Shown here: positions 1 to 36,220 of the stretch, piece after piece
How the letters are laid out: every line of letters begins with the position of its first letter
Position numbering within the stretch: the stretch's first letter is position 1
DNA from: a virus
Length of the DNA stretch: 36,220 bases
IMG/VR virus record: IMGVR_UViG_3300025645_000200
Coordinates: 1 to 36,220 of that record
Reading direction: 5' to 3' (one strand)
Translations under genes and position numbers: made by a program
The notes under the pieces: generated by a model
Database searches by the model: none
The model's input: only the letters and a program-made list of their open reading frames with translations
What the model was told of the DNA's origin: nothing

Positions 1-503
1 CAGACGGTATACAGGATAGCAATCGAGTAGGTCACACCAGTAGTGCCTGCGCTGTTGGTCACGGTGATCAGGTCGCCAGTGGCAGCAGTAACGTTGATAC
101 CGTTTGCGTCTGGCCACACGAAAATGCACCCAGCGCCGGGAGTCAAGCCAAAGCCGTCACCGGCAGCGAGCATGAATGGGACGCCGTTACTTGCGGGGCG
201 AGTCACGTTGACACTGTTGGTGTTACCGGATGATGCAGTAATAGCGATGGCCTTGATCCTGTCCGCTGTTACCGTGGCACCCAGAGCATTCGTGAGCACG
301 CCAGAAAGATCTAGGTCTTCAGTCGCGCTTACACCAAGTGTGCGGGTATCGCTCCAGTAGTCGGTGGCTTGATTTGCGCCAGTGCCGTTGGTAAACGCAA
401 ATGTCGTCTCCCAGTTAATGGGGGCGCTGGCTGTTACGAGATCAAGGGCACTGGTTTGCTCTGCCCGGAATCCAAACGAAAGTCTTGCGGAGCTTATTGT
501 CAC
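1..503 (-). CDS. Beta-rich phage protein, C-terminus cut by window edge
   Basis: Open frame of 167 residues from a GTG at 501-503 to the left edge with no stop reached. The GTG overlaps the TGA of the lipoprotein gene (GTGA) and has an AGGAGTGG Shine-Dalgarno upstream. Composition is rich in Thr, Ala, Asn, Gly and Val with alternating polar and hydrophobic residues, which suggests a beta-sandwich. The visible end (SIAILYTV) looks close to a natural C-terminus. It resembles uncharacterised virion or decoration-type proteins common in siphophages, but I recognise no named family. It lies between lysis genes and terminase. Function unknown; that it is a coding gene is well supported by the coupling and the uninterrupted frame. 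Confidence 0.7.
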   Translation of the reverse strand, partial: MTISSARLSFGFRAEQTSALDLVTASAPINWETTFAFTNGTGANQATDYWSDTRTLGVSATEDLDLSGVLTNALGATVTADRIKAIAITASSGNTNSVNVTRPASNGVPFMLAAGDGFGLTPGAGCIFVWPDANGINVTAATGDLITVTNSAGTTGVTYSIAILYTV

Positions 504-781
504 AGGTCGCCACTCCTGAGCATCTCAACAAGTCTTTCCGAATCCGGAACGCAATAAGCCCTGGCCGCCTTTCGATCATCTTCCGTGATCGCCAAGCCTT
601 TGGTAGTAGTGATCTGGCAATACTCGCCGCCGATACCCACGAACCGGGACAGGCTGCTTGCTTCACCTTTGCTGATCCTGACGACCTGGCCATCGGTGAC
701 GCAGCCTGAGATGGTCAGACACAGCACAATCAGCACCAGCATCGACAGACAATAAGGCGGGTAATCGTTTAGGTTCTTCAT
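500..781 (-). CDS. Small phage lipoprotein in the lysis region
   Basis: 93 residues. The N-terminus has a short polar stretch, a hydrophobic segment (about residues 11-24) and a lipobox ending TISGC at Cys27, so signal peptidase II processing and outer- or inner-membrane anchoring are predicted. The mature part is about 67 residues with two more Cys (about 55 and 77). The ATG overlaps the stop of the DUF1353 gene by four bases (ATGA), and the stop overlaps the GTG of the next gene. Placement after the endolysin is where lambda keeps Rz/Rz1, but there is no proline-rich Rz1-type sequence and no nested Rz-like coiled-coil partner, so a spanin role is only a possibility. It could equally be a surface-exclusion lipoprotein. 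Confidence 0.75.
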   Translation of the reverse strand: MKNLNDYPPYCLSMLVLIVLCLTISGCVTDGQVVRISKGEASSLSRFVGIGGEYCQITTTKGLAITEDDRKAARAYCVPDSERLVEMLRSGDL

Positions 782-1194
782 CGCTTGCGCCTCCAGTTAC
801 CAAGGGTTGAGCTATACGCCCTGACGCCAGCCCATTGCCACCAGCGGCGAGCAAAGCCGGTGCCATACTCCCTGAGCATCTCGCGGTAGTAGGCGTCTGC
901 CCTGGCCCGGCATGACCACGGAATCAAGCCTCTGTCAGTCAGCAGGCAAAGTGCATCGTGTGCGAGACTGGCTCGAACCACTGCCGGTGTATCAATCGCA
1001 GGGCCGGAACCGAAGTCCCAGGCAAACCCGGCAAATACATGCAGGCATCCATTTTGGGCAAGGCGACACTTTGATGCAGGAAGTTCAATCTCCCCTTCAT
1101 AGCCGGTGATCGGGGTGTTGTAGTCGGTGTCAGACAGCAGTAGGCCGAGGGTTTGGCCGTTTTTGCGGATCAGGTCGTAGTGGATGCCGTTCAC
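778..1194 (-). CDS. DUF1353-family phage protein
   Basis: 138 residues. The central part contains a D60-F-G-S-G-P segment followed by a hydrophobic stretch and A78-H79-D80, then a basic, Trp-rich C-terminus. This matches my recollection of DUF1353, a family of phage proteins found near lysis or tail genes whose biochemical role is not established. The Asp and the His-Asp pair are the most conserved-looking positions. Start and stop both overlap neighbours by four bases (ATGA), so it is translated in the holin-endolysin-lipoprotein chain. A role in lysis is suggested only by context. Family assignment is from motif memory, not a search. Confidence 0.75.
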   Translation of the reverse strand: MNGIHYDLIRKNGQTLGLLLSDTDYNTPITGYEGEIELPASKCRLAQNGCLHVFAGFAWDFGSGPAIDTPAVVRASLAHDALCLLTDRGLIPWSCRARADAYYREMLREYGTGFARRWWQWAGVRAYSSTLGNWRRKR

Positions 1195-1601
1195 TTTCCG
1201 TCCCTCATGCGACTAGATAGGGTGGCAGCACGATGGCCCACCTGCACTGCCCACTGGCTTTGGAGCATCTGCTTGGCAGTCTCGCTGTAATTCTTGGCGT
1301 CAATAGCCGCCCACATCTTGGTAAATTTGCCCATCGTTGGCATACCGAGGTTGAAGCACATCTCGACCAGCACGTTTTGCCGAGTCTCATTGTGCTGACG
1401 CCAGTTGGGTTTGGCTCGGTCAAGCTCGGCAGCGCAGTCCTCGATGTCGTCATGTAGGATCTGCATCACTGCGGCATCTGAAATCGGGTTTTCGAGGTTG
1501 TGGCCAACGCCAATGGTGGGCTTGCCTGCGGTGCATTTGTACATGCCGCGCTTGTAGCCCTCATGCAGAATGAGGGAGTTGATCAGTTCGGGGATATTCA
1601 C
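1191..1601 (-). CDS. Endolysin, T4-lysozyme-type muramidase (GH24)
   Basis: Hydrolyses the N-acetylmuramic acid to N-acetylglucosamine bond in peptidoglycan to release progeny. With the GTG start at 1599-1601 it has 136 residues. The catalytic pattern E-8aa-C-5aa-T is seen as Glu14, Cys23 and Thr29, followed by I-G-V-G-H. The Cys replaces the Asp20 of T4 lysozyme, a substitution common in this family. I chose the GTG because it overlaps the holin-like gene stop (GTGA) and has AGGAG seven bases upstream; an upstream ATG would add 26 residues that do not look native. No signal peptide or membrane segment is present, so export depends on a holin, consistent with the gene just upstream. Confidence 0.88.
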   Translation of the reverse strand: MNIPELINSLILHEGYKRGMYKCTAGKPTIGVGHNLENPISDAAVMQILHDDIEDCAAELDRAKPNWRQHNETRQNVLVEMCFNLGMPTMGKFTKMWAAIDAKNYSETAKQMLQSQWAVQVGHRAATLSSRMRDGK

Positions 1602-1837
1602 GACCCCGCTCCTGTCCATTTGTCCCAAAAAGTGAGGGCGGCGGCTGTTAGCACAGACCAAAGCGGAAGGACAACGCACATGACTCCGGCAATAAATCCG
1701 GCCTGCTTGCTCATCTTCTGCTGTATGTCCTGGACGGCAACCAGGGTGGCGTCAACTTTGTCCGTGAGGTCACGGATGGCGATGTTGTCGGTTTCCCGGT
1801 GCGCCTCAAGTTTTGCCACACGCTCTCCTTCAGTCAT
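1598..1837 (-). CDS. Holin-like small membrane protein (XhlA-like layout)
   Basis: 79 residues. Residues 1-45 are charged and helical with heptad-like spacing (coiled coil). Residues about 47-70 form one long hydrophobic segment, probably a single transmembrane helix, followed by a short polar tail. This N-terminal coiled coil plus C-terminal membrane helix matches haemolysin XhlA-type proteins and other class III-like holins. It is immediately upstream of the endolysin and overlaps it by GTGA. It is the first gene after two terminator-like hairpins, as expected for the first gene of a late lysis cassette. Alternative: a membrane anchor or antiholin rather than the pore former; no other holin candidate is seen nearby. 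Confidence 0.65.
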   Translation of the reverse strand: MTEGERVAKLEAHRETDNIAIRDLTDKVDATLVAVQDIQQKMSKQAGFIAGVMCVVLPLWSVLTAAALTFWDKWTGAGS

Positions 1838-1851
1838 GGCGTCCTATCCGC

Positions 1852-1880
1852 AAAAGAAAAAACCCGGTTCTGGGGTTTTG
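1852..1880 (-). terminator. Rho-independent terminator upstream of the lysis genes
   Basis: Read on the minus strand, an AAAACCC / GGGTTTT stem (1873-1879 and 1859-1865) with a 7-nt loop is followed by a T-rich run. It sits 15 bases upstream of the holin-like start, so lysis gene expression would need antitermination or a promoter inside. The stem is A-T rich at its base, so its strength is uncertain. Confidence 0.55.
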
Positions 1881-2040
1881 GTTATGGGTCGCGAGCACCA
1901 GGCGGGGAGCCTGACTACCGAGGGGGCGGCAGTGCTGTACTCGCATAAAAAGGGCGCGGGAGAGGCAAGACCTCTGTCACCCGCTGTTATTACGATCTGT
2001 TCGTCAGCGCGACATATCCCGCATAAATCTTTAGGCAGAA

Positions 2041-2080
2041 ACGCAAAAACCCCAGCTTTTGGCTAGGGTTCTTGTGCGTT
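2041..2080 (-). terminator. Strong hairpin terminator, tR'-like position
   Basis: On the minus strand an AACCCTAGCC arm pairs with GCTGGGGTT across a short AAA loop and runs into TTTTTG (2045-2049 on the plus strand are A). An outer AACGCA/TGCGTT pairing lengthens the hairpin. It lies about 25-60 bases downstream of the predicted start of the candidate late promoter at 2110-2138, the arrangement seen for lambda pR'-tR'. The stretch 1881-2040 between the two hairpins has no supported gene. Confidence 0.65.
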
Positions 2081-2109
2081 GAGGAAAGTACCCCAACGTA
2101 TGAAGTGAC

Positions 2110-2138
2110 ACTGTACATACACCAGAACAGGCTATCAA
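2110..2138 (-). promoter_or_regulatory. Candidate late promoter (pR'-like)
   Basis: On the minus strand TTGATA (2133-2138) and TACAGT (2110-2115) are separated by exactly 17 bases, a fair sigma70 match. Predicted start is near 2103. It points at the lysis genes and is followed at once by a terminator, so the unaided product would be a transcript of roughly 60 nt. This is inference from consensus and layout. Confidence 0.5.
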
Positions 2139-2154
2139 TGGGTTTTTTGGTGTA
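2118..2154. promoter_or_regulatory. Inverted repeat flanking the late promoter -35
   Basis: TACACCA at 2118-2124 and TGGTGTA at 2148-2154 form a 7-bp inverted repeat, extended imperfectly outward (GTACA / TGTAC). The arms bracket the TTGATA -35 box. It could be a binding site for the winged-helix protein encoded directly upstream or for an antiterminator. The arms are too far apart for a typical single-dimer operator, so the call is tentative. Confidence 0.4.
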
Positions 2155-2157
2155 CGT

Positions 2158-2379
2158 TTAGAAAGCCGCTCGAATCACCGTAATCGCCCTGTGCTTTCTG
2201 GCCTCCCGTGCAATGTACCGCTTGGTCTCCAGCGCCAGCAGCACCTTTGCCACTGGTGTACTGTGCCGATAGCCGCACCCCGTTTGTATCTCACTGATCG
2301 TGGGCGCACAGCCTCTATCCTCAATAGCGTCGATAATGAAGTCCAGGACAGTGCGTTGACGCTCAGACAGTTTCTTCAC
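2158..2379 (-). CDS. LexA-type winged-helix DNA-binding protein without protease domain
   Basis: 73 residues from GTG at 2377-2379. The sequence begins K-K-L-S-E-R-Q-R and continues through a PT-I-S-E-I helix, a C-G-Y-R recognition-helix region and a wing, matching the N-terminal DNA-binding domain of LexA over nearly its full length. The S24 peptidase half is absent, so it is a stand-alone regulator. I preferred the GTG (GAGG upstream, 17-bp overlap with the previous gene) to an ATG at 2439 that would overlap by 77 bp and add residues outside the domain. As the last gene before the candidate late promoter, it may regulate late transcription; that is inference from position. Confidence 0.75.
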   Translation of the reverse strand: MKKLSERQRTVLDFIIDAIEDRGCAPTISEIQTGCGYRHSTPVAKVLLALETKRYIAREARKHRAITVIRAAF

Positions 2380-2905
2380 GCTCGGCCTCGCGCTCTTTGT
2401 CGATCGCGACCCAAATTGGCACCAATGATCTTGAGTCATACCCGGCCAGCACGTCTATCAAGCGGTTGGCCATGTCGGTCAGCCTGCCCCGGCGTGCCTC
2501 AGAGTAAGCCGAGAACATGCCCCCAGCAGTATGCGCACCGCTTTTGCTGTCCCATATTCTGGATCGGTAGCCGATCAGTATGCGGTCGATGTAGGACACG
2601 ATCACGCCCTGGTCGGCAGATGTGGCTTTTTCTTTGTCAATAAAATGAGTCCACACGCCGGTTTTCATCGCGATCATGTCGTTCATCGTGATGGTGTTTT
2701 CAGGCGCGTTGAGGAAAATGGCAGTCCCGCGCAGGTGTGCTGGCTGATCCATCACCGCCTTGATTATCATCCCGGCAGTCCCGGCATTGGCCAGCCATTT
2801 GGTCGAGTTGAATTTTACGCCCCCGCCGCCACCATCCCCTGTTGGGCCTCCGAGGTGGATGGCGAATGCGTCGTGGATCGAATGTCGCGCGTTTGTCAGT
2901 CTCAT
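2363..2905 (-). CDS. Hypothetical early phage protein
   Basis: 180 residues, no family recognised. Near residues 20-30 there is a glycine run; the middle reads as a soluble alpha/beta domain; the C-terminus is charged (E-R-E-A-E-R-E). There are no Cys clusters, membrane segments or signal peptide. ATG overlaps the cupin stop by four bases. It is in the place where lambda-like phages carry the antiterminator Q, just ahead of the lysis genes, but I see no zinc-binding motif of lambda Q nor another recognisable antiterminator signature. Treat any antitermination role as a guess from position. Confidence 0.7.
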   Translation of the reverse strand: MRLTNARHSIHDAFAIHLGGPTGDGGGGGVKFNSTKWLANAGTAGMIIKAVMDQPAHLRGTAIFLNAPENTITMNDMIAMKTGVWTHFIDKEKATSADQGVIVSYIDRILIGYRSRIWDSKSGAHTAGGMFSAYSEARRGRLTDMANRLIDVLAGYDSRSLVPIWVAIDKEREAEREETV

Positions 2906-3369
2906 GCTGATGCCCTCACCCCAAAATTTTCAAACCAATTTTCCGGGCTGGCCTGCATCACCACCTCGGCACCGTCATCGTCAATGAATTTCCATGTCTG
3001 CTCCCTGCCCGGCTTGATGTGCAGCATTGTCCAGGTGTCAGGCTGGACTGATACGACGCGGTGCAGGGTGTAGGGGAAAATGCGGTTGACCTCGCCGGGA
3101 TTGAAATAGCGGTTACAGTCCCGTGCTGGCTCGTCGTGCTTTGTCCGCAAGTGCTCGGTGTATCGCCCGCACAGAATGACACTGGTGCCTGTCCACGGGT
3201 GAGTATGCAAGTGGCGCTCGCTGTCAGCGGCCATGAAATGGTGCAGCCACCACTGCCCACCATCTGGCAGTATCCCGGCAAAATAGCGGCGTAGGTACGG
3301 CCTGCCATTCACATCAATTTGTTTCATCGGCATTTGCGCCGTAATCCCCATGAGTATTTCGTGGTTCAT
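2902..3369 (-). CDS. Cupin-fold protein
   Basis: 155 residues from ATG at 3367-3369, which has an excellent GGGAGGTAGC Shine-Dalgarno and overlaps the ninG stop (ATGA); a longer start 13 codons upstream lies inside ninG. The fold signature is H55-x-H57-P-W, a turn and strand (I-L-C-G-R-Y-T-E72), then H103 after F-P-Y-T-L, the spacing of cupin metal ligands (HxH, E, H). Similar single-domain cupins occur in phages and bacteria with unknown substrate. It is cytoplasmic and has no partner enzyme nearby. Function in the phage is unknown: modification of a small molecule or a DNA base is conceivable but unsupported. Confidence 0.7.
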   Translation of the reverse strand: MNHEILMGITAQMPMKQIDVNGRPYLRRYFAGILPDGGQWWLHHFMAADSERHLHTHPWTGTSVILCGRYTEHLRTKHDEPARDCNRYFNPGEVNRIFPYTLHRVVSVQPDTWTMLHIKPGREQTWKFIDDDGAEVVMQASPENWFENFGVRASA

Positions 3370-3992
3370 GCTACCTCCCTCCCCTGCTGTTCCGGTAATG
3401 CGCGCCAATCTCGGCTTGGCGGCGTGCCTTTTTCAATTTGTCGGCATTCGGCCCTTGCGTCTGCGGCGATCTGAGCAAGCTCGATGGCAGTCCACTGCCT
3501 CAGCCTTGGCGCGGTTTCGAGGTAGTCAAGCGACGCCTGCCCAAACCGTGCCCGTATCCCTTCTATGTACCCTGCAATGTTGCCGGACTGGTACAGGTTG
3601 CAGACCACGCACTGCGAGTGCAGATTGATCAAGCTGTACCTGATGGCACTATTTGCTCCCCGGCTCTTGAAGTGACCAGCATTGCGCTTTCTGCCGCCCT
3701 CGTCCGGCCTGCCGCATGAGATGCAGGGCTTGCCAGCGTCCAGCAGCTTGCACAGTTTGTTGACTGCGGCCTGAGCGGTCTTTGCCAGTGTTGATGTATC
3801 TGCCGCCTTGAATGCAGCCCTTCGATTCCTGTGTTCATCCTTGCGCTGCTTGTGCAGCTTCTGGGCACCTTTCTCTGCGGCGTAGGCAATCACATGGGTA
3901 TAGGTGCAGAAGTTGCCCACAGGCAGGCAGTGGGCTTCCTCGCGAGGGAATCTGGCCTTGCAGTAGCAACACTTGAGGGTGGCGGTCGTCAT
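3366..3992 (-). CDS. ninG: NinG/Rap-like recombination endonuclease
   Basis: 208 residues, similar to lambda NinG (Rap), a structure-specific endonuclease acting on branched recombination intermediates. An N-terminal zinc-finger-like C-x2-C with later Cys/His is followed by a basic linker (about 40-80), then C-I-S-C-G, A-G-H-F, and a Q-C-V-V-C-N segment, the HNH-like metal-binding core shared with lambda NinG. The stop overlaps the cupin ATG, and the start is joined to the NinB-like gene by TGATG. In lambda, ninB and ninG also lie between replication genes and Q, so the order supports the assignment. RecT and YqaJ on the other arm would supply the annealing and resection steps. Confidence 0.88.
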   Translation of the reverse strand: MTTATLKCCYCKARFPREEAHCLPVGNFCTYTHVIAYAAEKGAQKLHKQRKDEHRNRRAAFKAADTSTLAKTAQAAVNKLCKLLDAGKPCISCGRPDEGGRKRNAGHFKSRGANSAIRYSLINLHSQCVVCNLYQSGNIAGYIEGIRARFGQASLDYLETAPRLRQWTAIELAQIAADARAECRQIEKGTPPSRDWRALPEQQGREVA

Positions 3993-4465
3993 CAGGCCGC
4001 AACCCTCTGCATCTTCGCGTACTGCCCAAGACTTTCGAGCACCAGGCCGTCGTTGGCGGCGGTCATTTGTAGCCAGTTCAGGAATAGGAACATTTCAACC
4101 CTTGTGTAGTTTTTACTGGAGCGCAGCATGGGTGCGGCCTCCTCGCCAGTCCAAGGATCAACCGGCTTCACCACCATAAAGTCGGCACCTGTCTCAGCGT
4201 AGTAGCGCCGCTTGGCGATCCTCTTGATACCCTCCATTTCGGCCTCAATAACACGCTTCCGATGTTTCCCAAGCAGGTGCGCCGCATAGTCAGTCAGCCA
4301 CACATGGAGCAGTGCGTTTTGGTCAAGGCTCCTGTCCGCACCAATGCGCCAGGTGAGTGTCAAAAACTTGTGCTCGCTGAAAAGCGTTTCTACCGTTTTG
4401 CAGAATGCAATAAATCCGGGTAGGGAATTTACAATGAAAGTTTTTTCATCAACCTGCATCACCAT
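3992..4465 (-). CDS. NinB-like recombination protein
   Basis: About 157 residues. A central R-S-L-D-Q-N motif followed by a helix, and a later T-R-V-E-M-F segment, match lambda NinB (Orf), which binds single-stranded DNA and loads RecA-type recombination. Position directly before ninG agrees. Start is uncertain: ATG at 4463-4465 or 4457-4459; both follow a GGGG-rich weak Shine-Dalgarno and overlap the upstream gene by 17 or 11 bases. The N-terminal part differs in length from lambda NinB, so I leave the symbol blank. The stop is fused to the ninG start by TGATG. Confidence 0.7.
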   Translation of the reverse strand: MVMQVDEKTFIVNSLPGFIAFCKTVETLFSEHKFLTLTWRIGADRSLDQNALLHVWLTDYAAHLLGKHRKRVIEAEMEGIKRIAKRRYYAETGADFMVVKPVDPWTGEEAAPMLRSSKNYTRVEMFLFLNWLQMTAANDGLVLESLGQYAKMQRVAA

Positions 4466-4649
4466 CACCCCGCTTGCGCCAGCCAAGTTCGTTCAGTTCT
4501 TGGACATTCATCACAACCGATAATTTGACTTTCCCAATCGGCACCTGCTCCACCTTGCCGCCACCCGCAAGGAACTTTTTCATTTGCAGCCGTCGCTGAA
4601 TTTCGTCTGCGTCTTTTGCTGGATCTGGACTGTTTCCGTGTAGGCTCAT
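4449..4649 (-). CDS. Small hypothetical phage protein
   Basis: 66 residues. The middle reads F-L-A-G-G-G-K-V-E-Q-V-P, a pattern I have seen in short phage proteins between replication and recombination genes, whose function is not known. The N-terminus is acidic and probably helical. Coupled to the methyltransferase by ATGA at its start and overlapping the NinB-like gene at its end. No metal-binding or membrane features. Confidence 0.65.
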   Translation of the reverse strand: MSLHGNSPDPAKDADEIQRRLQMKKFLAGGGKVEQVPIGKVKLSVVMNVQELNELGWRKRGDGDAG

Positions 4650-5563
4650 GCTGCTGTCCTCACCGCTTCAAGCACCCTGCAAGCGGCAAGCGGCGGTACT
4701 GCGTTTCCCGCAAGGTGTACCGTCAGCCGATGGTTGGCTGGGCGTTTTGTCTCGCGCGGGAATGACATGGCCAGCAGGTTTTCGTCAGCAGTCAGCATTC
4801 GCATACGGTTGCCATCAACAATGGCCCAGCGGTCACGGGTAGTGATCGTGCCGATAGGTCGTTGAAGGCTGCGGCCTGACTTGGTGTTGCCGTAGTAGCT
4901 GAACACAAATCTTTCGCCATAGGTTGCGCGACCGGCCTGGATGCGCTCCAGCGTAGCGGTCGCTCTCCCCTTGCGCTCGATGTCAGACCAATTGCCAGCG
5001 TCGAAGTCGATGAAAGAGGTAGCTGGCTGGTGTTGATACCTTTGCAGATTCAGGTGCAGCGGGGCTTTGCTCAGTGTGCAAACCAACACAAGGCGCACGC
5101 GGTTCTGCGGCACGCCAAGGTCGGCGCAGTCAATTATGTGTGGCGCGATCTGGTAGCCGAGAGCCTGCATTGCTGCTGCCCATGCCGGGTACAACGTCCA
5201 CGCCATGAACTCGGTTACATTTTCCACCAGCGCAACGCCGGGGCGGTGGAACTCCAGCGCCGACACTACTGCCCAGGCTGTTGAACGGCTGGCATCGTGC
5301 TGCGGATTGCCGGAAGCCTTGCCACGGGCCTTGCTGTGACCTTGACAGCAAGGGCTTGCCAACAGGATGTCGTGCGATGGAACGCTGGTCCAATCAGCCT
5401 GGTGCAAGTCCTGACAAGAATGAATCGTGTCTGGGTGGTTCTCGCTATGCCACTGGACAGCAGATTGCCAGTGATTTGCCGCCCAAAGTACATCAACGCC
5501 AGCCATCCGTGCGCCTGTTGACCAGCCGCCAAGCCCAGCAAATAAATCAATTGCAGTAGTCAT
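4646..5563 (-). CDS. C5-cytosine DNA methyltransferase (orphan)
   Basis: Transfers methyl from S-adenosylmethionine to cytosine C5 in DNA. 305 residues from ATG at 5561-5563, which overlaps the upstream gene (ATGA); a longer frame adds 40 residues before the fold and is rejected. Motif I is D6-L-F-A-G-L-G-G; motif IV has the P71-C72 pair with the catalytic Cys; motif VI E114-N-V; motif VIII Q153-N-R-V-R; motif X G-N-A-V-P-P near the end. All catalytic motifs are intact. The target-recognition region between VIII and X is short. No restriction enzyme is adjacent, so it is probably an orphan enzyme protecting phage DNA or affecting regulation. Confidence 0.92.
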   Translation of the reverse strand: MTTAIDLFAGLGGWSTGARMAGVDVLWAANHWQSAVQWHSENHPDTIHSCQDLHQADWTSVPSHDILLASPCCQGHSKARGKASGNPQHDASRSTAWAVVSALEFHRPGVALVENVTEFMAWTLYPAWAAAMQALGYQIAPHIIDCADLGVPQNRVRLVLVCTLSKAPLHLNLQRYQHQPATSFIDFDAGNWSDIERKGRATATLERIQAGRATYGERFVFSYYGNTKSGRSLQRPIGTITTRDRWAIVDGNRMRMLTADENLLAMSFPRETKRPANHRLTVHLAGNAVPPLAACRVLEAVRTAA

Positions 5564-5781
5564 ACCCTCACCCCCAGCGGTTTCCGCAGCCAGTCGTTTA
5601 CCATCTGGATCGTGGCTGCATCCGGTTCGCGGCGCTTGCCGTCGAAAATCGAACCGCCCCTTGCCGCCAAGGTCGCCTGCCACTTTTCACGGCCGCAGAT
5701 TTTGCAGCCGTTGGCATTCTTGGATTTCATGGCGCGCCCACACTGACATTCTATTTTTGGGTTGTAGCTTGCGTAGTTCAT
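5560..5781 (-). CDS. Small zinc-ribbon-like protein
   Basis: 73 residues. C-x-C near residues 13-15 and C-x2-C near 26-29 could bind one zinc ion; the remainder is basic and ends in a short helix. ATG overlaps the helicase-loader stop and its own stop overlaps the methyltransferase ATG, so it is co-translated with both. I do not recognise a family. A nucleic-acid-binding role is plausible but rests only on the Cys pattern and context. Confidence 0.65.
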   Translation of the reverse strand: MNYASYNPKIECQCGRAMKSKNANGCKICGREKWQATLAARGGSIFDGKRREPDAATIQMVNDWLRKPLGVRV

Positions 5782-6548
5782 ACCCCAGCACCTCTATGCG
5801 AAGCCCAGTCGAAAACGAGGAGCGATCTGCTGCCCTCCCGCAGGCGGTCGATGACCCGTTCCCCAATTTCTTTCTTGAGCGATTCCAGTTCCAGGTTGCT
5901 GACAACCACGGTCGGCAGCATTGCTTCGTAGCGACGGTTGACCACTTGGAATATCCGGGCGCGTTCATCATCGGTGCCCGCACCAGTGCCAACCTCCTCG
6001 ATGATCAGCAGGTCAAGACTGCCGTACCAATCCAGCACGGATTCCTCGGTGCGGTCGCTGTCACGGCTCCACGTCGAGCGGATCTCGCGGATCAGGTCTG
6101 GCAGGTCTACGCGGCGAACTTTGTGTGTGCGGTACAACTCCAAAACGATGCCGCAGCAAAGGTGCGATTTGCCGGTGCCAGGCTTGCCGGTCATGACCAG
6201 ATTTGGCGCTTCGCCTCCCTCCTGCATGGCAGACATGGCGGCAACCAGCTTGCGGCAAGCGGCCAAGGCGATCTGCTGCTTGTCGTTCTCGGCGCGGTAG
6301 CTGTCCAGGGTCTTGTCATCGAAGCGGAGCGGCACACCTGCATCGCGCTTTGCCTTCAGATCCCACATCTCCCAAAGGGCCCTGGTTTGTTCTTCCTCAG
6401 CCGCCTTGCGCTCCTCTGAGCACTTCGGGCACAGCACGGTGACGTGCCGACCCAGCAGATCAATCCATTTGCGGGGCGATTCGTAATCCCCGTGAATATC
6501 GCAGTGCTCAACAACAACACCCGCATGTAAAACCTCAGAAGCCCCCAT
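5778..6548 (-). CDS. DnaC-like AAA+ helicase loader
   Basis: Loads the host replicative helicase DnaB at the phage origin. 256 residues. An N-terminal zinc-finger-like set (Cys16, His19, Cys40, Cys43) is followed by a helical linker and an AAA+ domain: Walker A G121-K-P-G-T-G-K-S, Walker B around L-L-I-I-E184-E185, and a later S-N-L sensor-type segment with arginines near R-V-I-D-R-L-R. This is the DnaC / phage DnaC-like layout. It overlaps the DUF1376 replication gene by 14 bases, and the two together form the replication initiator and loader pair, equivalent to lambda O and P. No DnaB-type helicase is in the window, so the host helicase is presumably used. Confidence 0.88.
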   Translation of the reverse strand: MGASEVLHAGVVVEHCDIHGDYESPRKWIDLLGRHVTVLCPKCSEERKAAEEEQTRALWEMWDLKAKRDAGVPLRFDDKTLDSYRAENDKQQIALAACRKLVAAMSAMQEGGEAPNLVMTGKPGTGKSHLCCGIVLELYRTHKVRRVDLPDLIREIRSTWSRDSDRTEESVLDWYGSLDLLIIEEVGTGAGTDDERARIFQVVNRRYEAMLPTVVVSNLELESLKKEIGERVIDRLREGSRSLLVFDWASHRGAGV

Positions 6549-7344
6549 CGCTTGTCACCCCCGCTGAATAGTCCCGTTTGTCGAAGTCGTTGTGCCTGCC
6601 CTGCCCTGTCTTGGCGGGGCTGTCCCTTGCGTCCATGTTGCGCAGCCAATCAGCCTTGAATCCTGACCAGCTCTTTGAAACCGCAGCGCGTATGCAGTCT
6701 TCAGCGCTCACGCCATCGGCGCTTGCCGCAGTGATCTGCGCGCAGATGTCGTCCATCGCGATTTGTGAGTTTGTGGCCCTCTTGGATTTCCTGACTGCCA
6801 ACCACTGGATCATGGTTTCCTTGGTCGGCAGTGATGGCCATTTGCCGAAATCAATCCCATCAAGCGATTTCAAACCCGGCCACGGGTTCACTGTCTTTTG
6901 GTTAATGGTTAATGGTTCTTGGTTTATGGTTCTTGGTTCTTGGTTAGCTTTCGATCCGGTTTTTTTTGGGTTCCCAGAAATAACCGGCTGGGTTTCCGTG
7001 GGTTTCTGCTTCTGCAAGCCCTTGTTTTTCTTGGGCCTGCCTCCACTCTTTCCATTCCGTCTTGCCCGCTCTGCCTTCTCGTTGTAGTCCAAAACCTCCT
7101 GATCGGCGCGCAAGTTGTGCCAGCCATCAGCCTGCAAAACGAAGAAATCTGTCAAAATTAAAGCCACGGTTTCGGCGTAGGAACCAAGCCGTAACCTACG
7201 AATAACCGAGTCGGTTTCTTTTGGGATAGGCTGCTCTGTGTCGTAGTAGTAATCGAGCAGGCGGCGATAGACAGCTTCTTCTTCCAGCGACAGGTGCCTG
7301 GTATGCAGTGCGAAGTCGGCAATGTGGAACTGGTAGTAGTTCAT
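6535..7344 (-). CDS. DUF1376 phage replication initiation protein
   Basis: 269 residues from ATG at 7342-7344 (ATGA overlap with the upstream gene); the longer frame adds ten residues. Residues 1 to about 85 match DUF1376 (M-N-Y-Y-Q-F-H-I-A-D-F, then the R-H-L-S-L-E-E-E-A-V-Y helix), a winged-helix-like domain of phage replication proteins. A basic linker (G-G-R-P-K-K-N-K) leads to a 7-residue repeat N-Q-E-P-x-T-I encoded by 7-bp repeats, then a C-terminal domain. It is followed by the helicase loader, as lambda O is by P. The internal repeats resemble lambda ori iterons within O, so this protein probably binds its own gene to start replication; that part is inference. Confidence 0.82.
   Translation of the reverse strand: MNYYQFHIADFALHTRHLSLEEEAVYRRLLDYYYDTEQPIPKETDSVIRRLRLGSYAETVALILTDFFVLQADGWHNLRADQEVLDYNEKAERARRNGKSGGRPKKNKGLQKQKPTETQPVISGNPKKTGSKANQEPRTINQEPLTINQKTVNPWPGLKSLDGIDFGKWPSLPTKETMIQWLAVRKSKRATNSQIAMDDICAQITAASADGVSAEDCIRAAVSKSWSGFKADWLRNMDARDSPAKTGQGRHNDFDKRDYSAGVTSDGGF
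6900..6948. repeat. Seven 7-bp tandem repeats, candidate replication origin iterons
   Basis: Seven consecutive units beginning GGTT (GGTTAAT twice, GGTTCTT three times, GGTTTAT, GGTTAGC) with no spacers lie in the middle of the replication protein gene. The period also gives a 7-residue peptide repeat. The location parallels the lambda origin inside gene O. A-T-rich sequence and T runs follow at 6959-6967. Confidence 0.55.
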
Positions 7345-7571
7345 TCGGCGACACCCCCACACGGACACCGACAAGCCCCGGCAATGCCGCCAGTGCCATC
7401 GCAGACAATGCAGGTGGGATCACCAGTCTCAATCCATTTGTGCCCGCACAGTCCTGTAGGCTGGCCACTCATGGCCATCGCCGCTGCTGCGTGCTCGGTC
7501 AGTCTTGCCGGGGCCAGGCTTCGCAGAATCGGATCTGCCAGCAGGTCGTCAATGTCTGAAATCGGGGTCAT
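7341..7571 (-). CDS. Small Cys-rich (zinc-binding) hypothetical protein
   Basis: 76 residues. The N-terminal half is helical and Ala-rich; the C-terminal half holds C-G-H, C-I-V-C-D-G-T-G-G and C-R-C-P-C-G-G, resembling a DnaJ-type C-x2-C-x-G-x-G zinc element. It is translated just ahead of the replication initiator and is coupled by ATGA on both sides. No named family. Possible roles are DNA or protein binding during replication start. Confidence 0.65.
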   Translation of the reverse strand: MTPISDIDDLLADPILRSLAPARLTEHAAAAMAMSGQPTGLCGHKWIETGDPTCIVCDGTGGIAGACRCPCGGVAE

Positions 7572-7639
7572 GCGGCACCGCCTGATAGGGTAAAACCCTG
7601 AGATGTGTAACGGCGGCAGGCCAAAAAAAAAGGGGTCAT
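7568..7639 (-). CDS. Possible 23-residue leader peptide
   Basis: A short frame from ATG at 7637-7639 to TGA at 7568-7570 encodes 23 residues (starts M-T-P-F-F-L). It has a very strong Shine-Dalgarno (GGGAGGGTGACAGC before the ATG), and its stop overlaps the next ATG by four bases, the coupling used throughout this operon. Nine T residues follow the start codon, which could allow polymerase or ribosome slippage. It may be a genuine micro-protein or a coupling leader. It lies downstream of the cro-like gene in the place of lambda tR1. Confidence 0.4.
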   Translation of the reverse strand: MTPFFLACRRYTSQGFTLSGGAA

Positions 7640-7649
7640 GCTGTCACCC
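7623..7649 (-). terminator. Weak terminator after the cro-like gene (tR1-like)
   Basis: On the minus strand GGGT/ACCC arms (7646-7649 and 7633-7636) enclose a 9-base loop and are followed by a C and nine T residues. The four-pair stem is short, so it would be leaky at best. Its site between cro and the replication genes parallels lambda tR1. It overlaps the possible leader peptide. The gap 7650-7780 contains no other gene I can support. Confidence 0.35.
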
Positions 7650-7780
7650 TCCCGAGCTGCCTTGTTTTTTGTTTTGGAACTTCCCACCTGATAAACCCCC
7701 TCTTTTGTGACTCTGTTCACTCGCCGTCAATTTTTATCTGTGTGCGAAACCGTACAGACTGGCCTATGCGTAAAGGAGCT

Positions 7781-8002
7781 TTATGCAGCCTTGCTACGCT
7801 TGGGTTTAGCTGGTGCCCGTTCTTCGCAAAGTTGGACAAGGGCGGTTCCAAGGGCGAACCCAGGGTTGGCGATCTCGCCAGTGCCGATGCGGTACACGGT
7901 GGGTTGGGTGGTCTGATGGCCGGATTCGGTTACGAGCCTGGCGATTGCGGTATGGTTTATGCCCGCTTGCACAAGGCGGGAAACGGCTTGTTGGGGGGTC
8001 AT
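7781..8002 (-). CDS. Cro-like helix-turn-helix repressor
   Basis: 73 residues. M-T-P-Q-Q-A-V-S-R-L is followed by a helix-turn-helix in which T-A-I-A-R-L-V and T-T-Q-P-T-V-Y-R-I form the two helices, then N-P-G-F-A-L-G-T-A-L, a tail seen in small Cro/YdaS-type phage repressors. The C-terminus is basic. It is transcribed divergently from the CI-like gene across the operator region, with GGAG upstream of its ATG. Expected to favour lytic growth by shutting off repressor and early promoters. Best viewed as Cro by position; I cannot assign a precise subfamily. Confidence 0.8.
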   Translation of the reverse strand: MTPQQAVSRLVQAGINHTAIARLVTESGHQTTQPTVYRIGTGEIANPGFALGTALVQLCEERAPAKPKRSKAA

Positions 8003-8033
8003 GTTGTCTGCTCCGTGTTGTTATGGGGCGGAC

Positions 8034-8061
8034 TTTATACGCTCGCGCATTTTTTTACAAT
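8034..8061 (-). promoter_or_regulatory. PR-like promoter for cro and replication genes
   Basis: On the minus strand TTGTAA (8055-8060) or the one-base-shifted ATTGTA pairs with TATAAA (8034-8039) at 15-16 bases. The 14-bp operator at 8037-8050 lies over the spacer and -10, so a bound repressor would block polymerase. Predicted start is near 8027, about 25 bases before the cro ATG. Confidence 0.65.
8037..8050. promoter_or_regulatory. Operator 1 in the immunity region
   Basis: ATACGCTCGCGCAT is a near-palindrome (ATRCGC half-sites). Its exact complement recurs at 8950-8963 inside the opposite early promoter, which is strong evidence that it is the binding site of CI and/or the Cro-like protein. 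It overlaps the -10 of the cro promoter. Confidence 0.7.
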
Positions 8062-8073
8062 ACCCGCACGCAT
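8060..8073. promoter_or_regulatory. Operator 2 (variant) in the immunity region
   Basis: ATACCCGCACGCAT matches operator 1 at 11 of 14 positions in the same orientation, with a 23-bp start-to-start offset. It covers the -35 area of both the cro promoter and the predicted repressor promoter, so occupancy here could decide between them. Confidence 0.55.
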
Positions 8074-8084
8074 GGATAATTTTA

Positions 8085-8101
8085 TATAATTGGCTTATAT
8101 G
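8085..8101 (+). promoter_or_regulatory. PRM-like promoter with near-leaderless start
   Basis: A perfect TATAAT (8085-8090) lies eight bases before the repressor ATG (8099-8101), so transcription should start at or within two bases of the ATG. No Shine-Dalgarno is present. No good -35 exists at the proper distance; the site is covered by operator 2, fitting a promoter that needs activation. Lambda cI from PRM is also leaderless. Confidence 0.5.
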
Positions 8102-8815
8102 AAAAGAACATTCACACAGACACTAAATCTGCTCTGCAATGCAGCCTTGGAATTCCAGAAACGCGACGGTCGGCCAAACGTCCTGCGCCTGGCTGAGGCT
8201 ATGGGAATGAACCAGTCAACGCTAAAACGCATGCTGGACAAGGACTACAAGGAAGATCCAAAGGGGGATAGTGTGGAAAAGATAATCAAGTTTTTTGGGA
8301 TCACGCGGGATCAGTTGGTCGGGGCGACACCAATCCCTTGGCTTGACGTAACAGACGGTAACAGACATATTCCGCAATCGGTATCAGGGCCGGTGCAGAT
8401 TTTAGGATGGATTCCATTGATAACTTACGCTCAAGCGGGAAAATCAAAAACCGAGAGCTTTACACGCGATTTTACGGCAATAGACAGGGTTAGACCTACT
8501 ACGGCTGACTGCTCAAAATCCACTTTTGCTCTCAAAGTAGAGGGCGATTCCATGACTCTACCGGACGGGGTGCGCGGCCATAGCTTTCCGCACGGGATCA
8601 TTATTTATGTTGATCCAGAAAGCGCCCCACAGCCGGATCACTATGTTGTCGCACGCTCAATAAGTGATAACGCGGTAAATTTTCGACGCATGATTCTTGA
8701 TGAAGGCCGGCCAGTTCTGGTGGCGCTGAATCCAGACAAACACGCATACCCTACAATCCGCGAGAGCTTCGAGATTATAGGCCGCGTGATTGATGCAACC
8801 TGGGGCGGGCTGTAA
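8099..8815 (+). CDS. CI-like phage repressor, S24 family with altered catalytic dyad
   Basis: 238 residues from ATG 8099; a TTG nine bases upstream is in frame but lies inside the -10 box. Residues 1-75 form a helix-turn-helix domain (L-R-L-A-E-A-M-G-M-N-Q-S-T-L-K-R). Residues 100-238 match the LexA/CI C-terminal domain: an A113-G114 cleavage pair and the nucleophile in G149-D150-S151-M. The strand that normally carries the general-base Lys (F-K-K/F-K-R in CI relatives) reads N194-F195-R196-R197-M, so Arg stands in place of Lys. Self-cleavage, and hence RecA-dependent induction, may be weakened or lost. It should repress the two early promoters that share the 14-bp operator. Confidence 0.88.
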   Translation: MKRTFTQTLNLLCNAALEFQKRDGRPNVLRLAEAMGMNQSTLKRMLDKDYKEDPKGDSVEKIIKFFGITRDQLVGATPIPWLDVTDGNRHIPQSVSGPVQILGWIPLITYAQAGKSKTESFTRDFTAIDRVRPTTADCSKSTFALKVEGDSMTLPDGVRGHSFPHGIIIYVDPESAPQPDHYVVARSISDNAVNFRRMILDEGRPVLVALNPDKHAYPTIRESFEIIGRVIDATWGGL

Positions 8816-8895
8816 ACACCTACCACGGGCACAGCCAGCCCAGCGGATAAGACTCTAAATCCTGCCTGTTACAAAACCACCCATCACCCTCCGAA

Positions 8896-8923
8896 AAGTG
8901 CGCATATAAATATTTATGCACTT
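8896..8923. promoter_or_regulatory. A-T-rich dyad upstream of the PL-like promoter
   Basis: AAGTGC (8896-8901) and GCACTT (8918-8923) are a perfect 6-bp inverted repeat around an A-T-rich near-palindromic centre. A GCGCAT operator half-site overlaps the left arm. It could be a second left operator or a bending/UP-type element for the promoter 16 bases downstream. Positions 8816-8895 hold nothing I can support. Confidence 0.4.
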
Positions 8924-8938
8924 GCGAATTAAAATCTA

Positions 8939-8966
8939 TTGACAAGATAATGCGCGAGCGTATTAA
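8939..8966 (+). promoter_or_regulatory. PL-like early promoter with embedded operator
   Basis: TTGACA (8939-8944, perfect) and TATTAA (8961-8966) are 16 bases apart. The operator ATGCGCGAGCGTAT occupies 8950-8963 between and over the -10, identical to the inverted operator 1 at 8037-8050. Start is predicted near 8973, followed by a short leader with GAGGG before the ATG at 8996. It should drive the recombination and integration arm and be shut by CI. Confidence 0.8.
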
Positions 8967-8995
8967 ATCCCCTCACACCAAACGAGGGCCAGACA

Positions 8996-9442
8996 ATGAA
9001 ATTCAACCCATCCCAAATTTTGCGCAGCCTAATTGAACTCCGGACGCCTTTCGAGGTAGCCGCCATGAAGCCTGAAAACTTCGGCCAGTGGCTTCGTGCT
9101 GCATGGATAGTCTGCACGCTCAAGCTCAACGGCGACGAATGGAAGGCCAGTGATGAAACCCTGATGGAGGGATTCCGCTGGCTGGTGGCGCAGCACGCAG
9201 GCTCCACGGACGAGCTGTACGACTTCGTGGTGACCGAGATCCTGGGCGAGGGCTACGCAGTCCTGCCCATCATTGATCTTGTCCGCCTGCTCGCTGGCAT
9301 TGGTGCGCCCACCATCGCGCTTGACTACATGCGCAAGCGGATTGACGAAAACCATACCGATGATTTTGCAGACTGGCAGGAAGAAGTTGCTGCCGACAAC
9401 GCCGCCTACATGGAGCGCAAGCGGCTGGAGAATGCGGCGTGA
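8996..9442 (+). CDS. Hypothetical first early protein after PL
   Basis: 148 residues, soluble, acidic towards the C-terminus, with mostly helical segments and no Cys clusters. GAGGG Shine-Dalgarno eight bases upstream. No family recognised. It is the first gene of the PL-like operon, a position that in temperate phages often carries anti-host or anti-defence factors or an N-type antiterminator. It lacks the short arginine-rich N-terminus of N proteins, so antitermination is unlikely. Its stop overlaps the GTG of the next small gene (GTGA). Confidence 0.7.
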   Translation: MKFNPSQILRSLIELRTPFEVAAMKPENFGQWLRAAWIVCTLKLNGDEWKASDETLMEGFRWLVAQHAGSTDELYDFVVTEILGEGYAVLPIIDLVRLLAGIGAPTIALDYMRKRIDENHTDDFADWQEEVAADNAAYMERKRLENAA

Positions 9443-9594
9443 TTGAGTCAGACAACGAAATTGCCCGCAGGATCGCTGCCCAGCGTCAGGCCAGATCACA
9501 GAGCATGACCCAATGGGAGTGCAAACAAATCAACCGCCAACTGCGCATAGAGCAGCAGGTAGAGAAAACCGGAACCGAGGAGAGCCAAGCATGA
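9439..9594 (+). CDS. Small coupled hypothetical protein (51 aa)
   Basis: 51 residues from GTG 9439-9441 to TGA 9592-9594. GTGA overlap with the upstream stop and ATGA overlap with the downstream start support it as a real gene too short for routine calling. It is highly charged and Gln/Arg-rich (R-R-I-A-A-Q-R-Q-A-R), probably a single long amphipathic helix. Could be a DNA- or RNA-binding peptide. No family recognised. Confidence 0.6.
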   Translation: MIESDNEIARRIAAQRQARSQSMTQWECKQINRQLRIEQQVEKTGTEESQA

Positions 9595-9899
9595 ACGCAA
9601 TCACCATTTTTCATCCAGGCATTGTGCAGCGCAGCGATTGGCGCAAGGGATTCATGACGGCCATTGAGCAACGCCTACAACTGGAGGCACCGCCATCAAT
9701 GACTGAAGCCGAAATCGCGCGCCGCTGTGCCGAGTCTCAGCCGTTCGGCAAGGGCTACCGTGAGGGCATGCTGTGCGCCCTGGCTTGCAGCCACTCGCAA
9801 CCAGATTATCAACAGCAGGATCAGCACACCATTGCCGCATGGATCGCTGGAGCCGCCTGTCTGGTAGCTACCGGCATCCTGTACGCAACGTCAATTTAA
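9591..9899 (+). CDS. Small protein with C-terminal membrane helix
   Basis: 102 residues from ATG 9591, with GAGGAG about ten bases upstream; a longer frame starting at 9513 reads through the small upstream gene in another frame and is rejected. Residues 1-80 are soluble; residues about 82-101 (A-A-W-I-A-G-A-A-C-L-V-A-T-G) form one transmembrane segment at the very C-terminus, so it is probably tail-anchored with the bulk in the cytoplasm. Placement among early genes suggests an inner-membrane host-interaction protein, for example superinfection exclusion, but this is inference. Confidence 0.65.
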   Translation: MNAITIFHPGIVQRSDWRKGFMTAIEQRLQLEAPPSMTEAEIARRCAESQPFGKGYREGMLCALACSHSQPDYQQQDQHTIAAWIAGAACLVATGILYATSI

Positions 9900-9924
9900 T
9901 GCCCGGAAGGGCTGGGGAAAGAGC

Positions 9925-10731
9925 ATGAGCAGCTACGAAGACGCACAAAATCAAACACCGGCAATCTATGAAACGCGCACTGCTGCGCTGGCGCTAGACC
10001 CGGAAAGCATCAACAGCATGATGAGTCTGGCTGAAAAAATGTCAGCCAGCAAAGTCACTATTCCAGACCACCTGAAGAACTCTGCCGACTGTCTCGCTGT
10101 AGTCATGCAGGCCGCGCAGTGGGGAATGAATCCATTTGCGGTGGCTCAGAAAACCCACATTGTCAGCGGCAAACTGGGGTATGAAGCGCAGCTTGTCAAT
10201 GCTGTGGTAATGGCCAGCGGCGCCATCAAAGGCCGTTTCCATTACGAATACCGTGGAGATGGAGACAAGTTGGAGTGTCGTGTTGGTGCTGTGCCTCGCG
10301 GCGAAATTGAAGTTGTGTGGGGTGAATGGTTGATGCTGGCTAACGTCACAACTCGAAACTCACCATTGTGGAAGACCAACCCCAAACAGCAGCTTGGCTA
10401 TCTGCAAGTGAAGAACTGGTGCCGCCTGTTTGCGCCTGGCGCAATCCTGGGCGTCTACACCCCGGACGAGCTGGAGCCAGCAACAGCAACGCCGCGTATC
10501 ACGCCACGCGACAGCGACCTCCTGCCAGAATACCCAACCGATCAGTTTGAGAAGAACTTGCCCGCGTACCTCAAAGCTATCGAAGCTGGCAAAAAGACTG
10601 CCGACCAGATCATCAGCACGATCAGCAGCAAATACACCGTGACACAAGATCAGCAAAACACACTGCGAGAAATCGCGCCCATTCAGCCGGGTTCAGATCT
10701 GGCTACCCAGTCCCAAGGAGCAGCAGCATGA
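9925..10731 (+). CDS. recT: RecT-family single-strand annealing protein
   Basis: Anneals complementary single strands during phage recombination, working with a 5'-3' exonuclease. 268 residues, the usual RecT length. Matches the family in the P-D-H-L-K-N-S-A-D-C helix, W-G-M-N-P-F, G-K-L-G-Y-E-A-Q-L-V-N-A and the K-Q-Q-L-G-Y-L segment with following N-W-C-R-L-F. The C-terminal 60 residues are variable, as usual. Clear Shine-Dalgarno about ten bases before the ATG. The stop overlaps the YqaJ-type exonuclease ATG (ATGA), the classical exonuclease-annealase pairing with gene order annealase first. Confidence 0.93.
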   Translation: MSSYEDAQNQTPAIYETRTAALALDPESINSMMSLAEKMSASKVTIPDHLKNSADCLAVVMQAAQWGMNPFAVAQKTHIVSGKLGYEAQLVNAVVMASGAIKGRFHYEYRGDGDKLECRVGAVPRGEIEVVWGEWLMLANVTTRNSPLWKTNPKQQLGYLQVKNWCRLFAPGAILGVYTPDELEPATATPRITPRDSDLLPEYPTDQFEKNLPAYLKAIEAGKKTADQIISTISSKYTVTQDQQNTLREIAPIQPGSDLATQSQGAAA

Positions 10732-12509
10732 GCATGATTCAGATCGACTTCAAGCAAGGCAGTGAAGAATGGCTGGATAACCGCCTGCGCGCCTTCAACG
10801 CAAGCGAAGCCCCTGTAATGATGGGCTGCCACCCGAACATGACCCGCGACGAATTGCTGGAAGCCAAAGCTACCTGCAACCCAAAGACGTTCAGCGAGTT
10901 TGTGCAGAAGCGCATATTTGCCAAGGGTCACAAAACAGAAGCTGATGCCCGGCCAATTCTTGAAGCGGTGCTGGGTGAAGAACTGTATCCGATCAGCGGG
11001 AAAAATGGTTTGTACCAGGCCAGCTTCGACGGCCTGACACTGATGCAAGACACCGGCTTTGAGCACAAGCAACTTAATGCCGAACTGACCTATCAGGTCG
11101 CTTCCGGCAAACCGCCCGCCTATATCTTTTGGCAGCTGGAGCATCAGCTGTTGGTGTGTCCGGACTTGGAGAAAATAATTCTCGTAGTCAGTGATGGCAC
11201 CGCCGACAACTGGACGCAGATGGATTACACCGCCGTGCCTGGCCGCCGCGAGCAGCTGATTACTGGCTGGGAACAGTTCGGCAAGGACGTGGCAATATTC
11301 AAGGCACCAATCAAGACCGTGGAGCCTGTTGGCACACGCCCCGACTCACTGCCCACCCTGTTCGTGGAAGTGGCTGGTCAGCTGGTGACGAAAAGCAATC
11401 TGGCCGAGTTCCGTGCCGGTGCGGAAATGATGATTAGTAGCATAAAGACAGACCTTCAAACGGATGAAGATTTTGCCGATGCAGACCAGGCTATCAAGTA
11501 CTTGGCCGATGCTGAGAGCAGGATTGACACAGCCATCGAGCAGGCAATGTCCCGTACCGGCCCACTGGAGGAGTTGGTGCGCACGCTGAAGGACGTACAG
11601 CAGAACTTGCTACGCACTACCCGCCTTGGCCTCAACAAGCAGGTTGAAGCGCAGAAGGTCAATCGCCGCAACCAGATCGTGGCAGATGCCGAATCCGCGT
11701 TCGCCAAATTCCTTGCTTCCGTCAATGCCGAGTTCACGCCAGTCAGTATCGGCACAGTTCGTCCTGACTTTTACCTTGCCATCAAAGGCAAGCGCAGCTT
11801 CCTTGCCATGATCAGCGCCTGCAATGACTTGATCGCGCAGAGCAAGATTCAAGTCAATGAGATTTCAGCCAAGGTTCGCTCGAATCTCTGTCAGCTTGCC
11901 AAGCACGCAGACCACGACTTCCTGTTCTCCAACAAACAAGTGCTGGCCTTCATGGAGCCTGACCACTTGCAACTGACTGTTCAGAACAAGATCAGCGAGT
12001 ACCGCCAGCAGCAAGAAGCAACCGAAGCTGCTCGCGTTCAAGGCCACAAGAACGCCATTGTTGGCATTGAGGCGGCAGGAGAGTTTCTGGAAAGCGTGCC
12101 ATATTCCGCGCTGGTGTCAGCCCGTAAGCGTATCGACAGCATCGACACCGGCAAGTTGCAGGAGTTCGCTATCAAGGGTGAGCAGGTCAAGGCTGCTGCG
12201 CTGGAAAATCTGGATGCCCGCATTAGAGAAATTGATGAAGCTGCAAAGCAGATGAACGCGGCAGCAGATCGCGCACGGATCGAGCAGCCGCAACAGAGGA
12301 CAGAAACCAAACCCGATGTTGAGCCTGTCATTCATACCACCGAGAAGCCAGCGGCCAATCTGAAGGCGGTGCCAAAAGCCCGCCCAAGCGACCGTGAAAT
12401 TGTCGATGCCCTGGCCGCGCACTTCCGCGTTCATGATTCAGTAGTGTTGGGATGGCTCCTGGAATTCAATCATGAAATTGCCGGCCATAACCTGGCTTCT
12501 GGATTCTGA
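10728..12509 (+). CDS. YqaJ-type exonuclease with long helical C-terminal extension
   Basis: Resects double-stranded DNA ends 5'-3' for RecT. 593 residues; lambda exonuclease is under half that length. Residues about 8-200 form the nuclease: G11-S-E-E-W near the start, A25-S-E, the acidic D101 in A-S-F-D-G and the PD-(D/E)XK pair E112-H-K114, then Q136. Residues about 230-510 are mostly charged helices, likely coiled coil, and a Gln/Pro/Thr-rich linker leads to a short globular C-terminal segment (from about 555). The extension may mediate oligomerisation or binding to RecT or SSB. Catalytic residues appear intact. Confidence 0.87.
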   Translation: MSMIQIDFKQGSEEWLDNRLRAFNASEAPVMMGCHPNMTRDELLEAKATCNPKTFSEFVQKRIFAKGHKTEADARPILEAVLGEELYPISGKNGLYQASFDGLTLMQDTGFEHKQLNAELTYQVASGKPPAYIFWQLEHQLLVCPDLEKIILVVSDGTADNWTQMDYTAVPGRREQLITGWEQFGKDVAIFKAPIKTVEPVGTRPDSLPTLFVEVAGQLVTKSNLAEFRAGAEMMISSIKTDLQTDEDFADADQAIKYLADAESRIDTAIEQAMSRTGPLEELVRTLKDVQQNLLRTTRLGLNKQVEAQKVNRRNQIVADAESAFAKFLASVNAEFTPVSIGTVRPDFYLAIKGKRSFLAMISACNDLIAQSKIQVNEISAKVRSNLCQLAKHADHDFLFSNKQVLAFMEPDHLQLTVQNKISEYRQQQEATEAARVQGHKNAIVGIEAAGEFLESVPYSALVSARKRIDSIDTGKLQEFAIKGEQVKAAALENLDARIREIDEAAKQMNAAADRARIEQPQQRTETKPDVEPVIHTTEKPAANLKAVPKARPSDREIVDALAAHFRVHDSVVLGWLLEFNHEIAGHNLASGF

Positions 12510-12518
12510 GGACTGACC

Positions 12519-12893
12519 ATGAAAACCAGCAGCATAGCCAGTCCAACCCCACTCCAGTTCCAGTGCCCAAAATGTTCCGGAAAGAAATCGTACAACGCCG
12601 CGCAGTGTGTTGATTGCCGCGCAAAGGAGCAGTCAACACGAATGAAGGGTCGCAGCAAGGGCAGGCCAGCATTGGCTGCAATCGGTGCGCAGATCAATTG
12701 CACAAGCTGCAAAATTGAGCATCCAAAGCGGGCGAACACGAACAAATGCGAACCCTGCATCAAGCGTGAGGCAAAAGAATCCATTGCCAAGTGCCTGGCT
12801 GAAAAGGCGGCAAAAGTTGCACGCAATCAGGGATGGGATCACAAAATGAGCGGCGATTTGCTGCGGGTTTCTTTAGTACAGAGGAGTGCGTGA
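12519..12893 (+). CDS. Small Cys-rich protein with paired zinc-finger motifs
   Basis: 124 residues. C-P-K-C and C-V-D-C near residues 16-33, then C-T-S-C and C-E-P-C near 61-79, give two four-Cys sets that could each bind zinc. The rest is very basic (Lys/Arg) with a helical Ala/Lys C-terminus. Likely a nucleic-acid-binding protein. GAGG precedes the ATG. It starts a run of small unknown genes between the recombination pair and xis/int. No family recognised. Confidence 0.65.
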   Translation: MKTSSIASPTPLQFQCPKCSGKKSYNAAQCVDCRAKEQSTRMKGRSKGRPALAAIGAQINCTSCKIEHPKRANTNKCEPCIKREAKESIAKCLAEKAAKVARNQGWDHKMSGDLLRVSLVQRSA

Positions 12894-12894
12894 T

Positions 12895-13092
12895 ATGAAC
12901 AATCCATGGGACACAATTCGGGAAGCGATAGAGCAGTCACGATCATTAGATAGGGCGGTGCAACACAGCGCCTATGCACTGGGTTCTGTGCTGAAAGGAA
13001 AACTTAGGTATTCCTCGCACAGTGATCTGGTAGCAATGAAAAAAGAGCTGGCCGACTACAACATGCACACCAGAGAATGGAAAACAAAATGA
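12895..13092 (+). CDS. Small hypothetical protein
   Basis: 65 residues from ATG 12895 with GAGGAG eight bases upstream; a GTG three codons earlier overlaps that Shine-Dalgarno. All-helical, with no Cys and no membrane segment. Overlaps the next ATG by ATGA. No family recognised; part of the small-gene cassette. Confidence 0.6.
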   Translation: MNNPWDTIREAIEQSRSLDRAVQHSAYALGSVLKGKLRYSSHSDLVAMKKELADYNMHTREWKTK

Positions 13093-13274
13093 ATAAATCA
13101 ATGAGTAAAGAAGAAGCCGCCAAGGCGAGGCGCGAGGCTTTGTTGGAGGCTTTGGAGGCGTGCAGGAACGCGATGGTGTCGGTGGACAGTGTTCAGCCTT
13201 ATTCCGTATATTGCACTGCCTGTTGTGACTGCGCCGAGGCCATCCAGAAACTAATCAAGGAGATACAACAATGA
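13089..13274 (+). CDS. Small hypothetical protein with CxxC pair
   Basis: 61 residues from ATG 13089, overlapping the preceding TGA; an in-frame ATG four codons upstream lies in the previous gene. N-terminal half is a basic helix rich in Ala, Glu and Arg; the second half has C-T-A-C-C-D-C followed by a helix, a possible small metal-binding knot. Stop overlaps the next ATG. No family recognised. Confidence 0.55.
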   Translation: MNKSMSKEEAAKARREALLEALEACRNAMVSVDSVQPYSVYCTACCDCAEAIQKLIKEIQQ

Positions 13275-13537
13275 GCGTGACAACGATTTACAAATGCGAC
13301 AGATGCCACGGTGAACAAGATACACCGGTGCAGTTTTGGAATGTTGGCGTGGTTGTGACGGCTTGGGCGGGCAGGGAATATAGAAAAGAATACCCAGACA
13401 AAACAATGGACGTATGCAGATCCTGCTGCGAGAACATGGGACTGGTAATGCGCCTACCCAAACATCCAGAACTGACACCACCTCCCACATTGGAAGACTT
13501 GATCCGCGAGATCGTGCAGCAGGAGATACAGCAGTGA
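13271..13537 (+). CDS. Small zinc-ribbon protein
   Basis: 88 residues with an AAGGAGA Shine-Dalgarno. C-D-R-C near residues 9-12 and C-R-S-C-C near 49-53 bracket two beta hairpins, the layout of a zinc ribbon with about 36 residues between knuckles. The C-terminus is a helix rich in Glu and Gln. Coupled on both sides (ATGA, GTGA). Phages often encode such ribbons near recombination genes with unknown role. Confidence 0.62.
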   Translation: MSVTTIYKCDRCHGEQDTPVQFWNVGVVVTAWAGREYRKEYPDKTMDVCRSCCENMGLVMRLPKHPELTPPPTLEDLIREIVQQEIQQ

Positions 13538-13875
13538 CACCAGAAACTAAAGAGATGCTTGAGAATGCGGCAAGGGCGGCAATTGCGGCAGGCTTGCCTG
13601 TCCAGTGGGATGACACATACGGCTGGATGCAGGGCATAGGGAGTATGTGGCGGCCTGATATTATTCAAGGGGACAGCGACAGGATGGGGATTGCGCTGGA
13701 TATTGCTATACGAATCCAAACTGGACTATCCAAAGTACGCGCCGAACACCTGTACCTTCACGGCGGGCATTGGCATCGTTGGCGCGAGTATGTCGAGTAC
13801 ACAGAGGACCGATGCGCTGATGTTCGCCTTGCGCGGCTCATGGTGGCAGATCAAATCGGGCGGGCGATGAAATGA
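13534..13875 (+). CDS. Hypothetical protein, GTG start
   Basis: 113 residues. GTG at 13534-13536 overlaps the preceding TGA (GTGA) and has AGGAGA eight bases upstream; the longer frame starting at 13414 runs through the previous gene. Residues about 10-50 contain W-D-D-T-Y-G-W and M-W-R-P, the rest is helical with several His near H-L-Y-L-H-G-G-H-W-H. That His cluster might bind a metal, but no enzyme family is recognised. Confidence 0.6.
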   Translation: MTPETKEMLENAARAAIAAGLPVQWDDTYGWMQGIGSMWRPDIIQGDSDRMGIALDIAIRIQTGLSKVRAEHLYLHGGHWHRWREYVEYTEDRCADVRLARLMVADQIGRAMK

Positions 13876-14045
13876 TAAATAAATTACCGGATGACTCTAT
13901 GCGTTTTGTGGCAATTAAAAAGTACAAAGACGGAGGTGAGGCAACGATGGAGCATTTCCACACCAAGGAGCAGTGCTTGGAATGGATCGGCAAACAACGC
14001 CAGCCGCAAACGAACGCTTGGGGGTGGTATGTCGGGGAATTCTGA
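13872..14045 (+). CDS. Small hypothetical protein (57 aa)
   Basis: 57 residues from ATG 13872 (ATGA with the upstream stop) to TGA 14043-14045. Compact alpha/beta composition with several Trp near the end (A-W-G-W-Y-V). The first eight residues M-I-N-K-L-P-D-D closely match the start of the next gene, M-T-N-K-L-P-D-E, at both DNA and protein level, so the translation start region looks duplicated. No family recognised. Confidence 0.55.
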   Translation: MINKLPDDSMRFVAIKKYKDGGEATMEHFHTKEQCLEWIGKQRQPQTNAWGWYVGEF

Positions 14046-14046
14046 A

Positions 14047-14355
14047 ATGACAAACAAATTACCTGATGAAATCGAGAAGTGGCTTGAAGGAAGCCAACGC
14101 ACTGTGAAAGATGTGGACGGCTTTCTTGTTGATGCCATATACGCGGAAGACCTGCGCGAGCTGCTGGCCAAGTATGTGCTGTGCGACAAAGTGCCAATGG
14201 CCTTCACTGTTGAAAAGTACGGTGATTGCTCATGCGATTACGCTGAGGATGATGGCGCAGGGAGTCGGGTGCTGACGATGACTGGATACAAAGTGCGCCC
14301 GCTGTATGCTGAGGCGTTCGAGGAGCAGGCGAACACCAGGGACACGAGCAACTAA
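14047..14355 (+). CDS. Hypothetical protein in the xis-proximal cassette
   Basis: 102 residues from ATG 14047, one base after the previous stop; a longer frame from 13891 overlaps the preceding gene fully. A helical N-terminal part is followed by C-S-C-D-Y-A-E-D-D and a short beta-rich C-terminus (T-G-Y-K-V-R-P-L-Y). Cys pair may be structural. It shares its first eight residues almost exactly with the upstream gene. No family recognised. Confidence 0.6.
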   Translation: MTNKLPDEIEKWLEGSQRTVKDVDGFLVDAIYAEDLRELLAKYVLCDKVPMAFTVEKYGDCSCDYAEDDGAGSRVLTMTGYKVRPLYAEAFEEQANTRDTSN

Positions 14356-14356
14356 C

Positions 14357-14593
14357 ATGGCCCTCGCCCGACACTCCAAGGCCAACCGGGAATTCTTTGC
14401 TCCCGGAAGCTGTCCAACAATCCACCAGTGGAAAGACTGGCTGGAGCGCGGAGTGGTGCGCGGCAAGGTCATCGACGGCAAACCTTTCATTGACATAAAT
14501 CACTTTGCAGTCAACGACATACTGGCCGAGCCATCCAGGATTCAGGCCAGAGTAACCGGGCGCGATTTGCTTGCACCGCGCCTAGTGGGGTAA
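14357..14593 (+). CDS. Probable excisionase (Xis)
   Basis: 78 residues from ATG 14357. The central region S-C-P-T-I-H-Q-W-K-D-W-L-E-R-G-V-V followed by a G-K-V-I-D-G-K-P-F-I-D wing has the shape of a winged-helix excisionase, and the gene ends four bases before the integrase. It would bend attachment-site DNA and direct the integrase to excision. Assignment rests on size, fold pattern and location; sequence similarity to a defined Xis family is only recalled, not tested. Confidence 0.68.
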   Translation: MALARHSKANREFFAPGSCPTIHQWKDWLERGVVRGKVIDGKPFIDINHFAVNDILAEPSRIQARVTGRDLLAPRLVG

Positions 14594-14597
14594 CGTA

Positions 14598-15779
14598 ATG
14601 CGCATGAGACCTAAAAAACCCCGATACCTCAACGGCACTTTGCTGGCTGATAACCTATACCCTGACCCCCGGAAACGTGCTGGCTACTATCAGTACAAAC
14701 TCAAGGACGGCAGCAGCAAGGTGTTCGCTGCGGCCACCATCGAAGATGCAAACCTTGCAGCCGAAGAAGCCAACGCCATGCGCGACCAGTTGCCGGAAAT
14801 TGTTGCCGGTGCTGCGCTGCGGCGTGATCAGCTTGCGTTCCATGTGACGCCTTATATTGAGTACATGGAGAAGATTAACCCGAAGTTGAAGATGCTCAAG
14901 CGCAACGGCAAGTCACAGTGGAAGAATGATCAGTACGCATTGCACCAGCTGGCGCGCGAGATAGAATTCTTGCAGCAGATCACATACGAATCACTGCGCA
15001 CCTGGTGGGATGGTCTGACCTACTACCAGCAGCACGGTAGGCTTGCATCCATGCGCCGGTTCTTCAGTTGGCTGATGGGACAAGGGTTACTGCCGAAACT
15101 GAAATTTAACCCGTTCGCGCTGTCCTACGATCAGCCGCGCCTGCTGGTGAAAATGAAGATCGACAAGGTGCGGCCACCACTGACACAGATCGGGTATCGT
15201 AAGGTGCATCAAGCGGCCGGGGAACTTGGGTATGAGTGTTTGCAGATCGCGATGGGTATCAGCCTCTACACCACACTGCGCGAAGGCGATGTCGTGCATC
15301 TGAAATTCAAGGAACACATTGTCGAGAACGTGCTGCGTGTAGTGATCGGCAAGTCGGAGCAACAGCGCGGGTCTGCAAAGGCGGCAAGGCTCAGTTGGGA
15401 TCTGGAGAAGCACCCCACTTTGAAGAAGCTGATCAACCGCGCGCGTGAACTGGCGCTGATCAACAAGGGGTCGCCGTTCGTGATCAGCCACACACCAATG
15501 CGCCGGGTATGGAATGAGAGGAAGGAGCACATCTGCCAAGTGACCGAGGAGAGAGTCGCCCGGATGTTTGCTGATGCGCGCACCAAGGCTGGGGTGCCTG
15601 GCGTGGTATTCCATGAGGTGCGAGGGCTTTCATCGACACTGTACAAGATTGCCGGGTATACCGAGGTGGAGATCCAGAACCTCATGGCGCATGAATCAGT
15701 GGATACAACGCTGGGTTATATGGACGCGGATTCCCTTCCCTACGAGGAAGTGACGATGCGGTTGGATGTGGAAAGGTAG
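14598..15779 (+). CDS. int: Tyrosine-recombinase integrase, lambda-Int type
   Basis: Catalyses site-specific integration at the tRNA-Pro locus. 393 residues. Residues 1-60 resemble the arm-type DNA-binding domain of lambda Int (basic start, then Y-Y-Q-Y-K and a short helix), residues about 75-180 the core-binding domain, and 190-393 the catalytic domain. Catalytic residues are all visible: R228 (T-T-L-R-E-G-D), K252, H339-x-x-R342, H365 and the nucleophile Y374 (L-G-Y-M-D). A second in-frame ATG two codons in is possible. attP lies 90 bases downstream of the stop. Likely co-transcribed with xis from the PL-like promoter. Confidence 0.95.
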   Translation: MRMRPKKPRYLNGTLLADNLYPDPRKRAGYYQYKLKDGSSKVFAAATIEDANLAAEEANAMRDQLPEIVAGAALRRDQLAFHVTPYIEYMEKINPKLKMLKRNGKSQWKNDQYALHQLAREIEFLQQITYESLRTWWDGLTYYQQHGRLASMRRFFSWLMGQGLLPKLKFNPFALSYDQPRLLVKMKIDKVRPPLTQIGYRKVHQAAGELGYECLQIAMGISLYTTLREGDVVHLKFKEHIVENVLRVVIGKSEQQRGSAKAARLSWDLEKHPTLKKLINRARELALINKGSPFVISHTPMRRVWNERKEHICQVTEERVARMFADARTKAGVPGVVFHEVRGLSSTLYKIAGYTEVEIQNLMAHESVDTTLGYMDADSLPYEEVTMRLDVER

Positions 15780-15811
15780 TTTTTCTGTAGACTTTTTCTT
15801 CAGTTCTTCTT

Positions 15812-15849
15812 CACCTTGCAAGTTTCTGTTTTATCGAATTTGCAAGGTG
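15812..15849. repeat. Perfect 10-bp inverted repeat between int and attP
   Basis: CACCTTGCAA (15812-15821) and TTGCAAGGTG (15840-15849) are separated by 18 bases. Neither strand shows a T run after the stem, so it is a poor intrinsic terminator, though it lies where the plus and minus operons converge. It may be a pair of arm-type Int or Xis sites next to the attP core. Role is inferred from position. Confidence 0.6.
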
Positions 15850-15868
15850 TTGAATATCAAAAGAAAAT

Positions 15869-15915
15869 TGGTCGGAGTGGCGGGATTTGAACCCACGACC
15901 ACTTGCCCCCCAGTC
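15869..15915 (-). other. attP: attP core: 3' part of a tRNA-Pro gene
   Basis: On the minus strand the sequence has an anticodon loop CTGGGGG (GGG anticodon), a 3' anticodon arm GCAAG, a perfect-type T arm (GTGGG-TTCAAAT-CCCGC) and an acceptor end ACTCCG-ACCA. The 5' half of a tRNA (acceptor 5' strand, D arm) is missing and the upstream anticodon strand does not pair, so it is not a functional tRNA. This is the identity segment that phages carry to restore a tRNA gene after integration, and it is 90 bases from int. The exact crossover limits cannot be set without the host site. The surrounding 15916-16038 has no gene. Confidence 0.88.
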
Positions 15916-16038
15916 ATGCTTGCAGAAAAACCTATGGGGTTGATTTTCAACAAATTACAGGGTTTTAGCAATAAGCCAGTTTTAGAAGCCCAATTTATAC
16001 AGTGCGATGCGTTCGCGCCTGCTGGCGGGATAGCGTGG

Positions 16039-16800
16039 CTAGAACTGCACATCCACAATTTCAATCATTGTCACAAGCACTCCGAACTGAATCAGGCTGT
16101 CCGGGCTGCGCGGCCGTGGGTCTTTGCCCAGGTTGTCAATGAACCAGATCGTCAGATCATCCCGGACCACCATCGTGAAGGCGTGCCCGAATGCGCCGCC
16201 ACTGTGATGTATCACGGCACCGACCGTACCGATGGCTGCATCTGTAGGCCCAAGGCTTGTGAGCCAGCCATAGTCCAGCGCCACGGCGTTGTCACAGTCC
16301 TGTGTAGGAGTCGAGCCGTTGAAGTTGTAGCCGATGCTCGGACGGTTGGCCGCGATCCAGTCGATTGCCGATTGTGGCAGCAGGCTGTACTCAAGGTCGC
16401 TGTGTCCCCGGTGGAAGTCCGGGTGCTTGCGTACTCGCTGTGACTCTGCAAACAGTCGGTGGATCAGGCCGTCAATATCCATCGGGCGAGGCGGTACGGG
16501 CTGGCCTGCCCATTGGCCCACGTTGGAGTTGTACAGGATCTTGGTCGGCCACGTCATATCGAAGCTCGGCACGGGGCGGATCATCTCAGCCAGTACCCTG
16601 TGGTTTGGCACGTTGGCATGGATGGCTTGCACAGTGGCGTTGAGATGCTCAATCGTGGTGATGCCCAGCTTTGCCAGACCCGGCTCGATGTGGTGCTGGG
16701 TAGGCATGCCACGCAGCAGGATTGCAAAGCCCGGTGTGTTCTTCAGGTAGGCGAACGCTGCATCGAGGCCGTTCTGCGCGATCCAGTCAGAGATCAGCAT
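16039..16800 (-). CDS. Probable transglutaminase/papain-like Cys-His-Asp protein
   Basis: 253 residues, last gene of the late operon. The C-terminal half has D168-C169-D-N at a helix start, then G205-H206-A-F-T-M-V-V and F220-I-D222-N-L, the order and spacing of the Cys-His-Asp triad in bacterial transglutaminase-like cysteine peptidases. The N-terminal 110 residues are helical and unrecognised. No signal peptide. Roles to consider are a virion-associated or tail-tip enzyme, or a lysogenic-conversion cargo, because it lies against attP. Starts 14 bases inside the upstream gene. The catalytic reading is from motif pattern only. Confidence 0.6.
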   Translation of the reverse strand: MLISDWIAQNGLDAAFAYLKNTPGFAILLRGMPTQHHIEPGLAKLGITTIEHLNATVQAIHANVPNHRVLAEMIRPVPSFDMTWPTKILYNSNVGQWAGQPVPPRPMDIDGLIHRLFAESQRVRKHPDFHRGHSDLEYSLLPQSAIDWIAANRPSIGYNFNGSTPTQDCDNAVALDYGWLTSLGPTDAAIGTVGAVIHHSGGAFGHAFTMVVRDDLTIWFIDNLGKDPRPRSPDSLIQFGVLVTMIEIVDVQF

Positions 16801-17212
16801 TTGCCACCAATCCGTAAGCGGCCATTATGGAATTGGCGTCCACATTCAGTGCGATGATAAGCCGTTCGCCATCCCAAGCAGGCGGCGCTTCGGCATCAAA
16901 TTCCGTAATGACCAGCGCGCCGTCAAGCACACCCTGCGCCGCTGCCAAATCAATACCATCTGCTGCGTCCCACGCTGGCCGCTGTAGCGTAATGGCCTGA
17001 CCTGCTGCCAATGCCTGCACCATGCCTGCAATGCCCGCCTTGACTGCTGGACTGATCCACGCATAGCCCTTGCCAGCCTTTGTGCGCGACGGTGTGCGGA
17101 AACTTGGTGGCTCAATCGTGCCGGACTCGCCAAACAATTGTGCGAGGGCGTTGGCACCATCGAAGATGGATTCGGGCGCAATGATCGTGAGGGAGTTGTT
17201 GTAGAGAGTCAT
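16787..17212 (-). CDS. Hypothetical tail-tip/fibre accessory protein
   Basis: 141 residues, Ala-rich with alternating beta strands; M-T-L-Y-N-N-S-L at the start. No recognised domain. It is joined to the LamG-like tail protein by a TAATG overlap and is followed by the Cys-His-Asp protein, so it belongs to the tail-tip end of the late operon. Could be a small fibre chaperone or a baseplate accessory component. Confidence 0.6.
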   Translation of the reverse strand: MTLYNNSLTIIAPESIFDGANALAQLFGESGTIEPPSFRTPSRTKAGKGYAWISPAVKAGIAGMVQALAAGQAITLQRPAWDAADGIDLAAAQGVLDGALVITEFDAEAPPAWDGERLIIALNVDANSIMAAYGLVANADL

Positions 17213-18594
17213 TACAAGTATTTCCGATAGGTGCTATTTAGGTTGGACATAAGTTGCGTCATTTCGGCATCAGAGTAAGCGCGGTCGATCGTGGAGGCGG
17301 CGTTGTAGCCAAGTCGTGGCGACGTTCCTGCTGCTCTGGCGTTAAGTGTTATATTTACCGCCTCCTCCGCAGCCGCGCCTACCGTAACCGACTGCGCGGC
17401 CTTCTTGTCAAAGTACCATTTTAGTGATGTACCATCCCAACGCAGTGCCCAAACATGTACTGGTCCGTCAGAGAAACTATCCGCGGGGAATTCTGTATAA
17501 GTTCCTCTAATCCAGAAATATGCGTAACTTGTTGTTCCCCCAGCAGCAACAAACAATGTCCTACTCGTAGTAGTTTCTCCCGCCTTGGATACTAATGTGC
17601 CAGCAGATACGCCTTGGGCAAAAGAGACCCCCCACACCGTCCAACTCTGCCCAACATCCGCAAACAAACTCGCTGTGCCAAAGGTGCCAGTCGAGGCCGT
17701 CAGCCATTGCGAGCCGTTGAAGTAGGGCAGGTAGAGGCTGGGGTAGCCGGATTCGGTGATATTGTCGGCTGATGCTACGTTCTGCACAGCTGATGCCGCC
17801 GTTGCCAACTCCATCTGAGGCACGGCAACATATATTGTGATGTCGATGGCCACACCAGAGGAGAAACTGATTAGCAGTCCGCCTTGCACTTTTGCAACAG
17901 TCCCGCCGCCAGATAGCGTTGCGGAATATGTTGCCCTTGCAGCGGCGGTTACGTTCCTAAGATCAAATACTGAGTTATTCTGCGCAACGAATCCACCTGC
18001 TGATGTGCGCTCGGTTAGACACAGACCAATCGACGTGATATTGGTTGAAGCTCCTGCTGCGCGATACACATAGGCCGAATTTGTCCACGCCTGCGCAGTC
18101 AGTGCATCTATTGCTGTGGTCGTGCTCCAATTAAGTTGCACGCTTGTGGTGCTAGTCGTGCCGTTAAGTCGATAGCCGATGTACGTCAAGCCGTCGATCA
18201 CGGTGGGGCCAGAAATAGTTTGAGTGAGCGTACCAAGTCCGCCGCCTCCGACACTCCATCCAGGCGGCAGTGTGCCGGGAGCGCCAGCAACAGCCCCCAC
18301 CATCATGTTATTACTAAGCCGATTCCTAATCCCCACATCCGGGAATCTGCCCAGCGTGCCGCGTAAGCCGCTGGTGGATTGCGACCAATCGAAGCTGCCC
18401 GCCATGCGTGCAATTCGGCCTATGGGATCGCCGGGGGAGGCGGCGAGTGTGCTGGTGTTGTAGACCTGGCAGGCGTCTTCGTACTGGGGTGAGACATCGC
18501 TAGAGTGGCCAGATTCACCAGATTGAAACATCTGCCACGGCCTGAAATTGGTGCGCCATGCTTTGTGGACGCCGATTTTATGAACAGTTCTCAA
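17212..18594 (-). CDS. Tail protein with LamG/concanavalin-like C-terminal domain
   Basis: 460 residues from TTG at 18592-18594, chosen because AAGGA lies six bases upstream and the previous gene ends nine bases away; an internal ATG at residue 22 is possible. From M-F-Q-S-G-E-S-G onward the N-terminal region resembles phage tail proteins with that conserved opening. Residues about 100-275 are Ser/Thr/Gly/Ala-rich beta structure. Residues about 290-450 (Y-L-P-Y-F-N-G-S-Q-W-L-T through the W-A-L-R-W-D-G strand) have the look of a laminin-G / concanavalin jelly roll, which often binds sugars. Likely a receptor-binding or side-fibre protein. Confidence 0.65.
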   Translation of the reverse strand: MRTVHKIGVHKAWRTNFRPWQMFQSGESGHSSDVSPQYEDACQVYNTSTLAASPGDPIGRIARMAGSFDWSQSTSGLRGTLGRFPDVGIRNRLSNNMMVGAVAGAPGTLPPGWSVGGGGLGTLTQTISGPTVIDGLTYIGYRLNGTTSTTSVQLNWSTTTAIDALTAQAWTNSAYVYRAAGASTNITSIGLCLTERTSAGGFVAQNNSVFDLRNVTAAARATYSATLSGGGTVAKVQGGLLISFSSGVAIDITIYVAVPQMELATAASAVQNVASADNITESGYPSLYLPYFNGSQWLTASTGTFGTASLFADVGQSWTVWGVSFAQGVSAGTLVSKAGETTTSRTLFVAAGGTTSYAYFWIRGTYTEFPADSFSDGPVHVWALRWDGTSLKWYFDKKAAQSVTVGAAAEEAVNITLNARAAGTSPRLGYNAASTIDRAYSDAEMTQLMSNLNSTYRKYL

Positions 18595-18603
18595 GTTGAT
18601 TCC

Positions 18604-20238
18604 TTATGTAAAGGTGAACTCATTTTTGATGTAGCCGGCGGCCCCGGTGACAGTATCGGCTACAGCTACCCAAAACAGCCCCACTTCCGACTCGTCGGTT
18701 TCGATGGTTATTTCTGTGGCCGAAATAAAAGTGAAGCCAAGCGTTCCCGTGATAATGGCCCCGGCATCTGTAATGCTGATAAACGTCACTTCGCAATCGG
18801 CGGTAAAGCCTGCGCCGGTAATTGTTATAGTGTCGCCACCAGCGGCGGACGCGGTGTTAGGGCTGGCGGATGCAACGGTGACATTATTGATTGCCTGGTA
18901 TGTGAATCCGCCCGCAATCGTAGCGTCATAAGCCCCGTCAATGACAACCACGTCAACAGCACCGACTCCGGCAGGCGCGATACACTCGATTTGATCAGTG
19001 CTCAAAACATTTACCGATGTAGCCGAAACTCCGTCGAATTCGACAGTTGCAGCGGGGCTGAATGAATTGCCAAAAATAATAACTTGCGCGCCGCCAGAAT
19101 CATCGCCACCAGATCCAAAAAGACTACTGATAGCCATATCAGCAACAAGGATTCCCTCTGCCTGAAATGAAAGTCTTGTCTGGCCAAACGAGCTGACGAC
19201 TTTAAGGGAGAATCCATAACTCCCAGCGGACGCAGACGGGATGTAATAGGTGCTGCCGGTGTAAACAAAAGCCTCACCCGCCACGTCCCACCACTGAACG
19301 CTACTGCTTATATCTCCAGAGCCATCAAACGCAGATGCAACTAAAGTAATATTGGTTCCGACTTTGTATGATTTCCCAGTTCCGGATACGATCTGAACAG
19401 ATACGGGATATTTTGGGACGATGTAAATGTCTTCATTCGCCGTCCATCCGTAATAGCTTGCGCCGCAAGACCCGGACGCATAGGCGATCCATAAATTGTT
19501 TTCAGTGCCGTAAGACCCATCTTGCTTGTGCAGCCCCCCGACAGTAAATAACCCCTCCGCGTCGCACCATGTGCTGTAGCCTGTGAATATGTTGCTATCG
19601 TAGAAAGAGGCTCTCGCCGGGAAATTCACAGTCTTGCCGGAAGTTGCGCCAACCAAGCAAAACCCAGGGGAGTCGTTGAAGAAATCAAACCTGATGCCAG
19701 CCGGGTTATTTGTGAGGCTGTTGCTATATCCGGAAAGCTCCAGTGCATCAACGAATCCAGAAAGCCTAATGGAGCAGTAATTTGCAGATGCCGCCCCGCA
19801 AATATATGCGCCTCCTCTTTGCCCGCCTCCGGTAAAATCATACTCATTGCGATCCGATGTCGCCGTAATTGCGAGCGATGATGATGCCTCGTTGTCAAAC
19901 TGCCCAGCATCACTAACAACGATGATATACAGAATCGACATCATCGAATCGAACGCGGATGAGTCGGCAGTGAAGACGATAGTTGTGTCTGACCACGAGG
20001 TTACAGCCTGAGACACCGCACCCACATCAACAACGGGAGACTCGGAAAGATAGATAAGCCCAATGCCCTGCGTTGCTCCAAAGTTTTCGCCAGTAACGGT
20101 ATAGGTTTCAGTATCAAAAATAAGAGGTGGCGCTGTGAAAATCTCAAGGGTTTTGAACACGTTTGCCTTAAACACACCGAGCGGTGAGCGTATCCGCGAA
20201 CCATTCAATGATTGTAAAAAAACAGACCGATAACCCAT
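18604..20238 (-). CDS. IPT/TIG-domain tail protein
   Basis: 544 residues. Two clear IPT/TIG (Ig-like) domains at about 370-448 and 452-544, each with G-x-x-F-x-x-x-x-x-V-x-F and an F-T-Y/F-T-F end. A weaker IPT-like segment is at 40-125 and another Ig-like stretch at 277-352. The centre (130-270) is Cys- and aromatic-rich, unrecognised. Such chains of Ig-like folds decorate phage tails and can bind cell-surface carbohydrate. Encoded between the 23-residue repeat protein and the LamG-like protein, so a tail-fibre or tip role fits. Confidence 0.75.
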   Translation of the reverse strand: MGYRSVFLQSLNGSRIRSPLGVFKANVFKTLEIFTAPPLIFDTETYTVTGENFGATQGIGLIYLSESPVVDVGAVSQAVTSWSDTTIVFTADSSAFDSMMSILYIIVVSDAGQFDNEASSSLAITATSDRNEYDFTGGGQRGGAYICGAASANYCSIRLSGFVDALELSGYSNSLTNNPAGIRFDFFNDSPGFCLVGATSGKTVNFPARASFYDSNIFTGYSTWCDAEGLFTVGGLHKQDGSYGTENNLWIAYASGSCGASYYGWTANEDIYIVPKYPVSVQIVSGTGKSYKVGTNITLVASAFDGSGDISSSVQWWDVAGEAFVYTGSTYYIPSASAGSYGFSLKVVSSFGQTRLSFQAEGILVADMAISSLFGSGGDDSGGAQVIIFGNSFSPAATVEFDGVSATSVNVLSTDQIECIAPAGVGAVDVVVIDGAYDATIAGGFTYQAINNVTVASASPNTASAAGGDTITITGAGFTADCEVTFISITDAGAIITGTLGFTFISATEITIETDESEVGLFWVAVADTVTGAAGYIKNEFTFT

Positions 20239-20730
20239 TTACTTTTTTCGACTCCGTGCCACTTGCATTCCGAAAGGTGCAGGGTATGCGAGAAATCGCA
20301 TTCTTGCCGTTTGTGATCTTGGATCTTCATCGCCTAGTCTTGCTGCACTTGCGGCAATGACTGAGGACAGGCCGGTGATTGCACCTGATGTTGCGTGAAT
20401 TCGGATGCAGGCCGCAGTGCCGACAATGGCAGAACCTTGGCCAGCCAGAGCGCCAGAGGCCGCATGGATTGCCACACGCAAGGCCGATCCAGCCAAAGCC
20501 GAGCCACTGCCAGCCATAGCGCCTGATGTGGCGTGCACGGTAATGTGCACAGCCGTGCCAGCAACGGATGATCCAGGCCCAACTATGCCGCCACTGGACG
20601 GATGTGTTACCGCGCTGGATACAGTCTCGGCAGGTAATACTGTGGTATCTGTGCCGTCATTCGGTGCCGCCCGCTTGAGGCTTGGCGCGTAGAGCCTGCC
20701 GCCGCCAACGGTAAACCGGATTGGCCCCAT
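20239..20730 (-). CDS. 23-residue-repeat tail protein
   Basis: 163 residues. Four tandem repeats begin at His43, His66, His89 and His112, each with the pattern H-x-x-S-G-x-x-x-G-x-G-S-x-x-x-G-x-A, spaced exactly 23 residues. The regular turn-forming Gly/Ser and Ala pattern suggests a beta-helical or stacked fold. Similar repeats are found in phage tail proteins, but the function is unknown. The 69-bp DNA period gives a route to copy-number change by recombination. The gene sits among tail-tip genes; the C-terminus is basic (A-R-S-R-K-K). Confidence 0.7.
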   Translation of the reverse strand: MGPIRFTVGGGRLYAPSLKRAAPNDGTDTTVLPAETVSSAVTHPSSGGIVGPGSSVAGTAVHITVHATSGAMAGSGSALAGSALRVAIHAASGALAGQGSAIVGTAACIRIHATSGAITGLSSVIAASAARLGDEDPRSQTARMRFLAYPAPFGMQVARSRKK

Positions 20731-20735
20731 GTCGG

Positions 20736-21869
20736 TTACTCAGCAACTATGTCAATTTGGCCGCTGTACAAGGTGAGCGTCGTCGCCGGCTTCGGCATCT
20801 CAAGGAATGCAAGGCAGGCGTTGTCATAAATTTTGGTCAGGTTGAACGCTGTGTTGATGCCGTCCACGATGCAAACCATGTTAGCAACAGGCACAGGGAA
20901 AAAAGCGATGGGGTGCGCGATCACGAACGTAATGGTTCCTGTTGCCACAAGCGCGGAGCATTGCATGCGGGTCAGGGCTTTGACGCCAACGTCACCGGCA
21001 GCGAGCGGCATAAACCAACTTCCTGCGACGAGATCAATACCACCCACAGTGCAGGATGAAACGCCGGCAATTGTCGGGAACTCCCGAACAGTAGTTCCGT
21101 CCTGGCCTGTGTAGCGGCAAACCGTCCAGTTGTGCGCAGTCGCGGGCAAGACAGTTGTGGGATTCATCGGAAAGACGAAGTTGCCGCCGATGTAGTCGTC
21201 AGTGTTTGCAGTTTGATTCTGATATCGGGTCGGGACTCCGGTCGGATCTTCCGTTGCTGTGCTGTTCATGGTTTTGGCGACGCTGAAAAGGCGGTCGTAC
21301 AGCAGCAGCGAGTTTGCAACCACCGAGCCGGTCACATAGCCTGCAACGAAATGCGCGGTATTTGTGTTGGCCGGGTTCTTGAACCCAAGCGCCCCGGTGT
21401 TGGCCGAAGTGTGAGCCGTACCACCCGGAGATGCTGCGCCTGCTGCACCTGCTGCGGGAAAACCTGCCCCAATCCATAAATCCTCGCCGTTGCCGATGGC
21501 GTTGGACGCCGTGCCGGTTTTTTGGAAATTGAGGGATTGTTTCTTGCCGCCCGTAGCCGCCGCAATGATCTCAGACAGAGATGCAAACGCGCCGTTCTGC
21601 CTCATGAATCGGGGATGGTTTACACGGTTTCGCTGCTTGGCCTGCTCTGCCCGCTGCATACGCATGAGCGTGTCGTGGCCGCGATCAAAAGCAGAACCGA
21701 ATTCGCCCGCCTCGATCTTGCCACGGAAGCCGCCGCCCGGCATGGCGTAGACTTCGCCGGGGACACCATGAACCGGGATCGGCCAGTAAAAGCCACTCAT
21801 TTGATTTGACAGGCGTTCGACTTCTTCAGCGCCAAGCCATCGTTCAAGTTGCCCTGAGTGAGTCATCAT
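20736..21869 (-). CDS. Large hypothetical virion structural protein
   Basis: 377 residues. The first 100 are charged and helical (including R-M-Q-R-A-E-Q-A-K-Q-R-N-R); an Ala/Gly-rich central part follows (G-A-A-G-A-A-S-P-G-G-T-A), and the final 200 are beta-rich. I do not recognise a named family; proteins of this kind occur in tail modules of siphophages. ATG overlaps the upstream stop by four bases; a second ATG follows directly. Presumably a component of the tail tip. Confidence 0.65.
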   Translation of the reverse strand: MMTHSGQLERWLGAEEVERLSNQMSGFYWPIPVHGVPGEVYAMPGGGFRGKIEAGEFGSAFDRGHDTLMRMQRAEQAKQRNRVNHPRFMRQNGAFASLSEIIAAATGGKKQSLNFQKTGTASNAIGNGEDLWIGAGFPAAGAAGAASPGGTAHTSANTGALGFKNPANTNTAHFVAGYVTGSVVANSLLLYDRLFSVAKTMNSTATEDPTGVPTRYQNQTANTDDYIGGNFVFPMNPTTVLPATAHNWTVCRYTGQDGTTVREFPTIAGVSSCTVGGIDLVAGSWFMPLAAGDVGVKALTRMQCSALVATGTITFVIAHPIAFFPVPVANMVCIVDGINTAFNLTKIYDNACLAFLEMPKPATTLTLYSGQIDIVAE

Positions 21870-22255
21870 GCTGAAAGCGCCGTGTAGGTGATGGACGAAC
21901 AGGAAACTGTGTCGCCAGATGCAACGGTCAATCCGTTGCTCATGTTGATATCAGAGCCAGAGGCGGCGACAGCGCAATGGATCACAACCGTACCGCCAGA
22001 GGTTTGCAGCGTTGCAGTTGCAACAGGCGATGCGTTGCCGGTGGCGTTCGTGTCTGAGGTGATGGCATTGGCGGTGGCTGTGCCTGTCACGGAATCCGCG
22101 AAGGCGTCCACCGAAAGCGGGAGCGTTGCGACTGCTGCGCCTGGCGCGCTAACAGTTCCCGTCAGGCGGAACACCAGAAGGCCGCTCGACCCGATCAGTG
22201 CCGTCACTGCGTCCGTTGCCGCATTCCGCGCTGCCGTTGTATGTGTTACTGCCAT
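21866..22255 (-). CDS. Hypothetical tail-module protein
   Basis: 129 residues with a strong AGGAG Shine-Dalgarno seven bases upstream. A short helix (A-A-R-N-A-A-T-D-A-V-T-A-L-I) is followed by a Thr/Ala/Ser-rich beta domain. This two-part form, a helical start then a beta sandwich, is typical of small phage virion proteins. Its 5' end lies within the end of the overlapping gene at 22149-22364. Confidence 0.68.
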   Translation of the reverse strand: MAVTHTTAARNAATDAVTALIGSSGLLVFRLTGTVSAPGAAVATLPLSVDAFADSVTGTATANAITSDTNATGNASPVATATLQTSGGTVVIHCAVAASGSDINMSNGLTVASGDTVSCSSITYTALSA

Positions 22256-22364
22256 TGTCTGCTCCTATTGTCCCAACCAGTTCTACAGTTTCAGTCTGTC
22301 CGGTAGCTGCTCGGGTAATCTGTATGAAGAATCTAAGCTCTCCGGGACTGCCAGTCAGGTTCAT
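22149..22364 (-). CDS. Small hypothetical protein overlapping the next gene
   Basis: 71 residues. ATG overlaps the preceding stop by four bases (ATGA). The first 36 residues (M-N-L-T-G-S-P-G-E-L-R-F) are the only coding candidate in the 105-base gap between two genes and look like genuine protein. The last 35 residues are encoded in another frame of the following gene, an overlap of 107 bases. A frameshift that shortened or lengthened the gene is possible. Confidence 0.5.
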   Translation of the reverse strand: MNLTGSPGELRFFIQITRAATGQTETVELVGTIGADNGSNTYNGSAECGNGRSDGTDRVERPSGVPPDGNC

Positions 22365-22639
22365 GCCGACGCCTTGTAAATGACGGTGATGCGGCCTGTG
22401 GCGTCATTGTGCGGATCAACCACAAGTGATGTGCTGAAAACCACGCCTTCAAGCGAATACGTTGTGCCAATTGCCGAGCCTGACGGAATCACCAAAACTA
22501 CGGTTGTCCCGTCTTTGATTTCGCAGTCATGCGCTGACATTGTGGTTGTGACGATCACACCGAGAAACCAAACCGTGGTTGCGCTCACGGTTGTGCTATC
22601 GACTGAAAGATCAACAGATGCGTACTGCCACTTAACCAT
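22361..22639 (-). CDS. Small hypothetical tail-module protein
   Basis: 92 residues, all-beta composition (alternating Val/Thr/Ser), no Cys cluster, no signal peptide; a hydrophobic stretch W-F-L-G-V-I-V is too short for confident membrane insertion. Starts eight bases after the preceding gene. No family recognised. Late-operon position suggests a virion component. Confidence 0.6.
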   Translation of the reverse strand: MVKWQYASVDLSVDSTTVSATTVWFLGVIVTTTMSAHDCEIKDGTTVVLVIPSGSAIGTTYSLEGVVFSTSLVVDPHNDATGRITVIYKASA

Positions 22640-22646
22640 GCTTCAC

Positions 22647-23159
22647 CTATGCGTCCGGGTCATAGGCCCATGCTCGGCCCTGGTTCATTTCAAGATAAGT
22701 TACCGCCACAGGCGATCCGCCTTCAGTCACTACCCCAGTGCCGCCTTGCGGCATGGTGGCGTATATTTCGGAGCCTACGCGGTAACTTGGGGTTATGAAT
22801 TGGGTTTCGGTATCAAACCCGCCAACAGCTTCGCGTTCATCATCTGAGGTGTACGTGTATGTCACTCCATTGATGGTTTCTGTGTCAAAAGGGGTTCGCC
22901 TCAATTCGTAAGGCTTTGCAATATAGACTGTTTCGAGAGCAGCGTTTTCGCATTGGAGGTAATCCCCAAACTGAGCGACAAAGGTCATTACATCAACGGA
23001 TGAACCGCCGGACTTACCACGCGGCTGCTTTTGAGTCGGGGCATTGATCCCTGACAGACGATTGACCCCATCAACGATGCTATTGAGGTGGCGCTCGCTT
23101 AGAGCCGTCTGCCCCTTGCGGAACTTGTTTATCCTTTGGTCCGGAGTATTGCGCGGCAT
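22647..23159 (-). CDS. Hypothetical tail-module protein with basic N-terminus
   Basis: 170 residues. A basic helical N-terminus (R-I-N-K-F-R-K-G, then S-E-R-H-L-N-S-I-V-D-G-V-N-R-L) precedes a Gln/Pro/Gly linker and a beta domain that begins V-D-V-M-T-F and includes Y-E-L-R-R-T-P. Proteins of this plan, an N-terminal helix followed by a beta domain, are common after the tape measure in siphophages. Directly follows the preceding gene with no gap. Function not established. Confidence 0.65.
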   Translation of the reverse strand: MPRNTPDQRINKFRKGQTALSERHLNSIVDGVNRLSGINAPTQKQPRGKSGGSSVDVMTFVAQFGDYLQCENAALETVYIAKPYELRRTPFDTETINGVTYTYTSDDEREAVGGFDTETQFITPSYRVGSEIYATMPQGGTGVVTEGGSPVAVTYLEMNQGRAWAYDPDA

Positions 23160-23945
23160 TTAACCAGCCCACGGCAAAGCAAGATCATTGAAATCATCTT
23201 CCTTGTAGATTTCCGGATAAACTACGCCGGTGACGGTCGAAATCACAACATCCTCGTGTGGCATATCTGTTTGCGGGTCGATATAGACAACAGTCGGAAC
23301 CCAGGTACTTGGGCGGTATTGGAATCGGTAGGTCACAGTGTAGGTTTGCCCGCCGTCATTTGTCTCTGCATCAATCCCAAGGCAAAGCAAGGTTTGTGCT
23401 GCAAATAATCCTGCTCCAAGCGATAGAGAATTGATCTTTCCAGGGTAGGTTAACGCCTTGGTCAGTGGGTGCGCTGATTCGCGGCGAGTGAACACCATCA
23501 CCATTTCAGGAACCTGAATATCAACCGAGCCAGTCTGATCTGGCTGGCCGGTGAGCGTGACAACGATCTGCGCGCCGACATTATCCACCTCTGTTTTTGA
23601 TCCGGTGACAGAGGAGCCAATCTGAATGATGGCGTCGTCTGCGTCTTCACTTGGGTCAATTGATGTGTAATCAGGGCGGCGGTATTCGATGACTACGCGG
23701 ATGGTAGCTGGGTCGCCTTCCTCGTGCGTGCATGTGCGACTAAGTGCATAGATTGGGACTAGCTCGATTCCGTCAAAATCCGGGTGGATATCGGCATACT
23801 GCGGTACGTCCTCATGCGACAGGACTTGCAGCTTGGTTTCCCCTGCGGTAGTGGTCGCAATAAATAGTCGGGTGGATGTATACCCGTCTGCGCTTTGAGA
23901 TATGCTCGATCCTTCGACCAGTTCATCGGTCACGGTGATGGTCAT
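23160..23945 (-). CDS. Hypothetical tail-tip protein
   Basis: 261 residues, encoded just after the tape measure (ATGA overlap), the usual place of distal-tail or tail-tip hub proteins. Mostly beta strands; a G-K-I-N-S-L-S-L segment near 170 and a conserved-looking V-T-Y-R-F-Q-Y-R-P-S-T-W near 205. No direct match to a Dit or Tal family that I can defend. Likely part of the tail tip. Confidence 0.65.
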   Translation of the reverse strand: MTITVTDELVEGSSISQSADGYTSTRLFIATTTAGETKLQVLSHEDVPQYADIHPDFDGIELVPIYALSRTCTHEEGDPATIRVVIEYRRPDYTSIDPSEDADDAIIQIGSSVTGSKTEVDNVGAQIVVTLTGQPDQTGSVDIQVPEMVMVFTRRESAHPLTKALTYPGKINSLSLGAGLFAAQTLLCLGIDAETNDGGQTYTVTYRFQYRPSTWVPTVVYIDPQTDMPHEDVVISTVTGVVYPEIYKEDDFNDLALPWAG

Positions 23946-25234
23946 ACAACAATACCTCGCCGGCTGATGATTGACAGATAAGCATTCGTGGACTTCTGTT
24001 GTGCAACTATCTGCTGCTCGCCTCTTGTGATAGTTGCTGCTGCGCTTTGCGGGCCACCGATAAAGACGCGTTCAAGATCCACTTGGCGGAATTCGCTGGT
24101 CTTATTGGTCGCAGGCCCGCCAGTTGTGGGAGCTGCTGCACCGCCGATGGTGTCGGCAATCTCTGCCGCTTCAACCTTCAGCCTGTTAAAGTAGGACTCC
24201 ACTTTTTTACCAGCTTGGCCCGTGGCAAAATCGCTCCATGCCTCACCAGCACTCTTTGCAGCCTCTTCTGCCTTCTCGAAAAATGAAGACGCAACTGCGT
24301 CAAGCGCGTTGGTTTCGATTCCGGCAATCAGAAAAGCGTTGGCGGTTGCAAGTCCATGCTCCATCACGTTACCGATGTACGACATCGTTTTCGTTACCAC
24401 GCCAGCGGATGCCGTGACGCCTGACACAAACGAAAACCACATGCCTTTGATGAACTCAAAAGCGTTTGCAATCTTTCCAGCAGCAGCAAATATTTGATCA
24501 AGCGCGTTGACTACTACGCCTCCACTTGTGTTGCTGTTCTGTGCGAACTCCAGCATTCGATTTGAGGCAGCGATGATGTACGGCGACAAATCAATTGCAA
24601 ACCGCATGCCAATGGCGCCGACAGCCTTACCGACTTTCGTCATGGAGTCGTTCGCCTCTTCAACCATTCGACCCTGCACATCGGTAAACGTGAGGCCCAT
24701 ATCCTTGGCCTGCTGCTGGGCAGCTTTGATTCCTTCCGCGCCCTGCTCAAACAGCGATCCCATCTGAAGGCCGGCCTTGCCAAAATTCTTGACGAGGAAG
24801 GCTGCGCGCTCTGAGGCGTTGCCAATTGCTTTGTACTGGTCAGCAATGACCAGTAGCCGCTCGTCCGTGGTCATGCCGGCCATGCTGCCTTCTGCCGACC
24901 CGTTCACGCGCAAAATGCCTGCCGCGAGTTTGTCCAGGTCTACGCCGGCAAGGTCTGCTGCGTGTTGATAGCCAACAAGCTGCTCAGTGGACAAGCCCAA
25001 GGTGCGAGACAGTTTCGATGTAGCATCAACCGCGTCCCCCTGCTGCTTGATCAGATGGACAAGCGCACCGAGGGCGATACCTGTGACGGCAGCGCCATAG
25101 CGGGCAATCGTGCCAACATGTCCAGCAACGTCACGCGAGAAGTTTTCAACCGTGCGCTTGGCTTTCTTAAAGCCTTTTTCAAAATTGCCGGTTTTGGCAG
25201 TCAACGAAACACCAAGGTTTGCGATAGTCGCCAC
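23942..25234 (-). CDS. Tail tape measure protein (short)
   Basis: 430 residues. The N-terminal region (A-K-T-G-N-F-E-K-G-F-K-K-A-K-R-T-V-E) is the usual start of tape measures that act on a lambda- or HK97-type tail. Hydrophobic segments near residues 43-62 and 265-285 flank long helices (L-S-R-T-L-G-L-S-T-E-Q-L, then Q-Q-Q-A-K-D-M-G). Location directly after the frameshifted chaperone pair confirms the role. At about 0.15 nm per residue the tail would be near 65 nm, shorter than lambda; no separate peptidase domain is seen. ATG separated by 14 bases from the T gene. Confidence 0.88.
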   Translation of the reverse strand: MATIANLGVSLTAKTGNFEKGFKKAKRTVENFSRDVAGHVGTIARYGAAVTGIALGALVHLIKQQGDAVDATSKLSRTLGLSTEQLVGYQHAADLAGVDLDKLAAGILRVNGSAEGSMAGMTTDERLLVIADQYKAIGNASERAAFLVKNFGKAGLQMGSLFEQGAEGIKAAQQQAKDMGLTFTDVQGRMVEEANDSMTKVGKAVGAIGMRFAIDLSPYIIAASNRMLEFAQNSNTSGGVVVNALDQIFAAAGKIANAFEFIKGMWFSFVSGVTASAGVVTKTMSYIGNVMEHGLATANAFLIAGIETNALDAVASSFFEKAEEAAKSAGEAWSDFATGQAGKKVESYFNRLKVEAAEIADTIGGAAAPTTGGPATNKTSEFRQVDLERVFIGGPQSAAATITRGEQQIVAQQKSTNAYLSIISRRGIVV

Positions 25235-25248
25235 TGGAAATCTCCGGG

Positions 25249-25581
25249 TTATTTTTTGCCGTACCGATCCTTCATCACAGCTTGAGCGGTAACAGGATCA
25301 ATTTGCGTTGTGGGTTGTGATTTGCCGAAGTGCGGCATGAAGTCGTCAAGTTTGAATTGCCCTCCCCCTTTCTTCTTCGCACCCATCGCTTGCATGATCG
25401 CCAAGCAAATGTTCGCGGAACGTATGTCTTGACGTTCCTCACCGAAGGGGTGCAGGTTATAAAATGCCTGCCATTCGTAAAGCAGTGATGGATCAGCGCC
25501 GTCCAGCATCGCGTCTGGGTCGAAGTAGCCCAGTTCTTTGGCGAGCTTGAATTGAAATTGCCTTACTGGACGGCTTGAGAG
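25249..25581 (-). CDS. Tail assembly chaperone T, read as a -1 frameshift extension
   Basis: The T frame is open well before its first ATG (25507-25509) and reads back in-frame to the GGGAAAC site at 25581-25587. In that upstream part 24 residues (L-S-S-R-P-V-R-Q-F-Q-F-K-L-A-K-E) look like native protein. The body (L-Y-E-W-Q-A-F-Y-N-L-H-P-F-G-E-E-R-Q-D-I-R) matches tail assembly T proteins, with the W-x-A-F/Y-Y and P-F-G-E-E-R motif. Expected main product is a G-T fusion of about 224 residues that recruits tail tube protein to the tape measure. A stand-alone start at 25509 has no good Shine-Dalgarno and is less likely. Confidence 0.8.
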   Translation of the reverse strand, partial: LSSRPVRQFQFKLAKELGYFDPDAMLDGADPSLLYEWQAFYNLHPFGEERQDIRSANICLAIMQAMGAKKKGGGQFKLDDFMPHFGKSQPTTQIDPVTAQAVMKDRYGKK

Positions 25582-25922
25582 TTTCCCTGGATGGTTGCCG
25601 CTTCTTCACCGAGTCCTGACACTTCAAGACCAACTTCGATAAATGCGCTCAGGAACTCGAAGGTAGCCTCCTCCTGTACCTGCTCGTGGTCGGTGTACAG
25701 CGCCTTGCCTTCAGCGTCACAGATGCAGCCGACAACAAGCCTTGCACCAAGTTCAGGCAGCAACTCACCGACAAGCGCAGCAAGGTTTGATTGCGCCTTC
25801 TCGGTCTTGATCTGCTCCAGCAAGCCAATCACGCGGCCAGAGTTCTTGCCGCCGTTCATCTTGCGAACGTGGAGCATTTCGCCCATGACTTCTCGTTCTA
25901 CTATTTTCTGGCCTAAAGCCAT
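25563..25922 (-). CDS. Tail assembly chaperone G
   Basis: 119 residues. Like lambda gpG it precedes the T frame and ends at a TAA just after the slippery site. Largely helical with acidic segments (E-V-G-L-E-V-S-G-L-G-E-E near the end) and a conserved-looking G-E-L-L-P-E-L-G turn. Works with the frameshifted GT form to keep tail tube subunits and tape measure competent for assembly; neither is expected in mature virions. Follows the second tail-tube paralogue at 22 bases. Identity rests on position, size and the frameshift, since G proteins diverge rapidly. Confidence 0.78.
   Translation of the reverse strand: MALGQKIVEREVMGEMLHVRKMNGGKNSGRVIGLLEQIKTEKAQSNLAALVGELLPELGARLVVGCICDAEGKALYTDHEQVQEEATFEFLSAFIEVGLEVSGLGEEAATIQGNSQAVQ
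25581..25587 (-). other. GGGAAAC slippery site for -1 frameshift
   Basis: On the minus strand the heptamer is G-GGA-AAC in the G reading frame (X-XXY-YYZ), one base different from lambda GGGAAAG. After slipping back one base the ribosome reads CTC TCA AGC and continues in T. The zero-frame stop is 16 bases beyond the site, so non-shifting ribosomes make G only. Confidence 0.82.
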
Positions 25923-25944
25923 AAATCCCCCTTGGGAGTATCAA

Positions 25945-26328
25945 TTAAACCGGGTCGTATTCCGGGCCGGTCACGCCATCAAACTGGAAAACAAAGGTTC
26001 CCTTCATCACATCTTCAAGCGGGATTTCTCCAGATGAAGACACGAAGAACCCGGAGCCAACAAGCTCGTGCGTGTCCGGGAAAGTCACGGTTGCGGTTGC
26101 AGCCGTGTTCAGGGGTGGTGGGTTGGCAGCATCAAAGAAAATTTCAGCAGTGAATGCGGGCGGTTCAATCAGAGAGCCTGGGATCTTCTTGCGGTAGCCG
26201 GTCGAAGCCAGTGTGGTCACATCAAGAACAGCCACTTCCTCGCCATCAATAGAAAAACTGACAACCTCGCCGTCATAAACGCCGATACCGAAATCAATCA
26301 AACAGCCTGTGCCTACGCCAATAGCCAT
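25945..26328 (-). CDS. Tail tube protein, paralogue 2
   Basis: 127 residues. Begins M-A-I-G-V-G-T-G and shares, with the next gene upstream, S-I-D-G-E-E-V, G-Y-R-x-K-I-x-G-S-L-I-E-P-P, N-x-A-A-T-A-T-V-T, G-F-F-x-S, E-I-P-L-E-D and V-F-Q-F-D-G. These match lambda gpV/HK97-type tail tube beta sandwiches. The two copies follow each other with a nine-base gap and lie just before the G/GT chaperones, as expected for the tube gene. It lacks a C-terminal Ig domain. Whether it builds the tube or caps or stabilises it is open. Confidence 0.78.
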   Translation of the reverse strand: MAIGVGTGCLIDFGIGVYDGEVVSFSIDGEEVAVLDVTTLASTGYRKKIPGSLIEPPAFTAEIFFDAANPPPLNTAATATVTFPDTHELVGSGFFVSSSGEIPLEDVMKGTFVFQFDGVTGPEYDPV

Positions 26329-26337
26329 AATTACCCC

Positions 26338-26715
26338 TTATGCCCAAGTCGGGCCGGTCATGCCGTCGAATTGAAAGACATAAGTCGCCGTCATCTTGTC
26401 CTCCAGCGGGATTTCCATACTGCGGGAAATGAAGAATCCCGTGCCTGAAAGAGTGTTCGCGCCCTTGGTGACGGTGGCAGTTGCGGCCACGTTGATTGGG
26501 GGCGGTGCGGCGGGGTCGAATTGCAGTTCGACAGTAGCCTGGGGCGGTTCAATCAGAGAGCCTTTGATCTTCTCGCGATATCCAGTGGTGGACAGGGTAG
26601 AAACATCAATAACAGGGACTTCCTCGCCATCAATGCTGATGCTCAACGTAGAGCCTGAATAAGTGCTGCCAGAGGCAAACGTGATGGTTGCGCCTGTACC
26701 TACGCCAATAGCCAT
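26338..26715 (-). CDS. Tail tube protein, paralogue 1
   Basis: 125 residues, the first of the tandem pair. Shares about half its residues with the downstream copy, from M-A-I-G-V-G-T-G to V-F-Q-F-D-G-M-T-G-P. Size and motif order fit a minimal siphophage major tail protein. A terminator-like hairpin sits 17 bases upstream, so its expression may be adjusted separately. Good Shine-Dalgarno (TGGAG). The first copy is the better candidate for the abundant tube subunit, by analogy only. Confidence 0.8.
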   Translation of the reverse strand: MAIGVGTGATITFASGSTYSGSTLSISIDGEEVPVIDVSTLSTTGYREKIKGSLIEPPQATVELQFDPAAPPPINVAATATVTKGANTLSGTGFFISRSMEIPLEDKMTATYVFQFDGMTGPTWA

Positions 26716-26730
26716 AATTGAAACTCCAGA

Positions 26731-26757
26731 AACGAAAAAGCCCGCACAATGGCGGGC
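26731..26757 (-). terminator. Intrinsic terminator inside the late operon
   Basis: On the minus strand GCCCGC (26752-26757) pairs perfectly with GCGGGC (26740-26745), the loop is six bases, and five T residues follow. Lying before the tail-tube genes, it would stop ordinary transcripts, so full late expression needs antitermination. Confidence 0.75.
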
Positions 26758-26779
26758 CGGGATGAAAGGGGACTGCTGT

Positions 26780-27223
26780 TTACTTCAGGGCTTCGCGCTC
26801 GATGCCTTTGCCGATATCGTCGCCAATGTCTTTAAAAGATTTCTCTTTGTGTTCGTCGATTGCAGGCCGGATGAATGGCTTTGCTTCTGCGCCAACGTGT
26901 CCGAACTCTACAGCGTAGGGGTAATATGCCGGATCATCCGGAGCAATGCCCAAGGCTTCGCGGGTCGGGTTTTCAACACCAAGGCGAATGAAATTCTTAC
27001 CGCTGCTGGCTGATTTTGTCTTGGCCGACTTGTAACCATTCAGCAGCATCCCGGAGTCGATCAAATCAAGGCGCACGATGTTGGCCACGATGCGCTTTTT
27101 GACTCTTGTTGATTCCTTGCGCAATGCGGCTCTGACGATCTTCTTCTGCGTCTTATCGACAACATTGCCGAGCTTCTTTTCAAGCTCTTTGTTACCGAAT
27201 GCGCGGATATCAACGATGGGCAT
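26780..27223 (-). CDS. HK97 gp10-like tail component
   Basis: 147 residues from ATG 27221-27223, which shares TGATG with the preceding stop; the longer frame adds five residues. Matches the HK97 gp10 family: a helical start with K-K-L-G-N-V-V-D-K-T, a basic middle (R-V-K-K-R-I-V-A-N), then Y-P-Y-A-V-E-F-G-H-V-G-A-E-A-K-P-F-I-R-P-A near the end, the conserved G-x-x-x-x-x-x-P-F-x-x-P-A signature. It acts at the head-tail joint or tail completion step. Flanking genes are the completion and tube proteins, in usual order. Confidence 0.85.
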   Translation of the reverse strand: MPIVDIRAFGNKELEKKLGNVVDKTQKKIVRAALRKESTRVKKRIVANIVRLDLIDSGMLLNGYKSAKTKSASSGKNFIRLGVENPTREALGIAPDDPAYYPYAVEFGHVGAEAKPFIRPAIDEHKEKSFKDIGDDIGKGIEREALK

Positions 27224-27624
27224 CAGCGCGTAAACCAAATCATATAATCAACGCTTGAGGTATCTGTAATTGCCTGCCGGTCTTCAATGTCCGGGCCTTC
27301 CGAATCTGGCAGGATGGCAAGAACAGTAAAGCCGTTCACGGTTGCACCTGTTGGCGTCAGGGCTGCGCGGATCAATGCCCATATGTCAGAACTGGAAACG
27401 CCGTGCTGTAGCGCCAGCGTGACCTGGATGCGCTGGGATACCATGTAAGACGAAGCGGCCATTGAAAGCGTGTTTTCCTGATCGCCTGAAATCTTCTTGA
27501 CCGATATCGCCGGAAGCGTTGCGCCCTGCCGGATGTAACCGACCTTGATGCGGGAGGCCGGAACAGTCGCAGTCAGGGTGGCATTGTTTGCCAGCAGGTA
27601 ACGAACTATCGCCGATCCGCTCAC
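27223..27624 (-). CDS. Tail completion/terminator protein (DUF3168-like)
   Basis: 133 residues. An opening helix (I-V-R-Y-L-L-A-N) leads to P-A-I-S-V-K-K-I-S-G and a strand-turn pattern (R-I-Q-V-T-L-A-L) that resembles DUF3168 and similar tail-terminator proteins that cap the tail tube before head joining. It lies between connector and gp10-like genes as expected. ATGA overlap upstream, TGATG downstream. Assignment from order plus fold pattern. Confidence 0.75.
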   Translation of the reverse strand: MSGSAIVRYLLANNATLTATVPASRIKVGYIRQGATLPAISVKKISGDQENTLSMAASSYMVSQRIQVTLALQHGVSSSDIWALIRAALTPTGATVNGFTVLAILPDSEGPDIEDRQAITDTSSVDYMIWFTR

Positions 27625-27983
27625 TGGTCAGTACTCACAAGATCAACCATAAATTCAACGCCTGCTTTGTCGCCAAGGATCGCTGGCCCAGAAATGATCT
27701 GGAAAACCTTCCGGGCTGGCCTGTTGACAATTATTCGCATTCCGCTGGTTACATCTGTGCAGTACCTCATGCGCAGACGGGTCGGCATTTGCGAGACCTC
27801 CACATTTTCCCGGACTGACTCCGAACGGCTCGGCAGAACGTCTTGCAGGCCGCACCAGCGAACGGCCAGCACAGTCCATGTATCAACGTCTGTTTGCAGC
27901 GTTGCCGATTCGGTAGTGACTTTGTACTCGATCCGGCAGCGGTCGTTCAGTGGGCCAATGTCAATAATCACACGCGACCCCAT
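27621..27983 (-). CDS. Head-closure / head-tail joining protein
   Basis: 120 residues, beta-rich with a barrel-like pattern: L-N-D-R-C-R-I-E-Y-K, then W-C-G-L-Q-D-V-L-P-S-R, R-L-R-M-R-Y-C-T-D-V and R-K-V-F-Q-I-I-S-G. This is the plan of SPP1 gp16-type head closure or HK97 head-tail joining proteins. Overlaps the gp6-like connector by 16 bases. Completes the neck channel after DNA packaging. Confidence 0.75.
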   Translation of the reverse strand: MGSRVIIDIGPLNDRCRIEYKVTTESATLQTDVDTWTVLAVRWCGLQDVLPSRSESVRENVEVSQMPTRLRMRYCTDVTSGMRIIVNRPARKVFQIISGPAILGDKAGVEFMVDLVSTDQ

Positions 27984-28882
27984 ATTCGTTCAGGGTCGAG
28001 CAGGAACCCGGCATAGTCGGGCATGGCCTGGCGAACGCCTGGATGCAGTTCGGCAATTTTGAGCTTGATCCATGTCTTGATGCAGTCAGGCACAGCAGAT
28101 GCCGCACCGTAACCGGCCACGAACCGCACAGAGATACTGTTTGTTTGGTCGCGCACAGAAGGCCACATAACGCCGTATGCGGGGCGAATCCTTGCTGGCT
28201 GGCTGACAGCATCAACAAGGTACTGATCTGCCGCCAGCGTTTGCGTGTCGCCGTTGCTGTCCACGTAGGTGATGGATGTCACCGACTGAAGCGGAGGAAG
28301 GCGGATTTCATGCCGGCCATCAATCAAAGTCCATGAATCAAAGTATGCGTCAAGGGTCTGGGTGATCAGGTAGCGGCGCAGATCCATCTCGGCCAGTTGG
28401 CGGGCCGCTTTGATGATCGCGGATATCTCCGGGTCACTGGTCGTGTTCGTGGTCGGCACGCCGGCACCAAGGGAGGCGTCTGCGATGTTGTCGGTGTATA
28501 CCGTGGTGGTGTTGTCGGCAATGGTCGCCAGCAGCAGGTAGGCCGAGCCACCAGCAGCCGTGCGGTACAGTTTGCGCGAAGTCACCAATGCCCCGCCAAT
28601 GGGGATCGCGGTCAGGGATATCTGCCCGTTCACACCGGCATCGGCAACCGTCACGGAAGATGAGATCGTCCCGCCCTCAGTCTCGCCCGCAGCCGTGACG
28701 AACGTCACACGGTAACGATGCGCACCGGCGTTTACATTGCCCGCAGCAGCAGGGGACGCAAGCGCAACCGTTGGCGCAGTCGGAGCCAATTCCTGATTCG
28801 ACAGATCCAGGCGGCAGGCAACCATTGCCTCTGCGACCGTTACCGGCTCAGTGGCCGGGGCCGTGTAGATTACAATACTCAC
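27968..28882 (-). CDS. gp6-like head-tail connector with Ig/FN3-like insertion
   Basis: 304 residues. The flanks fit the HK97 gp6 adaptor family: V-T-V-A-E-A-M-V-A-C-R-L-D near the start, then D-P-E-I-S-A-I-I-K-A-A-R-Q, L-I-T-Q-T-L-D-A, L-P-P-L-Q-S-V-T-S-I-T-Y-V-D and V-R-F-V-A-G-Y-G. Between them about residues 33-147 form an extra domain with fibronectin-like features (H-R-Y-R-V-T-F-V-T-A-A-G-E-T-E, then K-L-Y-R-T and Y-L-L-L-A-T-I-A-D-N-T). The usual connector is some 100 residues shorter. The insertion should project from the neck. No frame break occurs. Confidence 0.85.
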   Translation of the reverse strand: MSIVIYTAPATEPVTVAEAMVACRLDLSNQELAPTAPTVALASPAAAGNVNAGAHRYRVTFVTAAGETEGGTISSSVTVADAGVNGQISLTAIPIGGALVTSRKLYRTAAGGSAYLLLATIADNTTTVYTDNIADASLGAGVPTTNTTSDPEISAIIKAARQLAEMDLRRYLITQTLDAYFDSWTLIDGRHEIRLPPLQSVTSITYVDSNGDTQTLAADQYLVDAVSQPARIRPAYGVMWPSVRDQTNSISVRFVAGYGAASAVPDCIKTWIKLKIAELHPGVRQAMPDYAGFLLDPERIWGRV

Positions 28883-29406
28883 TCGAAGCTGTGCTCCAGT
28901 ACGAAATCAAACTGGTTGATTACAGCGCCAGGCGTCCAGGCACCCTTGGCTTGAATCACGCCAATGAGGACGTTCTGATCCAGCGTATGGAATTCGATCA
29001 TTGGACGTAGTGCCGGGATTGATGCTTGCCACGCGGTAACACCTGCGCTCAATGTTCCGGCTGGGTTGCGCCAATTTCCTGAACTGAAACTGAAGATTGC
29101 AACCAGGTCACGATAGGCGGCGGCAGTGATGTTCATGGCCGCATTGTCGGCAGGGTAGCTGGCGGCGGCAAACGGAATGGAAGTGTTTGGCCTGAACAGC
29201 AGCAGATCAAAATCAAGTGCTGCAATCACAAGATTACCGCTTGCAGGCGTTGCCACGCAGGTTGCACTGATCAGCAAGCCTCGCGGCAAGCCCATGTTGA
29301 ACTGCAAAGGCGTAACTGATGCGCCAGTACCGCTATTGGCTATGGCATCGCCTGACGCATAAGCCGTGGCGTCTGCTGGCCTTGAAAATGTTGCAGTGCT
29401 ACGCAT
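28879..29406 (-). CDS. Hypothetical virion protein, decoration-like
   Basis: 175 residues. The opening F-S-R-P-A-D-A-T-A-Y-A-S-G-D-A-I-A-N is a pattern I associate with a widespread beta-sandwich phage protein near head genes. The rest is beta-rich (L-D-F-D-L-L-L-F, then F-S-F-S-S-G-N-W). It precedes the connector and is joined to it by an ATGA overlap, so a head-surface or neck role is likely. No named family is assigned. Confidence 0.68.
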   Translation of the reverse strand: MRSTATFSRPADATAYASGDAIANSGTGASVTPLQFNMGLPRGLLISATCVATPASGNLVIAALDFDLLLFRPNTSIPFAAASYPADNAAMNITAAAYRDLVAIFSFSSGNWRNPAGTLSAGVTAWQASIPALRPMIEFHTLDQNVLIGVIQAKGAWTPGAVINQFDFVLEHSFE

Positions 29407-29647
29407 TGCCGTTCTCCGGATTGTTTAGTTTCGATTTGTTGCGCAGTGGAATCTTTCCAGTTTGCTGCCCATCGGTGCTGAAAGCCTTGTTTTCAATGAC
29501 TGGATCTGTGGTGATGCGCTCAAACCATGAGGGGTCGGCGGCAGCAATCAGGTATTCGCTGAGATCCGCTTCGGTGCCAGCATGGAATTGTTCGCAGAAT
29601 CTTCCGTCCTGCGATCCCGGAAACGATTTGAGGATTTTGCAAAGCAT
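29399..29647 (-). CDS. Small hypothetical protein in the head region
   Basis: 82 residues from ATG 29645-29647 with GGGAG about nine bases upstream; a GTG six codons earlier lies in a hairpin and is less likely. The first residues (M-L-C-K-I-L-K-S-F-P-G-S-Q-D-G) resemble small conserved phage proteins found near capsid genes with no known role. C-terminus is polar and unstructured. Overlaps the next gene by eight bases. Confidence 0.6.
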   Translation of the reverse strand: MLCKILKSFPGSQDGRFCEQFHAGTEADLSEYLIAAADPSWFERITTDPVIENKAFSTDGQQTGKIPLRNKSKLNNPENGNA

Positions 29648-29711
29648 TGCTTGACTCTCCCGCACGCAGAAAGCCGTGCGCGCTTATAGGTGAAATGGTA
29701 GATATTGCTGA

Positions 29712-30494
29712 TCAATCTCGTTTGATGATGTGCTGTTGTGCAATTGGTGCGGAGTGGTCGTAAGCCTTTTCCACTTGCTCGGCGGTAGGGAGCGCGTCCC
29801 TTTCCACGAATTCCAGCTTTAATTTGCCGTCTTCTTGGATGTTGAAATTCACATCAACGGTGTCGTATCCGTAAAGCCTGTCCATTCTCGAATCGCATGA
29901 ATCCATCAACGTGGTACTTTTCGGCATGTTGATCTTGATGCCGCGCGCGTGAGCCTGGCCAAGCCAGAATTCAACACAGGCCCGGCCTTTTTCGGCATGG
30001 TGGGTATTGGCATATGTGAAATCCATCCCGAACACGCTAATCTGCGTTGCGCCCACATGAATGGCCAGCGCAACGGCATAGGCTGCGGTGCTGTTGAAGT
30101 AGTCGTGGCCAAGATTGTTCAGCACGTCTTCAAGCGGAAATTCAACCAGGGCCGGGTAGTCTGGATGCGCCCGGCTTGTCACTACCGGAACGCTGCTATG
30201 CTTGATCCAATCGACCATAGCCGCAATGTTGGAATCAGGCGCGGCTTTGGCGCGCACTTCTTGAATCCTGATGTCGTCCATGTGGAACACAAGGTCGCAC
30301 GCGAACACATCGCCCAGGGCGTTGATTGTCCAAGTCAGATCGCAGAACTTGTTACGCCCGCCCTGCCTTTTCGTAATATCAAGATACTGATCAACGCTTG
30401 GCCCAAGGCCAAGGATGGCGATGTGCTTTTCGGCTTGAGCGGAATTTTCGTTAACGGCTGGATCTGTTTGGTTGCTGTCTGAATTATTAATCAT
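29712..30494 (-). CDS. Rossmann-like phage protein (DUF115/MptE-like)
   Basis: 260 residues from ATG 30492-30494 (GGTGAGAGAGAC upstream); the frame extends 44 codons further but those residues are non-native. I-A-I-L-G-L-G-P-S-V-D is a glycine-rich Rossmann loop. Later N-S-T-A-A-Y-A-V-A-L-A-I-H-V-G-A and I-S-V-F-G-M-D-F-T-Y resemble the DUF115 / 6-hydroxymethylpterin pyrophosphokinase MptE-like fold. Such proteins occur in phage head modules and may be sugar- or nucleotide-dependent transferases that modify capsid or host surface; substrate is unknown. Confidence 0.68.
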   Translation of the reverse strand: MINNSDSNQTDPAVNENSAQAEKHIAILGLGPSVDQYLDITKRQGGRNKFCDLTWTINALGDVFACDLVFHMDDIRIQEVRAKAAPDSNIAAMVDWIKHSSVPVVTSRAHPDYPALVEFPLEDVLNNLGHDYFNSTAAYAVALAIHVGATQISVFGMDFTYANTHHAEKGRACVEFWLGQAHARGIKINMPKSTTLMDSCDSRMDRLYGYDTVDVNFNIQEDGKLKLEFVERDALPTAEQVEKAYDHSAPIAQQHIIKRD

Positions 30495-30512
30495 GTCTCT
30501 CTCACCAGAGTA

Positions 30513-30538
30513 AAAAGGATGCCGGTTACGGTTCCGGC
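30513..30538 (-). terminator. Weak terminator-like hairpin
   Basis: On the minus strand GCCGG and CCGGC (30534-30538 and 30521-30525) pair with an 8-base loop and are followed by ATCC and five T residues. The stem is only five pairs, so activity is doubtful; it lies between the capsid-associated gene and the Rossmann-like gene. Confidence 0.35.
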
Positions 30539-30570
30539 GCTGGCGCGGTGAGTCACCAGCCGTATTCACA

Positions 30571-31008
30571 TTACGGGTTGGTGGTCGGTGATTCGTAGGG
30601 GCTGTGGAGGACTGCCGCCACACCAACTACACCCACGGATGTAACGCCGGACTGGACTGCATCCACGGACACGTATCGCTTGTTGCCAACGTAACCAACG
30701 CGCTTGGTCACTTCTTTGGTCACAGCTGCCGTGCGCGGAGTTGCCGCAGGAAGGCTTGCCAAGGCTTCAGTGCCGAGCAGGTAGGTGTCAGCGACACTGG
30801 TCATGGTGCCAGTTACATCGCCTTCTTTTACCACCAGAGTAACGACTGTGCCGGTAGTGGTCACAGCGCCATAGGACGCCACGAACTCAACACCACCATA
30901 ACCCTGACGGTCAACCACAAGGCCGGTCTTGGTGGCATTTGCGCCAATGGCCAGCGGAGAAATCACGGTCTTTGTACGCATGTTGTTGTGTAAATCTTTG
31001 ATGCTCAT
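30571..31008 (-). CDS. Capsid-associated / decoration-type protein
   Basis: 145 residues from ATG 31006-31008 (AAGGAAG Shine-Dalgarno); the frame extends 19 codons further into the terminator. M-S-I-K-D-L-H-N-N, an A-I-G-A-N-A-T strand and K-R-V-G-Y-V-G-N-K-R-Y-V-S-V-D are typical of a small beta protein found directly after the major capsid gene in many siphophages. Probably a head decoration or stabilising protein. Preceded by a strong terminator, so its level may be lower than the capsid's. Confidence 0.7.
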   Translation of the reverse strand: MSIKDLHNNMRTKTVISPLAIGANATKTGLVVDRQGYGGVEFVASYGAVTTTGTVVTLVVKEGDVTGTMTSVADTYLLGTEALASLPAATPRTAAVTKEVTKRVGYVGNKRYVSVDAVQSGVTSVGVVGVAAVLHSPYESPTTNP

Positions 31009-31051
31009 ATTTCTTCCTTGGCAGATGATTGCTGCCATCAATTGCGGGAAT

Positions 31052-31077
31052 AAAAAAAGCCCCAATCAAGGGGCTTT
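31052..31077 (-). terminator. Strong terminator after the major capsid gene
   Basis: AAAGCCCC and GGGGCTTT form a perfect 8-bp stem with a six-base loop, followed on the minus strand by a run of T (plus-strand A from 31052). It lies 32 bases after the capsid stop and would favour capsid over downstream transcript unless antiterminated. Confidence 0.82.
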
Positions 31078-31108
31078 AGTTTGTGCGGGTGTCGTGAAGC
31101 AAATTTGA

Positions 31109-32317
31109 CTAGCTAGTCGCGAAGCGCATGAGTTTAATTGCCTCGAAATTCTTGATGCCTGCCCCAAACCTGCGGCGGAAATTGAACTTTGTGGAGCCTT
31201 TTGCGGTGATGTTGTCGCGGATCACAGTAGTACCGGCACGGTTCACGATCTGGTAGCCGCGTTTGAAGTTGCCGAATGCCAGGGAGTAGCTGCCAGCAGC
31301 AATTGCCGCGAAGTTGTCGTCGATTTCAACTGGATGGCCAAGGAATCGACCACCGAACGCAGCGGTCGGATCTGGTTGCCACAGGTAGTAAGCGCCTGAA
31401 GCGTCCTTGATTTGGCGCATGGTTGACAGGGTGGTGTCATTGGTCAGCCATACAGCACCGGGGCGGTACTGCGACTTCAGGGAGTGCTGCAATGCAATCA
31501 CCTTGTCAGCAGGAGCGACTGAGGCGAACGCGGCAGATTTACCTGATGCGATGTAGCCCACGCTGCCCCACGCATAGGCGCTGTTGGCTACGTTGGTGTA
31601 GCCTGCGATACCGCGAGCCTTGCCAACGCCATTACCAGTGATGAATTCAGCACCGGCACCTTCCGCAAAGCCGATCGCCGCTTCGTCGGCAAGATCTGCT
31701 TCAAGGTTGATGAAAGAGTCTTCCAGCGTTTCGTTGTATACCCAAGGCTCCACTTCAGCAGTGAAGACTTCGATTTCAACCTTCTTGTAGGTCGGCTCGG
31801 TAGTCTCGCCACCTGTCTGGCCGTCAGCAACACGGCGCATTGCCATGCCGGACGCTTTGACCAGCTTCGACCATTTGGCCGTGCTAATGGTGGTAACGTC
31901 AGCCAAGCGATACATTGCACTGATGGTCGGCGCAACGCGGTCGATCATCATGTCCATTTCTGGGAGTACCGTATAGCCGCCATCGGGATCGCTGCCGGTG
32001 TTCATGGCTTTTGCCTGAATTTCAGACAAGCCATCATCGCGGCCTTTGCGCAGGAAGGTGTTGAACGCTTTTTTGTGTTCAAGCTGTTCCTGGGTCATTT
32101 CGGAATTGCCAGCGGCAGGGCGGTTCGCTTTCTTTTCAAAGTCGCGGAACGATTCCTGCTGCTTGTTCATGTCGGCGCTGATCAGATCCAGTTTTGCCCT
32201 CAATTCATCAACGGTTTTGCCGTCGGCTTTTGCCTTGATGATTTCGTCGTTGGTTTTCTGGAATTCGTGCCACGCTTTGCCCTGATCTTCGATCAGCTTT
32301 ACGATTTCAGTCGTCAT
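31109..32317 (-). CDS. Major capsid protein, HK97 fold
   Basis: 402 residues. Residues 1 to about 105 form a charged coiled-coil delta domain (scaffold), probably removed by the upstream protease. The mature part starts near M-N-T-G-S-D-P-D-G-G-Y-T-V-L-P, and continues through E-V-F-T-A-E-V-E-P-W-V-Y-N-E-T-L-E-D-S and F-L-G-H-P-V-E-I-D-D, which are hallmarks of HK97-type capsids, ending N-F-E-A-I-K-L-M-R. Gene order protease-capsid is standard. No covalent cross-link Lys/Asn pair can be asserted from sequence alone. Confidence 0.93.
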   Translation of the reverse strand: MTTEIVKLIEDQGKAWHEFQKTNDEIIKAKADGKTVDELRAKLDLISADMNKQQESFRDFEKKANRPAAGNSEMTQEQLEHKKAFNTFLRKGRDDGLSEIQAKAMNTGSDPDGGYTVLPEMDMMIDRVAPTISAMYRLADVTTISTAKWSKLVKASGMAMRRVADGQTGGETTEPTYKKVEIEVFTAEVEPWVYNETLEDSFINLEADLADEAAIGFAEGAGAEFITGNGVGKARGIAGYTNVANSAYAWGSVGYIASGKSAAFASVAPADKVIALQHSLKSQYRPGAVWLTNDTTLSTMRQIKDASGAYYLWQPDPTAAFGGRFLGHPVEIDDNFAAIAAGSYSLAFGNFKRGYQIVNRAGTTVIRDNITAKGSTKFNFRRRFGAGIKNFEAIKLMRFATS

Positions 32318-32337
32318 AATTTTACCTTTTAAGTGGG

Positions 32338-32985
32338 TTATTTCGGGATTTTTCGGCTTTTAAGTGCCTCAAGAACAGACTGCATTCCGTCATCGCCCGA
32401 ATCACTCGGAGAAAGACTTTTGGCTTTGGAAATTAATGCCATCGCCTCACGCTCAGAACATCCACATACATCGCGTAGATGGCGCTCAAGTGAGCGAATA
32501 TCGCTGATACCTTCAATGCTTTTTACGCCCTGAACTCTGGCTGCATCGTTGGCGGGAAAGGTGACAAGGGAAGTTTCCCAAAGATCCACCTTTTTCAATG
32601 TGGTAATGCCGGTTGCCTTGTCCCGGCTTTCATCCCTCGGAATGAATCCGATAGACAAGCCGCTGATGGCCTTCATCTTCAGTAGTTCGTGTGCCTCAGC
32701 GCCGCGCTGGGTCTTCAATGCAATCTGGCCTTCAACCTTCAGGCCGATGCTGTCTTCAACCATTGATGTGAACACGCCCAACGGCTCAGAGCTTCGATGC
32801 TGCCACAACAGAGCAGGCATAGTGCCCTTTGCTTTGTGGGCTGCGAGCGTGTCCAAAAATGCGCCAGGCGCGACGATTTCGCCGTAGGAGTCAACAACAC
32901 CGAAAACCGAACCATAGCCGGTAAAGGTGCCATCTTCTGCTATGGCCTTAACTTCAAAAGCAAAGTCTCTTGTTCTAAGTGTCAT
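32338..32985 (-). CDS. Prohead serine protease, HK97 family (S78)
   Basis: Cleaves the delta domain of capsid subunits during head maturation. 215 residues. G-Y-G-S-V-F near residue 23, catalytic H63 in L-L-W-Q-H, and the nucleophile in I-S-G-L-S111-I-G-F fit the herpes-protease-like S78 family; an acidic residue in the L-W-E-T-S-L-V-T-F-P-A-N segment completes the usual set. The C-terminal 60 residues are charged and probably flexible. Overlaps the portal stop (ATGA). Confidence 0.92.
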   Translation of the reverse strand: MTLRTRDFAFEVKAIAEDGTFTGYGSVFGVVDSYGEIVAPGAFLDTLAAHKAKGTMPALLWQHRSSEPLGVFTSMVEDSIGLKVEGQIALKTQRGAEAHELLKMKAISGLSIGFIPRDESRDKATGITTLKKVDLWETSLVTFPANDAARVQGVKSIEGISDIRSLERHLRDVCGCSEREAMALISKAKSLSPSDSGDDGMQSVLEALKSRKIPK

Positions 32986-34205
32986 GGTTTTGCCTCTTTC
33001 GGCGGTGCGCCAGCAATATTGGCTGGATGGTTGAGTTTGTCGGATTCTGGATCACTGTCTGGCGGCATATCGAGCAACGAACGGCCCTCATTTTGGGTAA
33101 TCAATCTACCCGCAATATCGGCAAGGATCATAGCGTGCTTGTCTTTGAGCGATCCGCGCAGCAAGCCTTCGTCGATGAAGCTGGCGTACAAGCCGTTTTC
33201 GCGGTCTTCTTTGGTCAGCAGATTGGCGTCAATGGATTGCTCCAGTCGCATGTACCACGGCGAAAGGCAGTGAACGACGTGAGCAAGGAACATTTGTTCG
33301 GCGCTGGCGTAAGTCGTGTTCTTTGACTCAGCGCCCACCATGATTGGATTCACGCGGAACTCGCGACAGATTTCCTCTATCTGGAACCGGCGTGTCTCAA
33401 GAGTCTGAGCGTCAATCCCGGTCATCACTGTTGGAATCCACTTTGCAGCCCTATCAAGCACCATCGGCTTGCCATCATTTTTTGGGCCTGCCTGATTCGC
33501 TGCAATCCATTCAGCAAGATCGCTGTGCTGTTGCGGACTCAACTTGCCTTCGACGGAATATGTACCCGAACTGCGAACGCCGTTCCTTTGCAGATTGCCC
33601 TGCTGCTCCTCTGCGGCCATTGCAAGCCCAATGGATTCACGAGCCAGTTGCACAGCATCAAGGCCCATCCAGCTATTCCATGACGGGCCCTTCACATGCC
33701 AGATGGATTCAGCAGGAAAAATCTTTGTGTTCCCGTTGTCGGCGCGCACTTCATAGGTCAGCTCCCAGTTGCTTGCGCGCTTCGGGGTTACCGATCCAGG
33801 ATCAAGCGGAACAAGTTCAAGAATGTCACCCCTGCTCGACCTGCTGATGAACGAGTAATGATTCCCGCACAGTACAGCGTGCATGGCGACGGTTTCGCGA
33901 TACTCAAAACTAGTTTGCCAGTCGTTCGCCTTGTTCGCCAGAACATCGTAAAGCGGGTGACTGGTTTCTGGCGTCCTGAGCTTACCATCCTTACTTTTGC
34001 GCATGAGCTTAAGCGGAACCTGGGCAATGCCCTCGCCAATCACCCGAGTACATGCGAGCACGGTTGAAACTTTCATCGCGGTGTGAACAGTAACGGTCTT
34101 TCCAGACGAAGACGCAGCCCACCCGGTGGAATTTCTCAGCAACTCATAAAGCGAAGTGGATTTTTCACTCGACGCTCCAGAGTAAGCAGATGATAGAAAC
34201 CCCAT
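32982..34205 (-). CDS. Portal protein, HK97 family
   Basis: Forms the dodecameric DNA entry channel at one capsid vertex. 407 residues. M-G-F-L-S at the start, then V-S-T-V-L-A-C-T-R-V-I-G-E-G-I-A-Q-V-P, P-L-Y-D-V-L, F-E-Y-R-E-T-V-A-M-H and G-L-D-A-V-Q-L-A-R-E-S-I match phage portal proteins of the HK97 type. E-I-C-R-E-F-R-V-N-P and Y-A-S-A-E-Q are also conserved. Start ATG shares a base with the small membrane protein stop (TAATG). Follows the terminase as usual. Confidence 0.94.
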   Translation of the reverse strand: MGFLSSAYSGASSEKSTSLYELLRNSTGWAASSSGKTVTVHTAMKVSTVLACTRVIGEGIAQVPLKLMRKSKDGKLRTPETSHPLYDVLANKANDWQTSFEYRETVAMHAVLCGNHYSFISRSSRGDILELVPLDPGSVTPKRASNWELTYEVRADNGNTKIFPAESIWHVKGPSWNSWMGLDAVQLARESIGLAMAAEEQQGNLQRNGVRSSGTYSVEGKLSPQQHSDLAEWIAANQAGPKNDGKPMVLDRAAKWIPTVMTGIDAQTLETRRFQIEEICREFRVNPIMVGAESKNTTYASAEQMFLAHVVHCLSPWYMRLEQSIDANLLTKEDRENGLYASFIDEGLLRGSLKDKHAMILADIAGRLITQNEGRSLLDMPPDSDPESDKLNHPANIAGAPPKEAKP

Positions 34206-34348
34206 TATTTAGCCTGCGCCATTTTTACAGCCTGAATCAAAAGCAGCATCCCGCCAATCACATACCCGGAAGGCTGGAATATGAGCCAGGATCCATAGGA
34301 AACGCTCGATGCACCAACAATCAAAAGCAGGTCGGGTAAATATTTCAT
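34205..34348 (-). CDS. Small two-helix membrane protein between terminase and portal
   Basis: 47 residues from ATG 34346-34348 (ATGA with the terminase stop) to TAA 34205-34207 (TAATG with portal). Two hydrophobic stretches, about 5-24 and 28-41, are joined by a short P-S-G-Y turn, giving a hairpin that could span the inner membrane twice. Such tiny proteins lie in this slot in many HK97-type phages with no known role. Too short for routine gene callers; the two overlaps argue that it is real. Confidence 0.75.
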   Translation of the reverse strand: MKYLPDLLLIVGASSVSYGSWLIFQPSGYVIGGMLLLIQAVKMAQAK

Positions 34349-36018
34349 GCCGCTTCCCAAAATGATTTTCCGGATAACGACTCCGGGTTTAAGTTCATCA
34401 CGCTTTGAGCATCAAAGATGGCCATTAATGGGTCTATCTTCGCGCTGCCTGATGCCTGTTTCGTAATTGATACCGCATTGCCCTGCTGGACAATCCGCGC
34501 ATTACCTGCGCACCAGTTCATCATTTCTGATCCACTGTGACTGATCACGCCGCCAGCAAGATCGCGTTCAGTCCCCTTGATGGCGCTGTTCAGCTTCCAT
34601 CCTTGGGATATGGCGACAATCTGATCCAGATTGATGCCGCGCGACTCCGTGACAAGTTCATCAACGATCTGACTGATGCCCGCAGCGTCCACACCGATAC
34701 CCTGCTTTTCAGGCAGAAGACCGGCAGAATTTATGCGCTCGATAATGTCGGCCACGTTGGTAACATCATCGCCAGGCACATCAACGAACGTCAGGTCGCC
34801 AGCTTTGGCGAAGTCCCTGAGCCTTGAGGCAATGTCCTTGCGACGCTCAAGCACAATCTTGTGCGCCCACGCATGGCACCAGACCAGACGCTTACGGCTT
34901 CCGGATTCTCTGCCGATGACGGCCAGCCCCAGCAAGTCGTCAAGCCCGCCGCCGTCGATGCCGACAACAACAACCTCAGAACGAGCAATCAGGCTCTCAA
35001 GCGTCAAGGTCGGGTCAGAATTCTGCTGCCAGAAATCAGCACCGGCCCAGCGGTCGGAACGCAAGTTCATCCCGATTTCAACGTTCAGGTGCTTGGCCAG
35101 GAACTTTTGCAGCGTGCCGTCAGTTTTCGGCAGATTCTTGACAAGCTGATCTTGTAGCCATTCGCTGCTGACTGATCGGCCCAGGTTCGGGTTTGTAATG
35201 TAGAAGTTTGCCGGATCGAGGTAGGCTTTCGACTCAATCATGGCCTTTGGGAATTCATAGAGAACGCCCAGCGATTTCTTGTCTACGATTTTCCCGTCGC
35301 GTACATCGCGGTAATAGTTCAGCTTGTCCCTGAACACCCCTGCCGGCGGTTCGTCGCTTTGAGTGGTGAGGTAGATCACCCAGCCCTCGTCACGCGACAC
35401 CTGCCCGCCTGTGGCCTCCATGAACATGGCCTCGGCCTGCGCCTTGGTGCCGAACAGCCAGTGTTCATCAATCAGCACCTTGCCAGACTTCTTACCCGAT
35501 ACCGTGTCAGTGTCAGCCGCCACCACTTTGAGTGACGATCTGGAAACGCGGTGAGTGATAGTCCTGATATGGTCTTGAACATGGAACAGTGCAGAAAGGT
35601 CTTCGTCAGACCTGATCATGCCGGCGGCAGGCTTGAAACTGTTGTCTGCCACCTCTTTGGTGGGTGCCAAGATCAGGTGTTCTTCATCTTCGCGCCAGCA
35701 CATCAACACAGCGGTCAACATGATCCCGGCGGCAATGGTCGACTTGACGTTCTTCTTGCTGATCAGTAGATAGAACTCCCTGATCAATTGCTGCCCGGTG
35801 TCTTCGTCGTAAGCGCCAAAAATTGCGGCAACGAAATCGAATACCCACTGGTCGCTGCACTCGCCAAAGGTCGGCTTGCCCGGTAGATCGGACACCCGCA
35901 GGCTCTTGAAAATCTTAATAGCTCGCTCGGCTTCTTCTGGATAAATCGGTGCCGGGATGATCGACTGCCGATTGATAAGCCTCGATTCCCAGTCAATACA
36001 AGCGGTAGACCATTCCAC
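34345..36018 (-). CDS. terL: Terminase large subunit
   Basis: ATP-driven DNA packaging motor with nuclease. 557 residues from GTG 36016-36018, directly after the small-subunit TAG. Walker A variant S87-K-K-N-V-K-S-T, Walker B V-L-I-D184-E185-H, and a coupling segment T-T-Q-S-D-E follow. The nuclease part has V-G-I-D-G-G-G-L-D-D, an acidic pair, and further acidic residues near G-V-D-A-A-G. It fits the HK97-type terminase family (Terminase_1). No other start is as likely, since the first in-frame ATG lies well inside the ATPase. Confidence 0.94.
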   Translation of the reverse strand: MEWSTACIDWESRLINRQSIIPAPIYPEEAERAIKIFKSLRVSDLPGKPTFGECSDQWVFDFVAAIFGAYDEDTGQQLIREFYLLISKKNVKSTIAAGIMLTAVLMCWREDEEHLILAPTKEVADNSFKPAAGMIRSDEDLSALFHVQDHIRTITHRVSRSSLKVVAADTDTVSGKKSGKVLIDEHWLFGTKAQAEAMFMEATGGQVSRDEGWVIYLTTQSDEPPAGVFRDKLNYYRDVRDGKIVDKKSLGVLYEFPKAMIESKAYLDPANFYITNPNLGRSVSSEWLQDQLVKNLPKTDGTLQKFLAKHLNVEIGMNLRSDRWAGADFWQQNSDPTLTLESLIARSEVVVVGIDGGGLDDLLGLAVIGRESGSRKRLVWCHAWAHKIVLERRKDIASRLRDFAKAGDLTFVDVPGDDVTNVADIIERINSAGLLPEKQGIGVDAAGISQIVDELVTESRGINLDQIVAISQGWKLNSAIKGTERDLAGGVISHSGSEMMNWCAGNARIVQQGNAVSITKQASGSAKIDPLMAIFDAQSVMNLNPESLSGKSFWEAA

Positions 36019-36220
36019 CTATTTGACAGCCCGAAGGTGTGCCGGTGGCCTGGGTGCTGAATATTTGCTGGCCACGCCTTCCGCAGCGCCCTGTCTGGCT
36101 TCCTTCTTGCCGCCCTCACCCTTTTTCGCATGGGTGTATTGGATCGCGGCAACCGCAGCCCGAACTTGGTTGGCATTGGCATCAATTATGCCAAGTGCAA
36201 TATCCTGTAACAGTTTGAGC
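36019..36220 (-). CDS. terS: Terminase small subunit, N-terminus cut by window edge
   Basis: The last 66 residues are visible, ending at TAG 36019-36021. I-I-D-A-N-A-N-Q-V-R-A-A-V-A-A-I-Q-Y-T-H-A-K-K-G-E and K-K-E-A-R-Q-G-A, then a P-R-P-P tail, match the C-terminal region of phage small terminases (A-x-Y-x-H-A-K-K-G-E-x-G-K-K). This part contacts the large subunit; the DNA-binding N-terminus is outside the window. The stop is immediately followed by the GTG of the large subunit. Confidence 0.85.
   Translation of the reverse strand, partial: LKLLQDIALGIIDANANQVRAAVAAIQYTHAKKGEGGKKEARQGAAEGVASKYSAPRPPAHLRAVK

Follow-up and report, generated by a model that had tools for sequence, protein, structure and literature searches.

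A candidate transglutaminase-like cysteine enzyme encoded by the last late gene of a temperate phage

Introduction

What is encoded by the last late gene of a temperate phage, if its product has a cysteine, a histidine and an aspartate in the order of a transglutaminase-like enzyme and is called by no family library? This question is raised by a virus record from IMG/VR that is 36,220 bases long; all of it was analyzed here and is called the window in the following. A sequence-only reading of the gene (the target gene) had singled out the motifs D-C-D-N (Cys169), G-H-A (His206) and I-D-N (Asp222), had proposed a transglutaminase/papain-like fold for the protein and had placed the gene at the very end of the late operon, beside attP. 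Here, we ask how much of this holds when the protein is compared with family profiles, with shuffled versions of itself, and with the contents of phage, plasmid and genome collections.

Results

Setting of the target gene

The late genes of the phage, which is temperate, lie on the minus strand and run from the terminase large subunit over the portal, head protease, major head protein, tape measure and presumed tail-tip/fibre proteins to the target gene (Table 1). Translation of the latter gives 253 amino acids from an ATG start that falls 14 bases within the end of the upstream gene, and neither a promoter nor a terminator candidate was found on the minus strand near this start. Because of the overlap and the lack of a nearby promoter or terminator candidate, the gene reads as the last one of the late operon, with which it is probably expressed; the position claimed for it is thus borne out. 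Its GC3 of 0.74 is the highest among the 13 late genes compared (range, 0.49 to 0.74), which would fit a late arrival without proving it.

A gap of 260 bases parts the target gene from the integrase gene, and inside this gap lies a tRNA-like remnant that we take to be the 3' half of a tRNA-Pro. The remnant matches the Rfam tmRNA model with an E value of 6e-5, which is below threshold, and ARAGORN found no whole tRNA there. Hence, the proposed neighborhood to attP is partly supported by the integrase gene and the tRNA-like stretch, but the att core itself stays presumptive, given the sub-threshold match and the missing whole tRNA.

The nearest relatives of the terminase in named genomes are those of Cupriavidus (73%) and Ramlibacter (71%), and therefore, a host among the Burkholderiales is a fair guess. 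None of the tail genes past the tape measure gene had a match at an E value of ≤1e-3 when 24 late regions from phage and prophage relatives were compared. Furthermore, the 141-aa and 460-aa proteins encoded upstream of the target gene had no relatives among phage records, and therefore, the whole tail end appears to be poorly sampled.

Table 1. Features of the window discussed in the text
Feature	Position	Strand	Remark
Terminase large subunit	34345-36018	-	start of the late gene run
304-aa protein	29712-30626	-	head region
125-aa protein	26338-26715	-	tandem with the 127-aa gene
127-aa protein	25945-26328	-	tandem with the 125-aa gene
Tape measure protein	23942-25234	-	late region
377-aa protein	20736-21869	-	counterpart in MW202713
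163-aa protein	20239-20730	-	mostly imperfect repeats
TIG-domain protein, 544 aa	18604-20238	-	presumed tail-tip or fibre protein
Orphan gene, 460 aa	17212-18594	-	presumed from its position to be a fibre or tail-tip protein
Orphan gene, 141 aa	16787-17212	-	upstream of the target gene, overlapping its start by 14 bases
Target gene, 253 aa	16039-16800	-	final late-operon gene; candidate for a divergent transglutaminase-like cysteine enzyme
D168-C169-D170-N171	16288-16299	-	candidate nucleophile and sole cysteine; on the C93 Cys column
G205-H206-A207	16180-16188	-	candidate catalytic His; on the C93 His column
I221-D222-N223	16132-16140	-	candidate catalytic Asp; on the C93 Asp column
tRNA-like remnant	15869-15980	-	presumed att core; Rfam tmRNA model, below threshold
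Integrase	14598-15779	+	faces the target gene
Lysozyme and DUF1353 genes, two small orphans	500-1837	-	other end of the record; lysozyme at 1191-1679

Some other genes of the window are recorded here for themselves. Two tandem genes that lie immediately upstream of the region of the tape measure gene encode proteins of 127 and 125 amino acids with a mutual identity of 63%, which resemble duplicated tail tube proteins but were matched by no family of PHROGs or Pfam. With an identity of 62%, the 377-aa protein has a counterpart in an uncultured podovirus from Manatee Spring (MW202713), where the gene comes right after that of the head-to-tail joining protein; it is thus a virion protein common to apparently different virion types. 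The repeats of the 163-aa protein are of the type A-T-S-G-x-x-x-G-x-G-S; this protein had no Pfam match, and its PHROG matches were weak (E values of 0.29 and 0.8). The 304-aa protein of the head region is weakly MptE-like (22.9 bits, under the cut-off). As a whole, the record seems to be a circularly permuted form of the phage genome.

The triad and its expectation by chance

All three motifs were found in the translation in the order claimed, at residues 168 to 171, 205 to 207 and 221 to 223. The distances of 37 residues from Cys to His and of 16 residues from His to Asp fall, like the order, within the ranges of the Peptidase_C93 family (35 to 42 and 15 to 17, respectively, in 21 of the 23 profile rows, those measurable by script). 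However, the triad alone proves nothing, because such spacing is contained in 32% of the shuffles of the target composition, if the geometry is defined loosely as C-x(30-45)-H-x(12-20)-[DN]; 2,134 of the 6,499 open frames contain it as well. A strict form, [DN]C[DE][DN]...GH...[ILVMF]DN, which had been defined after the target had been seen, was present in none of 20,000 shuffles and in two of the 6,499 frames, both of them being the target, which is in the database twice.

Family libraries and structure models

No family was called for the target in Pfam, NCBIfam or PHROGs. It did not match Peptidase_C93 (PF06035) at the curated cut-off of 27 bits, and nothing was found when the C93 model was run over the whole window with a maximal E value of 10. 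The Pfam search gave no match to Transglut_core (PF01841) either; the sole Pfam match was to Ntox22 (PF15527), with 13.5 and 15.1 bits at a curated cut-off of 25. Single-sequence AlphaFold models reached a pLDDT of 36.1 for the whole protein and of 37.6 for residues 107 to 253 and were unusable. In both, C169 is immediately followed by a strand instead of a helix, at a pLDDT of ≤50, and helix and strand were not separated by the hydrophobic moments after C169 (0.17 versus 0.13). The protein has a calculated pI of 5.9 and a single cysteine, and a crude hydropathy scan revealed no N-terminal hydrophobic stretch, clear signal peptide or membrane segment.

Comparison with a Peptidase_C93 profile

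A profile test was chosen because it does not start from the triad motif. The C93 profile had 23 rows, 22 of which were Peptidase_C93 (BTLCP) domains of genomes and one a viral C93 domain (from the contig L147); the genome rows came from 22 of 24 fetched loci, and L167 and L172 were left out since the motif filter missed them. A Transglut_core profile was made from 15 domains, those that passed the filter among 30 fetched loci. With the filters off, scores were obtained for the target, for shuffles and for 6,498 open frames, among which is the target's own.

On the C93 profile, the target scored 5.1 bits (E value of 9.9), and a single alignment across the core put its Cys, His and Asp on the triad columns of the family. 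It outscored all but 1 of the 6,497 other open frames; the sole higher frame was a cytosine methylase gene, whose alignment is without the Cys and Asp columns. The target score was reached by 8 of 20,000 full shuffles and by 168 of 20,000 shuffles (about 1 in 120) in which the ten motif residues were kept fixed; neither count is a strict probability, as shuffling loses local helix and strand patterns. The domain outside the motif residues thus adds some support for a likeness to C93.

The score itself is fragile and ranged from 1.0 to 6.0 bits over 23 jackknife models. True C93 members reached 41 to 174 bits when left out one at a time. The 15 Transglut_core domains, which are true relatives of the fold, gave 2.2 to 9.1 bits on the C93 model, and therefore, the 5.1 bits of the target are at the level of a remote fold relative. 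The reversed target did not score on the C93 model, our own Transglut_core profile did not report the target, and the W-A-T-P...G-G stretch that lies upstream in most C93 rows was not seen in it. Judged by these comparisons, the likeness to C93 appears to be real but weak and far under the family level. In sum, the proposed transglutaminase-like fold is favored by the profile test, more weakly with the motif fixed, but at only about 5 bits and with Transglut_core silent.

Search for relatives

By tblastn, no relative of the target was found in 50,697 phage records or 72,556 plasmids. Exact peptide words of the target retrieved no relative from viral and genome contigs, nor did the triad, written as a DNA pattern, from viral contigs: one scan matched what reads as a nucleotide kinase and another frame, neither of which was target-like outside the pattern, and another gave six matches, of which four (L144, L145, L149 and L146) were taken for chance and two (L147 and L148) were true viral C93 proteins. 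Among related phage records (50 of the 81 loci L004 to L084), a single one matched at an E value of ≤1, with 12.5 bits and off the triad, and relatives were found in none of 19 genomes with a related terminase. In the taxonomic surroundings of genome G052, matches were seen in 5 of 399 genomes of its family (E value of ≤0.01), in 1 of 399 of its order and in 1 of 369 of its class (both at an E value of ≤0.001). All seven were rejected as chance matches; none aligns the triad, and one reads as a ParE-like toxin. As far as sequence searches can tell, the target is a protein without detectable relatives in the collections searched.

C93 itself was found in none of 51 sequences (the 50 related viral records and the window), and a C93-like motif in none of 126 loci (11,225 frames). 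The 77-kb viral contig L147 encodes a clear Peptidase_C93 (positions 1741 to 2226, minus strand; 107 bits), which had one relative, a weak one in the Methanosarcina virus MetMV, among the 50,697 phage records.

Discussion

From the gene, its residues and their spacing, its position and its profile ranking, we infer a fold, a catalysis, a substrate and a site of action: the target may be a very divergent transglutaminase-like papain-fold cysteine enzyme with a pattern nearest that of Peptidase_C93 (BTLCP), a reading that we put just short of an even chance. A smaller but considerable chance goes to a coincidental triad in a fast-evolving accessory protein, structural or fibre-associated, or in its chaperone, which would not be an enzyme at all. 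Indeed, fibre accessory genes are usual after fibre and tail-tip genes, and the target gene comes after two such presumed genes and the 141-aa orphan. The high frequency of the loose geometry in shuffles, the missing family match and the unrelated cytosine methylase frame that outscores the target on the C93 model are consistent with coincidence as well. On the other hand, the ranking survives with the motif residues fixed (168 of 20,000), and the strict motif is unique to the target among the frames tested; both argue for a genuine likeness.

The order Cys...GHA-F...I-D-N suits other papain-like branches too, so that an enzyme of the NlpC/P60, CHAP or Gln-deamidase (Gln_amidase/Tox-PL) type, acting on peptidoglycan or on a host protein, has to be considered. 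We regard this as unlikely, since Pfam and NCBIfam gave no match to these families. A search for Gln_amidase found 0 of 114 genomes and gave no match in control genomes either, so that it does not count against this branch. An Ntox22-type toxin carried as cargo would agree with the best Pfam match of the C-terminal piece (E value of 0.025, 15.1 bits) and with a GC3 above that of all other late genes compared, as cargo might show. However, the match is well below the cut-off of 25 bits, spans positions 40 to 99 of the 129 of the model and stops at residue 204, short of H206 and D222, and no immunity partner was identified beside the gene, which makes this origin very improbable. The role of an endolysin in the lysis cassette is unlikely, as a lysozyme is encoded elsewhere in the record. 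For a peptidoglycan or cross-linking enzyme of the tail and for a conversion factor, as offered by the sequence-only reading, the evidence speaks neither way.

If the target is a transglutaminase-like enzyme, C169 at the start of a core helix would attack an amide, either that of a Gln side chain or a peptide bond. Activation of C169 would fall to H206, on the next strand, and the orientation of H206 to D222, on the strand that follows. Water could then resolve the acyl-enzyme, which would make the protein a protease or deamidase, whereas resolution by an amine would lead to cross-linking. The protein would be made late, alongside the tail genes. From the late position and the lack of a visible export signal, an action inside the infected cell as it dies, or within or on the phage particle, may be assumed, not a Sec-exported, periplasmic one like that of HvyA. 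As for the substrate, our preferred guess is a protein that the phage makes late, for instance one of the fibre or the tail tip. It is imaginable, although rather improbable, that the target is the first member seen of a separate transglutaminase-like family, expressed with tail genes and not exported by Sec, that trims, deamidates or cross-links tail/fibre proteins or intracellular host proteins late in infection.

A real enzyme would be a late, apparently nonexported phage member of a class otherwise known as exported bacterial surface regulators, and it would be a reason to test the function of the transglutaminase-like genes that are common but unexplained in phages. If the target is not an enzyme, it shows how readily a Cys-His-Asp spacing arises by chance.

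How does the target compare with known systems? A review of papain-like peptidases, in its available part, puts C93 and Transglut_core into one subgroup (PMC10318531). Transglut_core (PF01841) has the presumed fold and triad order of the target, but the profile of 15 domains misses it. With C93/BTLCP proteins such as HvyA of Caulobacter, the target shares the Cys-His-Asp order and spacing, the contexts D-C-[DE]-[DN] and [IL]-D-N, and a weak alignment across the core; it differs in scoring far under the family and in lacking the upstream W...GG-D-C. According to the text available for HvyA, its triad is C192, H226 and D241, with spacings of 34 and 15, triad mutants are inactive, and C93 proteins are usually exported to the periplasm (PMC4241560); HvyA has a Sec signal in that account, whereas the target has no obvious one.

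The sequence-only reading had known of no described phage role for this arrangement. As to the role, this is fair with respect to the PMC literature, but transglutaminase-like cysteine proteinases of phages as such are already known and have been described in print as being common among the viruses of river water (PMC11283719). In the part of that study available to us, BTLCP is the most frequently identified type of auxiliary gene in single-virus genomes from river water, the phage BTLCPs are treated as auxiliary metabolic genes, and no function is shown for them (PMC11283719). The viral protein of L147 is a clear C93 with 107 bits, and the target is not. What the target has in common with these freshwater-virus BTLCPs, as far as they are described in the available text (PMC11283719) and exemplified by L147, is a Cys-His-Asp motif of the transglutaminase-like kind in a protein encoded by a phage.
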